Assembly (NCBI GenBank): GCA_913042265.1
Contig: CAJWKF010000002.1
Location: 1 to 64,000 of the forward strand
Direction of reading: 5' to 3'
Source of the DNA: an uncultured Gammaproteobacteria bacterium
Lineage (GTDB): Bacteria; Pseudomonadota; Gammaproteobacteria; Nitrosococcales; Methylophagaceae
DNA: 64,000 bases
The position numbers and the translations under genes were made by a program. Every line of letters starts with the position of its first letter. Position 1 is the first letter of the stretch. Positions 1 to 64,000 of this stretch are shown one piece after another. Below the pieces are notes generated by a model. That model was not told the DNA's origin. It was given only the letters and a program-made list of their open reading frames with translations, and did not search any database.

Positions 1-928
1 TAATTGATGCTTTAACGGGAATGTACCACATATTGTCCGTGGCAAATGCGCGACATTTGATGGCATCTTTTTCTGTCATTATAATTGGGTTGTTGTCATT
101 AAAGTGTAAATCTACCGCTTTGAAACGGTGATGGTCTATAAAATAATGGGGTTCGATATTGAGGCCAGAATCACGTAGGTAGTTGAAAAATCGTTCAGGG
201 TGGCCAATGCCCGCAAGCGTGTGAACAGTTTGATCCCCAAAATCAGCAAGCGTCTGTTGTACTCCTTTATCTGCTACATTAATCACTGGGCCAGGATTAA
301 GTGTCATAACATAACGAGCGTTGCTATTCCCACCATTTGAAATGGTGAAGTCGACATGTCTTAGACGGCTAATAGGTTCACGTAAAGGACCTGCTGGTAG
401 GCAATAATGATTACCAAAACCTCTAAGTCCATCAACGACGACAATTTCGATATCACGGCCTAAAGCGTAATGCTGCAGACCATCGTCACTTATAATTACA
501 TCACATTGGTGCTCTTTGATGAGGAATTTTGCTGCATCAACCCGTTTTGGTGAAACAGCCATTGGGCAGTTTGTTTGCTGACTGATAATAACAGGCTCGT
601 CTCCTACTATAGAAGGGTCACTATTATGTCGAACATCTTGTGGATAATTATCGGCAAAGCCACCATAGCCGCGACTGATAATGCCTGGATTGTAGCCGGC
701 TTGCTTTAATTTCGTAGCTAACCAAATCACAGTGGGTGTTTTTCCCGTGCCACCAACAGTAATGTTACCTACTATAATGACAGGTACAGCTACCTTATGT
801 TGCTTGATAACACCAGCTTGGTAAGCTAAGCGTCTGATAGCAATAATAAATTGATATAAGACGCTTATGGGGAGTAATATTAGTCGGATTATGCGAAGTT
901 CATACCAAGAGTCAGTGAGCCATTTCAT
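1..928 (-). CDS. lpxK: Tetraacyldisaccharide 4'-kinase (LpxK), 3' end outside window
   Basis: LpxK phosphorylates the 4' position of the lipid A disaccharide on the cytoplasmic face of the inner membrane. It is missing from the ORF track because its stop codon lies beyond base 1. I read it from the ATG at 928 (MKWLTDSWYELRIIRLILLP), which gives an N-terminal membrane anchor typical of LpxK. The P-loop region VGNITVGGTGKTPTVIWL follows, then SRGYGG. About 309 codons are present and the frame stays open to PVKAS at the edge, where family members have PVDA, so only some 15-25 residues are lost. It starts 5 bp after msbA ends, on the same strand, giving the usual msbA-lpxK operon. The truncation comes from the window, not from decay. 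Confidence 0.93.
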   Translation of the reverse strand, partial: MKWLTDSWYELRIIRLILLPISVLYQFIIAIRRLAYQAGVIKQHKVAVPVIIVGNITVGGTGKTPTVIWLATKLKQAGYNPGIISRGYGGFADNYPQDVRHNSDPSIVGDEPVIISQQTNCPMAVSPKRVDAAKFLIKEHQCDVIISDDGLQHYALGRDIEIVVVDGLRGFGNHYCLPAGPLREPISRLRHVDFTISNGGNSNARYVMTLNPGPVINVADKGVQQTLADFGDQTVHTLAGIGHPERFFNYLRDSGLNIEPHYFIDHHRFKAVDLHFNDNNPIIMTEKDAIKCRAFATDNMWYIPVKASI

Positions 929-933
929 ATTAG

Positions 934-2688
934 TTACTTTTCTTGGAATTGCAATCGGTGTAATTCGGCATAATGCTGGCCTTTTGTAATCAATGAAGTA
1001 TGAGTGCCAGTTTCTACGATTTTCCCCTGATGCATGACTATAATTTTATCGGCTTTTTCAATTGTCGATAAACGATGTGCAATGACGAGTGTAGTGCGTT
1101 GCTTTATCAATGTTTCAAGAGCTGCTTGGATATGTCGCTCGGCTTCGGTATCAAGTGAAGCGGTAGCCTCGTCAAGTACAAGGATGGGGGCATCACTTAA
1201 TAAGGCTCTTGCGATGGCTATTCTCTGACGTTGTCCTCCTGAAAGAAGAACACCATTTTGTCCAATATGCGTTGCCAGTCCTTGTGGCAATTTCTCAATA
1301 AACTCCCAGGCATGTGCTGACTTTGCAGCTTCAACAATCCGTTCATTGCTCACATATTCCTGATGGCCATAGACGATATTATCAGCCACAGTACCCTTGA
1401 AAAGAACGACTCGTTGATCAACAAAAGTCATTTGATCTCGAAGGTCATTTAGTTTGAATTTACTAATATCAATATCATCTAGTAATATTTTGCCGCTAGT
1501 GATTTGATAAAAACGGGCAAGTAGACCTACTAAGGTTGTCTTACCACTTCCTGATTGGCCAACAAAAGCAATAGTTTGTCCTGTCTTAGCATGGAATGAA
1601 ATATTGTTGAGGACTGACCCCTTTTCATCATTGTATTGAAAATTAACTTGTTGATACTTAATATCACCTTGGGCATTGTCGAGAGCTTTTGTACCAGTAT
1701 CTAATTCAGGTGTTTGATCGAGTAGACTGAAAATGCTGTGTGATGCAGCTATGCCTGCTTGCAGTTTTGAGTTCACTTTAGTGAGCCGTTTTAATGGTGT
1801 TAAAATCATGAACATGGCAGTTATAAACGAGATAAAGCTACCGACAGAGATGGCTTCCAACATCTCTGGAAGTGTTGCGAGGTAGATAACAACGGATAAA
1901 CCAAGGACCGCAACTAATTGAATCAAAGGTTGGCTGATAGCCTCTGTAGCAATCTTTTTCATTCGTTGCTGGCGGTTTTTCTGATTAACTTTGTCGAAAC
2001 GTTTAGTTTCGTATGATTGACTGCTAAAAGTTTTAACTTCACGATGACCATCAATCACCTCATTACAAATGTGGCCAACATCTCCCATGGAGTCTTGAAT
2101 ATTTTTACTAATACTGCGAAAACGAGTACTTATTTTGTAAACAAAGTAACCAATAATTGGGACAGTGGTTAATATGATTAGTGATAACATACCATTTAGG
2201 TAAATCATCCAGGCTAATAAACCAATAATTGTGAGCGTATCCCTTATGAGGGTGAGAATGGCATCTGTTGTTGCAGTAGCTACTTGCTCAACGTCATAAA
2301 GTAATTTTGACATCAACTGCCCTGAAGTACTTTGGTCATAAAAGCTTGAAGGAAGTGTAATAAGACTTTCAAACATCTCTTCACGAAGGTTTTTTATGAT
2401 ATTTCGAGCGATCCAGCCCAGCCCATATGCAGTGAAAAAATTGGCGAGACCTCTTATTAAAAATAAAACGATTAACGCAAAAGGTAGTAGTTTGATGGTT
2501 TGGGGGTCACGCTCGACAAAACTACCATCTAGTAATGGTTTCATCATGGCTGCCAAGCCAGTTTCTGTTGCAGCAAACACTGCCATTGCAAGTATAGCTG
2601 CAGAGAAGACAAGCCAATAGGGTTTGACGTATTTTAATAAGCGACGATAAAGGTCACTTGGTGTCATTTCAGGGATGTTTTGATTCAT
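934..2688 (-). CDS. msbA: Lipid A export ATP-binding/permease protein MsbA
   Basis: This is the inner-membrane ABC half-transporter that flips lipid A-core to the periplasmic leaflet. At 584 residues it matches the family length. The first 320 or so residues form a six-helix transmembrane domain. The nucleotide-binding domain has Walker A GQSGSGKTT near residue 377, the signature LSGGQRQRIAIARAL near 482, Walker B ILVLDEATASLD near 502 and the H-loop IAHRLSTIEKAD. It is followed 5 bp later by lpxK, a conserved partnership that supports MsbA over other exporters. Immediately upstream is a 50-codon exbB remnant. In Pseudomonas-type genomes intact exbB and exbD precede lpxK (recalled synteny, not checked here). 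Confidence 0.96.
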   Translation of the reverse strand: MNQNIPEMTPSDLYRRLLKYVKPYWLVFSAAILAMAVFAATETGLAAMMKPLLDGSFVERDPQTIKLLPFALIVLFLIRGLANFFTAYGLGWIARNIIKNLREEMFESLITLPSSFYDQSTSGQLMSKLLYDVEQVATATTDAILTLIRDTLTIIGLLAWMIYLNGMLSLIILTTVPIIGYFVYKISTRFRSISKNIQDSMGDVGHICNEVIDGHREVKTFSSQSYETKRFDKVNQKNRQQRMKKIATEAISQPLIQLVAVLGLSVVIYLATLPEMLEAISVGSFISFITAMFMILTPLKRLTKVNSKLQAGIAASHSIFSLLDQTPELDTGTKALDNAQGDIKYQQVNFQYNDEKGSVLNNISFHAKTGQTIAFVGQSGSGKTTLVGLLARFYQITSGKILLDDIDISKFKLNDLRDQMTFVDQRVVLFKGTVADNIVYGHQEYVSNERIVEAAKSAHAWEFIEKLPQGLATHIGQNGVLLSGGQRQRIAIARALLSDAPILVLDEATASLDTEAERHIQAALETLIKQRTTLVIAHRLSTIEKADKIIVMHQGKIVETGTHTSLITKGQHYAELHRLQFQEK

Positions 2689-2692
2689 TATA

Positions 2693-2845
2693 TCAGCTGA
2701 CTTTTGGCGGTAAAATATGTGAAGTTAATTGGCTCCAAAAATGTTTGGCAATAATGCCAGCAGTAAAAACTGAGCAGACGAGTAAAGGTATCATTAACAA
2801 GCCATCAGCTATTATAAGCTCTAACATATTGTTGTGCTCTAACAT
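2693..2845 (-). pseudogene. Truncated exbB (MotA/TolQ/ExbB proton channel) remnant, N-terminal 50 codons
   Basis: A 50-codon minus-strand ORF below the track's size limit ends in TGA 4 bp before the msbA start. Its core MLELIIADGLLMIPLLVCSV then AKHFWSQL and ILPPKVS follows the start of the exbB genes found upstream of lpxK/msbA in other gammaproteobacteria. Those begin with M-x-E-L-x-x-A-G-G-W-x-M-L-P, then one membrane helix and E-R-x-W...PP. The usual 200 or so residues should follow, but a stop comes directly after PPKVS, so the channel-forming helices are absent. No exbD is present. The position, strand and N-terminal match point to a deletion remnant. The alternative is a functional one-helix small protein. 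No good ribosome binding site was seen upstream. Confidence 0.6.
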
Positions 2846-3032
2846 AATAAGTAAACCAGATGACATGATACGTGAAAAATGCCATAGTCAATAGCTGCTC
2901 TCATTGAAGTTTTTTCATGACATGTTGAAAAGCTATAAGTTGGCGTAGCTCTTATTGCATAAAAGCTATCATAATATTGCCAGCCAAGTAGTACCATGAA
3001 GTATTTCAACATATTTGGATAACATTTAATAC

Positions 3033-3052
3033 TGCCAATATTTATATTGGCA
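3033..3052. repeat. 9-bp inverted repeat with 2-nt centre, possible operator
   Basis: TGCCAATATTTATATTGGCA reads as TGCCAATAT, a TT spacer, then the exact reverse complement ATATTGGCA. The two arms are perfect. No T-run follows on either strand, so a terminator is unlikely. Spacing and symmetry are those of a dimeric regulator's site. It lies about 215 bp upstream of the DUF2062 start and 125 bp upstream of the predicted -35 box. No regulator is encoded nearby. Confidence 0.4.
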
Positions 3053-3176
3053 ATAACTCTATTGTCTATTTCAGAAATAAAATAACTTATGTATTAAGTC
3101 GAGTGCTTGTGCAGAAGAGTACGAAAGATTGAAAATGGTCCAGCTAAAGGTGGAGTTTGATGCTAATGTTGGTAAT

Positions 3177-3204
3177 TTTAGATCAGTAGTATGAATGTTA
3201 TAAT
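3177..3204 (+). promoter_or_regulatory. Candidate sigma-70 promoter for the DUF2062 gene
   Basis: A consensus -10 hexamer TATAAT at 3199-3204 is preceded at 16 bp by TTTAGA, a weak match to the -35 consensus. It would give a leader of about 58 nt before the ATG at 3269. Strength rests almost wholly on the -10 box. Confidence 0.3.
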
Positions 3205-3268
3205 TTGCATAGTAGTTTTCTTTTTACGCTGGTAGCAGTGCTTAACTCAACGATAAAAATGAGATTTT

Positions 3269-3793
3269 ATGCCTCGTAGGTATTTAAAACATATAATGCC
3301 AGATCACAGGACGATGCGTGAGCACCCTCACTTGCAGCGTTTTGGACAGCGATTAGCAGAGCCAAAATTATGGCACCTTAACAGGCGATCAATTGCATTT
3401 GGTCTAGCGCTAGGTTTGTTCGTTGGTTTTATGCCTATTTTAGGCCAAATGTTCGTAGCGGCGGGGTTAGCAATTGTAATTCGAGTGAACCTACCCATAG
3501 CAGTTATGGCTGTTTGGATAACGAACCCCATTACAATGGGCCCTATTTACTTCATTGCCTACCAAATTGGTGCTGCAGTATTGGCAATGCCAGTTGCTGA
3601 GCAAACGTTCACTATGTCGTGGGAATGGTTCACACACGAGTTTATAGCTATTTGGCAGCCATTGATTTTAGGAAGCTTTGTTTTAGGCACTATTGCTGCG
3701 ATATTAGGTGTTTTATTTGTACGTATTTTCTGGCGAGTTATTGTGGTTAGAAATTGGTTGAAAAGGTACAAAAAAAAGGATGGGGCTTCATAG
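3269..3793 (+). CDS. DUF2062 domain-containing membrane protein
   Basis: This is a 174-residue inner-membrane protein of unknown role. It carries the family pattern from the first residue: a basic start (MPRRYLKHIMPDH), then a soluble PKLWHLNRRS segment, then hydrophobic stretches including ANLPI-like NLPIAVMAVWITNPITMGP. Three or so membrane segments and a basic C terminus (KRYKKKDG) follow. The start at 3269 is chosen because family members begin with this basic MPRR motif. The gene is convergent with lolD and overlaps its end by 6 bp. In Pseudomonas a DUF2062 gene lies beside the lol genes and comEC (recalled synteny), so the neighbourhood is conserved although no function is known. Confidence 0.88.
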   Translation: MPRRYLKHIMPDHRTMREHPHLQRFGQRLAEPKLWHLNRRSIAFGLALGLFVGFMPILGQMFVAAGLAIVIRVNLPIAVMAVWITNPITMGPIYFIAYQIGAAVLAMPVAEQTFTMSWEWFTHEFIAIWQPLILGSFVLGTIAAILGVLFVRIFWRVIVVRNWLKRYKKKDGAS

Positions 3794-4486
3794 CCCCATA
3801 CCTGTGGAGGTAGTAAGGTGACCATCTTTGAGTGTTAGTATTGTTTCCATTTGGCTAGCAAGCTCGATATCATGAGTGACAATAACTAATGCTGTCCTCA
3901 ATGATTCATTTAGTTCAAGGATAAGATCAAAGATACCTTGTGCTGTGCGGTGGTCTAAGTTTCCTGTAGGTTCATCTGCAAGAAGACAGTCTGGTTTAGT
4001 AATGAGAGCACGCGCAAGTGCCGCACGTTGCCGTTCCCCACCGGAGAGTTCGCTAGGTTTGTGAACCAATCGATGGCTTAAGCCGACTTTTATTAATAAA
4101 TCTTCGGCTTGTTGTTCAGCTTGTTTTGGTTTTGTACCTCCAATAATGAGTGGGATGGCCACATTTTCGACGGCACTAAACTCGGGTAGTAAGTGATGAA
4201 ATTGATATACAAAGCCTAGACTCTTGTTACGTAATTGGCTTAGAGTTTTAACAGAGAGTTTGTTAATATCCTGACCGTGAATTTTAATGCTTCCACTTGA
4301 AGGTTTATCAAGCCCACCAAGGAGATGTAATAAGGTACTTTTTCCTGAACCTGAACTACCAATAATAGCGATGCGGTCACCTTTTTGAACCGATAGGTTT
4401 ACATTACTGAGAACATTTGTTTTCAATTGACCATCGGCGAATTGTTTACTAGTGTTTTTACATTCGATGACGATAGAGTTAGTCAT
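3788..4486 (-). CDS. lolD: Lipoprotein-releasing system ATP-binding protein LolD
   Basis: This is the ATPase that drives release of outer-membrane lipoproteins from the inner membrane to LolA. It has 232 residues. Walker A is GSSGSGKSTLLHLLGGLD, the Q-loop is near FVYQFHHLLPEFSAVENV, the signature is LSGGERQRAALARAL, and Walker B is LLADEPTGNLD. The FxYQFHHLLPEF stretch is characteristic of LolD within the MacB/LolD/FtsE group. It overlaps the upstream permease gene by 8 bp, implying coupled translation, and its own 3' end overlaps the convergent DUF2062 gene by 6 bp. Confidence 0.94.
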   Translation of the reverse strand: MTNSIVIECKNTSKQFADGQLKTNVLSNVNLSVQKGDRIAIIGSSGSGKSTLLHLLGGLDKPSSGSIKIHGQDINKLSVKTLSQLRNKSLGFVYQFHHLLPEFSAVENVAIPLIIGGTKPKQAEQQAEDLLIKVGLSHRLVHKPSELSGGERQRAALARALITKPDCLLADEPTGNLDHRTAQGIFDLILELNESLRTALVIVTHDIELASQMETILTLKDGHLTTSTGMGL

Positions 4487-5726
4487 AGCGCAACGCCTCA
4501 GCCGGCTGAGTCTGTGCCGCCTTCCATGAAGGATAGATGGTGGAAATTAAGGAAAGAGCAAAAGCAGTTAGACCAATAGTAGTAACATCATCCCAATGTA
4601 AGTCAGAGGGTAGATTGCTGATGTAGTAGACATCAGCAGGAAGGAATTGGTAGCCCATAACAGTCTCTAGTGAGGCAATAATGTTTTCAATATTTAATGC
4701 TAAACTGACGCCCCCGATAACGCCTAAAAGCGTTCCAAATATACCGATTAATACACCTTGCACCATAAAGATAGCCATTATATCGCTGGGAGTCATACCT
4801 AGGGTTCTCAAAATGGCGATATCAGACTGTTTATCAGTGACCATCATGATGAGTGTTGAGACAATATTAAAAGCTGCAACAGCAACGATGAGTAGTAAGA
4901 TCACGAACATGACCGTTTTTTCTGTTTTTAGGGCACGAAAGAAATTAGCATGTTGGTATGTCCAGTCGACTGCACGATACTCAGGACCCAAATTTTTCAT
5001 AATGTTGTGAGTAATTTGAGGAGCTTGGAATACATCATCAAGCTTTAGTCTTAATCCAGTCACTTGGTCTGGGATACGAAATAGTTTAGCGGTATCCTCA
5101 ATGTTCATAATAGCTAAAGCACTGTCGTATTCATACATGCCAATTTCAAAAATACCGACCACATTTAGACGTTTTAACCGCGGAATAACACCAGCTGGTG
5201 TTGGATTGACATGAGGAGTTATTAAAGTGATTTTATCACCCGTACGGACACCCATAGCGCGAGCTAAATCATGGCCAAGAATTATGCCAAATCCACCGGG
5301 GTTTAGGTTGTTAAAGTTACCTTGAATAATATTTTCATGAATAGTAGAAACGCGAGGTTCTAGTGTTGGATCTATGCCACGTATGAGGGTACCTCTAACT
5401 CGGTTACCCTTGCTAAGCATTGCTTGCCCTTCAACAAAAGGTGCTGAATCTAGTAAATGGGGTTGGTGCTGTATTTGGCTTTGTAAGTTTTTCCAATCTG
5501 AGAGTGGACTGCCATTTCCGGTAATAAAGGCGTGTGAGGTCATACCTAAGATACGTTCGCGTAATTCTTTTTCAAAACCATTCATTACAGATAAAACTGT
5601 GATCAATGCTGCAACGCCCAATGCAACCCCAAACATTGAAGTTAGCGATATAAAGGAAATAAAATGATTTCGCCGTTTTGCACGCGTGTAACGTAAACCG
5701 ATATATACGCTTAATGGATTAAACAT
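4479..5726 (-). CDS. Lipoprotein-releasing system permease, LolC/LolE family (possibly LolF-type)
   Basis: This is the inner-membrane permease that works with LolD to extract lipoproteins. It has 415 residues. An N-terminal amphipathic and transmembrane segment (IGLRYTRAKRRNHFISFIS) precedes a MacB-type periplasmic domain. Three C-terminal membrane helices of the FtsX fold follow, ending in YPSWKAAQTQPAEALRYD. The periplasmic stretch NPTPAGVIPRLKRLNVVGIF resembles the LolC region that docks LolA. No second lolC/E gene is next to lolD here, whereas Pseudomonas has lolC-lolD-lolE. A single permease acting as a homodimer (LolF) is known from Francisella. Whether this genome has another copy elsewhere cannot be seen. 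Confidence 0.88.
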   Translation of the reverse strand: MFNPLSVYIGLRYTRAKRRNHFISFISLTSMFGVALGVAALITVLSVMNGFEKELRERILGMTSHAFITGNGSPLSDWKNLQSQIQHQPHLLDSAPFVEGQAMLSKGNRVRGTLIRGIDPTLEPRVSTIHENIIQGNFNNLNPGGFGIILGHDLARAMGVRTGDKITLITPHVNPTPAGVIPRLKRLNVVGIFEIGMYEYDSALAIMNIEDTAKLFRIPDQVTGLRLKLDDVFQAPQITHNIMKNLGPEYRAVDWTYQHANFFRALKTEKTVMFVILLLIVAVAAFNIVSTLIMMVTDKQSDIAILRTLGMTPSDIMAIFMVQGVLIGIFGTLLGVIGGVSLALNIENIIASLETVMGYQFLPADVYYISNLPSDLHWDDVTTIGLTAFALSLISTIYPSWKAAQTQPAEALRYD

Positions 5727-5778
5727 AATTAATTAATGTACTCGGTTTCCTTGTACGAAGAGGAGTCTATACTGGCTA

Positions 5779-6441
5779 TCATTTGGGATTAATAACTTTG
5801 GTGCCATCTTCGCTTCCTAAAAGTAGGACATCAGCAGGCCTCATAGCAAATAGACCGTTTGTAACAACCCCCACGATATTATTTAATGTTTTTTCAAGGG
5901 AGATCGGCTCCATTATATCCCATCCATGGACGTCTAGGATGACGTTACTATTATCAGTAACAAAGCCTTCACGATATATGGGTTGGCCGCCTAATTTAAC
6001 AATTTCTCTTGCGACGTAGCTGCGCGACATGGGCACGACTTCGACGGGTAAAGGAAACTTACCAAGGACGTGAATTAATTTACTTTCATCGGCAATACAA
6101 ATGAACTTTTCACTCGCGGCAGCAATAATTTTCTCGCGGGTTAATGCGCCGCCGCCGCCTTTTATTAGTTGTAAGTAATGGTTGGCTTCATCAGCACCGT
6201 CAACGTAACTTTGGATTGTGCCGACCTCATTTAATTCAAAAACTTCAATGCCATGAGCCTCGAGACGTTTAGTTGATACGATTGAGCTTGAGACAGCCCC
6301 ATCAATTTTACCTTTTATTGTAGCCAATGCATCAATAAAGTGGTTCACAGTAGAACCAGTTCCTACGCCGATGATCCCACCTGTTGTGATATGGTCTAGT
6401 GCTGAATAAGCGGCTTGCTTTTTTAATTCATCAGCTGTCAT
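5779..6441 (-). CDS. rpiA: Ribose-5-phosphate isomerase A
   Basis: RpiA interconverts ribose 5-phosphate and ribulose 5-phosphate in the pentose phosphate pathway. The 220-residue length matches the E. coli enzyme. Visible family motifs are [15 protein letters not shown] (phosphate loop), DGADEAN, the catalytic-loop [12 protein letters not shown] and [20 protein letters not shown]. It is transcribed divergently from ilvA across a 130-bp gap, an arrangement also found in Pseudomonas. With zwf and pgl in the same window, it supplies most of the oxidative pentose phosphate branch. Confidence 0.96.
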
Positions 6442-6571
6442 AGCTATTTCCTTTATTCAATGATAAGTCTGGATATTATTATAGTAATTATAGAGATAAA
6501 TACTGTGTAATGGTAACGTATCACTAAAGAAGTTAAAGATTCATTTTATAGGTTAAAGAAATAGTGTTGTC

Positions 6572-8086
6572 ATGCTGACTGAATATGTAGAAAAAATCAT
6601 CAACTCACGAGTTTATGATGTGGCAATTGAGTCACCATTAGATAATATGTCGCGATTATCTGACCGAATGGCTAATACCATTTGGCTAAAACGTGAAGAC
6701 TTACAATCTATTTTTTCATTTAAATTAAGAGGCGCATACAATCGCATGTGCCGATTGAATGACGAGGAGCGTATTAATGGTGTTGTAGCAGCCTCTGCTG
6801 GGAATCATGCTCAGGGTGTAGCTTTATCCGCCCAAAAGCTGGGTGTTTCAGCTTTAATTGTTATGCCAACAACAACCCCTCCAATCAAAGTGGAAGCGGT
6901 GAGAAGTTTTGGCGCTGAGATTATCTTATTTGGTGATGGTTATGACGATGCTTTTGGCCGTGCAGCAACAATTGCTTCTGAGCAAGGACGCACGTTTATC
7001 CATCCTTACGACGATCCGGATGTTATTGCAGGCCAGGGCACCATTGCGATGGAAATTATTCGTCAACATCCTGAGCCACTTGATGCTGTTTTTATTCCTG
7101 TTGGAGGTGGTGGGCTTATTGCAGGGATGGCTGCTTATATCAAAACAATACGGCCTGACATTAAGGTCATAGGGGTGGAGCCTGCAGATGCAGCTAGTTT
7201 GCATGATGCCCTTCAGGCGGGTGAGCGTGTAATTTTAGATCAGGTGGGTTTATTTGCTGATGGAACGGCGGTCAGACAAGTCGGTAAAGAAAACTTTCGT
7301 ATCGCTCGGGAAACTGTTGATGAAGTGATTTTAGTTGATACAGATGAAATTTGTGCAGCAGTGATGGATATCTTTGATGATACGCGGTGTATTGCGGAAC
7401 CTTCGGGTGCGTTAGCCGTTGCCGGTGTTAAAAAGTACATCGAGAAAAATAACATTACAGGTCAAGAGTTTGCGGTTATTAACAGTGGTGCTAATGTGAA
7501 TTTTGATCGCTTACGTCATATCGCTGAGCGTGCAGAGTTGGGTGAAAAACGTGAGGTGCTATTTGCTGCAACGATTGAGGAAGAAGCCGGTAGCTTTCAG
7601 CGATTTTGTCAGGTTTTATCGGACCGAAGTGTGACGGAGTTTAATTATCGTTATGCAGATAGTGGAAGCGCGCAGGTGTTTGTTGGTATTCAAACACAAG
7701 GTGGCTCATCTGAGCGAGGAGTTTTGTTCAATACATTGGAGCAGGCTGGATATGCACTAGTTGATTTTACGGATAATGAAGCAGCGAAATCACACGTTCG
7801 TTATATGGTCGGAGGACATGCACAATTCGTCTTAGATGAACGCTTATATCGTTTTGAGTTTCCCGAGCGACCCGGAGCGCTTCTACGTTTTTTAACACGA
7901 ATGGGTGAGCGATGGAATATTAGTTTATTTCATTATCGAAACCATGGTGCAGCATATGGACGTGTCTTATTGGGAGCACAAGTGAAGGAAGATGAAATAG
8001 ATGAGTTTCATGGTTTTTTAAAAGCCCTGGGATATGTCTTCTGTGATGAAACGGACAATCCAGCTTACAGGCTGTTTTTGAGTTAA
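6572..8086 (+). CDS. ilvA: Threonine ammonia-lyase, biosynthetic (IlvA)
   Basis: This PLP enzyme deaminates threonine to 2-oxobutanoate, the first step of isoleucine synthesis. The 504 residues include the PLP-lysine motif SFKLRGAYNRM near residue 50, the substrate loop SAGNHAQGVA, and the phosphate-binding GGGGLIAGMA. From about residue 330 onward come two ACT-like regulatory domains (EFPERPGALLRFL marks the second), so this is the allosteric biosynthetic form rather than the short catabolic TdcB. It is a divergent neighbour of rpiA. No attenuator-like leader was recognised upstream. Confidence 0.95.
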   Translation: MLTEYVEKIINSRVYDVAIESPLDNMSRLSDRMANTIWLKREDLQSIFSFKLRGAYNRMCRLNDEERINGVVAASAGNHAQGVALSAQKLGVSALIVMPTTTPPIKVEAVRSFGAEIILFGDGYDDAFGRAATIASEQGRTFIHPYDDPDVIAGQGTIAMEIIRQHPEPLDAVFIPVGGGGLIAGMAAYIKTIRPDIKVIGVEPADAASLHDALQAGERVILDQVGLFADGTAVRQVGKENFRIARETVDEVILVDTDEICAAVMDIFDDTRCIAEPSGALAVAGVKKYIEKNNITGQEFAVINSGANVNFDRLRHIAERAELGEKREVLFAATIEEEAGSFQRFCQVLSDRSVTEFNYRYADSGSAQVFVGIQTQGGSSERGVLFNTLEQAGYALVDFTDNEAAKSHVRYMVGGHAQFVLDERLYRFEFPERPGALLRFLTRMGERWNISLFHYRNHGAAYGRVLLGAQVKEDEIDEFHGFLKALGYVFCDETDNPAYRLFLS

Positions 8087-8159
8087 AAATTTTAAGATAT
8101 AAATTCAATGAACCCCGCTTTATTTCGGGCATTATTAGGTAAGATGATAGAGGAAAAAA

Positions 8160-8879
8160 ATGAAAGCTGAACAAAGAGTCATGGTCGATGGGGAAAGTTT
8201 GATTATAGCGGCAACGGAGCAATTCATCACGGCAGCTAGGTCCGCGATTGCTAAAAGAGGTGTATTTTATGTTGCTCTAGCAGGTGGCTCAACACCTAAA
8301 GGCTTGTATCAGATGTTAGCAACAATGCCGTACTCATCGAAAATAGATTGGTCTCGTGTTCATTTATTTTTTGGGGATGAACGCTGTGTACTGCCAAGTC
8401 ATAATGATAGTAATTTTAAAATGGCATCTGAAGCAATGATCGACACATTACCAATTCCAGAAACCAATGTACATCCTATGCCGACTGAGTTGAGTGATGC
8501 AAGTGAAGTGGCTAAGTGTTATGCAGAAACAATGACTAAAGTAATGAAAGCCGAGCCTTTCGATTTAGTCTTGCTGGGGTTAGGGCCTGATGGCCATATT
8601 GCTTCATTGTTCCCAGATACGCCAGCTCTGGCAGTCACTGACTCAAGGACCACAGATTTGTATGTTGAAAAATTCACCTCTTGGCGGGTGACTATCACTT
8701 ACCCTGTCATTAATGCAGCGAGGCAAGTGATTGTATTTATTGCTGGTGAGGCAAAAGCAGCAATTGTCAATGATATTATGATGGGTGCTATTGATGGCTT
8801 ACCTGTACAGCGTTTAGCTCCACAAGGTGAGTATTATTGGTACATGGATGCTGCTGCAGCTGGCCGATCCGCGCTATAA
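8160..8879 (+). CDS. pgl: 6-phosphogluconolactonase (DevB type)
   Basis: Pgl hydrolyses 6-phosphogluconolactone, the product of glucose-6-phosphate dehydrogenase. The 239-residue protein carries the DevB/SOL motifs LAGGSTPKGLYQML, VHLFFGDERCV with the nearby SNFKMA, and LGLGPDGHIASLFP, which provide the phosphate and catalytic residues. zwf lies 6 kb away on the other strand rather than adjacent, as it is in many pseudomonads. It starts 73 bp after ilvA and is followed 8 bp later by apaG, so it may be cotranscribed with its neighbours. Confidence 0.94.
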   Translation: MKAEQRVMVDGESLIIAATEQFITAARSAIAKRGVFYVALAGGSTPKGLYQMLATMPYSSKIDWSRVHLFFGDERCVLPSHNDSNFKMASEAMIDTLPIPETNVHPMPTELSDASEVAKCYAETMTKVMKAEPFDLVLLGLGPDGHIASLFPDTPALAVTDSRTTDLYVEKFTSWRVTITYPVINAARQVIVFIAGEAKAAIVNDIMMGAIDGLPVQRLAPQGEYYWYMDAAAAGRSAL

Positions 8880-8887
8880 TAATACTC

Positions 8888-9271
8888 ATGATTACTGAAA
8901 AAGATAAGAACATATCCGTGGGTGTTAAATCATCCTATCTCGAGCATGAGTCTGAACCATCCAAAGCTCGGTATTTATTTGCTTACACGATCACAATAAA
9001 AAATGTCGGAAGTGCCGCTGCTAGGCTGTTGTCCCGTTATTGGAAGATAACAGGCGGTGATGGGCGCGAACAGGAAGTAGAAGGCGATGGTGTAGTGGGT
9101 CAGCACCCTTATTTATCGCCCGCAGATGAGTTTACTTATACAAGTGCTGCGATGTTAGATACACCAGTTGGGATGATGCAGGGCCACTACATGATGGTTG
9201 ATGACCACGGTGACCGATTTGAAGTTTCAATTCCGCCTTTTACATTGGCTGTTCCAAAAACATTACATTAG
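8888..9271 (+). CDS. apaG: ApaG domain protein (Co2+/Mg2+ efflux-associated)
   Basis: ApaG proteins are small fibronectin-III-like beta proteins of unclear biochemical role, historically linked to Co2+ resistance. The track starts the ORF at 8837 inside pgl, but the ATG at 8888 gives 127 residues, the usual family length, and avoids a 43-bp overlap. Family features are ARYLFAYTITIKNVG, the AARLLSRYWKI strand, and the conserved GVVGQHPYLSPADEFTYTS segment, ending PPFTLAVP. apaG usually sits beside ksgA or apaH; here it follows pgl. Confidence 0.93.
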   Translation: MITEKDKNISVGVKSSYLEHESEPSKARYLFAYTITIKNVGSAAARLLSRYWKITGGDGREQEVEGDGVVGQHPYLSPADEFTYTSAAMLDTPVGMMQGHYMMVDDHGDRFEVSIPPFTLAVPKTLH

Positions 9272-9427
9272 TACAAGAGCTTTCTTCAGGCATTTTCCTT
9301 CCATTGATATTTTCTTATGGTTATTACAATAGATGCAGTTAGTGTATTTATTCAAAAATTTAGGACTAGTCCAGTAGATATGAAAACAAGGCAACTTTAG
9401 CTGAGCGACGACAGAGGTGAAAAGAAA

Positions 9428-10312
9428 TTGAATAAGAATAATGAACCTTCTTTTAAAGGTGAACGGGTTTCTTTGTGGGACAAACTTGTTACACTGCCGC
9501 AATATCTTATTCCACAACATGTGTTTTCATTAGCGATGTATTGGATCACTCGCTGTGAAGTTGTATGGTTTAAAAACCTAATAATTAGTACAATTATCAA
9601 GCAATACAGGGTCAATATGGCTGAAGCAGCCGAGATGAATTTGGATTATTATTCGTCTTTCAATGCTTTTTTCACGCGATTATTACGAAATGACGCACGG
9701 GCTATCTCAGAGAGTGACATAGTATCACCTGTTGACGGTGTAGTAAGTCAGGTGGGGCCAGTGATATCCGGACAAATTGTCCAAGCAAAAGGTCAGGAAT
9801 ACAGTATATTGGCATTATTAGGTGGTGATGATGCGTTAACGTCGGAGTTTGCCGATGGTCAATTTGCTACAATTTATTTATCTCCAAAAGATTACCATCG
9901 TATTCACATGCCGGTCACAGGAACACTAAGAAAAATGCGCTATATTCCAGGCAAGTTATTCTCAGTTAGTCCGAGGACAGCAAGGGTTGTGCCAGATTTA
10001 TTCGCACGAAATGAACGCGTCGCAATAACATTTGATACAGATTTTGGCCCAATCGTAATGGTGTTGGTCGGTGCTATTTTTGTCGGAAGTATGGAAACTA
10101 TATGGGCGGGTCAAATCACTCCTAGTTACGGAAAAGTGATACAGCAGTGGACTTATAATGGTGAACAAGCTATCACGATAGAGAAGGGTCAGGAGATGGG
10201 GCGTTTTAATATGGGGTCTACAGTGGTAATGCTGGTCAGTAAAGATGCAGCTCTATTCAATGACAAAGTTGAGGCTGAAGCCACGATCCAGCTAGGAAAT
10301 GCAATGAGTTAA
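9428..10312 (+). CDS. psd: Phosphatidylserine decarboxylase proenzyme
   Basis: Psd converts phosphatidylserine to phosphatidylethanolamine in the inner membrane after self-cleavage to a pyruvoyl enzyme. The 294-residue protein has SPVDGV (Asp of the self-cleavage triad), PKDYHRIHMP (His) and, near the C terminus, the cleavage site FNMGSTVVML. Most bacterial enzymes have LGST, so Met replaces the residue before Gly, but the Ser that becomes pyruvoyl is intact. The start is a TTG at 9428: GAGGTGA stands 8 nt upstream and no in-frame ATG occurs before conserved sequence begins. Confidence 0.94.
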   Translation: MNKNNEPSFKGERVSLWDKLVTLPQYLIPQHVFSLAMYWITRCEVVWFKNLIISTIIKQYRVNMAEAAEMNLDYYSSFNAFFTRLLRNDARAISESDIVSPVDGVVSQVGPVISGQIVQAKGQEYSILALLGGDDALTSEFADGQFATIYLSPKDYHRIHMPVTGTLRKMRYIPGKLFSVSPRTARVVPDLFARNERVAITFDTDFGPIVMVLVGAIFVGSMETIWAGQITPSYGKVIQQWTYNGEQAITIEKGQEMGRFNMGSTVVMLVSKDAALFNDKVEAEATIQLGNAMS

Positions 10313-10448
10313 GTGTTCTCACTCATGTTAAGGCATGGGAGTGTAAAGTCTTATGAGATCTTTGCAAGTAATAGAATAGTTTTGATGTTTTTAATAAATA
10401 TATTTTTGTAGACCTTCCCGTGTTGCGTATTAAATGTCTAATATAGTT

Positions 10449-10460
10449 ACTATCGATAGT
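10449..10460. repeat. 12-bp perfect palindrome in the psd-RND gene gap
   Basis: ACTATCGATAGT equals its own reverse complement. It lies 112 bp upstream of the RND pump start in a 260-bp gap that otherwise holds no gene. A weak bulged hairpin at about 10318-10343, just after psd, has no T-run. The palindrome could be an operator for the pump cassette, but a 12-bp palindrome can also arise by chance. Confidence 0.25.
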
Positions 10461-10572
10461 GTTATTTTTCAGCTAGTAGTAGAAGAAAATTATGTCTCTC
10501 CCGTATACGTTATCTCTAACACACTTCATACCGACATCTTGATTTAGGCAATACTTTATTTAGGAAACAAGC

Positions 10573-12870
10573 ATGAAGGAACCTTTTATCCAGCGATATA
10601 TCAGTTTTGTTATTACGCATCCATGGCGAATTTTTATCATGACTTTATTAGTGGTGATGAGTGCGGGGAGTGGTGGTCGCTTTATTGAGTTCACTAATGA
10701 TTACAGAGTGTTTTTCAGTGAAGAGAACCCTGAGCTGCAAGCTTTTGAAGAGATGCAGAACATTTATACTAAAACAGATAATGTCTTATTCGTTATAGCG
10801 CCAGAAGATAACAATGTTTTTAATTCCAGCACTCTAAATATGATTGCGGAATTAACAGAATTATCCTGGCAAATTCCTTACTCTACTCGTGTCGATTCGA
10901 TTACTAACTTCCAACATACTGTAGCAAAAGAGGATGATCTGTTAGTCGGAGATCTAGTTGATAGAAGAGCTACTTTGTCATTAAATGATATTTCTTATGT
11001 ACGTGAAGTTGCCTTAAATGAACCATTATTAGTTAATCGTTTGGTATCTGCATCTGGGCATGTAACAGGTGTGAATGTGACTATTCAGCTCCCCGGTATG
11101 TCATTAACTGAAGTCCCAGAAGTGGCTCAGTTTGCACGAGAGTTAAAGAGGACATTAGAGGCTAATTATCCTAATCATAAAATTTACATCACGGGTCTAG
11201 CGATGATGAATAATGCTTTTGGTGAGTCCTCTCAAAATGATATGACTTCTTTGGTTCCGATGATGTTTTTAACAATTATTGTCGTGCTGGGTATTCTGTT
11301 GCGTTCTTTTTCGGCAACTATTTCTTCAATAGTGATGATTTTCTTCACGATTATTTTTGCAATGGGATTGATGGGCTGGTTAGGCTGGAAATTAACACCA
11401 GCATCGGCATCGGCACCGACGATAATTATGACGATGGCTGTCGCCGATACGGTGCATTTATTAGTAACCTTCTTACATAACCTTCGTAAGGGCATGAACA
11501 AAGCCGATGCTATAGCGGATAGTTTACGTATCAACATACAGCCTATTTTTATAACAAGTGTCACGACTGCGATTGGTTTTTTAAGTATGAATTTTAGTGA
11601 TGTCCCACCTTTTCATGATTTGGGCAACGTGGTGGCAATAGGAGTGTTATTTGCATTTGTTCTTTCTGTGACTACTTTACCTGCGATGGTTATATTGATG
11701 CCAATGCGTATCAAGGTAAGAGAAGAACAAAAAAATGGTGTAATGAATTCTGTTGCCAATATTGTAATTGAACATCGTAAATTTCTTTTGCTTGTAATGG
11801 GATTAATAGCCATAGCTCTAATTGCTTTTTTACCTCAAAATAAACTAGATGATGGTTTTGTCGAATACTTTGACGAATCTGTTGATTTTCGGCAAGCGAC
11901 AGATTTTTCCAGTCAAAACTTGTCAGGAATTTATACTATTCAGTACTCATTAGATCAAGGTGGGAGTGGTGGTGTCAGCGAGCCAAAGTTCTTAGAAAAT
12001 GTTGAAATATTTTCCGAGTGGTTACGAGCGCAAGATGAAGTAATGCACGTGCAGACTATTACAGATACATTCAAACGATTGAATAAGAATATGCATGCTG
12101 ATGACCCTGATTTTTATCGTTTACCGGCCTCCAGAGAGCTGGCAGCGCAATATTTATTATTATATGAATTATCATTGCCTTATGGTTTAGACTTGAATGA
12201 TCAAATTGGTATTGATAAGTCACAAACACGTTTAATTATTACGCTTGAAAATCTATACACAGAAGAGATGTTAGGCCTAGAAAAGCGGATGTCAGACTGG
12301 CTGGATAGCAATATTGAGGATGTTAGTTATACTGTTGCGAGTCCGAGCTTGATGTTTGCACATATAGGTAAACGCAATGTAAACAGCATGTTGGCTGGGA
12401 CAACGCTGGCTTTAATTGTTATTTCATTTATCCTAATATTAGCTTTACGTTCAAGACGTATTGGTTTGATTAGTTTGGCACCGAATCTAATTCCTGCTGG
12501 AATGGCATTTGGCTTATGGGGACTAATGGTTGGGCAGGTTGGTTTGTCATTATCAGTTGTTGCAGGTATGACGTTAGGTATTGTAGTCGATGACACAGTC
12601 CATTTCTTAAGTAAGTATCTTCGAGCACGTCGTGAAAAAGGCATGGACGAAAAAGAGGCCGTACGCTATGCATTTAACACAGTTGGTGTTGCTCTATGGG
12701 TTACATCGCTAGTCCTAGTGATGGGTTTTTTGGTGTTAAGTCAGTCTCATTTCTCTCTTAACTCTGATATGGGTGCTATGGCTGCTATAACAATTGCTAT
12801 TGCTTTAATAATGGACTTTTTGTTTTTACCACCATTATTGATGAGATTAGAGGAAAAGCTAAATGTATAA
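10573..12870 (+). CDS. RND-superfamily (MMPL-type) exporter
   Basis: This 765-residue inner-membrane pump is built as two similar halves. Each half has a leading helix, a large periplasmic loop and a five-helix bundle. The first bundle has PTIIMTMAVADTVHLLV and the second GMTLGIVVDDTVHFLSKY; the acidic residues in these helices are typical of proton-coupled MMPL/RND pumps. At about 765 residues it is shorter than AcrB-type drug pumps (about 1040) and belongs with the lipid-type exporters. The ATG has AGGAAA upstream. It overlaps the next gene, a LolA-like protein, by 8 bp, so a lipidic or lipoprotein-like cargo is inferred. The actual substrate is not known. Confidence 0.88.
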   Translation: MKEPFIQRYISFVITHPWRIFIMTLLVVMSAGSGGRFIEFTNDYRVFFSEENPELQAFEEMQNIYTKTDNVLFVIAPEDNNVFNSSTLNMIAELTELSWQIPYSTRVDSITNFQHTVAKEDDLLVGDLVDRRATLSLNDISYVREVALNEPLLVNRLVSASGHVTGVNVTIQLPGMSLTEVPEVAQFARELKRTLEANYPNHKIYITGLAMMNNAFGESSQNDMTSLVPMMFLTIIVVLGILLRSFSATISSIVMIFFTIIFAMGLMGWLGWKLTPASASAPTIIMTMAVADTVHLLVTFLHNLRKGMNKADAIADSLRINIQPIFITSVTTAIGFLSMNFSDVPPFHDLGNVVAIGVLFAFVLSVTTLPAMVILMPMRIKVREEQKNGVMNSVANIVIEHRKFLLLVMGLIAIALIAFLPQNKLDDGFVEYFDESVDFRQATDFSSQNLSGIYTIQYSLDQGGSGGVSEPKFLENVEIFSEWLRAQDEVMHVQTITDTFKRLNKNMHADDPDFYRLPASRELAAQYLLLYELSLPYGLDLNDQIGIDKSQTRLIITLENLYTEEMLGLEKRMSDWLDSNIEDVSYTVASPSLMFAHIGKRNVNSMLAGTTLALIVISFILILALRSRRIGLISLAPNLIPAGMAFGLWGLMVGQVGLSLSVVAGMTLGIVVDDTVHFLSKYLRARREKGMDEKEAVRYAFNTVGVALWVTSLVLVMGFLVLSQSHFSLNSDMGAMAAITIAIALIMDFLFLPPLLMRLEEKLNV

Positions 12871-13639
12871 ATTTTTTATAATACTGATGTTGACGGTCAC
12901 ATCACTAGCCGCTGCTCAAACTCCAGAAGAAAAAGGTTATGCGATTGCCTTAGAAACGGACAACCGGGATAAGGGTTGGGAAGATAGTTCTGCTGCAATG
13001 AAGATGGTGTTGAGAAATCGACATGGACAGGAGAGCATACGTCAAATTCGCGTGGTTAATTTAGAAATGGAAAGTGATGGGGACAAGGGCCTTACTGTTT
13101 TTGATGAACCACGTGATATTAAGGGCACAGCTTTTTTGAGTTATTCACACGCTCTAGTGCCTGATGAACAGTGGATTTATTTACCGGCATTAAAAAGAGT
13201 GAAACGTATTTCATCTAGTAATAAATCTGGACCATTTATGGGTAGTGAATTTGCCTATGAAGATATTAGTTCGTTTGAGATCCCTAAGTATGATTATTTA
13301 TATTTAAGAGATGAAGTGTTTGAAGGTAATAATTGCTATGTACTCGAGCTACGTCCACAGTACCAATATTCTGGATATACCAAAAGCCATGTTTGGATAG
13401 ATAAGAAGGAATACCGTAACCAAAAAGTAGAGTATTACGACCGTAAAAATAGTTTATTAAAAGTCCAGCGTTTTACTGATTACCAACTGTATTTAGGTCA
13501 GTACTGGCGGGCACATACTATGACAATGGACAACAAACAAAATGGAAAGTCGACGACGTTATACTGGACCGATTTTAAGTTTAAAACTGGATTAACTAGT
13601 GCCGATTTCAAGAAGAATGACCTTAAACGTCAGCGTTAA
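12863..13639 (+). CDS. LolA-like outer-membrane lipoprotein-sorting family protein
   Basis: This 258-residue protein has a Sec signal peptide (KFFIILMLTVTSLAAAQ) and is predicted to be periplasmic. The mature part fits the COG2834 group, half-barrel proteins related to LolA: KGTAFLSYSH, then IYLPALKRVKRI, SGPFMGSEFAYEDIS, and strand-rich YVLELRPQ and KSHVWIDK. A second LolA-like protein in this window (30291) shares the KGT, YLP and MGS...D elements. GAGGAAAAG precedes its ATG inside the pump gene, and its 3' end overlaps the barrel gene. It probably carries a hydrophobic cargo between pump and barrel. It is not lolA itself. Confidence 0.85.
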   Translation: MYKFFIILMLTVTSLAAAQTPEEKGYAIALETDNRDKGWEDSSAAMKMVLRNRHGQESIRQIRVVNLEMESDGDKGLTVFDEPRDIKGTAFLSYSHALVPDEQWIYLPALKRVKRISSSNKSGPFMGSEFAYEDISSFEIPKYDYLYLRDEVFEGNNCYVLELRPQYQYSGYTKSHVWIDKKEYRNQKVEYYDRKNSLLKVQRFTDYQLYLGQYWRAHTMTMDNKQNGKSTTLYWTDFKFKTGLTSADFKKNDLKRQR

Positions 13640-14810
13640 AACCTTAGGTTGTTTAGGGCTGTTATATTGGCCTTTTAGTCATGCTCAAGCATACGAGTTG
13701 ACTGGGTATATATCTGGGGAACATCGGTACTCATTGAGTAATTCGCTCTTTTCTGAACCTGAACAACACGCATCCTCCGTGGCTTTTTCTCCAGAATTTT
13801 ACACGGAGTGGGATGAGGGTAGACAGAGTCTAATTATTTCGCCTTTCTTTCGTGTTGATACTCAAGATGTTGAGCGGACCCATTTGGACTTTAGGGAATT
13901 ACATTGGTTGTTAGTTCAAGATAGCTGGGAATTAAGAGTAGGTATTAGCAAAGTGTTTTGGGGTGTAACGGAATCTCAGCATTTAGTAGATGTGATCAAT
14001 CAGACAGATTTGGTTGAAAATAATGATACTGAAGATAAATTAGGTCAGCCCATGATTAACCTCAGCCTCTTTCAAAGCTGGGGTACTGTAGATTTATTTA
14101 TGATGCCATATTTCCGCGAGCGAACATATGTAGGGCTGAATGGGCGGCTTCGCTCGGCACTTGTAGTGGAAGAAAATTCAGCCAAATATGAATCAGGAGC
14201 GGGTCAGCGGCATCTTGATATTGCGGTCCGCTGGTCTCATAGTATAGGTGAATGGGATATAGGTTTATCGCATTTCTACGGCATTAATCGTGAACCATTG
14301 ATATTATTGAATAGCTCTCGTACAGCTTTAATTCCTTTTTATGAGACGATGAAGCAATCAGGATTAGATGTTCAATATACCTTTGAGTCTTGGCTATGGA
14401 AGCTGGAGACAATTCGTCGCGATACAAAATCTGATACTTTTACCGCGTTTACTGGGGGTGTGGAATACACATTTTACAATACCTTTGATAGTAATCTCGA
14501 TGTTGGTGTATTGGCCGAGTATTTGTTTGATGACAGAAATAGTGAGAGTTTAGCTTCTTTTGAAAATGATGGATTATTTGGCACACGGTTTACTTGGAAT
14601 GATGAGCAATCAAGTGAATTACTCTTTGGGTTAATTCATGACTTTTCAAGTAACGATGCTGGGTGGAGTGTTGAAGCCAGTCGTCGTATTGGCAATCGCT
14701 GGAAAGTATCGCTAGAAGCTAGATTTTATAATATTAAAGATAAAAATAGCGTGTTGTTCCCCCTGCGTAAAGATGACTATATACAGTTAGAGTTTATGCG
14801 ATACTTTTGA
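13617..14810 (+). CDS. Predicted outer-membrane beta-barrel protein of the RND cassette
   Basis: The protein has about 397 residues with a signal peptide ending SHAQA. Alternating amphipathic strands rich in Trp and Tyr follow, and a terminal aromatic residue (FMRYF) is typical of outer-membrane barrels. The track begins at a GTG (13599), but the ATG at 13617 gives a cleaner signal peptide. Either start lies within the LolA-like gene, overlapping it by 23 bp or more, so translation is probably coupled. I do not recognise a named family; RELHWLLVQDSWELRVGISK is its most distinctive stretch. Its place as the last gene in a pump/carrier/barrel set suggests the outer-membrane step of the same route. 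Confidence 0.75.
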   Translation: MTLNVSVKTLGCLGLLYWPFSHAQAYELTGYISGEHRYSLSNSLFSEPEQHASSVAFSPEFYTEWDEGRQSLIISPFFRVDTQDVERTHLDFRELHWLLVQDSWELRVGISKVFWGVTESQHLVDVINQTDLVENNDTEDKLGQPMINLSLFQSWGTVDLFMMPYFRERTYVGLNGRLRSALVVEENSAKYESGAGQRHLDIAVRWSHSIGEWDIGLSHFYGINREPLILLNSSRTALIPFYETMKQSGLDVQYTFESWLWKLETIRRDTKSDTFTAFTGGVEYTFYNTFDSNLDVGVLAEYLFDDRNSESLASFENDGLFGTRFTWNDEQSSELLFGLIHDFSSNDAGWSVEASRRIGNRWKVSLEARFYNIKDKNSVLFPLRKDDYIQLEFMRYF

Positions 14811-14860
14811 GTGATAAAACGAGTTTATTTAAACAGGCTTCATTATTTACTTTTCAGCAT

Positions 14861-16330
14861 TCACACATTGTTACGCCATTGATGACATGGATCATCAAAG
14901 ATACGATTAACTTCTTCTGGGCCCCATGTACCGGCTTTATAAGTATGAATGAAATCTTGCTCTTTTGACCATTTGTTAATGATGGGATCAACCGTTTTCC
15001 ATGCTAGGCTCACTTCATCAGCACGTAAGAATAAAGAACGATCACCAATGATTGCATCAAGGATTAAAGCTTCATAAGCATCAAGCTTGTGTTTACTATC
15101 TTCTGTTTCAATTGTTTCTAGACCAACAGTATGTGCCGACAATTCAAGTCCTGGTTCTTTGGCTTGTAGCTCAATACGAATAGTATTGTCTGGTTGTAAT
15201 CCCATCAGTATCCAGTTCGCATGACTGCCACCGATATCTGTATTTTTGAATAATTCTTGCGGTGGCTTTTTAAAGCGTATGGCAATTGTTGCACGTGAAT
15301 CGGGCATACATTTACCTGTCCGTAAGTAGAAAGGTACATCTTTCCAACGTGGGTTATCAATGTAGACTTTCATGGCAGCGTAAGTTTCAGTGACACTATT
15401 TTCTGGCGCGTCATCTTCTTCTAAGTAGCCTTTCATATGCTGGCCACCTACTATACCGGAAGCATATTGGCCTCTGAAGGCGTGGCTGTCGACCATACTC
15501 TCTGTGATAGGCCTAATAGCTTTAAGAACCTTTACTTTTTCATCGCGTAATGACTCATCATTAAGATCATCCGGAGCTTCCATTGCGACCAAAGTCATTA
15601 CTTGTAATAAATGACTTTGAATCATGTCACGTAAAGCGCCAGAGCCATCGTAATAACCAGCGCGCCCACCCACTCCTTGTTGTTCTGCATGTGTTATCTG
15701 GATGTGGTCGATATAATTACGGTTCCATAAAGGTTCTAGTAATAAGTTAGCGAAGCGGAAAACAAAAATGTTTTGTACAGTACCTTTACCTAAATAATGA
15801 TCGATACGATATGTTTGTTTTTCCGTGAAATTTTGAGCAATAGTTTGTTCTAGTTTTGCAGCACTTTTTTGATCATAACCGAATGGCTTTTCAACAACTA
15901 AGTGTCGCCAACCATCATCTTCTTTATTTAAACTTACAGCTGCTAATTGGTCACCGACCACACCAAATAAAGAGGGGCTAATAGAAAGATAGAACACGAT
16001 ATTATGTGAATAATCTCGATTAGGATCCTTTAGCTGAGCGCTGAGTTCCTGATAAGAACTACTTTCAGTCAAGTCGCATTTGAAGTAGTCAACTTTACTT
16101 AAAAAGCACTTTAGAGAATCATCATCAAGACCATTACGTGCTTTAAGTGATACGTATTCGGTGACTTTTTCATGCCATTGAGAGAGAGTAGTTTCTTGCC
16201 TGCCCATACAGATAATACGGGTGTCATCAGTGAGACGGTTTTCGATATTTAAGTGATAAAGTGCAGGGAGTAGTTTCTTTTTTGCCAAATCGCCGGTGGC
16301 ACCAAAGATGATAATTGTACAAGGCTGCAT
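14861..16330 (-). CDS. zwf: Glucose-6-phosphate 1-dehydrogenase
   Basis: Zwf oxidises glucose 6-phosphate to the lactone with NAD(P)+, feeding Pgl and the pentose phosphate pathway. At 489 residues it matches the E. coli enzyme. The dinucleotide site is [19 protein letters not shown], and VVEKPFGYD and [13 protein letters not shown] follow. The active-site Asp, His and Lys (D177, H178, K182) are present, but the next residue is Gly (codon GGT at 15784-15782) where the family signature DHYLGK-[EQK] expects a charged or amide residue. The gene is convergent with the barrel gene. No edd or eda is adjacent. Confidence 0.95.
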
Positions 16331-16554
16331 ATTTTCTCCTGTTGCAAGCTGGGACTGTGTTTGTGACTATTTATAATGATTGGATTGTACATATATTTGG
16401 GAGCAAAAGCTGTGAAATATTCTATTTTAGGGCAGCGAAGTTTAATCGGCTTTAAAAAAAAGAACAAGCATAAGTGAGGGTAGGTTTAATTCTAGACACA
16501 AATAGGAAAGAAAAATTAAAGAGTAGTTGCAATAATCAAACTAAAAAAGATGAC

Positions 16555-17787
16555 TTAATCACTCTTGACCACATCAGTTATTCCACGATCTATTTTAGCA
16601 ACATAGCGTTTTTTACCAGCATTTTTATGCTTTTTAGCCTCTTTTTTAGCTGATTTCGGCTCCAAGCCTTTAAATTTACCAATTGGTAATTTTCCTTCTA
16701 GATGGTATTCAATACGTTCTAGGTTTTTTAGATCATGGTGCTCAACTAAATTGATGGCATTGCCAATTTTTTGAGCACGCCCAGTACGCCCTATTCGATG
16801 TATGTATACGTCACCTCGGAAAGGTAGATCATAGTTTATTACGTGACTTATATTACTTAAGTCTAATCCACGCGCTGCGACATCAGTAGCTACCATTACT
16901 TTAATCTGGCCAATACGAAATTTACGTGTTTTATCACGACGAATAGCCTGATTGAAATCTCCATGCATGACCTGAGCAGAAATATTGCGTGATTGAATCC
17001 ATTCGGCAACGTCTTCGGCTTGCTCTTTTTTATTACAGAATACGAGAGCACTTTGACAGGATATATCGTTGAGTATATGCAGCAAAAGTGCCTGCTTATG
17101 AGTTTTATTATCAGCAAAATAAACTGTTTGTGAGACTTGGGCTGACTTTTGATTAGCAGCGTCCACTTGAATAACTTCCGCATCAGATAACAGTTCTTCT
17201 GCAAAGATATCTATACCACTTCCAGATAAGGTGGCAGAAAACAAGCAAGCCTGAAAACCATTAGCAATAGTTGATAATATAGACAAAACGTCTGGACCTA
17301 AGCCCATGTCCAGCATACGGTCAGCTTCATCTATGACTACAATATCAATATCTGATAAGTCTACTATTTCATCAGAGACTAAATTTAATAAACGACCTGG
17401 AGTTGCAATGATGATGTCACATTTTTGAGATAAAAATTCAGTTTGTTTTGCTGGAGAAAACCCGCCTGTAATAATAGCTGTTTCAATATTTATATTTTTT
17501 GCTAGTTGCTTTACGACATGTTGGATCTGAAATGCTAACTCACGCGTCGGAGCCATCATCAAAATTTTAGGTTGCTGGGATCTATTTGGCTCATCAATTA
17601 GTTGCTGCAAGAGAGGCAATACAAAGGCAGCTGTTTTACCTGTCCCTGTTGCCGCTCCAGCCAATATATCCTTACCCTCTAAGATGACGGGAATTGCAGC
17701 TTCTTGAATAGCTGTTGGTGTCTTAAAGTCGAGCTTTTTTAAGGCTTGCAGTAATCGGTCATCTAGGAAAAAATCATCAAAGGTCAT
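16555..17787 (-). CDS. srmB: DEAD-box ATP-dependent RNA helicase, SrmB-like
   Basis: This 410-residue helicase has the full set of motifs: ATGTGKTAAF (I), PTRELAFQ (Ia), TPGRL (Ib), VIDEADRML (II), FSATL (III), VATDVAARGLDL (V) and HRIGRTGRA (VI). The C terminus is basic and Lys-rich. The wording TAIQEAAIP, AIITGGFSP, LFSATLSG and FAEELL follows E. coli SrmB, which helps assemble the 50S subunit. RhlE-like family members cannot be excluded from sequence alone. It stands alone, 224 bp from zwf and 94 bp from the DMT permease gene. Confidence 0.85.
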   Translation of the reverse strand: MTFDDFFLDDRLLQALKKLDFKTPTAIQEAAIPVILEGKDILAGAATGTGKTAAFVLPLLQQLIDEPNRSQQPKILMMAPTRELAFQIQHVVKQLAKNINIETAIITGGFSPAKQTEFLSQKCDIIIATPGRLLNLVSDEIVDLSDIDIVVIDEADRMLDMGLGPDVLSILSTIANGFQACLFSATLSGSGIDIFAEELLSDAEVIQVDAANQKSAQVSQTVYFADNKTHKQALLLHILNDISCQSALVFCNKKEQAEDVAEWIQSRNISAQVMHGDFNQAIRRDKTRKFRIGQIKVMVATDVAARGLDLSNISHVINYDLPFRGDVYIHRIGRTGRAQKIGNAINLVEHHDLKNLERIEYHLEGKLPIGKFKGLEPKSAKKEAKKHKNAGKKRYVAKIDRGITDVVKSD

Positions 17788-17881
17788 GTATTTATGGAGG
17801 CATTTGGTTAATTAGAAATGCAGTTATCATAGCAGCCGTGATACTAAAAATGTTGCTCTAAAGGTTCTAGACAAATCATTT

Positions 17882-18757
17882 TTAAGCTTTCAAAACTAAT
17901 AGGCTACCTATAGACATGATTAAGCACGCAATTAATCGACTTTTGATGTTTTTCTCTTTAAAAATTCGGTAACCAAGAAAGACCTGCAGCACCATACTAA
18001 ACTGAAATAGTGCGAGCGAATAAGCGATGAGCAATTTTGACAATACGATCATAGTCAAATATTGCATTAAAAAAAGAGTTATAGCCAGATAGGTTAATTC
18101 GGGTAGGACTGGTTTTGCTTGTTGGAAGAAAGATTGTTCTTCTCTTTTATTAAAAAGAAAATAGCTAAGTATCGCTAGAGGGAAACCAATAAGGCACCAG
18201 AATATTGTAGTTGTTAGTGCTTGGCCTTCCATTACGGCATTTTTAAGAGGTAGGGTACCGATCGAAAATAATAAAATTGATAAAAAGCGATATTGAACAC
18301 CTCTATTCGTGAAAAGCATGAATAAGGATTGTTGATTAGTTGTCTTGGTTGTGCCGTGCATTAAGAAAAAGCTACCGGTGATGATAATTGAGATCCCGAG
18401 GAAACCTTGTGAGCTAGGCATTTCGCTAAGAAATACCATTGCTAAAAGCATTGAAATAACAATTTTATAGGCGTTCAGAGGTCCGAAAATAGAAAGATCA
18501 GTTTTAGATAAAGAGAAGACTAAAAATAAAGTTCCAGCCATATCAAGTAATGCCGCTATTACAATATTTACCCAGAAGTATTCGCTCAAGTGGACAATAG
18601 GAAGAGAGAGTAATATTGGTAAACTGATGACGGATAAGAGGGCATAAGATGCCATTACAATAAAAAGTGGATGATGATTTTGAATGGCTAATTTTTTTTG
18701 AAGTACATTCGCAAACGAAGCAAATATAACTCGACCGAATATGACTATTATTTCCAT
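17882..18757 (-). CDS. DMT/EamA-family transporter
   Basis: This 291-residue inner-membrane protein has about ten hydrophobic helices with short loops, the layout of two EamA repeats. The first half ends near FFLMHGTTK and the second near IACLIMSIGSLLVLKA. A LSKTDLSIFGPLNAYKIVISMLL stretch matches the usual helix 3-4 hairpin of the drug/metabolite transporter superfamily. The substrate is unknown. It is the last gene of a minus-strand run (uvrD, TRAP binding protein, small gene, this gene) with gaps of 17, 10 and 30 bp. Confidence 0.8.
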   Translation of the reverse strand: MEIIVIFGRVIFASFANVLQKKLAIQNHHPLFIVMASYALLSVISLPILLSLPIVHLSEYFWVNIVIAALLDMAGTLFLVFSLSKTDLSIFGPLNAYKIVISMLLAMVFLSEMPSSQGFLGISIIITGSFFLMHGTTKTTNQQSLFMLFTNRGVQYRFLSILLFSIGTLPLKNAVMEGQALTTTIFWCLIGFPLAILSYFLFNKREEQSFFQQAKPVLPELTYLAITLFLMQYLTMIVLSKLLIAYSLALFQFSMVLQVFLGYRIFKEKNIKSRLIACLIMSIGSLLVLKA

Positions 18758-18787
18758 AAAATTTATGTAGTTAGCATTTATAAATTA

Positions 18788-19039
18788 TTATAAGAACTCT
18801 ACAAACAGCTCTGCTTTTTCTATTCGCTTATCAATAGACTTTATGGCACTGATTATTGCTTGCTCATCAGTTGCCTCAACTCTGCTTTCTAAAATATGGA
18901 AGTCTATTTGATGCTCAGATAGAATAGCTCTTTGATGTGCATTTAGAACATCCTCGTTGATATACAAGTCGGCTTTGTGCTTTATTATTTCGGCGAGAGC
19001 TTCTTTAAAACCTTCCGATGTGAAGATAAGATAAACCAT
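18788..19039 (-). CDS. Hypothetical protein, 83 residues
   Basis: This small soluble protein is not recognised. It begins MVYLIFTSEGFKEALAEI and contains a predicted helix-strand pattern (IDFHILESRVEATDEQAI) and an acidic end. No Cys pairs, signal peptide or membrane segment are present. The track starts it at a TTG (19057) that would overlap the upstream gene's stop; the ATG at 19039, 10 bp after that gene, is preferred, though coupling through the TTG is possible. It sits between a TRAP binding protein and a DMT permease in a tight same-strand run. Confidence 0.65.
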   Translation of the reverse strand: MVYLIFTSEGFKEALAEIIKHKADLYINEDVLNAHQRAILSEHQIDFHILESRVEATDEQAIISAIKSIDKRIEKAELFVEFL

Positions 19040-19049
19040 TATTTTAATA

Positions 19050-20150
19050 TTACTCAATAGCTAAGTAAGGGTTCTCAGAAATAGCGGACCAGGCATCATT
19101 TTTTTTACGGAAATTTTGGTAAGCATCATATACACGCTTAAACTTTGGATCACGTTCAGCCTCTTCGATAAGTGTTTCATTAGTTAATTTTTTGAGTGTA
19201 CTTAATACTTCATTGGGGAAACGGTTTATTTCGATACCCTCGCGCATACGCAGCTCATCCAAGGCTGCCATATTTTTTTGTTCCATCTCTGATAGCATTC
19301 TGAGGTTTTCTGCTTGAGCAGCATTACTAATAATTGCCTGCAAATCAATAGGTAAACTTTCCCAAGCACGTTGATTTATAGTTAGTTCAAGGACAGTGCC
19401 TGGCTCGTGCCAACCAGGATAATAATAATGTTTGGCAGCACGATATAGACCTAGTCGTTGGTCATGATATGGGCCAATCCATTCAGTAGCATCAATAGTA
19501 TTGCGTTCTAGTGCTGTATAAACTTCACTGCCAGCTAACAAAATTGGATTTCCACCTGCTTTTGCAAGGACCTTACCCCCAAGGCCGGGGATTCTCATTT
19601 TAAGGCCTTTAATATCTTCAAGCGAATTGATTTCTTTATTAAACCAGCCGCCCATTTGCACCCCAGTGTTTCCTAGAGGAAAAGGAATAACATGAAATGG
19701 TTTATATATTTCTCGCCACAATTCAAGACCTCCGCCATCATAGAGCCAGGCATTCATGCCTCTGGCCGTCATTCCAAATGGTACGGTAGAGAAGAACTGT
19801 GCCTCAGGTACTTTTCCCGCCCAATAGTAAGCACTGCCGTGGCCCATCTCCACAGATCCCTGAGATACAGCGTCAAAGGTTTGTAAGGGGGGAATGAGTT
19901 CACCTCCGGCATAGACTTTTATATCAAGTCGCCCGTTACTCATCACTCTAATATTATCAGCAAAGCGTTCTGCACCTTTTTGTAATACGGGGAAACCCGG
20001 AGGCCAAGTAGTTACCATTTTCCATTGGTAGTTTTGTTTTGTTTCAGCCTGTTGTGAAGTGGGGGCTGATGGAGTTTGATCGCTACATGCGACTACTACA
20101 TTAAGGCATAGTGTGATGAGTGATAGCCGAAGCCAGGTGTAATTAGTCAT
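19050..20150 (-). CDS. TRAP transporter solute-binding protein, DctP/TakP-like lipoprotein
   Basis: This 366-residue binding protein has a lipobox-like signal end (CLNVVVACSDQ), so it is probably lipid-anchored. The fold matches DctP: WKMVTTWPPGFPVLQKGAE, then GSAYYWAGKVPEAQFFSTVPFG, LKMRIPGLGGKVL with the conserved Arg that clamps a carboxylate, and IDATEWIGPYHD. The YYYPGWHEPG stretch resembles TakP-type proteins that bind 2-oxo acids. No DctQ or DctM membrane genes lie nearby; the neighbours are uvrD and a small unknown gene. It either serves a permease encoded elsewhere or has another role. Confidence 0.88.
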   Translation of the reverse strand: MTNYTWLRLSLITLCLNVVVACSDQTPSAPTSQQAETKQNYQWKMVTTWPPGFPVLQKGAERFADNIRVMSNGRLDIKVYAGGELIPPLQTFDAVSQGSVEMGHGSAYYWAGKVPEAQFFSTVPFGMTARGMNAWLYDGGGLELWREIYKPFHVIPFPLGNTGVQMGGWFNKEINSLEDIKGLKMRIPGLGGKVLAKAGGNPILLAGSEVYTALERNTIDATEWIGPYHDQRLGLYRAAKHYYYPGWHEPGTVLELTINQRAWESLPIDLQAIISNAAQAENLRMLSEMEQKNMAALDELRMREGIEINRFPNEVLSTLKKLTNETLIEEAERDPKFKRVYDAYQNFRKKNDAWSAISENPYLAIE

Positions 20151-20166
20151 TCAGGTTCCTTGCAGG

Positions 20167-22341
20167 TTAAATTTTATTTAATTTAGCATAGGTAAGCACA
20201 AGCCATTTACTACCAGCATGTTTGAAGTTAACTTGTACTCTGATACTTTTACCCGCACCTTCAGTATCAATTACAGTACCTTGTCCAAATTTTTGGTGAT
20301 GAACTTGCTCTCCAGGTAGAAAACCGGTCTCATTCAAAATCATTGTATGTTTTGGTGCCATGGTTGAATAGCCACTGTCTGCACCATTAAAAATGGAGTT
20401 AGTCCGAGCGCGAATTTCTTCTATACGCTCAGATGGAATTTCATTTAAAAAACGCGAGGGCATTGGGGACATTTCTTGGCCATACAAAAAACGTGACTCG
20501 GTGTGTATTAGAAATAAAGTTTGGCGGGCACGGGTCATACCCACATAACAGAGCCTTCGTTCTTCTGCTAGACGAATTGGGTCATCACTACTTTTTTGAC
20601 CCGGAAATAAGCCTTCTTCCATGCCGACCATAAAGACGACGGGGAACTCAAGCCCTTTAGCAGAGTGTAGCGTCATCAACTGGACGCAGTCCTCCCATGC
20701 TCCGCCCTGATTCTCTCCTGCTTCCAGTGCCGCATGAGATAGAAAAGCATCGAGTAAAGACATATTTTCAGTGTCTTCCGGTTGATTAAACTGCTTGGTT
20801 GCACTAATCAATTCATCTAAGTTTTCTATGCGACCTTGGCCCTTTTCAGTTTTGTCTTTGGAGTGATGGTCTCTTAAGCCGCTTTCATCTGTGGCTAGGC
20901 TAGTTAGTTCATGAAGGGGTAATTCTTGTTCAGGTGTTAATGAGTCTATTAAAGTAAGGAAGCTGGCCAACGCTTTACTTGCACGTGCTGCAAAGAGATT
21001 TTCTTTAATTAAGGTTGAGGCAGACTGCCATAGGGTTTGGTTTTGTTCACGAGCATATTGACGTAACTGTGTCAGCGTCGCAGCACCAATGCCGCGGGTG
21101 GGTGTGTTGACGACACGTTCAAAGGCCGCATCATCGTTGCGATTGGCAATGAGTCGGAGATAAGCTAAGACGTCTTTTATTTCAGCGCGTTCAAAAAAAC
21201 GTAAGCCACCATAAACACGATATGGCATATTTGCTTGAAGCAAAGCTTCCTCAATGGCCCTAGATTGTGCATTTGAACGATAGAGAACAGCGTTGTCTGC
21301 ACGGTTGCCTCCTTTACTTGTATGAAGCTTAATCTGTTCAACTAGATAGCTGGCTTCATCACGTTCGTTGTAAGCATGATACTGTTGAATCAAGTCACCA
21401 TCATCGTCTTCAGTCCATAAGTTTTTACCTAGACGGTGGTCATTATTAGCAATAACTGCATTAGCGGCAGCTAAAATATGACCTGTTGAACGGTAATTCT
21501 GCTCCAAACTAATGGATGTAGCATCCTCATAATCTTGGTGAAATTTTTGGATATTTTCTATTTTAGCTCCACGCCAACCATAAATAGACTGGTCATCATC
21601 TCCAACGATAAATAGGTGGCCGCTATTTCCTGCTAATAGTCTTAGCCATGCATACTGAATGGTGTTGGTGTCCTGAAACTCATCAACTAAAATTTGCTGG
21701 AATCGTTGTTGGTAATTAGCTAAAATATCGGGACGTTTATGCCATAGTTCATAGCTACGTAGTAGAATTTCACCAAAATCTATTACTCCAGCACGTTGAC
21801 AGGCATTTTCATAAGCTTGATAAATGGCCAACATTTTTTGGGAGTAGGGGTCTTGTCCTACCTGAATATGTTTGGCTCTTAGCCCTTCATCTTTTTGGCC
21901 GTTGATATACCACTGTGCCTGCTTGGCTGGCCACTGAGTCTCATCTATATCCATCGTACGTATTAGGCGCTTGAGCATTCGTAGTTGGTCATCACTATCT
22001 AGGATCTGAAAGCTTTGAGGCAAATCGGCTTCTTTCCAGTGAGCACGTAATAAGCGGTGCGCTAAACCATGAAAAGTTCCCACCCACATACCCCCAATGG
22101 GGTGGCCGAGCATATCCTCTATACGACCGCGCATCTCGGCAGCAGCCTTATTGGTAAAGGTCACAGCTACTATGTTGCCGGGAGAAAGTCCTTCTGCTTG
22201 AATAAGCCAAGATATGCGATGCACTAAAACCCGTGTTTTACCACTGCCAGCACCGGCTAGAATTCGAGCGTGACCAAGCGGTGCTGCTACAGCTTCACGT
22301 TGTGGTTTGTTGAGGTCGTTTAGTAGTTCAGAAACATCCAT
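20167..22341 (-). CDS. uvrD: DNA helicase II (UvrD/Rep family)
   Basis: UvrD unwinds DNA 3' to 5' in nucleotide excision and mismatch repair. At 724 residues it matches E. coli UvrD. Motifs in order are LNKPQREAV (Q motif), GAGSGKTRVLVHRI (I), AVTFTNKAAAEM (Ia), LVDEFQDTN (II), VGDDDQSIYGWRGA (III), EQNYRST (IV), LMTLHSAKGLEFPVVF (V) and YVGMTRA (VI). The C-terminal FGQGTVIDTEGAG-type Tudor-like domain that binds RNA polymerase is also present, separating it from Rep. The TRAP binding protein follows 17 bp later. Confidence 0.95.
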   Translation of the reverse strand: MDVSELLNDLNKPQREAVAAPLGHARILAGAGSGKTRVLVHRISWLIQAEGLSPGNIVAVTFTNKAAAEMRGRIEDMLGHPIGGMWVGTFHGLAHRLLRAHWKEADLPQSFQILDSDDQLRMLKRLIRTMDIDETQWPAKQAQWYINGQKDEGLRAKHIQVGQDPYSQKMLAIYQAYENACQRAGVIDFGEILLRSYELWHKRPDILANYQQRFQQILVDEFQDTNTIQYAWLRLLAGNSGHLFIVGDDDQSIYGWRGAKIENIQKFHQDYEDATSISLEQNYRSTGHILAAANAVIANNDHRLGKNLWTEDDDGDLIQQYHAYNERDEASYLVEQIKLHTSKGGNRADNAVLYRSNAQSRAIEEALLQANMPYRVYGGLRFFERAEIKDVLAYLRLIANRNDDAAFERVVNTPTRGIGAATLTQLRQYAREQNQTLWQSASTLIKENLFAARASKALASFLTLIDSLTPEQELPLHELTSLATDESGLRDHHSKDKTEKGQGRIENLDELISATKQFNQPEDTENMSLLDAFLSHAALEAGENQGGAWEDCVQLMTLHSAKGLEFPVVFMVGMEEGLFPGQKSSDDPIRLAEERRLCYVGMTRARQTLFLIHTESRFLYGQEMSPMPSRFLNEIPSERIEEIRARTNSIFNGADSGYSTMAPKHTMILNETGFLPGEQVHHQKFGQGTVIDTEGAGKSIRVQVNFKHAGSKWLVLTYAKLNKI

Positions 22342-22375
22342 GATAAGGTTCTATAACAGGTTTTTGCAGACTAAT

Positions 22376-22406
22376 TGACACGGATCATGCTAGATATCCT
22401 GTGTCA
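22376..22406. other. Intergenic stem-loop between trxA and uvrD
   Basis: TGACACGGAT and ATCCTGTGTCA can form a 10-bp stem with one bulged base and an 11-nt loop. No T-run follows on the minus strand, the direction of trxA and uvrD, so a classical terminator is unlikely. It may be a processing site or a binding site. The 168-bp gap has no other feature. Confidence 0.3.
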
Positions 22407-22509
22407 CTAATTACTTCATTCAGTTCTGCATGACTTAATTTACTTTCAGCTTCTCAATTAGGGCTCTTTGACATCGCCGCTGGAGAATGACTCATTAAAT
22501 GAATGTTAT

Positions 22510-22836
22510 TTAGATATTACTATCTAAAAACGCAGTTAATTGTGATTTTGTGAGTGCACCGACTTTGGTTGCTTCTGCTTCACCACCCCTAAACAACATT
22601 AAAGTTGGAATACCGCGAATGCCATAGCGTGGAGGTGTTTCAGGGTTCTCATCAATATTTAATTTGCAGACAGTTAATCTACCCGCATATTCAGCGCCAA
22701 TTTCTTCAAGGATAGGGGCAATCATTTTACAAGGGCCACACCATTCTGCCCAGTAATCTACTAATACAGGAAGGTCAGACTTTAGTACTTGGCTTTCAAA
22801 ATCGCCGTCAGTCACATTGGTGACATTTTCACTCAT
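22510..22836 (-). CDS. trxA: Thioredoxin 1
   Basis: This cytoplasmic dithiol protein donates electrons to ribonucleotide reductase and reduces protein disulfides. It has 108 residues, the standard length, with the redox motif [10 protein letters not shown] near residue 31 and the cis-proline loop [13 protein letters not shown] stands 8 nt before the ATG. It is divergent from rhlB, the same pairing as in E. coli, which strengthens both calls. Confidence 0.97.
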
Positions 22837-22848
22837 GTTTTATCTCCA

Positions 22849-22878
22849 TTGGTATATAAGCTATTGGAGGACTATACT
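22849..22878 (+). promoter_or_regulatory. Candidate sigma-70 promoter for rhlB
   Basis: TTGGTA at 22849-22854 and TATACT at 22873-22878 are 18 bp apart. Transcription would start near 22885, giving a leader of about 50 nt before the preferred ATG at 22936. This supports that start over the track's 22789 start, which lies upstream of the promoter and inside trxA. Confidence 0.35.
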
Positions 22879-22935
22879 CTTGCTCCAACACAAACGACAT
22901 TTTTTCCTATCATCAAGGGTAATGCAAGTATTTCT

Positions 22936-24195
22936 ATGAGTGCACATTTAACAGACCTAGCTTTTAAGTCATTACCATTGCATGAATCGCTTCAAAAAGG
23001 CTTACAAAACGCGGGTTTCGAGTACTGTACCCCAATCCAAGCACAATCGTTACCGTTATTACTAGCAGGACGAGATGTGGCTGGCCAAGCGCAGACAGGC
23101 ACGGGTAAGACAATTGCTTTTTTATTGGCGGCATTTCAACGTCTATTAGAAGATAAACCCTTTAAAAGCTGGGATGGTAAACAACCGCGTGCTTTTATTC
23201 TCGCACCAACAAGGGAATTAGCGATTCAAATTGCTAAGGATGCGCATTTACTAAATGGTGAAGCAGGTCTGCGCATCGTGGTTGCCTATGGAGGCAAAGA
23301 TTATGAGAAGCAGAAGGAATCTATCAAGGCTGGTGTTGATATTTTAATTGGAACACCTGGAAGGTTATTAGATTATCAAAAACAAGGTGTTTTTAACTTA
23401 AAACAAGTACAAGTCATGATCTTGGACGAAGCGGATCGAATGTTTGATCTAGGGTTTATCAAAGATGTACGTTACTTTTTACGTCGTGTGCCAAACCCAA
23501 GCGACCGATTAGGCATGTTGTTTTCAGCTACGATGAGTTACAAAGTTACCGAGCTGGCTTATGAACACATGAATAATCCACAAAAAGTTCAAATTGAACC
23601 TGAAAAAGTGTCAGGTGACAGGATAGAAGAGTCTGTTTATTACCCTGCAAATGATGAAAAAATTTCATTACTACTGGCTTTAATCAAGCGTATAACACCG
23701 ACGCGAAGCATTATATTCGTCAACACGAAACATGCTGCTGACAAGGTATGGGGGTATTTGGAAGGTAACGGTTACCAATCTGCCTTGTTATCTGGTGATG
23801 TTCCGCAAAAAAAGCGGGAAAGTCTATTGAAACATTTTCAAGAAGGTGACTTTCATTTTATGGTAGCAACTGACGTTGCAGCTAGAGGGTTGCATATCTC
23901 TGCAGTGAGTCATGTGTTTAATTATGATTTACCACAAGATAATGAGGACTACGTCCACCGTATTGGTCGTACTGCAAGGGCTGGAGCAAGTGGAACAGCT
24001 ATTAGTTTTGCTTGTGAAGATTATGCATTTTCACTGCCGGATATTGAAGAGTACATCAAACATAAGTTACCTGTAGTAGCAACTTCTACAGAGGAGTTAC
24101 TAAAGCCAGCACCAGCAAAAAGGCCGGAGAAACGCCCACCAACCTCGCGTCAAAAAAGAACTCACCCGAGTAAACATGGCCGAATGGGTAGATAA
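22936..24195 (+). CDS. rhlB: ATP-dependent RNA helicase RhlB
   Basis: RhlB is the DEAD-box helicase that unwinds RNA for the degradosome. From the ATG at 22936 it is 419 residues, like E. coli RhlB (421), and begins MSAHLTDLAFKSLPLHESLQ. It shows CTPIQAQSLPLLLAGRDVAGQAQTGTGKT-type motif I context, PTRELAIQ, LIGTPGRLLDY, ILDEADRMFDLGFIKDVR, LFSATMSYKV, VATDVAARGLHI and HRIGRTARAGASG. The DLGFIKD and SYKV wording is specific to RhlB. The C terminus is Arg/Lys/Pro-rich (KRPEKRPPTSRQKRT). The longer track ORF would run back into divergent trxA and is rejected. Confidence 0.93.
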   Translation: MSAHLTDLAFKSLPLHESLQKGLQNAGFEYCTPIQAQSLPLLLAGRDVAGQAQTGTGKTIAFLLAAFQRLLEDKPFKSWDGKQPRAFILAPTRELAIQIAKDAHLLNGEAGLRIVVAYGGKDYEKQKESIKAGVDILIGTPGRLLDYQKQGVFNLKQVQVMILDEADRMFDLGFIKDVRYFLRRVPNPSDRLGMLFSATMSYKVTELAYEHMNNPQKVQIEPEKVSGDRIEESVYYPANDEKISLLLALIKRITPTRSIIFVNTKHAADKVWGYLEGNGYQSALLSGDVPQKKRESLLKHFQEGDFHFMVATDVAARGLHISAVSHVFNYDLPQDNEDYVHRIGRTARAGASGTAISFACEDYAFSLPDIEEYIKHKLPVVATSTEELLKPAPAKRPEKRPPTSRQKRTHPSKHGRMGR

Positions 24196-24220
24196 TAAGC
24201 TCAGAAAACTAAAGATACTA

Positions 24221-24241
24221 TCTTTTCTATGAAAGAAAAGA
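24221..24241 (+). terminator. AT-rich hairpin after rhlB, possible weak terminator
   Basis: TCTTTTCT and AGAAAAGA form a perfect 8-bp stem with a 5-nt loop, 25 bp after the rhlB stop. The following bases (ATTATTATTCTC) are T-rich but not a clean T-run, so termination would be inefficient. Confidence 0.35.
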
Positions 24242-24341
24242 ATTATTATTCTCTATTCTCAAAAAGACATAGCGTGAGAGTATTTTCAGCTGAATGTTAG
24301 GGTTTTAATCTAACGCATTGAACCAAAATAAAGGCTACTTG

Positions 24342-25058
24342 ATGAGGCTATATAAGTGTTTTTTACTGTTCCTTTTTATCAGCCTTACAGCCTGCCAGCA
24401 GACACGTGATAAAAATATAATTTCGGCAGAAGGTAAACCAAACACTGATCTATTACGAATTGCAAAGAGTGATATTGATGAAGTGATTGAGTTACATCAG
24501 CAAGCAGTAATGCAAGATTTGAAACAGCTAATGGTTAAGCTATATCATCGCAACCCCATACAACGATTTGATAAAGAAAAACGTTCCATAGAGGAAAGTG
24601 TTGATCTGGTATTCAAGAGGTCTTATAAATACGGATACTCTCATTGGGAAGGTTTAACGGGTACTGAAATTATTCATCTGTCTTTGGATAATGAATATCA
24701 TGTCAACGACCGGGTTTTAACATTTATTGTTGGACTTCGAAAAATGTTAATGGCTTCTTATGGTAACCATACAGAGTTTTACTATTTAATTAGTTTGAAT
24801 GAGCAAAAGTTATATAACAGCGCACGAAATATAGAAGTAGCAGCATGGATGCTATCTGAAAAGCGTGACCATCTCGGCCAACTTTTTATTTCAAGTGATA
24901 GTGTGGAAGATGAAACACGTAATTTAAGTTTTCAACGTTTGATTGGTAAAATGATTGCGACTCAAGATAATTTAGCATCAATAATCTCTCATAAAGAAGG
25001 ACGCTTGATTAAGACGATGATGTTTAAAGCTGCGACAATGGTTTTTTTACCAATTTAG
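24342..25058 (+). CDS. Hypothetical lipoprotein
   Basis: The 238-residue protein begins with a lipoprotein signal, MRLYKCFLLFLFISLTACQQ, whose lipobox LTAC puts the lipidated Cys near residue 18. The ATG at 24342 has AAAGG 9 nt upstream and is preferred to the track's TTG at 24318. The mature part is mostly charged helix with no repeat or known catalytic motif; distinctive pieces are VFKRSYKYGYSHWEGLTGTEI and SEKRDHLGQLF. Residue +2 after the Cys is Gln, so outer-membrane sorting is expected. It is convergent with the ubiI-like gene and overlaps it by 4 bp. Function is unknown. Confidence 0.75.
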   Translation: MRLYKCFLLFLFISLTACQQTRDKNIISAEGKPNTDLLRIAKSDIDEVIELHQQAVMQDLKQLMVKLYHRNPIQRFDKEKRSIEESVDLVFKRSYKYGYSHWEGLTGTEIIHLSLDNEYHVNDRVLTFIVGLRKMLMASYGNHTEFYYLISLNEQKLYNSARNIEVAAWMLSEKRDHLGQLFISSDSVEDETRNLSFQRLIGKMIATQDNLASIISHKEGRLIKTMMFKAATMVFLPI

Positions 25059-26260
25059 CTTTTTAATTTGCTTAGGCTTGGGTTGGAAAAACGTTGCCCA
25101 GAGGCCTGGTGCATGAAGAGTCTTTTTAATAGACTATTATTATTTACAGCAGTAAAGCCACACTGCCTTGCTAGTTTAAGGGTAGGGTTGTCATTACCAA
25201 ACACCCTTTTAAAAGCATCCATAGTCAACTGAATCGCGATATTGTCACCCCTGCGTCGTCTTTGATATTTACCCAGCATCTGGAGACTACCGATATTACG
25301 CCCCTTTTTGTGAGTCTCAATAATAATCTCAGCAAGTGTGGCAGCATCTAAGAAGCCAATATTGACACCTTGGCCCGCAAGAGGATGAATTGTGTGTGCT
25401 GCATCACCAACCAGTGCGAAACCAGGCTCGATATAGTGATCTGCGTGACGTAGTTTTAATGGAAAACTCGCGCGCTGACTGACGTCTATGATATTACCAA
25501 GTTTGTAATCAAAGGCCGTGGCTAAGGCTTTTTTAAAGTCTTCATCATTAAGCTGGCTTAATGATTGTGCTTTGGCTGTAGAGTTTGACCAGACTATAGA
25601 GCACTGATGGGGATTTGCTAGAGGCAGGAAAGCTAGTGGTCCTCCAGGTAAAAATCGTTGCCTAGCTGTTTGTGTGTGGGAAAGTTCGGTCGTAACTGTG
25701 CATACGGTACCTTGTTGTTCATAATCCCATCCTTTTGTTTGGATCCCAACCCATTCTCGCAATGGTGATTGCGCGCCATCAGCTGCAACAATGAGATCAG
25801 CGCTGATCTGACGACCACTTTCTAAGGTCAGTGAACTACCTTCTTTTGAAATAGGCTTGTCTGGACAGATAAAATCAATATTAGGATATTGTTTACACTG
25901 GGCTAAGCTAGCTTGCTGGATATGTCTATTTTCTATCAAATGACCAAGGTGTGGTTCGCCAATGTCAGCACTATCAAAATGAATAGTACTCGATTCCGTT
26001 TCCCATACTTTCATATCCGTAAATTTACTAAGGCGTTCGCTAATAAAATGAGGCCAAATATTAAGGTTTTTGAGCAAATTCTCACTGGCTTGGCTGATAG
26101 CACTCACTCGCAAATCAGCATGATCGGTTGATAATATTGGTTTATGAGCAAAGGGCTCGATGAGCGCAATTTTGAGTGTCTGCTGACCGCCTAAAGCTGC
26201 AGCTAACGTTGCCCCCACCATACCTGCACCAACAATAATGACGTCATAATGTTTACTCAT
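25055..26260 (-). CDS. ubiI: FAD-dependent ubiquinone hydroxylase, UbiI/VisC-like
   Basis: This 401-residue flavin monooxygenase belongs to the UbiH/COQ6 family, which hydroxylates the ubiquinone ring. It shows the N-terminal FAD motif VGAGMVGATLAAALG, the middle ADGAQSPLREWVGI (DG motif) and the C-terminal GDAAHTIHPLAGQGVNIGFLDA. It is the second gene after ubiH with a 4-bp ATGA overlap, matching E. coli ubiH-ubiI (visC), where UbiI adds the C5 hydroxyl. The assignment between UbiI and UbiF rests on gene order. UbiH-family enzymes are not position-specific in all bacteria. Confidence 0.85.
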   Translation of the reverse strand: MSKHYDVIIVGAGMVGATLAAALGGQQTLKIALIEPFAHKPILSTDHADLRVSAISQASENLLKNLNIWPHFISERLSKFTDMKVWETESSTIHFDSADIGEPHLGHLIENRHIQQASLAQCKQYPNIDFICPDKPISKEGSSLTLESGRQISADLIVAADGAQSPLREWVGIQTKGWDYEQQGTVCTVTTELSHTQTARQRFLPGGPLAFLPLANPHQCSIVWSNSTAKAQSLSQLNDEDFKKALATAFDYKLGNIIDVSQRASFPLKLRHADHYIEPGFALVGDAAHTIHPLAGQGVNIGFLDAATLAEIIIETHKKGRNIGSLQMLGKYQRRRRGDNIAIQLTMDAFKRVFGNDNPTLKLARQCGFTAVNNNSLLKRLFMHQASGQRFSNPSLSKLKS

Positions 26261-27462
26261 ATTGAAATACCTCTAGCGAGGCGGGGCTGTCTTTTACCGA
26301 GTCCCATACTTTTTTGAGCGAGCCAATGCTTTGCTGGTGGAAAAAGGTCAAGCATTATCAAGCCTGCACTTCGGCCATGGCCGAGTATAGAGTTGTCGTT
26401 ACTGAATAGCCTTACTAAAAGGTCAGTGGCTTTAATAACTGAGTCTTGATCACTTTGCTGCCAGTTCTGATACTCATGTAATAATTGAGCATTACCGCAA
26501 TCATTTACTTCATTGACGAGGACATCGGCTAAAGCAATTACATCGCGTAGGCCTAGATTAAATCCCTGTCCAGCAATAGGGTGGAGGTTATGAGCAGCAT
26601 TGCCAATGAAGACGATGCGATCTTGAATGGGCTGATCAGTCTGGGTCAGTTTTAGTGGAAAATGGCCACGTTTCCCAACTTGTGTGAATTTGCCGAGCCG
26701 ATAACCGAACTCTATTTGCAATTGTTTTAAAAAGGCTTTGTCATTGAGTTTATTGATAGCGGTTTCATCTCCACTTTTTACTGTCCAAATTAGACTGCAC
26801 CGTTGATTTGGCATTGGTAATAAGGCTATAGGACCATGTTCTGTAAAGCGTTCGTAAGCCCGATTGAGATGGGGGCGCTCAGTATTAATATTAGCGGTAA
26901 TAGCAGTTTGTTGGTAAGTCTGTTCTGTAACTGAGAGGCCAAGCAACTTACGAATAGTTGAGTTTGCACCATCGGCTGCCACTATAAGTTTAGCTGTTAG
27001 TGGACGCTCATTATCAAGAGTAAGCTCAACTACATTTTCTTGTTGATCCAATGCAGTAACGCTGCTAGGACAAATGATATCTAATTTTTCTTGCCCTGCT
27101 ATGGCTTGATTTAATACTTGACCCATAGCTCTCGCGAGAATAACTTGGCCAAGAGCGGGAACATTTTCAGTTTTTGCAGATAAACGGGTAGCACCAAAGT
27201 GACCGCGATCTGAAATATGAATATCGTTGATGGCTGTACTATGAGGAGCGAGCTGAGACCATAAGCCCATGGTTTCGAAAATAGACTGTGAGCCATAGGA
27301 TAGTGCTATGCCACGGTCATCATAGCTAGGTTGCTGATTAGTTTTAAAGTTAAATGACTCGATTATAGCTATTTTCAACGAGCTTGTTTTTAATGCGAAG
27401 GCGAGGCATGCGCCAACCATACCTCCACCAACAATGATTAAGTCGTAATCAGTTTTCTTCAT
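26257..27462 (-). CDS. ubiH: 2-octaprenyl-6-methoxyphenol hydroxylase (UbiH)
   Basis: UbiH adds the C1 hydroxyl in ubiquinone synthesis. From the preferred ATG at 27462 (MKKTDYDLIIVGGGMVGACL) the protein has 401 residues. It carries the FAD motif VGGGMVGACLAFAL, the DG motif ADGANSTIRKLLGL and GNAAHNLHPIAGQGFNLGLRD. The track starts 42 bases earlier (27504), which would overlap pepP by 38 bp and put 14 non-conserved residues before the FAD fold; the ATG 4 bp after the pepP stop is more natural. Gene order ygfB-pepP-ubiH-ubiI matches E. coli. Confidence 0.92.
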   Translation of the reverse strand: MKKTDYDLIIVGGGMVGACLAFALKTSSLKIAIIESFNFKTNQQPSYDDRGIALSYGSQSIFETMGLWSQLAPHSTAINDIHISDRGHFGATRLSAKTENVPALGQVILARAMGQVLNQAIAGQEKLDIICPSSVTALDQQENVVELTLDNERPLTAKLIVAADGANSTIRKLLGLSVTEQTYQQTAITANINTERPHLNRAYERFTEHGPIALLPMPNQRCSLIWTVKSGDETAINKLNDKAFLKQLQIEFGYRLGKFTQVGKRGHFPLKLTQTDQPIQDRIVFIGNAAHNLHPIAGQGFNLGLRDVIALADVLVNEVNDCGNAQLLHEYQNWQQSDQDSVIKATDLLVRLFSNDNSILGHGRSAGLIMLDLFPPAKHWLAQKSMGLGKRQPRLARGISI

Positions 27463-27466
27463 GTTT

Positions 27467-28780
27467 TCAGTGTGGGCTTTGTGCCATGAGTGTTTCGATT
27501 TCATCGATTTCTTTTGGTGCTAAAGCACTTAAAACCTCATTACCTGTCTTGGTAACTAAAACATCATCTTCGATTCGAATACCAGTAAAATGCCATTTTT
27601 TGGGAATATGTTCAAGGTCTCGTATATAAATGCCTGGCTCGACAGTGAGGACCATGCCAGGTTCTAGAAGTCGCCATTCGCCGCCCACTTTATAGTCACC
27701 CACATCATGAACATCCATTCCTAACCAATGACCAGTTCTGTGCATGTAGAATTCCCGGTAGGAGTTATTTTCAATTAATTCTTCCAATTCACCTTCTAGC
27801 AAACCGATGTCTATTAGCCCTGCTGTTAAGACACGAACAGCTGCTTCATGAGGTTGGTTCCAATGATTGCCTGGTTTCACAGCAGCAATGGCGGCTTTTT
27901 GAGCATTTAAAACGATTGTGTAAAGTGCTTTTTGGCTGGGTGTGAACTTCCCATTTACAGGAAAGGTACGGGTTATATCTCCTGCGTAAAAATCGTATTC
28001 AGCACCAGCGTCAATTAATAGGAGGTCATTATTTTTTAATTTATGGTTATTTTCGATGTAATGAAGTATGCAACCATTTTCACCACCACCAACGATAGAA
28101 GGGTAGGCGGGCGAACGGCAGTTATTTCTCATGAACTCATGAATTATTTCCGCTTCAACTTGATATTCCCATTTTCCCGGCTGTGTAAATTGCATTGCGC
28201 GTATATGGGCTTGCGCAGAAATCTCTCCAGCTTTACGCATGGCTTTAATTTCTGCACTGCTTTTGAAAAGTCTTAACTCATTGAGACAATGGTCGAGTTC
28301 AATTATTTCGGTTGGTGAATGCTTACCTTGGCGGGTCGCCTCGCGAAGGTGGTTTAAGAAACCTACAATACGTTGATCAAAACTAGCGATATTTCCCATT
28401 GTGTAGAAGACTTTTTCTCGATCTTCTAGTAGTCCAGGCAGGATGTCATCCAAGTCACTGATAGGGTATGAGTCATCAGCATCAAAATTCTTGATAGCAC
28501 CCTCTTGTCCTTCGCGGTATCCGTGCCAAATTTCTTTTTCAAGTTTTCGCTCTCGGCAAAATAATAAGTATTCACCGTGAGGTCTACCGGGGACAATAAC
28601 GATTACAGAATTAGGTTCATCGAAGCCACTGAGATAATGGAAGTTACTATCACTTCGATATGGGTAATCAACATCGCGATTACGAGATGACACAACAGCA
28701 TTTGGAAGTATAGCAATACTATTTGGGCCCATGATTTCCATGAGTTGTTGTCTACGTTTGGCGAATTCTTTTTTAGTCAT
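27467..28780 (-). CDS. pepP: Xaa-Pro aminopeptidase P
   Basis: PepP is a cytoplasmic Mn-dependent peptidase that removes an N-terminal residue preceding proline. The 437 residues comprise the creatinase-like N domain (starting near FAKRRQQLMEIMGPNSIAIL) and a pita-bread catalytic domain from about residue 175. Metal ligands sit in LIDAGAEYDFYAGDITRTFP (both Asp), HRTGHWLGMDVHD (His), VEPGIY (Glu) and RIEDDVLV (Glu). It is part of the ygfB-pepP-ubiH-ubiI run and is separated from ubiH by 4 bp. Confidence 0.95.
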   Translation of the reverse strand: MTKKEFAKRRQQLMEIMGPNSIAILPNAVVSSRNRDVDYPYRSDSNFHYLSGFDEPNSVIVIVPGRPHGEYLLFCRERKLEKEIWHGYREGQEGAIKNFDADDSYPISDLDDILPGLLEDREKVFYTMGNIASFDQRIVGFLNHLREATRQGKHSPTEIIELDHCLNELRLFKSSAEIKAMRKAGEISAQAHIRAMQFTQPGKWEYQVEAEIIHEFMRNNCRSPAYPSIVGGGENGCILHYIENNHKLKNNDLLLIDAGAEYDFYAGDITRTFPVNGKFTPSQKALYTIVLNAQKAAIAAVKPGNHWNQPHEAAVRVLTAGLIDIGLLEGELEELIENNSYREFYMHRTGHWLGMDVHDVGDYKVGGEWRLLEPGMVLTVEPGIYIRDLEHIPKKWHFTGIRIEDDVLVTKTGNEVLSALAPKEIDEIETLMAQSPH

Positions 28781-28796
28781 AAAAGTATTTTTATTG

Positions 28797-29345
28797 TTAA
28801 TGTTCGACTATTTCTTTAGAAGTTTCGATAGGTTGAAGTTCACTATATAACAAAAAAAGACCCATTCTTAAATATTCGACTAATTCCTCAAAATTAGTTT
28901 CTTCTTCATTTGAATCCTCAAGGACATCATTGCTCATCTGACTTATTTTGATTGCATCTGCGATATATTCTTGGCAGTCAGCGGTGAGTTCAGTTTCATC
29001 GGTTAAGCCGGATGTGCCAAGTCCATATACTAAGCCTTGACACCAGTCTGTCATCGCTAATATGCGCGAGGGGAGTGGGGCAAGGTCATCAGGTAATTCA
29101 AGTTGTAAATCAAAATCAAGACTATTAAGAGACTGAACCGTCTGATCGAAGAGTGCTGTAAGATCTAAAATTTCTTGGTCATCAGGTGTAATATCGCCAT
29201 ATAAAGTCTTGTACCAATCTATACGGTTTGCTTGGGAATCCATACATAATAGACCACACAGGGAGCCTTGAAGTTCGGCTGCATTTGCAGGCCCATCACC
29301 GGTGTTTTTTTCTGGTGAAAGGGACGGGAAGTATAATTCTGACAT
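28797..29345 (-). CDS. ygfB: UPF0149 family protein YgfB
   Basis: This 182-residue acidic protein is of the UPF0149/YgfB family. It shows the family opening SPAELQGSLCGLLC-like AAELQGSLCGLLCMDS, then WCQGLVYGLG and the C-terminal NFEELVEYLRMGLFLLYSEL. YgfB-type proteins have been linked to regulation in Pseudomonas, but the biochemical role here is unknown. It heads the pepP-ubiH-ubiI run (gap 16 bp) and is divergent from the TIGR02449-zapA pair across 106 bp, as in E. coli, where zapA and ygfB diverge. Confidence 0.92.
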   Translation of the reverse strand: MSELYFPSLSPEKNTGDGPANAAELQGSLCGLLCMDSQANRIDWYKTLYGDITPDDQEILDLTALFDQTVQSLNSLDFDLQLELPDDLAPLPSRILAMTDWCQGLVYGLGTSGLTDETELTADCQEYIADAIKISQMSNDVLEDSNEEETNFEELVEYLRMGLFLLYSELQPIETSKEIVEH

Positions 29346-29451
29346 GGTGACAGGACTCGAAGTTAAAAAACATATTATGACAGTTGTTGACCCAATCAGC
29401 AGGGCGAGGCTATAGTAAATACTTATTTTTGTAGCTTAAGAATGCATAATA

Positions 29452-29661
29452 ATGGAAAAAGACGAACTACAGCAACTAGAGCAACAAGTTGATGACCTAC
29501 TTCGAGTTAGTCGTCGTATGCGCGAAGAAAACATGTTATTGAAATCCCAGCAGTCTGCATGGCTGACAGAACGTACAAAATTAATTGAGCGCACAGAACT
29601 AGCTCGAGGACGAATTGATAAAATGGTTGAGCGACTAAAAGACTTGGATAGCGAATTATGA
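29452..29661 (+). CDS. TIGR02449 family coiled-coil protein (ZapB-like)
   Basis: A 69-residue, almost wholly helical protein with heptad spacing (LQQLEQQVDDLLRVSRRM, then LKSQQSAWLTERTKLIE). Proteins of this family lie directly upstream of zapA in many gammaproteobacteria and are sometimes described as ZapB-like. Its stop overlaps the zapA start (ATGA), implying coupling and a likely role beside ZapA at the division ring, although no direct function is established that I know of. Confidence 0.88.
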   Translation: MEKDELQQLEQQVDDLLRVSRRMREENMLLKSQQSAWLTERTKLIERTELARGRIDKMVERLKDLDSEL

Positions 29662-29963
29662 CCTCGCCTGTTATCGTCAATATTTTAGGTAAAGAATATC
29701 AAATTTCTTGCCCTGACGAAGAAAAACCCGCGCTGATTGCCTCGGCTCAGCTCTTACACGATGGAATGGAAAAAATCCGTGGCACCGGTAAAGTCGTTGG
29801 ACTCGATCGTATTGCAGTGATGGCAGCATTAAATATTGCGCACGAACTGATCAGTTTGCAAGGTCATCAAGAGAATGGTGATCCTGAGACAACAAGTAAA
29901 CTTTTGCAAATGAAAGAAAAAGTTACGGCCTTTTTGAACGAAGACCGTCAGCTGGATTTATAA
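29658..29963 (+). CDS. zapA: Cell division protein ZapA
   Basis: ZapA binds and bundles FtsZ at the division site. The 101-residue length and the pattern VNILGKEYQISCPDEEKPAL at the N terminus, DRIAVMAALNIAHELI in the middle and a coiled-coil C terminus match the family. It is followed 43 bp later by the 6S RNA gene, as in E. coli, Pseudomonas and most other gammaproteobacteria. Confidence 0.94.
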   Translation: MTSPVIVNILGKEYQISCPDEEKPALIASAQLLHDGMEKIRGTGKVVGLDRIAVMAALNIAHELISLQGHQENGDPETTSKLLQMKEKVTAFLNEDRQLDL

Positions 29964-30006
29964 AATAATCATTTTACTGATTTAAAATTAAGAGTATGAT
30001 CATTAC

Positions 30007-30181
30007 GAGTTCTGCGGTGTTCGATAGCGACAAGTGTGTCTTGAGCCGATAAGCAATTGCTTCGGAAACTGATATTGAAATGGCGTGCAGGCCCGCAAGT
30101 CGGGAAGCCCAGGTTTCAATCGATGTATCCACTTGAACCTACATGGTTCGAGAACCAGTTCGTACCGGCATTGCGGGACTC
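30007..30181 (+). ncRNA. ssrS: 6S RNA (SsrS)
   Basis: 6S RNA mimics an open promoter and sequesters sigma-70 RNA polymerase in stationary phase. The location after zapA is the standard one. The 5' segment GAGTTCTGCGGTG and the 3' segment CATTGCGGGACTC pair over 13 bp using G-C, A-U and G-U pairs only, forming the closing stem. Inside are CTTGAGCCGATA and CACTTGAACCTACATGGTTCGAG, which match the conserved TGAGCCGATA and CCTTGAACC...GGTTCAAGG blocks of the E. coli RNA. The length, about 175-180 nt, fits (184 in E. coli). Exact ends are uncertain by a few bases. The fau (ygfA) gene that usually follows is absent. Confidence 0.9.
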
Positions 30182-30290
30182 TTTTCTTAGCTTTATTTCT
30201 TAAAAGCATCAAAATTAAGTATGAGTATTTCCCCCCAAGGCATTGTCTGTTTTAATGACGTATCTAATTACGCTATTTAAGGATAGATTG

Positions 30291-31061
30291 ATGTACAAAC
30301 GTGTACTTTATTACTCTGGTTTACTGCTTCTGTTGTTAGGAGTTAATCCTACTTATGCAGTGACAGAAGACAGTGTTAACCGTGTTAGAGTCTTGCTAGG
30401 TAAAGTAGATGATCTTTGGCGGGGCCAATCATCATATACCATCACTTCGATGCATGTTAAAACAGAACATTACGAGCGCACGATGAAGATGGAAGGTTGG
30501 TCCAAGGGTAAAGAAAAAACCTTGTTTCGAATTATGCTGCCGTTACGTGAGAAGGGCACCTCGACACTTAAGTCAGATAATCATATTTATACTTATCTGC
30601 CTAAGACCGACCGTACAATTAAACTCACAAGTGGAATGATGATGGGGTCTTGGATGGGTAGCCACTTAACCAATGATGATCTGGTTAAAGAAGCTCGCTT
30701 AGAAGAAGACTATACGGCAGAGATTAGTTTTGAAGGTATGCGTGATGGCCAAAACATTATTGAATTCTCGTTGGTTCCAAAGATAGATGCTGCAGTAGTT
30801 TGGGGTAAACTAAAGTTGATTATTTTAGCGGATAGTAACATTCCTCTTGTTGAATATTATTACGATGAGGATTTTGAATTGGCAAGGACAATTTGGTTTA
30901 GTGATATTCAACTATTAGCAGGCCGTCAGCGACCTGCAGTTCTAACTGTGATACCAGCAGATAAACCTGAGGAATTTACACAGTTCATATACAGACAGTT
31001 ATCACTGAATGTTGAGCTAGATGAGAGTTTGTTTTCCTTATCGAGCTTAAAAAAGCGCTGA
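30291..31061 (+). CDS. LolA-like outer-membrane lipoprotein-sorting family protein of the ABC cassette
   Basis: From the ATG at 30291 (AAGGA 7 nt upstream) the 256-residue protein has a signal peptide, MYKRVLYYSGLLLLLLGVNP to TYA, and is predicted periplasmic. The mature part is COG2834-type: MKMEGWSKGKEKTLFRI, EKGTSTLKSDNHIYTYLPKT, MMMGSWMGSHLTNDDLVKE, and a LFSL end. It shares KGT, YLP and MGS...DD elements with the LolA-like protein at 12863. The track start at 30243 only adds 16 residues before a natural signal peptide. It is followed at 22 bp by two permease genes, suggesting it receives or delivers their cargo. Confidence 0.87.
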   Translation: MYKRVLYYSGLLLLLLGVNPTYAVTEDSVNRVRVLLGKVDDLWRGQSSYTITSMHVKTEHYERTMKMEGWSKGKEKTLFRIMLPLREKGTSTLKSDNHIYTYLPKTDRTIKLTSGMMMGSWMGSHLTNDDLVKEARLEEDYTAEISFEGMRDGQNIIEFSLVPKIDAAVVWGKLKLIILADSNIPLVEYYYDEDFELARTIWFSDIQLLAGRQRPAVLTVIPADKPEEFTQFIYRQLSLNVELDESLFSLSSLKKR

Positions 31062-31083
31062 GTGTTCAGCTGAAAGTACTGCT

Positions 31084-32307
31084 ATGAATCTAATTATACT
31101 GGCCTCTCGAAATGTTTTTCGTCATCGTCATCGTACGGTTGTGACGACATTAGCGATGGCTTTTGCTTGTGCAATGATGATTGTTTTTGCCGCATTGATG
31201 GATGGGTTTTCTATCGGCAGTGAGCATAATGTGGTGTCGATGAACACGGGTGATATTCAAATTCATATGCCAGGATATCGTGATGAACCAGATATTTACA
31301 GTTTAATTAAGAATGCTGACCAACTATTAGAACAATTTAGAGAAGAAGAGTTTTATGCTTCAAAGCGATTGTTTGCTTTTGGTTTGATGGCCAGTGACTT
31401 AGGTTCATCTGGTGTTCAACTGCGTGGAGTTGATTTAGTGTATGAACCGACTGTGACAGAAATTGACCAACACATCATGACGGGGGACTGGTTAAATTCA
31501 GTGGATCAACATGGTGTGGTGATTGGAAAAAAGCTTTCTAAAGTACTAGATGTGGGCTTAGGCGATGAGTTAGTATTTATAGGGCAAACTGCCGATGGTT
31601 ATATGGCAAATGATAGCTTCAAAGTTAAGGGTATTTTGAAGTCAGTATCACCCGCGATTGATAATGCTGGCGTCTTTATGAGTAATGCCATGTTAAGTGA
31701 GTTGATTGCTTTGCCAGAGGGTGCACATGAATTAGTTCTAATGAGAATGGATAGAACAGGTGATTTAACGTCGAAGACAGCTGGGCTTAGAACATCCCTA
31801 GGAAGTGGTTTAGAAGTTATGAATTGGCAGCAACTCATGCCTATTATCAACCGTTTTTTAGAGACAGCACACATTCAAACCTTGATTATGATGATTTTCA
31901 CTTATATTGCTGTAGCGTCAGTGGTATTGAATGCGATGTTGATGAGTGTGTTTGAGCGAATTCGTGAGTTTGGCATTATGAAAGCAATTGGGATTAAACC
32001 CAGGGAGTTAGTATTGCTTATTTATACAGAAATGTTTATTCAAACATTCTTGGCTGCACTCTTAGCCATACTGACTGGGTGTAGCTTGTCGTGGTATTTC
32101 CAAGAAAGGGGACTTGATATGTCCTCTTTAGCAGAAGAAATTTCTTTTGCGGGTATTGCCTTCGATCCAATTTGGTACGCAGTTTTAACAGTTAATTCGA
32201 TACTAATACCTGTGCTCTTTTTATTTGTGGTCGCTGCGATAGCGGTGATCTACCCTGCCGCTAAAGTGGCTATCATCAGGCCTGTTGATGCTATTCATCA
32301 TCAATAG
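31084..32307 (+). CDS. ABC transporter permease, FtsX/MacB-type (first of two)
   Basis: This 407-residue inner-membrane permease has one N-terminal helix after RNVFRHRHRTVVTTLAMAFA, a periplasmic MacB-like domain, and three C-terminal helices of the FtsX fold. These include FERIREFGIMKAIGIKPREL and end AKVAIIRPVDAIHHQ. The layout is that of LolC/LolE-type permeases, which extract lipids or lipoproteins sideways from the membrane. It probably forms a heterodimer with the next gene's product and uses the ATPase encoded two genes downstream. The substrate is unknown. Confidence 0.88.
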   Translation: MNLIILASRNVFRHRHRTVVTTLAMAFACAMMIVFAALMDGFSIGSEHNVVSMNTGDIQIHMPGYRDEPDIYSLIKNADQLLEQFREEEFYASKRLFAFGLMASDLGSSGVQLRGVDLVYEPTVTEIDQHIMTGDWLNSVDQHGVVIGKKLSKVLDVGLGDELVFIGQTADGYMANDSFKVKGILKSVSPAIDNAGVFMSNAMLSELIALPEGAHELVLMRMDRTGDLTSKTAGLRTSLGSGLEVMNWQQLMPIINRFLETAHIQTLIMMIFTYIAVASVVLNAMLMSVFERIREFGIMKAIGIKPRELVLLIYTEMFIQTFLAALLAILTGCSLSWYFQERGLDMSSLAEEISFAGIAFDPIWYAVLTVNSILIPVLFLFVVAAIAVIYPAAKVAIIRPVDAIHHQ

Positions 32308-32322
32308 TGAGAATAGCTGATT

Positions 32323-33561
32323 ATGAAACTCAATACTTTGGCTTGGCGAAACTTGTGGCGACATAAAAGGAGGACGTTAATTACGGCGTCGTCTATTGCT
32401 TTTGGTGTATTACTAGCCGTCACTTTTACAGGTGCTGGTGATTATTTTCATACAAGAATGATAGATGCTGGAGCCAATATGGGTATGGGTCACATTACGA
32501 TTGCAGCACAAGATTATAACCGTGCACCAAGTAGTCAAAAGCCTATTAAAGGATCAAATACCTTACAGGTACTTATAGCAGATTTGCCAGAAGTGACATC
32601 AGTGGTAGCTCGTATACAGGGTCAGGCAATGTTTGCAAGTGCAAGGAAAAGTGTTGGGGGGACTTTTATTGCCATTGATCCTTCACAAGAGAGCGCAAAC
32701 AATAACTTGTTTATTGGGTCCTTAATAGAAGGTGCAATGCTTAGTCAAACTGCTGGGAAAGGAATTGTAATGGGTGTAGACCTTGTCCGTAAATTAAAGC
32801 TTAATTTAGGAAAAAAAGTTGTCTACACCACCACTGACATTAATGGCGATATTGTCAGCGCTGTTGCCCGTGTTAGTGGTATTTTCAGAACTGGAGTGGC
32901 TGAAGTGGATGGAGGCATGGCATTATTACCAATACAAAGTGTTCAAAAGGTCTTAGGCTATGCGTCAGATGAAGTAAGCCTTATTGCTATTAGTTTAGGC
33001 GACCAGAGACTTAGTCATGCTTTGCGAGATAAGATGCAAGGCCAGCCGGAATTTGAACATGTTGAAGTGCTGAATTGGCAGCAAACGCAGCCTGATTTGG
33101 CCGGGATGATCGCTGTTGACAAAAGTGCTAACCGAATTAGTCAGTTAATGATTTCTCTACTGATTGCTGCAGGTATTTTGAATACGATGTTGATGAGTGT
33201 GCTGGAGAGAAGTCGAGAGTTTGGGGTGATGATGGCTTTAGGAATGTCACCACGTGGTTTATTTAGCTTAGTAATATTAGAATCCTTCTGGCTTGCTGTT
33301 GTTGGTCTGATTATTGGCATTATCATAACAATTCCGTGGTACCTGCATATGGCCGAAACGGGTATCGACTTAACATCGGCTTATGGCGATGACTTTAGCT
33401 TTGGTGGTGTCTTGCTAGATACAGTTTTTAAAATTCGGTTATTTAAAGAAAGTATCATTGTCATTTTGATTGGACTATTTGGTCTGGCATTACTATCGGG
33501 TGTTTACCCTGCATGGCGAGCAGGTCGAATTCCACCGGTCGAAAGTTTAAAAGAATTATGA
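32323..33561 (+). CDS. ABC transporter permease, FtsX/MacB-type (second of two)
   Basis: This 412-residue permease is paralogous to the preceding one. It opens LAWRNLWRHKRRTLITASS, contains the periplasmic domain, then LERSREFGVMMALGMSPRGL and ends SGVYPAWRAGRIPPVESLKEL. The aligned positions (RNxxRHxxRT and E-R-x-REFG-x-M-x-A-x-G) show the pair arose by duplication, as in the LolC/LolE pair. It starts 15 bp after its partner and its stop overlaps the ATPase start (ATGA). Confidence 0.88.
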   Translation: MKLNTLAWRNLWRHKRRTLITASSIAFGVLLAVTFTGAGDYFHTRMIDAGANMGMGHITIAAQDYNRAPSSQKPIKGSNTLQVLIADLPEVTSVVARIQGQAMFASARKSVGGTFIAIDPSQESANNNLFIGSLIEGAMLSQTAGKGIVMGVDLVRKLKLNLGKKVVYTTTDINGDIVSAVARVSGIFRTGVAEVDGGMALLPIQSVQKVLGYASDEVSLIAISLGDQRLSHALRDKMQGQPEFEHVEVLNWQQTQPDLAGMIAVDKSANRISQLMISLLIAAGILNTMLMSVLERSREFGVMMALGMSPRGLFSLVILESFWLAVVGLIIGIIITIPWYLHMAETGIDLTSAYGDDFSFGGVLLDTVFKIRLFKESIIVILIGLFGLALLSGVYPAWRAGRIPPVESLKEL

Positions 33562-34247
33562 ATAAAATAGTCGAATTACGAGGCTTAGATAAACATTACC
33601 AGCAAGGTGAATTGCAGGTAAAAGCTATAGACAACTTGTCTTTAACCATAGAAAAAGGAGACTTTGCAGCATTATGTGGGCCCTCAGGCTCAGGAAAAAC
33701 TAGCATTCTTAATTTAATAGGTGGTTTAGATTCAGCCTCTTCTGGAAAAGTATTGTTGGAGGGGGTTGATTTGTCAGCATTGTCAAATGGTGACCTAGCT
33801 GAGAAACGAAAAAACCGAGTTGGCTTTGTTTTTCAATCTTATAATTTAATTCCTGTGATGACGGCTTACGAAAATGCAGCATTTGTGTTGGAACTACAAA
33901 ATGTTGAGCCTGCTTTGATAAGGGCAAAAGTAATGAAAGCTTTAGCGGATGTTGGACTAGCAGGAATGGAAAATAGGCGGCCAGATCAAATGTCGGGTGG
34001 GCAACAACAACGAGTGGCCATTGCCCGTGCGATTGTAACCAGTCCAGCCATCGTTCTAGCTGATGAACCGACTGCGAATGTCGATTCTAAAACAGCAGAA
34101 TTGTTATTGGATTTAATGGAGAAATTGAACCGGGAACAAGGTGTGACATTCCTCTTTTCTACGCATGACCAGCATGTGATGGACAGAGCTAAAAGAATCA
34201 TTCATATTATTGATGGCCAAGTTGAATCAGATGAACAAAAATTATAA
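33558..34247 (+). CDS. ABC transporter ATP-binding protein, LolD/MacB subfamily
   Basis: From the ATG at 33558, which overlaps the permease stop, it has 229 residues; the track's earlier start lies inside the permease gene. Walker A is CGPSGSGKTSILNLIGGLD, the signature is MSGGQQQRVAIARAIV, Walker B is IVLADEPTANVD and the H-loop is FSTHD. Its Q-loop region VGFVFQSYNLIPVMTAYEN is the common MacB/LolD-group form, and unlike lolD at 3788 it lacks the FHHLLPEF wording. It probably powers the two adjacent permeases. Confidence 0.9.
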   Translation: MNKIVELRGLDKHYQQGELQVKAIDNLSLTIEKGDFAALCGPSGSGKTSILNLIGGLDSASSGKVLLEGVDLSALSNGDLAEKRKNRVGFVFQSYNLIPVMTAYENAAFVLELQNVEPALIRAKVMKALADVGLAGMENRRPDQMSGGQQQRVAIARAIVTSPAIVLADEPTANVDSKTAELLLDLMEKLNREQGVTFLFSTHDQHVMDRAKRIIHIIDGQVESDEQKL

Positions 34248-35476
34248 TGAACTATACTTTTCTAATGCGACTATTGCTATTATTTGCTGTTCTAGTTCCA
34301 ACAACATCACAAGCTTTTTATGAGTGGCAAGAAGAAGGGCTAGAAATAGAGTTACGAGGTTTCGTTCGTGGCATCGGCCTAGCTGCTAAGAATCCCAGTG
34401 ATAACATCTTATTCGAACATGATAGAGTTTTAGCGAGCGGTCTATTTGGTCGGTTGATGCTAGATATCTCTATGCCCAGTATGAGTGCAGAGATGCACCT
34501 TGTTCAAAGTGTATTAGCTGATAAATTACGCACAGGTGGAAGCCGCTTCAATGTGATTAGTGACGCCGAGCGCAGTGATGGTTTGCACTGGAATTATGAC
34601 GAAGGTCATGCTGACTTGGTGGTTGATCGCTTGAATGTGCAGTATCAGAGTAATGACTTAAGGCTAAAAGTTGGCAGGCAACCCATTAATTTAGCTACAA
34701 CATTTTATTTCACTCCAAATGACTTCTTCGCCCCTTTTTCTGCAGAAGCATTTTTTAGAACTTATAAACAGAGTGTTGATTCGGCACGTATAGATTGGCA
34801 ATGGAGTAATGACTCTTCATTGTCATTGATAGCGGTCATGGACTATAAACTAGACCTCAGCCAGCCAACAGGATGGGAAACATCTCCTGACTGGGCAGAA
34901 ACAGCTTATCTTTCCCGAATATCAACTTTGAGCGAGTATTTTGAAATAGGCTTAATAGTAGCTACCGTGTCAAAGGATGAGATTATTGGCTTTGATTTTC
35001 AGGGAGAAGTATCTGACTTGTTTGGTTTACGGGGTGAGGGACATTTTCGCTTTACTGATAAAGCTAATACTAAGCGAGATTCTAAGTTTTCCCTAGCGAT
35101 TGATAAACGTTGGCAAAATACTTTGACACTTCGATTAGAACATTTTTATCAACGTTCCGGTGCTAAGGATAGTGATAAATATCAAGTTTTAGTCCCAGAG
35201 GATAGCAACAATGGATATTTGGCCCGAAATTACACTGTGATCGGGAGTAGTTATGAATTTAGCCCTTTATGGCAGGGTGATGCTGTTTACTTATTTAACC
35301 ATCAGGATACCTCGAAGCTATTAGCATTGTATTCATCGTATGTATTATCAGATGAATCTGAATTATCTATTGGTATAAACATTCCAATAGGCAAGGAGCC
35401 AGAGTTTGGTCGGTTAAAAACTGAATTTGGGAGCTTCTCTCAATCACTGACGGTGGAATACCGGGTTTATTTCTAA
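34247..35476 (+). CDS. Predicted outer-membrane beta-barrel protein of the ABC cassette
   Basis: The 409-residue protein has a signal peptide ending TTSQA. Amphipathic strands follow, and the end TVEYRVYF is typical of an outer-membrane barrel. Recognisable porin-like stretches are LRLKVGRQPINLATTFYFTP and FRTYKQSVDSARIDW. Its ATG overlaps the ATPase stop by one base, so it belongs to the same transcript. Like the barrel at 13617 it ends a carrier/pump/barrel set, but the two barrels show no obvious sequence identity by eye. I cannot assign a named family. Confidence 0.75.
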   Translation: MNYTFLMRLLLLFAVLVPTTSQAFYEWQEEGLEIELRGFVRGIGLAAKNPSDNILFEHDRVLASGLFGRLMLDISMPSMSAEMHLVQSVLADKLRTGGSRFNVISDAERSDGLHWNYDEGHADLVVDRLNVQYQSNDLRLKVGRQPINLATTFYFTPNDFFAPFSAEAFFRTYKQSVDSARIDWQWSNDSSLSLIAVMDYKLDLSQPTGWETSPDWAETAYLSRISTLSEYFEIGLIVATVSKDEIIGFDFQGEVSDLFGLRGEGHFRFTDKANTKRDSKFSLAIDKRWQNTLTLRLEHFYQRSGAKDSDKYQVLVPEDSNNGYLARNYTVIGSSYEFSPLWQGDAVYLFNHQDTSKLLALYSSYVLSDESELSIGINIPIGKEPEFGRLKTEFGSFSQSLTVEYRVYF

Positions 35477-35584
35477 AATTAATTCAGGTTCATTTATTTG
35501 TTGGTATTACAATTAACTGTATAGTTGAAATTTAATTTCAAGTAAAACATTACAAGAGCAAACACAGCATGACGACGGAAGAAA

Positions 35585-35782
35585 ATGTCCTTATTAAATG
35601 AACAAATTATTAGCTGTCCATATTGTGGCGAATCGATTGAAGTTTTGATTGATTTTCAAGATATAGACCAGCAGTACATTGAAGATTGTCAGGTCTGTTG
35701 TAGACCAATTACATTTGTTATTACTTTTGAATTTAACGGTAACTTATCTGTAGCAGTGCATGCTGAAAATGACACATTTTAA
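35585..35782 (+). CDS. CPXCG motif cysteine-rich small protein
   Basis: A 65-residue protein with the family motif SCPYCGESIEVLID near the start and a second Cys pair, EDCQVCCRP, about 25 residues later. This layout would bind one zinc ion. The C-terminal strand ITFVITFEF completes the small family fold. Homologues are widespread in gammaproteobacteria, with unknown function. It follows the barrel gene by 108 bp and is convergent with the tandem paralogues. Cells may use it independently of the ABC cassette. Confidence 0.85.
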   Translation: MSLLNEQIISCPYCGESIEVLIDFQDIDQQYIEDCQVCCRPITFVITFEFNGNLSVAVHAENDTF

Positions 35783-35812
35783 TAGTGATGAGTAAGCTTG
35801 AGTAAAATTATA

Positions 35813-35845
35813 AAGCCCTAACTCTCATTACTTAATTAGGTTTTT
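35813..35845. terminator. Possible bidirectional terminator between the CPXCG gene and the tandem paralogues
   Basis: CCTAA and TTAGG form a 5-bp stem with a long loop, flanked by AAA on the left and TTTTT on the right. Either strand would therefore end in a short T-rich run. It lies in the gap between convergent genes. The stem is weak, so the call is tentative. Confidence 0.35.
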
Positions 35846-36245
35846 ATGTAACGTGACGCACCTCAACAGCTACATCGAAGTGTTCTTGAGCATAGCTTTG
35901 CAACCAAGCCAGTTCAATGTCGGGAGAGGCTTTATCTTTTGCGTGGTAATATGATTGCATAAAAACCTCATCGCTTTCAGTCAACCAAGCCTCAGTTCTG
36001 GTTTGAACGTCGACTGAGTCTTGACGATAAACTTCTTCAAATACAGCGTCGACAATGCTGGCAAAATCTTTTTCCGTAAGGCCATTTTCTTCAGCATAAC
36101 CTCGGCAAGTTCCTAAAATTGCAGCGGTCACATACCGATCTTTTTGCATGGGAATAGGTACGTTATCGAAGATGCTTTTAAGTGGTTGAAAGCAGTCTGA
36201 AAATGCTTGTTTTAGTTTGTTTTTATGCTTCATTATTTCAAACAT
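35844..36245 (-). CDS. Hypothetical protein, tandem family member 3
   Basis: This 133-residue soluble protein is the third of three head-to-tail paralogues. From the ATG at 36245 it starts MFEIMKHK, matching the MF starts of its two siblings, with GGGA 7 nt upstream; the track starts 4 codons earlier. Shared positions are L-x-Q-A-F-x-x-C-x-x-P, NVPIPMQ, AILGTCRGYA, FEEVYRQDS, VQTRTEAWL and a final L-x-WL...F. It is predicted mostly helical, with no signal, membrane segment or known catalytic motif. I do not recognise the family. Confidence 0.75.
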   Translation of the reverse strand: MFEIMKHKNKLKQAFSDCFQPLKSIFDNVPIPMQKDRYVTAAILGTCRGYAEENGLTEKDFASIVDAVFEEVYRQDSVDVQTRTEAWLTESDEVFMQSYYHAKDKASPDIELAWLQSYAQEHFDVAVEVRHVT

Positions 36246-36272
36246 AATATTTCCCATTAAAATTAGAATAAT

Positions 36273-36674
36273 TTATAGTTTTTTACCTAGTGTACTGGCT
36301 TTTTCAAAATTCATTTGGACATGTTGGCTAAGCCAATCTAACTTTAGTTCAAGTTTACTAACAGATTTAGCGTGATAGTACGCTTCCATAAAGTCCTTGT
36401 TTTCTTCGTTGAGCCAAATTGAGGCCTTGGACTGCATGTCGAGTGATTCACTACGAAATACTTCCTCAAAAGCATTATCGATGAGCTTGTTGACAACACT
36501 TTCTTTAAGTTTTTGCTTGATGGCATAGCCGCGGCATGTGCCAAGGATCGCACCAGAAATATATGGGCTTTTACGCATATCTGGGTGGACATTCCCTAAA
36601 TCACTTCTTATGGGATCTAAGCAATCAGAGAAAGCCTGTAAAAGTATCGGTTTGTGTATCGCTGCTGAAAACAT
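36273..36674 (-). CDS. Hypothetical protein, tandem family member 2
   Basis: This 133-residue protein shares its whole length with the flanking paralogues. Its AILGTCRGYA is identical to member 3, and QAFSDCLDP, FEEVFRSES, MQSKASIWL and AYYHAK also align. The NVPIPMQ segment is altered to NVHPDMR. It starts at the ATG at 36674, 9 bp after member 1, and member 3 starts 27 bp after its stop, so all three are probably on one transcript. Function is unknown. Confidence 0.75.
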   Translation of the reverse strand: MFSAAIHKPILLQAFSDCLDPIRSDLGNVHPDMRKSPYISGAILGTCRGYAIKQKLKESVVNKLIDNAFEEVFRSESLDMQSKASIWLNEENKDFMEAYYHAKSVSKLELKLDWLSQHVQMNFEKASTLGKKL

Positions 36675-36683
36675 TCTAATAGT

Positions 36684-37088
36684 CTATAACATGAGGCCAG
36701 TGGCGGGTTTAAAATTTTCTTTGGCAAAAGCAGTCAACCAGCGCAAGTTAAGATCTGCGTTAGTTTGAGCGCGCGCATTTTCATAGGCCTTAATAAATTG
36801 GGTATTGTCTTCATTTTTCCAAGCTTCAACGCGATTTTGAACATTCATGGATTCGAGTCGATATATTTCCTCAAAAATAGAGTCAGCTATTAGAGCTATA
36901 TCACCGGGTTTTGTGACGTTCTGAGATACAGCATAAGTTTCACAGACAGCTAAAATTGAAGCATTAATTGCTGGGTCGCTTTGCATTGGAATTGGAACAT
37001 TGCCTAATTGGTCCATGACGGGCCAAAAACAGGCTTCAAATGCCTCACTCAGTTTCCTTTTGTGCTTAGTAATGCCGAATCCAAACAT
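36684..37088 (-). CDS. Hypothetical protein, tandem family member 1
   Basis: This 134-residue protein is the first of the three paralogues on the minus strand, with AGAGG 8 nt before its ATG. It starts MFGFGITKHKRKLSEAFEAC and keeps NVPIPMQ, SILAVCETYA, FEEIYRLES, VQNRVEAWK and LRWL. It diverges most from the other two in the GTCRGYA segment, where member 2 and member 3 are identical, suggesting members 2 and 3 are the more recent duplicates. The upstream gap to arfB is 112 bp. Function is unknown. Confidence 0.75.
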   Translation of the reverse strand: MFGFGITKHKRKLSEAFEACFWPVMDQLGNVPIPMQSDPAINASILAVCETYAVSQNVTKPGDIALIADSIFEEIYRLESMNVQNRVEAWKNEDNTQFIKAYENARAQTNADLNLRWLTAFAKENFKPATGLML

Positions 37089-37200
37089 ATCGAGCCTCTG
37101 TTGTTCGTTATAATAGTTACAAGAGATGGTGGTATATATGTATGTGAATATACAGTAGTCTCAATTTGAAAGAAGGTATTTTAGTTATAATATTCAGAGT

Positions 37201-37614
37201 TCAATCACTAACTTTAGCCCGAAGTGACTTTGTTTTAGCACGATGAACTTTATTTTCAAGACGTCTTTTTTTTGCTCCATTGGTGGGCTTAGTAGCGCGT
37301 CTTATTTTATCTGCTTTATTTTCGTAGAGAATAAGTTTTTTTAGGCGTTGTAAGGCATCTCGGCGATTTTTTTCTTGTGTACGCCATTGTTGTCCCTTAA
37401 TTACAATGATGCCATCTTTGTTGATCCTAGTGTCCTTAGACTCAAGAAGTCGTTGTTTGTAATGTGATGGTAAGGACGATTTGTGAATGTTAAAGCGAAG
37501 GTGGATGGCTGAAGCCACTTTATTGACATTTTGGCCACCGGCTCCCTGAGCACGAATTGCTGATAAGGTGATTTCATCATCAGAAAGGGAAATTTTGTTG
37601 GTAATAACTAGCAC
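37201..37614 (-). CDS. arfB: Alternative ribosome-rescue factor ArfB (YaeJ)
   Basis: ArfB is a codon-independent release factor that hydrolyses peptidyl-tRNA on stalled ribosomes. The 137-residue protein has the GGQ motif in RAQGAGGQNVNKVASAIHLRF and a basic C-terminal tail (KPTNGAKKRRLENKVHRAK) that enters the empty mRNA channel. The length matches E. coli YaeJ (140), and the class-specific decoding domains of RF1/RF2 are absent. It is 79 bp downstream of aroE on the same strand. Confidence 0.94.
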   Translation of the reverse strand: MLVITNKISLSDDEITLSAIRAQGAGGQNVNKVASAIHLRFNIHKSSLPSHYKQRLLESKDTRINKDGIIVIKGQQWRTQEKNRRDALQRLKKLILYENKADKIRRATKPTNGAKKRRLENKVHRAKTKSLRAKVSD

Positions 37615-37693
37615 ATTCGATACTCTTGTCGTGTTCTATAAAATGCAGCAATTTTAACTATACTAGGATAGCTAAATATTTTCCTAGGACTTA

Positions 37694-39549
<1,856 letters not shown>

Positions 39550-39779
39550 TTAACAAACTTTGCTACATTTCATGGGAATTATCAAAGTTAAATTAGGAGT
39601 ATCTTGTGTTTAAATCAAGTTTAGCAATAAAAACATAAAGTGGCTCATACCTCAATTTTATGCAGAAGGCATGTTTTTTTACATGGACTCGGGACCTATT
39701 TTTGAGCTAAAATTATGGAAATTTTGTGTGGGTAAAGCGTTCCGTTTGCCCTTATATTTTTATCTGCTGGAGGTTTCCC

Positions 39780-40910
39780 TTGCGAACAAGCGCTTTACTC
39801 GCCCTTGAAGACGGTACAGTATTTCACGGCGAATCAATTGGTGCTATTGGGCAATCAGTTGGTGAAGTTGTGTTTAATACATCTATGACAGGCTATCAGG
39901 AAATACTGACTGACCCTTCGTATTGTCGTCAAATTGTGACGTTAACTTATCCGCATATCGGTAATGTTGGAGTGAATTCAGAGGATGAAGAGTCATCACA
40001 AATTTATGCAAGTGGGTTGGTTATTCGTGAGTTATCACCCTTAGTGAGTAACTGGCGAAGTGAACAGAGATTAGATACCTATCTGGAACAACATGATGTT
40101 ATTGGTATTGCAGAGATTGATACGAGAAGTTTGACACGTCTTTTGCGTGAAAAAGGTGCAATGAAAGGTTGTATCGTGGCTGGAGATGACATTAATGTTG
40201 ATGCCGCTATTGCAGCTGCTCAAGGTTTTAAAGGTCTAAAAGGTATGGATTTAGCCAGAGTCGTAAGTACAAAAGAAAGCTATCAATGGGAGCAAGGATG
40301 TTGGCAGCTTTCAGGTGAAAGCCAGATGGCCGATAAACGTTTTCATGTCGTGGCCTATGATTTTGGCGCGAAGAGGAATATTTTAAGAATGTTGGTGGAG
40401 CGAGGTTGCTACCTCACAGTCGTTCCTGCAGAGACTTCGGCAGAAGATGTTCTAGCTATGAAACCTGATGGCATCTTTTTATCTAATGGGCCGGGTGATC
40501 CTGAACCGTGTGATTATGCCATTACAGCTATTCAGAACTTATTAGCAGCAGATTTACCAATTTTTGGTATTTGTTTGGGTCATCAACTTCTGGCATTAGC
40601 CTGTGGAGCGAAAACAGTCAAAATGAAGTTTGGTCATCATGGCGCCAATCATCCCGTACAAGATAAATTGACAAGCATAGTGATGATTACAAGTCAAAAC
40701 CATGGTTTTTCGGTTGATGAGCACTCATTACCAGACACATTAGAAGCAACTCATTTCTCATTGTTCGATGGCTCATTACAAGGGATGCATCACAAAACAA
40801 AACCGGCTTTTAGTTTTCAGGGCCACCCTGAAGCAAGTCCAGGACCGCAAGATGCGGCCGCCCTTTTTGATCACTTTATTGATCTTTTAGCAAAAGCGAC
40901 AGGTAAGTAA
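39780..40910 (+). CDS. carA: Carbamoyl-phosphate synthase small (glutaminase) subunit
   Basis: CarA releases ammonia from glutamine and passes it to CarB for carbamoyl phosphate, used in pyrimidine and arginine synthesis. The glutaminase domain shows [11 protein letters not shown], the nucleophile in [13 protein letters not shown], and the catalytic His/Glu in [11 protein letters not shown]. The track begins at 39726, but GGAGG at 39769-39773 stands 6 nt before a TTG at 39780. The N terminus read from there ([19 protein letters not shown]) matches the family, giving 376 residues. UUG initiation of carA has been reported in other gammaproteobacteria (recalled). carB follows after 6 bp. Confidence 0.93.
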
Positions 40911-40916
40911 GACACG

Positions 40917-43900
40917 ATGGCAAAACGTACTGATATACAAAGTATCTTAATTCTTGGCGCAGGCCCGATAGTTATCGGTCAAGCCTGCGAGTTTGATTAT
41001 TCCGGTGCTCAGGCTTGTAAAGCACTTCGAGAAGAAGGGTATAGGGTGATTTTGGTCAACTCAAACCCAGCTACAATAATGACTGACCCCAACATGGCAG
41101 ATGCAACCTACATTGAACCAGTCACTTGGCAAGCTGTTAGCAAGGTTATTGAGACTGAGCGGCCTGATGCCGTTTTGCCAACGATGGGTGGTCAAACGGC
41201 ACTAAACTGTGCCCTAGATCTGGAACGTGAAGGAGTGTTAGAAAAGTTCGGCGTTGAAATGATTGGTGCCGATAGCGAAGCGATTAATAAAGCTGAAGAT
41301 CGCGACTTATTTCGTGCTGCGATGAAAAAAATTGGCCTTGATATGCCTAAGTCAGCTATTGCAAGGACACTCGAAGAATCGATTGAAGCTCAAAAGCAGT
41401 TTGGTTTTCCTGTGATTATTCGTCCTTCATTTACGATGGGGGGAAGTGGCGGCGGTATTGCATACAACAAAGAAGATTTCATTGATATTTGTCAGCGTGG
41501 TTTATATCTCAGTCCAACGTCAGAATTATTGATTGAAGAATCGATCATTGGCTGGAAAGAGTATGAGATGGAAGTTGTACGCGACAAAAAAGATAACGCC
41601 ATTATCATCTGTTCGATTGAAAACTTTGATCCGATGGGTGTCCATACAGGCGATTCAATTACGGTTGCTCCGGCTCAAACATTAACTGATAAAGAATATC
41701 AAATCATGCGGAATGCCTCTTTGGCAGTCTTGCGAGAGATTGGTGTTGATACCGGTGGGTCAAATGTACAATTTGCTGTTAACCCAGAGTCAGGCCGCTT
41801 AATTATTATTGAGATGAACCCAAGAGTATCGCGTTCATCAGCTTTAGCTTCAAAAGCAACGGGTTTTCCTATAGCTAAGGTAGCCGCAAAGTTAGCTGTT
41901 GGATACACTCTGGACGAATTGAAAAATGAAATTACAGGTAATGCTACTCCCGCTTCATTTGAGCCTTCGATTGATTATGTAGTGACAAAAATTCCTAGGT
42001 TCACCTTTGAAAAATTTCCTCAAGCAGATAACAGGTTGAGCACCCAGATGAAGTCTGTAGGTGAAGTAATGGCGATTGGCCGTAATTTTCAAGAGTCATT
42101 ACAAAAAGCATTACGCGGATTGGAAATTGATCGTGATGGCTTGACTGAAATTACAGACCTTGAAAGGGATGATACAGCGGAGATGTTGCGTCGTGAACTA
42201 CGTTTGCCAGGCTCAGATCGTCTTTGGTATTTAGCTGATGCTTTCCGCTATGGCTTTAGCTTCGATGAAATTCAATTGTTATCTTGTATCGATCCATGGT
42301 TCTTGATTCAAGTTGAAGAACTAGTGACTATTGAAAATGACTTGAAAGATCAATCATTACCAGAATTAGACATGAATCAAATGCGGGATATGAAGCGAAA
42401 AGGTTTCTCTGATTCACGCTTAGCGACATTGTTACGAAAAACAGAGAAGCAAGTACGCGAGCATCGACATGCTCTAGGAGTTAGACCAGTTTATAAGCGT
42501 GTGGATACCTGTGCAGCTGAGTTTACAAGTTCAACTGCCTATTTGTATTCAACATATGAACAAGAATGTGAGTCTAATCCAACTGATCGTGAAAAGGTCA
42601 TGATTTTAGGTGGTGGTCCGAATCGTATAGGTCAAGGCATTGAGTTTGACTATTGCTGTGTTCATGCTGCGCTGGCATTGCGCGAGGATGGTTATGAAAC
42701 AATCATGGTTAATTGTAATCCTGAAACTGTTTCCACAGATTACGATACCTCAGATCGTTTGTACTTTGAGTCTTTAACTTTGGAGGATGTGCTGGAAATA
42801 GTTGCGCTAGAACAGCCAAAAGGTGTGATTGTTCAATATGGTGGCCAAACGCCATTAAAATTAGCACGAGCTTTGGAAGCTGCTGGTGTGCCGATCATAG
42901 GTACATCACCAGATGCGATTGATCATGCAGAGGATCGTGAACGTTTTCAGCAAATGGTAGAAAAACTTAATTTATTACAACCACCTAATCGTTTAGCTTT
43001 TGCTGCAGATACTGCCGTGGCTCTAGCTTCTGAAATTGGTTATCCTTTAGTCGTTCGCCCATCTTACGTTTTGGGTGGTAGGGCAATGGAAATAGTTTAT
43101 AACGAAGATGAGTTAAATCGATACATGAAGACGGCAATTCAAGTATCGAATGATTCACCCGTTTTATTAGATCGCTTTTTAGACGATGCTATTGAAGTCG
43201 ATGTTGATGCAATATGCGATGGCAAAGATGTACTCATTGGTGGCATTATGGAACATATTGAGCAGGCAGGTGTTCATTCAGGCGATTCTGCCTGTGCTTT
43301 ACCAACTTATAGCTTGAGTGAAAGCATTAAAGACCAAATGCGTGAGCAAGTCCGGCAAATGGCATTAGAATTGGGTGTCGTAGGGTTAATGAATACTCAG
43401 TTTGCTATTCAAGGTGATAACATTTTTATTTTGGAAGTAAATCCTCGTGCTTCGCGAACTGTACCATATGTCTCGAAAGCGACAGGGGTGCCTTTAGCTA
43501 AAGTAGCAGCCCGCTGTATGGCAGGAAGAAGCCTAGCCGAACAAGGTGTAAGTGAAGAGGTTATTCCAGAATATTATTCTGTTAAAGAAGCCGTTTTCCC
43601 ATTTATTAAATTTCAAGGTGTTGACCCGATTCTTGGTCCTGAGATGAAGTCAACTGGTGAAGTAATGGGGGTGGGTAGAACATTTGGTGAAGCCTTTGCT
43701 AAGTCACAATTAGCTGCTAGCGTAGCTCTGCCTATTGGTGGTAAGGCATTTATCAGTGTACGTGAAGCAGACAAAGTAGCTATGGTGCCTGTTGCCCAAA
43801 ATCTGTTAAAGTTAGGTTTCGAACTTTTGGCAACAAGAGGCTCTCATCGAGTATTGGCAGGTGCTGGTGTGCCATGTGAGCATATCAACAAGGTAGCTGA

Positions 43901-44135
43901 AGGGCAGCCTCATATTGTTGATATGATAAAAAGTGATGAGATTGCATTGATTGTTAACACCACTGAAGGCAGACAGTCTGTGGCAGATTCAAGAGAAATA
44001 AGAAGGGCTGCATTACAACATCAGGTCAATTATACGACTACATTGGCTGCGGCACGTGCCACGTGCCTAGCATTAGAATGTGAAAACATTGACTCAGTTA
44101 ACCGTTTGCAGTCACTACACAGGGAATTACAATAA
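40917..44135 (+). CDS. carB: Carbamoyl-phosphate synthase large subunit
   Basis: CarB is the synthetase subunit, 1072 residues, the standard length. It holds two homologous ATP-grasp halves; each begins with a nucleotide-fold motif ([20 protein letters not shown] and [19 protein letters not shown]). The ATP-binding segments are [15 protein letters not shown] in the first half and [15 protein letters not shown] in the second. The C-terminal regulatory domain ([14 protein letters not shown]) follows. Its stop overlaps the greA start by one base. Confidence 0.97.
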
Positions 44136-44611
44136 TGGCTGTGCCAGTTACATTGCGAGGAGCTGAAGAGCTGAAAAATGAGTTGAAGCGTTTAAAGTCA
44201 GTTGCGCGACCTGAAGTGGTCGCTGCAATAGCAGAAGCTCGTGCTCATGGTGATTTAAAAGAAAATGCTGAGTACCATGCAGCTAAGGAACAACAAAGCT
44301 TTATTGAAGGCCGAATAAATCAATTGGAAGGTGTGCTAGCAAATGCTCAAATAATTGATGTTTCCTCATTATCTCAAGATGGTCGAATTGTGTTCGGTGT
44401 AACAGTCGTTTTACTCAATATAGATACCGAAGAAGAAGTTACCTATCAGCTGGTTGGGGATTATGAAGCCGATATTAAGTTAAATCGGGTTTCAATTAGC
44501 TCGCCTATTGCAAGAGCATTAATTGGTAAAGAAATTGATGACATTGCAACGGTAAGAGCACCGAGTGGTGCAATCGATTATGAGATTGTCGCAATTCGAT
44601 ATGAAGTGTAA
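44135..44611 (+). CDS. greA: Transcription elongation factor GreA
   Basis: GreA stimulates transcript cleavage by backtracked RNA polymerase. The 158-residue protein has the N-terminal coiled coil with the acidic tip [17 protein letters not shown] and the C-terminal FKBP-like domain with [25 protein letters not shown]-type sequence. The length matches E. coli GreA. Placement directly after carB is typical; the yhbY gene often found nearby is absent. Confidence 0.96.
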
Positions 44612-44619
44612 GTAATAGC

Positions 44620-45078
44620 ATGATTGCCGGTCTGGTAGGAGAACGTTTATTACTTACTCTTTGGGTGGGTGGCTTATGGGCGATTGGTTACATAGCCGCT
44701 CCCGTCGCTTTTGCTTATTTTGAAGACATTGAGGTGGCCGGTACGTTTGTTGGCAGATTATTTACAATTGTTAATTACTTAGGTTTAGCCTGTGGAAGCG
44801 CCTTGGTTGTTCGTTACTCTCTTCTAGGGCAACATGCAATAACATTATGGCGTTTTTGGGTAACCATAACAATGTTATTCCTCGTGGTATTTATGCATTT
44901 TTATTTGCAAGTAGAAATGTCAGCTATTAAGAACATTGGTTGGCGACAGAATAGCGAACTGTCTGCTCAGTTTGATTTATTGCATCACATCAGTACATTC
45001 ATATATGTGGTGCTGAGCATACTAGGTTTAGCGTTGGTTTCGACGCAAGACAATATGATAACTACGGCTGAAAGTTAA
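44620..45078 (+). CDS. DUF4149 domain-containing membrane protein
   Basis: The 152-residue protein has four predicted membrane helices. The first contains LTLWVGGLWAIGYIAAPVAF, with the GLWAxG-x-x-x-x-PxxF pattern of the DUF4149 family. A conserved HFYLQVEMSAIKN loop and a helix ending near LALVS follow. Family members are encoded between greA and rlmE in other gammaproteobacteria (recalled synteny). No function is known. It lies 8 bp after greA and 2 bp before rlmE. Confidence 0.85.
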   Translation: MIAGLVGERLLLTLWVGGLWAIGYIAAPVAFAYFEDIEVAGTFVGRLFTIVNYLGLACGSALVVRYSLLGQHAITLWRFWVTITMLFLVVFMHFYLQVEMSAIKNIGWRQNSELSAQFDLLHHISTFIYVVLSILGLALVSTQDNMITTAES

Positions 45079-45080
45079 TA

Positions 45081-45698
45081 ATGGCAAAGAGTAAGTCTAG
45101 TAACGATTGGTTAAGAGAGCATTTTGATGATCCTTATGTTAAAAAAGCTCAAAAAGCTGGGTATCGATCACGTGCAACATTCAAGCTAGAAGAAATAGAT
45201 AAAAAAGATAAATTAATTAAGCCGGGTATGTCTGTGGTTGATTTAGGTTCTGCACCGGGCGGTTGGTCAGATTACGTATTAAGAAAATTAGGAGGTTCAG
45301 GGACTGTTGTAGCTCTGGATATATTGCGCATGACGCCTTTATCAGGTGTGCACTTTATTAAAGGCGATTTTCGCGAAGATGTCGTACTTGATGAACTTAA
45401 TGTAGTTTTAAATAGTCAACCCATAGACCTTGTATTATCAGATATGGCCCCCAATATTACTGGTGTGGATTCGATAGATCAGCCGAGTAGTATGTATTTA
45501 GTCGAGCTTGCTTTACAATTTGCCATAGAAAATTTAAGCAAACAAGGTGTTTTTCTGGTAAAAGTATTCCAAGGAGATGGGTTTGATGCTTATTTGAGGG
45601 CAATGCGTGAAAGTTTTCAAAAAGTAACTACAAGGAAGCCCGATGCATCACGAGCAAGAAGCCGTGAAGTGTATTTGCTGGGTCGAATTTTAAAGTGA
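45081..45698 (+). CDS. rlmE: 23S rRNA 2'-O-ribose U2552 methyltransferase (RlmE)
   Basis: RlmE (FtsJ/RrmJ) methylates U2552 of 23S rRNA on the assembling 50S subunit. The 205-residue length is close to E. coli (209). It has the SAM motif VVDLGSAPGGWSDYV, the K-D-K-E catalytic tetrad regions (YRSRATFKLEEID, DLVLSDMAPNITG, FLVKVFQGDG and SREVYLLGR) and the family's N-terminal SSNDWLREHFDDPYVKKAQ. It sits beside ftsH as in E. coli. Confidence 0.95.
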   Translation: MAKSKSSNDWLREHFDDPYVKKAQKAGYRSRATFKLEEIDKKDKLIKPGMSVVDLGSAPGGWSDYVLRKLGGSGTVVALDILRMTPLSGVHFIKGDFREDVVLDELNVVLNSQPIDLVLSDMAPNITGVDSIDQPSSMYLVELALQFAIENLSKQGVFLVKVFQGDGFDAYLRAMRESFQKVTTRKPDASRARSREVYLLGRILK

Positions 45699-45735
45699 CC
45701 TAGGATTGAGAATAGTCATAAAGAGGTAGTAAAAA

Positions 45736-47655
45736 TTGAATGATATAATGAAAAACATAGTTCTATGGGTAGTGATAGCAGTTGTTTTAATGTCAGTGTT
45801 CAATAATTTTGGGCCGAGACCAGTGAAACAAGATGAGATAGATTACTCTACCTTCATTTCTAACATCAAAAATGGTGCGGTATCCTCTGTTGATATTCAA
45901 GATAGGACAATTAAAGGCACATTAACTGATAACAGTAAATTTACGACATATAGCCCAAGTTACGATCCAGGCTTAATGGGTGATCTACTAAATAATGGTG
46001 TGACGGTTCAAGCTAAACCTGCCGAAGAAACTAGTTTTTTGATGCAAATTTTTATTTCTTGGTTCCCAATGTTACTTCTGATTGTTGTGTGGGTCGTATT
46101 TATGCGTAACATGCAGGGTGGTGGCGGTGGAGGTAAAAATCCAATGTCATTTGGTAAGAGCAAGGCAAAAATGCTCAATGAAGATCAAGTTAAAGTCACT
46201 TTTAAGGATGTTGCTGGCGTTGAAGAAGCCAAAGAAGAAGTCAGTGAGTTAGTAGACTTCTTAAGAGAACCAAGTAAATTCCAAAAGTTGGGCGGTAAAA
46301 TTCCTCGGGGTATTTTACTTTGTGGTTCTCCGGGTACGGGTAAAACGCTACTTGCAAAAGCGATTGCTGGTGAAGCAAAAGTGCCTTTCTTTACTATTTC
46401 GGGTTCCGATTTCGTTGAAATGTTTGTGGGTGTAGGTGCATCCAGAGTTCGGGATATGTTCGAACAGGCTAAAAAGCACGCACCTTGCATTATTTTTATT
46501 GATGAAATAGATGCAGTAGGCCGTAGTCGAGGTGCAGGTGTGGGTGGCGGTAATGATGAACGTGAACAAACTCTTAACCAACTTTTAGTAGAAATGGATG
46601 GTTTTGAAGGTAATGATGGGGTAATTGTGATTGCCGCGACTAACCGTCCAGATGTATTAGATCCTGCATTGCTCCGTCCTGGTCGTTTTGATCGTCAAGT
46701 CGTCGTGCCACTCCCAGATATCCGAGGTCGTGAACAAATATTAAATGTACACCTAAGTAAAGTGCCTGCGTCAGAAGATGTAGAAGCATCGCTGATAGCG
46801 CGCGGTACCCCCGGATTTTCTGGTGCAGATCTTGCTAACTTGGTCAACGAGGCAGCGTTATTTGCAGCTCGCGCTACCCAGCGCTTTGTCACAATGAATG
46901 ATATGGAAAAGGCTAAAGATAAAATTATGATGGGTGCTGAACGTGCATCAATGGTAATGAGTGAAAAGGAAAAAGAATTGACGGCCTATCATGAAGCTGG
47001 TCATGCGATCGTTGGGCGGCTTCTGCCAGCACATGATCCTGTTTACAAAGTAAGCATAATCCCACGTGGTCGTGCCCTTGGCGTTACGATGTTCCTCCCA
47101 ACTGAAGATAAATATAGCAACAGTAAACTACAGCTGGAGAGTCAGATTTCGACTTTATATGGCGGCCGTATTGCTGAAGAAATGATCTATGGTGCTGATG
47201 CGGTAACAACTGGAGCATCAAATGACATTGAACGGGCTACCGAAATCGCACAGAGTATGGTTACTAAGTGGGGATTATCTGATCATATGGGTCCATTGGC
47301 TTATGGTGTTGAGGACAATGGTGGCTTCTTGGGACAAGGGGGATCAAGTTCAAAATTAGTTTCAGATGTTACTGCTAAACAAATCGATGAAGATGTCAGA
47401 GCTTTAATCAACCGTAATTATCAGCGTGCAGAGCAATTGTTGACTGATCATAACGAACATTTACATACTATGGCTAAGCTGTTAATGAAATATGAAACAA
47501 TAGATAGCGACCAAATTGACGCTATCATGGATGGCCGTGATCCTGGCGAGCCCAAGGGCTGGAGTGATGATAAATCATCACCGACACCGCCTCCTTCTCC
47601 AGAAGCATCAGATGATCCTGAAACGCCAGGTGAACAGGCAGACTTACTACACTAA
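45736..47655 (+). CDS. ftsH: ATP-dependent zinc metalloprotease FtsH
   Basis: FtsH is the membrane-bound AAA+ protease that degrades LpxC, sigma-32 and misassembled membrane proteins. The 639-residue protein has two N-terminal helices flanking a periplasmic domain, Walker [18 protein letters not shown], Walker [13 protein letters not shown], the second region of homology with RPGRFDRQ, and the zinc site HEAGH. A Gly-rich linker (GGGGGGKNP) precedes the AAA domain. The start is a TTG at 45736 with GAGGT 8 nt upstream; an ATG four codons later is possible but poorly spaced from that site. Confidence 0.95.
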
Positions 47656-47682
47656 AAACTAAAATAAGCTGAAGGTACACCA

Positions 47683-48522
47683 ATGATCCTTGATTGTAGG
47701 GGTAAGTCATTAGATCTGACTTATCCACAAGTAATGGGCATTCTGAATGTGACCCCTGATTCGTTTTCGGATGGGGGTCAATTTTTTGGTGAAGACTTAG
47801 CCTTAAAGCAAGCAAAACAGATGGTTGCAGATGGTGCCACGATTGTTGACGTTGGTGGTGAATCGACACGGCCGGGCGCTGCTATCGTTACTATTGAGGA
47901 AGAAATAGCTCGCGTTATACCAGTCATTAAGGCTATTGAATCTGAAGTCGATGTTGTAATTTCTATTGACACTAGTAAACCTGAAGTAATGCGTGCTGCA
48001 ATTGCTGGGGGTGCAGGTCTTATAAACGACGTTCAAGCTCTTCGTGTCAATGGTGCTCTCGATACTGCATTTGAATTGAATGTACCAGTCTGCCTAATGC
48101 ATGCACAAGGAACGCCTAAAACGATGCAAGACAACCCTCAGTATGGAGATGTTGTTGCTGAGGTCACTAATTTTTTGTTAGAGCGTGTCAAAATATGCGA
48201 AGCTCATGGGATCAACAGGGACAAATTGATTATCGATCCTGGCTTTGGTTTTGGAAAAATGGCCAAGCATAATTTGCGTTTGATGAAATATTTAGAGAAA
48301 ATTGTTCAGCTTGACTTGCCTGTTTTGGTTGGAATATCACGAAAGTCTATTATTGGAGAACTACTGAACGTATCTGTGGAGGAACGTTTGGCTGGAAGCC
48401 TAGCGATGACTTCATTAGCAGTATGGAAAGGTGCAAAGTTAATTAGAACTCACGATGTAAGAGAAACAGCACAAGCCGTTAATTTGAGTAACTACGTAAT
48501 GCAGGTGGAAGATTTTGACTAA
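47683..48522 (+). CDS. folP: Dihydropteroate synthase
   Basis: FolP joins p-aminobenzoate to dihydropterin pyrophosphate in folate synthesis, and it is the sulfonamide target. The 279-residue protein has [55 protein letters not shown] and [11 protein letters not shown], the full set of family motifs. It overlaps the glmM start by 8 bp, as the pair does in many gammaproteobacteria. Confidence 0.96.
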
Positions 48523-49867
48523 ACAACAGAAGCATTTTTTCGGAACAGATGGCATCCGTGGACGTCTTGGAAATGGAGCGATTACGCCTGAATTTGTATT
48601 GAAGTTAGGATGGGCAGTTGGTCGTGTTTTGGCTAAAGAAAAAAACAGCAAGGTTTTAATCGGCAAAGATACACGTATCTCGGGCTACATGCTTGAATCC
48701 GCATTACAGGCTGGCTTATCTGCTGCGGGTGTGGATATTTATTTGCTAGGCCCGATGCCGACACCTGCAATTGCATATCTAACCCGCACTTTTCATGCTC
48801 AAGCGGGTATTGTAATTAGTGCTTCACATAATCCATATTACGATAATGGTATTAAGTTTTTTACTAGTGAAGGAACAAAGTTAGCGGAAGCTATCGAATT
48901 AGAAATCGAGGCAATGATAGAGGAACCATTAATAACAGTTGAATCATCAATGCTTGGAAAAGCTCATCGTATTGATGATGCACGCGGCCGTTATATTGAG
49001 TTTTGTAAAAGTACAGTTCCACTGAAAATGAACTTTTCAGGTTTAAAAATTGTGGTTGACTGTGCCAACGGTGCTACTTATCACGTCGCGCCTGATGTTT
49101 TTAAGGAACTTGGTGCCGAAGTCGTTTCAATGGGAGTTAAACCTAACGGTCTTAACATCAATCAAAACTGTGGCTCAACAGAACCACAATTATTACAAGA
49201 TGCAGTACTAGAGCACCAGGCGGACCTCGGAGTTGCATTAGATGGTGATGGGGATCGGTTGATCATGGTTGATCACAGAGGTGAACTCGTGGATGGCGAT
49301 AGTTTATTGTTTATTATTGCGCGCTCTCAAAAGCTTCGTGGCAAAGGTAGTAATTCTGTTGTCGGTACACAAATGTCTAATTTGGGATTGGAGCATGCCT
49401 TGAAAGAGCATGATATGGTATTACACCGCTCTCAAGTTGGTGACCGCTATGTAATTGAAATGCTTAAAGAAACAGGTGGTATAGTTGGTGGGGAGGCTTC
49501 AGGGCATATTATCTGTTTAGATAAAACTACAACTGGAGATGGCATTGTCGCAGCGTTACAGGTCTTATGTGAAGTAATTCGAACGGGCAATAATTTGCAT
49601 GAGTTACAATCATCGATGATTAAGTTTCCACAAACACTGGTGAATGTTAGGGTGAACCAAGTAACTAATTTAGTTGAAGATGAGTCAGTTCTAGCAATTG
49701 TAGATTCTGTTGAGAAAAGGCTGGGTAGCGAGGGGCGCGTATTGATAAGGGCTTCAGGCACCGAGCCCGTAATTAGAGTAATGGTAGAGGGCCGCGATTT
49801 GGGATTGACTCAAAGCTTAGCAAATGAGGTGGTTAGTGTTATTGAGGCTAAAGTTAAAGATGCTTAA
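48515..49867 (+). CDS. glmM: Phosphoglucosamine mutase
   Basis: GlmM converts glucosamine 6-phosphate to the 1-phosphate for peptidoglycan and LPS. The 450-residue protein has the phosphoserine loop [19 protein letters not shown], the metal-binding DGDGDRLIM, the sugar-binding GEASGH, and the phosphate-binding [11 protein letters not shown]. The start is a TTG at 48515 inside folP, preceded by AGGTGGA at a suitable distance. It reads [16 protein letters not shown], the normal family N terminus. Confidence 0.95.
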
Positions 49868-49942
49868 TATTTAGTTCGAAGATATTGAGAATTAAATAAG
49901 GAAGTATCTATTTGAATTATTTTTATAGGGTTGGAATCGTCG

Positions 49943-50725
49943 ATGCGTAAGCCTTTAGTCGCTGGCAATTGGAAAATGAATGGTACTAATGATAGTAATC
50001 GTCAATTACTTGATAATATTCTAGCTTCTATTGATGGCTTTGCTGACATTGACGTTGCAATTTTCCCTCCTGCTGTATACATACACCAAGTTCGAGAGGC
50101 ATTAAAAGGCACTGGTATACATTGGGGTACTCAAAATGTTTCATCCTATCTTGAAGGTCCATATACTGGAGAAGTATCGGCAGCAATGATTAATGATTTT
50201 AATTGTGAATATACTTTAATAGGGCATTCTGAACGTCGCTGCCTATATGATGAATTAAATCTGGACCAATTAGTTTTAGACCAATTGTTGGCAGAAAAAT
50301 ATGAAACAGCAGCTTCCTCAGGTTTAACTCCAATTATTTGTATAGGTGAGAGTCCCCAAGAGCATGAAAAGGGACAAACGGAAGAGGTTGTCGTTAGACT
50401 TTTGGATACCTTAATAGCTCATCAAGGAGCGGAGGCATTATCGCGGACTTTGTTGGCCTATGAGCCTGTGTGGGCAATTGGTACAGGAAAATCTGCATCG
50501 CCGGAATGGGCGCAGAACGTCCACCAGTTCATGCGAGAGCGCGTGGCAAAGCATGATCGGAAGACAGCAGAAAACTTACGAATACTTTACGGCGGCAGCG
50601 TTAAAGGTAATAATGCGGCCTCATTATTTTCAAAACCAGATATAGATGGCGGTTTAATCGGTGGTGCATCATTAATCGCAGATGAATTCGTCAATATTTG
50701 CCAGGCAGCGGCACAACACAAATAG
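49943..50725 (+). CDS. tpiA: Triosephosphate isomerase
   Basis: TpiA interconverts glyceraldehyde 3-phosphate and dihydroxyacetone phosphate. From the ATG at 49943 (MRKPLVAGNWKMNG) it is 260 residues. The track's TTG start at 49931 adds four residues not seen in the family. Catalytic regions are NWKMNG (Lys), IGHSERR (His) and AYEPVWAIGTG (Glu), followed by the phosphate-binding GGSVKGNNA. It lies between glmM and secG, as in many gammaproteobacteria. Confidence 0.96.
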   Translation: MRKPLVAGNWKMNGTNDSNRQLLDNILASIDGFADIDVAIFPPAVYIHQVREALKGTGIHWGTQNVSSYLEGPYTGEVSAAMINDFNCEYTLIGHSERRCLYDELNLDQLVLDQLLAEKYETAASSGLTPIICIGESPQEHEKGQTEEVVVRLLDTLIAHQGAEALSRTLLAYEPVWAIGTGKSASPEWAQNVHQFMRERVAKHDRKTAENLRILYGGSVKGNNAASLFSKPDIDGGLIGGASLIADEFVNICQAAAQHK

Positions 50726-50737
50726 GTCAATATTAAG

Positions 50738-51091
50738 ATGGACACACTAATTCTTGCTATACACATGGTCATATCAGTATTACTGGTGGGCTTAATTTTA
50801 ATCCAACATGGTAAAGGTGCAGATGCTGGTGCTGCTGCTCTTGGCGGAGGCGGAGGCGGAGGCGGAGGCGCTTCATCAAGCCTGTTTGGTAGTCAAGGCT
50901 CTGCTTCATTTTTATCGAGAACAAGTGCAATTCTAGCCATGTTGTTTTTTATTAGTAGTCTTACGCTAGCATACTTTGCCGGTAGAACTGACCGTGTGGA
51001 AAGTGTCACTGAAGCTGCAGTGCCAACTATGAGTATTACAGAGCAAGATGCAGCTAAGCCAACACCTGCTGATTTACCAGAGTTACCTTAA
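50738..51091 (+). CDS. secG: Protein translocase subunit SecG
   Basis: SecG is a small inner-membrane partner of SecYE. The 117-residue protein has two helices (LAIHMVISVLLVGLILIQHG and the later ILAMLFFISSLTLAYFAG) and the family's GADAGAA...SSSLFGSQGSASFL loop between them. The loop contains a run of nine Gly encoded by an almost perfect hexamer repeat, longer than the usual short Gly cluster. The C-terminal tail is polar. tRNA-Leu follows 9 bp later. Confidence 0.94.
   Translation: MDTLILAIHMVISVLLVGLILIQHGKGADAGAAALGGGGGGGGGASSSLFGSQGSASFLSRTSAILAMLFFISSLTLAYFAGRTDRVESVTEAAVPTMSITEQDAAKPTPADLPELP
50843..50869 (+). repeat. GGCGGA hexamer microsatellite inside secG
   Basis: Four and a half copies of GGCGGA (27 nt) encode nine consecutive Gly in the cytoplasmic loop of SecG. 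Because the unit is a multiple of three, gain or loss by slippage would change the Gly count without a frameshift. The pure GGC/GGA alternation is unusual against the AT-rich background. Confidence 0.8.
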
Positions 51092-51100
51092 TATCTAAAA

Positions 51101-51186
51101 GCCGACGTGGTGAAATTGGTAGACACGCCATCTTGAGGGGGTGGTGGACATAGTCCGTGGCGGTTCGACTCCGCCCGCCGGCACCA
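51101..51186 (+). tRNA. tRNA-Leu (anticodon GAG)
   Basis: The sequence folds as a class II tRNA. It has acceptor arm GCCGACG, D-stem GTG/CAC, anticodon stem CCATC/GGTGG around the loop TTGAGGG (anticodon GAG, reading CUU/CUC), a long variable arm with GGAC/GTCC, the T arm GGCGG/CCGCC with TTCGACT, and an encoded CCA. The acceptor 3' strand CGCCGGC leaves one A-C mismatch at pair 5:68. E. coli tRNA-Leu(GAG) has A-U there (recalled). It lies between secG and nuoA, a placement shared with several gammaproteobacteria. Confidence 0.93.
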
Positions 51187-51205
51187 TTAGATATTGATCC
51201 AATAG

Positions 51206-51225
51206 ATACCTTCTAGGTATTTCTT
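51206..51225 (+). terminator. Possible intrinsic terminator after tRNA-Leu
   Basis: ATACCT-TCT-AGGTAT forms a perfect 6-bp hairpin followed by TTCTT, 19 bp after the tRNA. The stem is short and the T-run is interrupted. It would separate the car-secG-tRNA unit from nuo. Confidence 0.4.
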
Positions 51226-51343
51226 CGTTATTGCTCTGCTGCTATGGTCGTGGGATACTTATAGATGTGATGTAAATGCCATTTTAGTGTAGTCATTGTT
51301 ACTTTGATTATGTGTTACTGACAATTTATAAAGAAGAGCGCGT

Positions 51344-51700
51344 ATGTTGGCTGATTATCTCCCCATTTTATTATTTATCGTCATAGGCATAGGCTTCGGC
51401 GTTATGCCAATATTAGCTGGCTTTGTTCTAGGTCCCCAACGCCCTGACGCTGAAAAGTTATCTCCTTACGAATGTGGTTTTGCCCCTTTTGATGAAGCTC
51501 ATATGAAATTTGATGTGCGTTTTTATTTGGTTGCTATCTTGTTTATTATTTTTGATTTAGAAATTGCATTCTTATTCCCTTGGGCTGTAGTTCTTGATGA
51601 TATTGGTGTATTTGGGCTGTTAGCGATGTTTTTATTTTTAGCTATTTTGGTCGTGGGGTTCATCTATGAATGGAAAAAAGGTGCACTCGAATGGGAATAG
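51344..51700 (+). CDS. nuoA: NADH-quinone oxidoreductase subunit A
   Basis: NuoA is a three-helix membrane subunit at the junction of the complex I arms. The 118-residue protein has [21 protein letters not shown] with the conserved ExxECG-type Cys loop, [25 protein letters not shown] and a C-terminal helix. It is the first gene of the nuo cluster and overlaps nuoB by 10 bp. The 157-bp gap from tRNA-Leu holds the putative nuo promoter, not pinned down. Confidence 0.95.
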
Positions 51701-52191
51701 AAGGCATTTTAGAAGAAGGTGTGGTAACTACTACTGCTGATAAATTAATTAACTGGGCGCGTACAGGCTCTCTATGGCCAATGACATTCGGTTTAGCCTG
51801 TTGTGCGGTTGAAATGATGCAAGCCGGCGCATCAAGATATGATCTAGATCGTTTTGGTGTTGTCTTCAGACCAAGTCCGCGCCAGTCAGATGTAATGATT
51901 GTGGCGGGTACGCTAGTTAATAAGATGGCACCAGCTTTACGTAAAGTTTATGATCAAATGTCCGAACCACGCTGGGTGATTTCAATGGGGTCTTGTGCTA
52001 ATGGAGGGGGGTACTACCATTATTCATATTCAGTAGTTCGTGGGTGTGATCGTATAGTACCTGTTGATATTTATGTGCCTGGTTGTCCGCCTACAGCAGA
52101 AGCGTTGCTTTACGGAATAATTCAGTTGCAAAAGAAAATTCGCCGCACAGAAACCATAGCAAAACCTGCAAAAGTTATAATAGATAGATAA
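51691..52191 (+). CDS. nuoB: NADH-quinone oxidoreductase subunit B
   Basis: NuoB carries the terminal Fe-S cluster N2 that passes electrons to quinone. From the ATG at 51691 inside nuoA the protein has 166 residues and starts [12 protein letters not shown]; the track start at 51670 adds seven residues from nuoA reading. Cluster ligands are in [10 protein letters not shown] (two Cys), SMGSCANGG and [10 protein letters not shown]. Its stop overlaps nuoC by one base. Confidence 0.96.
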
Positions 52192-52850
52192 TGACTCAAT
52201 TGCTGAAATCGAAATTAGAGTCTGAACTGGCTGAAGTATTGCTGGATTGTGAATATGTTGGTGGTGAAGTGACGATTCATATTGCTGCGGAAAATTTAGC
52301 ATCGACTTGCCAGTTGCTGCGTGATGATTTTGATTTTGAGCAGTTAATGGATCTCTGTGGAGTTGATTACTCAACTTATGGAGGTTCTGCCTGGGAGACT
52401 AAATCAGTAACAGATAAAGGATTTAGTCGTGCAGTTGATGCTCCAAGCCGCGAAGAGCCAGTAGACGAGGGTTTTCGTTATGCTGTGGTTTATCACCTTT
52501 TATCACTGAAACATAATATGCGGTTAAGGGTTAAAGTTCGTTTAGATGCGGCGCATCCTATGATTGATAGCGTGACATCAATTTGGGAAAGTGCAAACTG
52601 GTATGAGCGAGAAGCTTTTGATTTGTTTGGTATTTTGTTTGATGGTCATCAAGATCTTCGTCGTATTTTGACTGATTATGGGTTTATTGGCCATCCATTT
52701 AGGAAAGATTTCCCATTAATTGGTAATGTCGAGATGCGTTATGACGCGGATAAAAAACGCGTAGTTTATGAGCCTGTCAGTATTCAAGAAAGAACGCTAG
52801 TACCTCGTGTTATTCGTGATGACAACCGTCACGAAAAGGGACAGGTCTAA
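52191..52850 (+). CDS. nuoC: NADH-quinone oxidoreductase subunit C
   Basis: NuoC is a peripheral-arm subunit near the quinone site. The 219-residue protein is separate from NuoD, unlike the fused NuoCD of E. coli. Family motifs are [17 protein letters not shown] and [21 protein letters not shown]. An internal loop ([20 protein letters not shown]) lengthens the middle. It overlaps nuoD by one base. Confidence 0.95.
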
Positions 52851-54103
52851 TGGCTGAAATTAAAAACTATACATTGAACTTTGGTCCTCAGCATCCCGCA
52901 GCTCATGGTGTTTTACGTCTTATTTTAGAGTTAGATGGTGAGATCGTGCAACGCGCAGATCCTCATATTGGTCTTCTTCACCGCGGAACAGAAAAATTAG
53001 CAGAATCAAAGCCATATAATCAAAGTATTGGTTATATGGATCGTTTAGATTATGTGTCGATGTTATCCAATGAGCATGCTTATGTAATGGCGATTGAGAA
53101 ACTACTCGGTGTCCAAGTACCTGAACGAGCGCAGTATATACGAGTGATGTTTGATGAAATCACACGAGTTTTGAACCACCTAATGTGGCTTGGTACTCAT
53201 GGCCTTGATATTGGTGCTATGACTATTTTTCTTTATTGTTTTCGCGAACGTGAAGATTTAATGGATTGCTATGAGGCTGTGTCAGGTGCCCGAATGCATG
53301 CAACATATTATCGGCCTGGTGGTGTTTACCGTGATCTGCCAGATTCGATTGCTAAATACAAGGCATCAAAATGGCATAGCGAAAAAGAAGTTAAGCTAAA
53401 AAATAAAAGTAGAGAAGGTAGCCTGTTAGATTTCATTGAGGACTTTACTCAACGATTTCCTGGCTGTGTCGATGAATATGAAACCTTACTCACAGACAAC
53501 CGGATCTGGAAGCAACGGACGGTAGGGATAGGTGTAGTGTCTCCTGATCGAGCATTACAAATGGGTTTTAGTGGTCCAATGTTACGCGGCTCAGGTGTTG
53601 AATGGGATCTACGTAAGAAACAACCCTATGCTGTCTACGACCGAATGGATTTCGACATCCCTGTGGGGGTTGAAGGCGATTGTTATGATAGATATTTAGT
53701 CCGTGTTGAAGAGATGCGTCAATCAAACCGTATCATCAAACAGTGTGTTGATTGGCTGCGTGATAATCCAGGCCCAGTTATAACAGATGATAATAAAGTA
53801 GCGCCGCCGAGTCGTATTGATATGAAGCAAGATATGGAATCGATGGTACATCACTTTAAATTGTTTACGGAAGGTTACTGTGTGCCAGAAGGTGAGGTCT
53901 ATGCAGCAGTTGAACATCCCAAAGGTGAGTTTGGCGTTTACATGGTTTCTGATGGCGCAAATAAGCCGTATCGATTAAAAATAAGAGCGGCAGGATTTGC
54001 CCATTTAGCGGCGATGAATGAAATGGTCAAAGGCCACATGTTATCGGACGTGGTGGCAATTATTGGTACGATGGATATCGTTTTTGGTGAGATAGACCGA
54101 TGA
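52850..54103 (+). CDS. nuoD: NADH-quinone oxidoreductase subunit D
   Basis: NuoD forms the quinone-binding pocket with NuoB. The 417-residue protein has [16 protein letters not shown] at the N terminus with the His that contacts quinone, [28 protein letters not shown] with the Tyr region, [10 protein letters not shown] and the C-terminal [12 protein letters not shown]. Its stop overlaps nuoE by 4 bp (ATGA). Confidence 0.97.
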
Positions 54104-54609
54104 GTTATTTGGAATTAAATTCTGTTAAAGAAGATTTATTTAATGCTGACGTGCGCCAGCAAATTGATACGTGGGTCTTAAAATTTCCAGCTGGTCAAGC
54201 ACAATCAGCAGTAATTCCAGCATTACATATTTTGCAAGATAATCATGATGGCTGGCTTTCAAAAGATTTGATGGATAAATTGGCTACTTATCTGGGAATG
54301 CCTTCAATAAGTGTTTATGAAGTAGCAACATTTTACACAATGTATGAGCTTGAACCTGTAGGTAAAAATAAGATTAGTGTTTGCACTAATATTTCCTGCA
54401 TGCTGCGTGGCTCGGAAGAGATCGTCGAACATTTAAAACAAAGGTTAGGTGTTTCATTTGGTGAAACGACAGATGATGGCTTGGTAACTTTGAAAGAAGT
54501 GGAGTGTTTAGGTGCATGTTGCGGTGCCCCGATGTTGCAATTAAACCGAGATTACCATGAGCACCTTACGCTGGAAAAAATAGATAAACTAGTGGATGGT
54601 TTAACATAA
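54100..54609 (+). CDS. nuoE: NADH-quinone oxidoreductase subunit E
   Basis: NuoE is the 24-kDa-type subunit with the 2Fe-2S cluster N1a. The 169-residue protein has [19 protein letters not shown], the first ligand pair in [10 protein letters not shown] and the second in [11 protein letters not shown]. The second motif has an additional Cys (ACC) beside the ligand, a mild variation. It overlaps nuoD and nuoF. Confidence 0.95.
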
Positions 54610-55913
54610 TGGCTTTGAATCAAGTTTGTTTTAGGACTTTAGAGTTTGATGAGCCATGGTCTCTCGAATCTTATCGTCGTGTGGGCGGTTATCAAGCTCT
54701 AGAGAAGATTTTAAAAGAAAACACATCACCAGAAGACATTATCGATGAGATAAAACTATCTAACTTACGAGGTCGAGGTGGTGCAGGTTTTCCTACGGGC
54801 TTGAAGTGGAGCTTCATGCCGAGAAAAGTCCCCGGTGATAAATATATTGTTTGTAACTCAGATGAAGGTGAGCCGGGTACCTGCAAAGATCGAGACATTA
54901 TGAGGTTTAATCCCCACCAGTTAATTGAAGGTATGATTATTGCTGGTTATGCAATTGGTGCAGAAACTGGTTATAACTATGTTCGAGGTGAGTTTGTCGA
55001 GCCAATTGAGCGTTTTGAAGCAGCACTAATAGAAGCAAGAGATGCCGGTTATTTAGGTTTGGATCTTTTGGGCTCTGGGATTAACTTTGAGTTGCATACA
55101 TACCCGGGCGCTGGTGCCTATATTTGTGGTGAAGAAACAGCATTATTAGAGTCTTTAGAGGGCAAAAAAGGCCAGCCACGTTATAAACCTCCGTTTCCTG
55201 CAGGTTTTGGGTTATATGGTAAGCCTACAACTATCAATAATACTGAGACATTAGCTTCAGTGCCAGTAATTTTGCAACATGGAGGCAAGTGGTTTCACGA
55301 TATTGGGTTACCAAATAATGGTGGTACGAAGTGCTTTAGTGTGACAGGTCATGTTAAAAACCCTGGTAACTTTGAAGTGCCTATGGGCATGCCATTTGCT
55401 GAGCTCTTAGAACTTGCTGGTGGCTTACGAGAAGGCCGAACGTTAAAAGCTGTGATTCCAGGTGGCACATCCACGCCTCTGGTGCCAGGTGATGTAATGA
55501 TGAGCTCTTTGATGAGCTACGATGGTATGAGTAAGATAGGCTCAATGCTTGGCGCCGGCTCAGTCATCGTAATGGATGACACTACTTGTATGGTGAAAAC
55601 GCTTGAGCGTATAGCCGAGTTTTATTATGAAGAATCATGTGGACAGTGCACACCATGCCGTGAGGGTACCGGCTGGTTATATCGTGTTGTAAAACGGATT
55701 ATAGATGGTGAAGGAACACAAGTAGATTTAGATCGTTTATTAGCAGTGGCAAATAACATTAGTGGCAATACTATTTGTGCTTTGGGAGAAGCAGCAGCAA
55801 CGCCAGTCCTTAGTTTTATCAAGTATTTTGAAGAAGAGTTCCAGTACCAGATTGATCATCAATGCTGCATGGTTTGCTCCAGTAAAACGAGCGAAGGGCA
55901 ATCAGTCTTATGA
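54609..55913 (+). CDS. nuoF: NADH-quinone oxidoreductase subunit F
   Basis: NuoF binds FMN and NADH and holds the 4Fe-4S cluster N3. The 434-residue protein has [17 protein letters not shown] and [14 protein letters not shown] for [26 protein letters not shown], and the cluster ligands [15 protein letters not shown] with a later Cys in TICALGEAA. It overlaps nuoG by 4 bp. Confidence 0.97.
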
Positions 55914-58255
55914 TAAATATTGAAATTGATGGAATCCCATTAACAGCTGATCCAACAAAAATGATTATTGAAGTTGCTGATGAAGCAGGTATCGATATTC
56001 CACGTTTTTGTTATCATAAAAAATTGTCAATTGCGGCGAACTGTCGTATGTGTTTGGTCGAGGTAGATAAATCAAATAAAGCATTGCCTGCTTGTGCAAC
56101 ACCCATATCAGAGGGTATGAAAGTATTTACAAGCTCAGCTGTTGCAATAGCAGCTCAGCGGGGTGTAATGGAGTTTTTACTCATTAATCACCCATTGGAT
56201 TGTCCGATTTGTGATCAAGGTGGAGAATGTGAGTTACAAGACTTATCGATGGGGTATGGTGCTGGCGTCGGTCGGTTTAGTGAGGGAAAACGTGTCGTTA
56301 AAGATAAAGATATTGGCGCACTGATTAAAACGGATATGACGCGATGTATTCATTGCACCCGCTGTGTTCGTTTTGGTCAAGAAATTGCTGGTATTAAGGA
56401 GTTAGGGGCTACGGGTCGTGGCGAACATATGGAAATAGGTACTTATATTGAGGAAAGTTTAGCCTCTGAACTCTCTGGGAATATTATTGACCTATGTCCT
56501 GTCGGAGCCTTAACATCTAAACCTTTTCGTTATAAAGCGAGGGCCTGGGAATTATCAGCTCACCCTGGGGTTTCACCACATGATTCTGTGGGGTCTAATA
56601 TTGAGATCCATACCCGTCGGGATGAAGTAATGCGTGTTGTACCTCGTGAAAATGAACTGTTGAACGAAACATGGTTGTCAGATCGCGATCGTTTTAGTTA
56701 TCTAGGTCTGGAACACGAAGAACGTGCTACAACCCCGATGATTAAGAAAAATGGTCAATGGCAGGAAGTAGATTGGCAAACGGCATTAAATATAGCTGTT
56801 GATGGAATCAAATCTGTCAAAGAGCAAGATGGTGCTCAACAAATAGCAGGTATTGCTTCGCCAATGTCATCTTTGGAAGAGTCCTATCTGTTTCAAAAAT
56901 TCTTACGGGGGTTAGAAATTGAAAACATTGATCACCGCCTACGACAACAAGATTTTTCAGATAAGTCTGTTGATTACAATCAAGACATGTCCTTGAAGCA
57001 GATTGAACAGTTAGACACCATTTTGTTAATAGGTTGCCATATTCGTGCAGAAGAACCGATTTTAGCGCACCGACTTCGCCAAGCAACAATGACTGGAACA
57101 AAGGTTAATGATATAAATTTCTTTACTAGCGATTTATTAATGCCAGTCACAACTCAAATCGGGGTTAATATAGATAAAATGCTGGTTCATTTGTCAGGTA
57201 TCGCAAAGATTTTGATGCCAGTAAATGGTGATGAAGATTCAGCGTGGCTCGATTTACTTGTAGAAGTGGTGCCAACTGCCGAAGCTCAGACGATTGCGAA
57301 GCAACTATCGAGCGCAGAAAATGGAATGGTCATGCTAGGGGCTTTAGCTAACAATCACCCTCATGCCGCTAAAATCAGAACACTATCGACACTGATTTGT
57401 CGATTGACATCGAGTCAATTGATCGTTTTACCAACAGCCAACTCAAAAGGAGCAATGCTAGCCGGTGTTTTTCCACAAAAAGATGATGCGCTTAATACTC
57501 AAGAGAGTTTTCAAGCTAATCTAAAAAGTTATGTTTTACTGGGTATTGAGCCTGAGCTTGACTGTGCTGATCCTAGGTTGGCATTAACTGCATTAAGACA
57601 AGCTGACTTTGTAGTTGCGCTGCAACCTTATGTCACTGAAACAATGCTAACTTATGCTGATGTAATTCTTCCAGTTTCCAGTTTCTCTGAGTCTTCAGGA
57701 ACATTTGTAAGTATTGATGGCCAATGGCAATCTTATACTGGTGCAGTCACTCCCAAAGGTGAGAGTAGACCTGCTTGGAAAGTACTTCGGGTGTTAGCTA
57801 ATTTAGCTGAAGTAGGGGGGTTTGATTATATTTCATCTCAGGACATTAACGATGAAATCCGCTCTAGTGACGCTATTAAAATGGTATCTAAACCTTATTG
57901 GCCGGATAATACCGATACGAGAAGTTCAGGTGTAGAAGTCATTTCAGAGGTGCCTATGTACCAGACAGATAGTATTGTTAGACGTAGCAGTGCTCTGGCA
58001 AACACTATTGAGAATAAGGCAGCTATCATCGCAAAAATGAATATGGGTGAGGCTCAAAAACATGGTTTAATAAATTTCAACAGCGTAGTTGTATGTCAAG
58101 ATAAGCAAAGAGTCACAATGGATTTTGAAGTCGATAATTCGATTGCGGATGGTTGTATTCATATGCCCGCAGGTGTGCCACAGATGTCACAGTTTGCGGC
58201 TGCATTTTCTATTGTCACGGTAGAGGCTAATAAGCAGAGTGCCAAGGATGATTGA
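55910..58255 (+). CDS. nuoG: NADH-quinone oxidoreductase subunit G
   Basis: NuoG is the large peripheral subunit with several Fe-S clusters. The 781-residue protein has the ferredoxin-like 2Fe-2S domain ([27 protein letters not shown]), the His-Cys 4Fe-4S region ([15 protein letters not shown]), the second 4Fe-4S binding region ([28 protein letters not shown]) and a molybdopterin-oxidoreductase-like C-terminal domain. The last domain is shorter and less conserved than in E. coli. Its stop overlaps nuoH. Confidence 0.96.
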
Positions 58256-59336
58256 TCTCCTCCTAAACACCATATTACCGATCGTACTTAAGATTTTGTT
58301 AATCGTAATTCCATTAATGATTGCTGTGGCATATCTGACATATGCTGAACGCAAAGTGATAGGCTATATTCAATTACGTATTGGGCCAAATCGTGTAGGC
58401 CCTCGAGGCTGGTTGCAGCCGATTGCTGATGCAGTAAAATTAATGTTTAAGGAAGTGATTTTTCCTAAAAAATCTAACCTGTATTTATTTGTAGTGGCTC
58501 CTGTCTTAGCTATTGCTCCTGCCTTAGCTGCATGGGCTGTGATGCCTTTTGATTCAGATCTTATTTTAGCTGATATAGATGCAGGACTACTTTATATTTT
58601 AGCTATTACCTCAATGGGTGTTTATGGGGTTATTGTCGCCGGCTGGGCCTCAAACTCTCGTTATGCATTCCTCGGTGCAATGCGCAGCGCAGCGCAAGTA
58701 GTGTCTTATGAAATTGCCATGGGTTTTGCCTTAGTCGGCGTATTGATTGCTGCTGGCAGCTTGAATTTAGGTGAGATTGTACTTGGGCAGCAAGGTGGTA
58801 TCTGGCATTGGTACTTTGTGCCCTTATTTCCTCTGTTTGTCATTTATTTCTTATCAGGTGTAGCCGAAACTAACCGTGCCCCATTTGATGTTGCTGAAGG
58901 TGAATCTGAGATTGTTGCTGGGTTCCATGTTGAATATTCTGGTATGGCATTTGCGATTTTCTTTTTGGCTGAATATGCGGACATGATTTTAATTTCAATG
59001 TTAGCGTCTGTACTATTCATGGGAGGTTGGTTATCACCTTTTGAAGGTACGGTCTTAAATTTTGCATTTTCTTGGGTACCAGGCTTAGTCTGGCTTTTAC
59101 TCAAGACGTCATTTTTTTTATTCCTATACTTATGGTTCAGAGCTACTTTCCCACGGTATCGCTATGATCAAATTATGCGTCTAGGTTGGAAAGTGTTTAT
59201 TCCCGTGACCTTAGTCTGGTTGGTAGTGGTATCGACAGCACAAGTGATGGACATCGGTCCTTGGTTTACTGAAGCTAGTGACTTAACTTCTACCTCACAG
59301 ATTTCACAGCCCATCGAAAAGGTAAATAATTCATGA
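58248..59336 (+). CDS. nuoH: NADH-quinone oxidoreductase subunit H
   Basis: NuoH is the membrane subunit that forms the floor of the quinone chamber. From the ATG at 58248 ([11 protein letters not shown]) the protein has 362 residues; the track's GTG at 58239 lies further into nuoG. It has about eight helices, with [25 protein letters not shown] and [27 protein letters not shown], the family's most conserved loops. It overlaps nuoG by 8 bp and nuoI by 4 bp. Confidence 0.96.
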
Positions 59337-59824
59337 TGCGCTCAATAAGCCATTTTTTAAAAAGCTTTTTGCTCTGGGAGCTGCTCTTGGGTTTGAAGCT
59401 TACAGGACGATATTTATTTGCTAAGAAAATAACAGTGCAGTACCCAGAAGAGCAAACACCACAGTCTCCACGCTTTCGTGGGTTGCATGCATTACGCAGA
59501 TATCCTAATGGGGAAGAACGTTGTATAGGTTGTAAATTATGTGAGGCAGTATGTCCGGCACTAGCGATTACGATTGAGACTGAACCTCGTGATGATGGAA
59601 CACGTCGTACTACGCGATACGATATTGATTTATTTAAATGTATTTATTGTGGGTTCTGTGAAGAATCTTGTCCGGTTGACTCTATTGTTGAAACACGTGT
59701 GTTTGACTACCACTTTGAACAACGTGGCGAAAATATAATGACGAAAGAGAAATTGTTAGCAATTGGGGATCAGTACGAAGGTGAAATTTCAGCAGATCGT
59801 GCTGCGGATGCACCTTACCGGTAA
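59333..59824 (+). CDS. nuoI: NADH-quinone oxidoreductase subunit I
   Basis: NuoI carries two 4Fe-4S clusters (N6a and N6b). The 163-residue protein has [12 protein letters not shown] and [12 protein letters not shown] as the ligand motifs, preceded by [16 protein letters not shown]. An N-terminal amphipathic helix holds it to the membrane. It is of the shorter, non-enterobacterial NuoI type. Confidence 0.96.
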
Positions 59825-59841
59825 CGTTAGGTTTATTGACT

Positions 59842-60450
59842 ATGGAACAAATAATTTTTTATTGCTTTTCTGCATTGCTACTCTTTTCAGCGACGATGGT
59901 GATCACTGTTCGTAACCCGGTACGTGCTGCTCTATTTTTAGTATTGGCTTTTTTTACTAGTGCTGGTATCTGGCTGTTATTAGAAGCTGAATTTTTAGCC
60001 TTAACGCTAGTATTGGTTTATGTCGGTGCAGTAATGGTGCTGTTCTTGTTTGTGGTGATGATGCTGGATATTAATTTAACGTCATTGCAAGAAGGATTTA
60101 CCAGATATTTACCATTGGGTATTTTAGTAGCGGCACTTATTACTATAGAAATGTTAGCGGTACTGGGAGCGGCTCATTTTGGTTTGGATATAGTGCCACT
60201 GCCTGCCCCTCAGCCAGACGATTACAGTAATACCAGAGCGATTGGTCTAATGCTCTATACCACTTACGTATATCCATTTGAGATTGCAGCAGTGATATTG
60301 ACAGTGGCTATTGTTGCAGCGATCACATTGACTTTACGGGAAAATAAAAGTCGTAAAGCTCAGGTCGTATCTGATCAAATTAAAGTGCGAGCAGAAGATA
60401 GGTTGAGAATAGTCAAAATGGATGCTGTCAGGAAGGAAACTGAATTATGA
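59842..60450 (+). CDS. nuoJ: NADH-quinone oxidoreductase subunit J
   Basis: NuoJ is a five-helix membrane subunit of complex I. From the ATG at 59842 ([14 protein letters not shown]) the protein has 202 residues; the track's TTG at 59836 adds two residues. The conserved helix reads [28 protein letters not shown]. It overlaps nuoK by 4 bp. Confidence 0.95.
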
Positions 60451-60752
60451 TAGCTTTGTCTGATTTTCTTATTTTGAGCGCTTTATTATTTAGCTTGTCT
60501 GTTTTGGGTATTTTTATTAACCGAAAAAATATTATTATTTTATTAATGTGCATCGAGTTGATGTTGCTTGCTGTCAATCTTAACTTTATTGCATTTTCAC
60601 ATTACTCAGGGGATATAGCTGGTCAAATATTTGTGTTTTTTATTTTGACAGTAGCGGCAGCAGAAGCAGCTATCGGCCTAGCCATTTTAGTAGTGTTATT
60701 CCGTAATTTGAACACGATCAACGTTAGTGACCTTGATAGGTTAAAAGGTTAG
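60447..60752 (+). CDS. nuoK: NADH-quinone oxidoreductase subunit K
   Basis: NuoK is a three-helix subunit contributing to the proton path. The 101-residue length is standard. The two buried Glu residues are seen in [16 protein letters not shown] and [18 protein letters not shown]. It overlaps nuoJ by 4 bp and is 2 bp before nuoL. Confidence 0.96.
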
Positions 60753-60754
60753 GT

Positions 60755-62710
60755 ATGGAAGTACTTAACGAAAACCTGCTATTGACACTCGTGTTAGCGC
60801 CACTACTGGGCAGTATTGTTGCGGGTCTCTTTGGTAAAAAAATTGGTGAAAAAGCATCTCATACAGTGACAATCATCGGTGTGTTTGTCGCTTTTATTGT
60901 TTCTATGTGGGTGTTCAAACTAGTTATTTTTGATAGTGCTAGCTATAACGCTCAAGTTTATCAGTGGTTACAAGCAGGGTCATTGAGCATTGAAATCGGC
61001 TTCATGGTCGATTCTTTAACAGCCATCATGCTGGTGGTGGTAACTTTTGTCTCATTAATGGTGCATATCTACACTGTTGGATATATGAAAGGTGATGATG
61101 GTTATAGCCGTTTCTTTAGTTATATTTCATTGTTTACTTTTTCGATGCTGATGCTAGTAATGGCAAACAACTTCATGCAATTATTTTTTGGTTGGGAGGC
61201 TGTAGGCTTAGTGTCGTATTTACTAATTGGTTTTTGGTATAAGAAACCAACAGCAATATATGCAAATTTAAAAGCCTTTTTAGTCAACCGTGTCGGTGAT
61301 TTTGGGTTTTTATTAGGCATCGCAGCAGTATTGATGTATGCAGGTAGTCTGGATTATCTTGAAGTATTTGCACAGGCTCCTATGATGGCTACGCAATCAA
61401 TGAGTGTATTTTCTGACACAGAGTGGTCAGTTATGACAGTGACCTGTATTTTATTGTTCATTGGCGCGATGGGTAAATCTGCACAGGTTCCGCTACACGT
61501 CTGGTTACCAGATTCGATGGAGGGCCCTACACCTATTTCAGCATTGATTCATGCAGCAACGATGGTGACAGCAGGTATTTTCATGGTAGCTAGAATGTCA
61601 CCATTGTTTGAGCACTCTGAAACAGCCCTATCTTTTGTAATGGTGATTGGAGCCGTTACGGCCTTGTTTATGGGCCTCTTAGGGTTGATCCAGAATGATA
61701 TTAAACGTGTTATAGCATACTCAACCTTATCTCAGCTTGGTTACATGACAGTGGCTCTTGGGGCATCTGCCTATGCCGCAGGTATCTTCCATTTAATGAC
61801 TCATGCTTTTTTCAAAGCTTTATTATTTTTGGGTGCTGGTTCTGTAATTATGGCGCTACATCATGAACAAGACATTCGTAAAATGGGCGGCATGAAAAAA
61901 TATATGCCGATCACATATTGGACAGCTTTGATAGGCTCGCTAGCTTTAATTGGTTTCCCCGGTTTTTCAGGGTTTTTCTCGAAAGATGTGATTATTGAAG
62001 CGGTGCATATTTCAACAATCCCCGGGAGTGGTTTTGCATATTTTGCAGTTGTATCAGGTGTCTTCATTACAGCTCTTTATAGCTTTAGATTGTTTTTCAT
62101 GGTGTTCCATGGCGAAGAGCGCTTTGAACACCATGATGGTCAAATGCCGCAAGAGTCACCTTTGGTTGTAACGCTACCGTTAATTTTATTAGCGATACCT
62201 TCAGTCATTGCAGGTTTGTTTATCGGGAAGATGGTGTTTGGTGAATTCTTTGGGGCCTCTATTTTTGTATTAGAACAACATGATGTATTAGGCCACCATG
62301 CAGTTAATTACCAGGGAATCTGGAGCTTTATATTACATGGTGTAACTGCTTTACCTTTCTGGTTAGCAATGGCAGGTGTCGCGATGGCATATTTCTTGTA
62401 TATGCTAAGGCCCGATATCCCAATGAGAATGCATCAAACATTCAACTGGTTGTATCGGGTTATGGATAATAAATATGGCTTTGATCGTTTTAATGAAGTC
62501 ATATTTTCTGGTGGTGCTCGTGTCATAGGCCGAGTGTTATGGAAGGTGGGAGATGAGGCTATAATCGATGGTACCGTTGTTAATGGTGCAGCTAGGACAA
62601 TCGGCTTTGCATCTAAAATGGCCCGTCAATTGCAATCTGGCTATTTGTACCATTATGCTTTTGCAATGATTTTGGGTGTTTGGCTCTTACTCACCTTTTT
62701 TGTGGTTTAA
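60755..62710 (+). CDS. nuoL: NADH-quinone oxidoreductase subunit L
   Basis: NuoL is the distal antiporter-like proton-pumping subunit with the long lateral helix. The 651-residue protein has the conserved GWEAVGLVSYLLIGFWY (Glu of the pumping channel), SAQVPLHVWLPDSMEGPTPISALIHAATMV (Lys of the channel nearby in GAMGKSAQ), and DIKRVIAYSTLSQLGYM. The C-terminal lateral helix and final transmembrane helix are intact. Confidence 0.96.
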   Translation: MEVLNENLLLTLVLAPLLGSIVAGLFGKKIGEKASHTVTIIGVFVAFIVSMWVFKLVIFDSASYNAQVYQWLQAGSLSIEIGFMVDSLTAIMLVVVTFVSLMVHIYTVGYMKGDDGYSRFFSYISLFTFSMLMLVMANNFMQLFFGWEAVGLVSYLLIGFWYKKPTAIYANLKAFLVNRVGDFGFLLGIAAVLMYAGSLDYLEVFAQAPMMATQSMSVFSDTEWSVMTVTCILLFIGAMGKSAQVPLHVWLPDSMEGPTPISALIHAATMVTAGIFMVARMSPLFEHSETALSFVMVIGAVTALFMGLLGLIQNDIKRVIAYSTLSQLGYMTVALGASAYAAGIFHLMTHAFFKALLFLGAGSVIMALHHEQDIRKMGGMKKYMPITYWTALIGSLALIGFPGFSGFFSKDVIIEAVHISTIPGSGFAYFAVVSGVFITALYSFRLFFMVFHGEERFEHHDGQMPQESPLVVTLPLILLAIPSVIAGLFIGKMVFGEFFGASIFVLEQHDVLGHHAVNYQGIWSFILHGVTALPFWLAMAGVAMAYFLYMLRPDIPMRMHQTFNWLYRVMDNKYGFDRFNEVIFSGGARVIGRVLWKVGDEAIIDGTVVNGAARTIGFASKMARQLQSGYLYHYAFAMILGVWLLLTFFVV

Positions 62711-62719
62711 GAGTGAATT

Positions 62720-64000
62720 ATGTTTTTTAATTATCCTTTATTAAGTTTGGTGGTTTGGCTTCCTATACTCGGTGGTATTGCCGTGCTGTTGAATGGTGAT
62801 AACTCCCGGACTCGGCCCCTGTCATTAACTGTGGCCTTAGTGACATTATATCTATCAACGTGGCTGTACATGGGCTTTGATATGTCGACATTTGATATGC
62901 AGTTTGTTGAATATCTGCCTTGGATTTCAGCTTATGGTATTCATTATCACTTGGGGATAGATGGTTTTTCGATGCCGTTAATCATTCTCACCGCATTTTC
63001 TACTGTGATAGTTGTAATAGCTGGGTGGGAAGTAATTCAGGATAGGCCGAGTCAATATATGGCTGCATTTCTGATCATGACTGGTTTGATGATTGCTGTA
63101 TTTGCAGCTTTAGATGCCATATTATTCTATGTGTTCTTTGAAGCAATGTTAATCCCACTGTTTTTAGTGATCGGGATCTGGGGTGGGCCGAACCGAGTCT
63201 ACGCCACCATTAAGTTTTTTTTATATACCTTTTTTGGTTCTGTTTTTTTACTAATAGCACTACTGTATTTACATCATGTGTCAGATAGTTTTTCTATTCT
63301 TGATTTTCATGCAGTGACATTAACTCTACAAGAACAAGTTTGGTTGTTTTTTGCATTTTTAATCGCATTTGCAGTTAAAGTTCCAATGTGGCCAGTTCAT
63401 ACCTGGTTACCAGATGCACATGTCGAAGCTCCTACTGGTGGCTCTGTTATCTTGGCAGCCATTACCTTAAAAATAGGAGGATATGGGCTAATACGTTTTG
63501 CACTTCCGATAACGCCTGATGCAGCAATGACATTAGATTGGCTTGTAATTGGCTTATCTTTGACGGCAATTGTCTATGTCGGTTTTGTTGCATTAGTTCA
63601 GTCTGATTTGAAAAAGTTGATTGCATACTCCAGTATTGCTCATATGGGGTTTGTGACATTAGGTTTATTTGTTATTTTTGGTATTTTCGCAAATTCTGCG
63701 ACGGGTAGTGGTGCGATGTTGGCTGTTGAGGGCGCGATGGTTCAAATGATCTCACATGGCTTTATTGCAGCGGCGATGTTCTTGTGCGTTGGCGTGTTGT
63801 ATGACCGAATGCATACTCGTGAAATTTCAGCATATGGTGGTGTAATTAATACCATGCCGGTATTTGCAGGTTTCTCGGTATTCTTTGCTATGGCGAATGC
63901 AGGTCTGCCTGGCACCTCTGGATTTGTTGGTGAATTTATGGTGATATTAGCCGCATTCCAGGCAAATTTTTGGTATGCATTTTTAGCAGCTACGACATTA
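62720..64000 (+). CDS. nuoM: NADH-quinone oxidoreductase subunit M, 3' end outside window
   Basis: This antiporter-like proton-pumping subunit begins at an ATG 9 bp after nuoL, with MFFNYPLLSLVVWLPILGG. The frame is open to the end of the window (427 codons; intact NuoM is about 500). It is not in the track because the stop is missing. Recognisable regions are FYVFFEAMLIPLFLVIGIWGG (channel Glu), FLIAFAVKVPMWPVHTWLPDAHVEAPTGGSV (channel Lys) and DLKKLIAYSSIAHMGFV. nuoN is expected just beyond the edge. Confidence 0.96.
   Translation, partial: MFFNYPLLSLVVWLPILGGIAVLLNGDNSRTRPLSLTVALVTLYLSTWLYMGFDMSTFDMQFVEYLPWISAYGIHYHLGIDGFSMPLIILTAFSTVIVVIAGWEVIQDRPSQYMAAFLIMTGLMIAVFAALDAILFYVFFEAMLIPLFLVIGIWGGPNRVYATIKFFLYTFFGSVFLLIALLYLHHVSDSFSILDFHAVTLTLQEQVWLFFAFLIAFAVKVPMWPVHTWLPDAHVEAPTGGSVILAAITLKIGGYGLIRFALPITPDAAMTLDWLVIGLSLTAIVYVGFVALVQSDLKKLIAYSSIAHMGFVTLGLFVIFGIFANSATGSGAMLAVEGAMVQMISHGFIAAAMFLCVGVLYDRMHTREISAYGGVINTMPVFAGFSVFFAMANAGLPGTSGFVGEFMVILAAFQANFWYAFLAATTL

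Follow-up and report, generated by a model that had tools for sequence, protein, structure and literature searches.

Five partly overlapping open reading frames, all on the plus strand, occupy positions 30291-35476 of the window (the whole stretch of 64,000 nucleotides analysed here), where the first-pass annotation had also placed them. They encode a LolA-like carrier, two permeases designated PermA and PermB, an ABC ATPase and an outer-membrane barrel (Table 1). The cassette is situated directly downstream of zapA and the 6S RNA gene; the 6S RNA is a neighbour marking the site and not a part of the machine. The likely start of the carrier is the ATG at 30291, the mechanically called frame opening at TTG 30243, and that of the ATPase is the ATG at 33558, the mechanical frame opening at 33513. 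The ATPase start overlaps the stop codon of PermB as ATGA, and the barrel ATG overlaps the stop codon of the ATPase as TAATG, an arrangement indicative of an operon with translational coupling. The assembly of the source genome comprises 1.18 Mb and is incomplete (84%); its relatives place it, provisionally, near Methylophagaceae. Adjoining the cassette on the minus strand are three tandem small ORFs of 133-137 aa that look paralogous (35844-37088), and a congener (L030) contains one more copy of this ORF type.

Table 1. Window coordinates of the five cassette genes and the neighbouring RNA gene.
Feature	Position	Strand	Basis
6S/SsrS RNA	30006..30183	+	Rfam RF00013, 89.7 bits vs gathering score 46.4
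LolA-like periplasmic carrier, PF17131	30291..31061	+	Pfam, AF2, Foldseek
PermA, type VII (FtsX/MacB_PCD) permease	31084..32307	+	Pfam
PermB, type VII permease, PermA paralogue	32323..33561	+	Pfam
LolD-like ABC ATPase	33558..34247	+	ABC_tran; start read from sequence
Outer-membrane barrel	34247..35476	+	AF2, Foldseek; in no Pfam/NCBIfam family

Both permeases contain FtsX and MacB_PCD domains (Pfam), and with about 26% identity they are paralogues, as expected from the duplicated pair that the first-pass annotation had recognised in them. Their best scores are obtained with lolCE models, the equivalog model giving 78.8 bits for PermA and 120.3 bits for PermB, both under its cut-off of 362.45, against 536.8 for the true LolC/E encoded at 4479. 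The ATPase matches ABC_tran (4e-34, Pfam) and scores 210.8 bits with the LolD equivalog model, under the cut-off of 307.75, compared with 333 bits for the true LolD at 3788-4486. Judged by its sequence, the cassette ATPase is not LolD, and the distinction previously drawn between the two proteins holds. The other canonical Lol proteins are encoded elsewhere in the genome: LolA, the sole PF03548 match of the genome, on contig C55, and LolB on contig C6. In an alignment with the LolC/E of the window, PermA has a conserved hairpin where LolC bears the Hook, the element that recruits LolA, but the Pro-rich motif of the Hook is absent. The true LolD is adjoined by just one LolC/E-type permease gene (3788-5726), as in LolF-type systems.

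The carrier matches PF17131 (LolA_like) with 135.1 bits and an E-value of 2.8e-39, the Pfam gathering cut-off being 30, and does not match the LolA family PF03548 in Pfam. By eye, its N-terminus resembles a Sec signal peptide and has no lipobox. The AF2 model of the carrier (pLDDT 85.3) indicates that its fold is that of the LolA superfamily: the top Foldseek matches are the DUF1329/LolA_like structures 4z48, 3buu, 3bk5 and 9tp6, followed at lower TM by LolA and LolB. The highest conservation is found in residues 113-140, which include the least confidently modelled part of the protein and probably form a flexible lid. One of the matched structures, the experimentally studied Porphyromonas gingivalis LolA3 (PDB 9tp6), is related to the carrier by both sequence and fold. 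LolA3 lacks the diagnostic arginine of LolA and leucine of LolB and binds LolB no more than weakly (PMC13103446), which suggests that a member of this carrier family need not carry lipoproteins. An apparent 1056-aa LolA fusion in another genome (G378) was set aside, as its N-terminal part seems to be another gene traversed by the open reading frame.

Profile searches placed every cassette protein but the barrel, which belongs to no Pfam or NCBIfam family. None of 45 barrel members exceeds any Pfam cut-off or matches DUF1302, the Omp85 family was not found among them, and a search of solved structures with the barrel sequence returned no significant match. By eye, the protein has a Sec signal peptide-like N-terminus and a C-terminal Phe. 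Its AF2 model (pLDDT 85.6, pTM 0.80) has 18 long strands, counted on the DSSP string, and resembles porin-type channels in Foldseek (chitoporin, Occ channels and AlgE, with E about 5e-12). The TM-scores of these matches reach 0.59 at an rmsd around 6-9 A, so that the class of the barrel is clear and its detail is not. Conservation is highest in residues 146-176, the loop that joins strands 5 and 6; it is modelled partly with low confidence and is placed like the L3 loop of porins. The window contains a second system, at 10573-14810, composed of an MMPL/RND pump, a PF17131 LolA-like protein and a barrel, which many congeners keep. The LolA-like proteins of the two systems are related (7.3e-7), and profile comparison detects no relation between their barrels (E 0.094).

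The composition of the cassette raises the question of a second lipoprotein pathway, where the ABC complex and the carrier would serve certain lipoproteins, which the barrel would insert or surface-expose instead of LolB, the lipoprotein that acts as the outer-membrane acceptor in the canonical Lol system. The Lol plan is likewise that of a type VII ABC transporter combined with a LolA fold, and the affinity of the permeases to lolCE models and the hairpin of PermA would fit such a role. Possible lipoprotein export has also been suggested by the authors of a study of the Borrelia BBJ23-29 system (PMC13078400). However, the ATPase and both permeases miss the Lol cut-offs, the genome encodes LolA, LolB, LolD and LolC/E in addition, the hairpin is without the motif of the Hook, and the barrel is of the porin type rather than Omp85 or LptD. 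Together with the properties of LolA3, these observations make a lipoprotein pathway unlikely.

The five genes are conserved together. The barrel is present in 20 of 95 nearby genomes, and most congeners keep the five-gene order, as do members of two further families of Gammaproteobacteria. In two congeners the other four genes are absent from the site, where a barrel remnant alone follows zapA (L037, 3948-4481; L040, 3809-3967), which fits a joint loss of these four genes. When one genome was scanned for each species, 468 relatives of the carrier emerged, of which the best 80 were fetched; going by the titles of their records, these represent Gamma- and Zetaproteobacteria, Desulfobacterota, Nitrospirota and Nitrospinota. 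Of the 58 fetched relatives whose sequence extends far enough downstream, 50 have all five genes, in an identical order in each of the 50, and 37 of these complete cassettes lie outside the close relatives of the window (in Gamma- and Zetaproteobacteria, Desulfobacterota and Nitrospirota). An order shared by 50 of 50 relatives is far beyond chance, and the five genes are a real unit. This bears out the proposal of a second machine that is Lol-like without being Lol and is equipped with a carrier of its own and a dedicated barrel. Five relatives with enough sequence have no adjacent ATPase, and two (L082 and L120) have no adjacent barrel; in L082, a TonB-dependent-receptor-like protein (13526-15673) follows the ATPase at the position expected for the barrel. 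Of twenty more diverged cassettes, most retain the same components; in some, the permeases are fused or ATPase and permeases are ordered differently, and a few have no recognisable barrel. A TPR-like protein is inserted between PermB and the ATPase in two relatives (L106, 4113-4868; L108, 12266-13042).

Carrier and barrel also co-occur at the level of genomes. Among 370 gammaproteobacterial genomes, a sample rather than a census and all at least 90% complete except that of the window (84%), 31 encode both proteins, 10 the carrier only, one the barrel only and 328 neither (Fisher p 2.5e-35, with genomes treated as independent despite their kinship). The two genes are located on the same contig a few kilobases apart in 28 of the 31 genomes and on different contigs in three, and nearly every carrier in this survey is adjoined by permeases. 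Mirror-tree correlations among the five genes range from 0.71 to 0.91 and were equalled in none of 999 permutations, although shared genome descent contributes to them. The dN/dS ratios against a close congener are 0.085-0.131 for all five genes, which are under purifying selection. A plasmid collection yielded three weak records with no annotation at the matched site. The lack of a known family for the barrel might suggest an unrelated porin among chance neighbours, but with homologous barrels adjoining the cassette in several phyla and co-occurring with the carrier, such an explanation can be practically discounted. The conservation of the barrel with the cassette also answers the objection, raised in the first-pass annotation, that it could be a porin not conserved with the other genes.

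Neighbouring genes give no pointer to the cargo: apart from signalling proteins and lineage-specific genes, nothing recurs near the cassette, and no biosynthetic or catabolic genes recur beside it in the neighbourhoods of its relatives. The missing catabolic genes speak against a reverse flow or a balancing of the membranes, by which the barrel would take a hydrophobic nutrient or a mislocalised lipid inward and the carrier would pass it to the ABC complex. Inward transport would agree with the likeness of the barrel to substrate-uptake porins and with the receptor-like protein in its place in L082, but none of the type VII ABC systems characterised in E. coli is an importer (PMC12646458), and we regard this direction as improbable. 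An exporter of peptides or drugs of the MacB type with an unusual outer-membrane porin appears highly improbable. The MacB_PCD domains of both permeases are compatible with it, as is a divergent TetR-like regulator upstream of the cassette in Mariprofundus (L058). On the other hand, no HlyD/MacA-type adaptor or TolC duct was found in the cassette or recurring beside its relatives, which weakens the earlier objection that the permeases might act in this way; the scores with the MacB model are far under the cut-off. MacAB-TolC has the same MacB-type periplasmic and FtsX domains, but its ATPase is fused into MacB, whereas that of the cassette is encoded by a separate gene, and it has no role for a LolA fold such as that of the carrier.

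We consider it moderately likely that the cassette exports a hydrophobic or lipid-like molecule across the envelope. An oily molecule would be lifted out of the inner membrane, and the periplasmic domains of the permeases would provide the docking site of the soluble carrier, whose groove the cargo would enter. The loaded carrier would then traverse the periplasm and dock on the dedicated 18-stranded barrel, and the cargo would pass into or through the outer membrane. We infer the export direction, the hydrophobic nature of the cargo and the hand-over from carrier to barrel from the parts of the system, as a pump, a soluble carrier with a lipid-binding fold and a dedicated barrel together imply that a lipid or hydrophobe is moved to or through the outer membrane. 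A porin-type barrel whose model seems to include a constricting loop is not an obvious conduit for very greasy molecules. By analogy, published systems point to the movement of lipids or hydrophobes as well. Deletion of AmeABCD in Castellaniella defragrans reduces monoterpene tolerance (PMC6394551), an MMPL-LolA protein and an adjacent porin increase in Thalassolituus grown on the n-C28 alkane (PMC6304351), export of non-polar ligands has been proposed for Borrelia BBJ23-29 on computational grounds (PMC13078400), and YbbAP-TesA, also a type VII system, has been proposed to extract hydrophobic compounds on behalf of a periplasmic partner (PMC12646458). Tentatively, the cassette may represent a widespread and so far undescribed class of trans-envelope exporters: a heterodimeric type VII ABC transporter would load a soluble LolA-type carrier, and this would deliver directly to a dedicated 18-stranded porin-type barrel, with no need of a LolB, an adaptor-duct assembly or an Lpt-type bridge.

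The cassette is close to known export systems, yet distinct from each. It shares with LolABCDE a type VII ABC ATPase, two LolC/E-like permeases and a LolA-fold carrier, but fails the curated Lol models and ends in a barrel without a LolB. Borrelia BBJ23-29 likewise combines a type VII ABC transporter with a LolA-like protein and an outer-membrane barrel of its own (PMC13078400); this barrel, however, belongs to Omp85, the proposed permease is homodimeric where the cassette has two paralogous permeases, and there are two TPR proteins, of which the cassette has a counterpart inside two relatives only. AmeABCD unites a LolA-superfamily periplasmic protein, an outer-membrane protein and an inner-membrane pump in one cassette (PMC6394551), but the pump is of the RND (HAE3) type instead of ABC components, the outer-membrane protein belongs to DUF1302 and the carrier to DUF1329, and there is an additional periplasmic protein; it is the RND system of the window that resembles it. 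YbbAP-TesA differs in its hydrolase partner, ten-helix permease and absence of a barrel. LolA3 is a protein of Bacteroidota, and the accessible part of its description mentions no ABC-barrel cassette (PMC13103446). No published description of an ABC-carrier-porin cassette was found in a search that left aside preprints and most subscription journals. The first-pass annotation had considered the outer-membrane step to be new, which stands in part: the barrel family and the combination of components were not found described, but AmeABCD and BBJ23-29 are precedents for a dedicated outer-membrane protein in such a system.

The passage of lipids and hydrophobes other than LPS and lipoproteins across the periplasm is still poorly understood, and the cassette is a compact, conserved set holding all the parts that such a lipid route would need. 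It occurs in Mariprofundus ferrooxydans PV-1, and Vibrio campbellii has a diverged version; the presence of so compact a cassette in named organisms makes the hand-over from carrier to barrel directly testable. In several records of the Desulfobacterota type (L088, L097, L101, L103, L110 and L114), the genes upstream of the carrier include those for a multihaem protein resembling NapC/NirT and for a MerR-like regulator.
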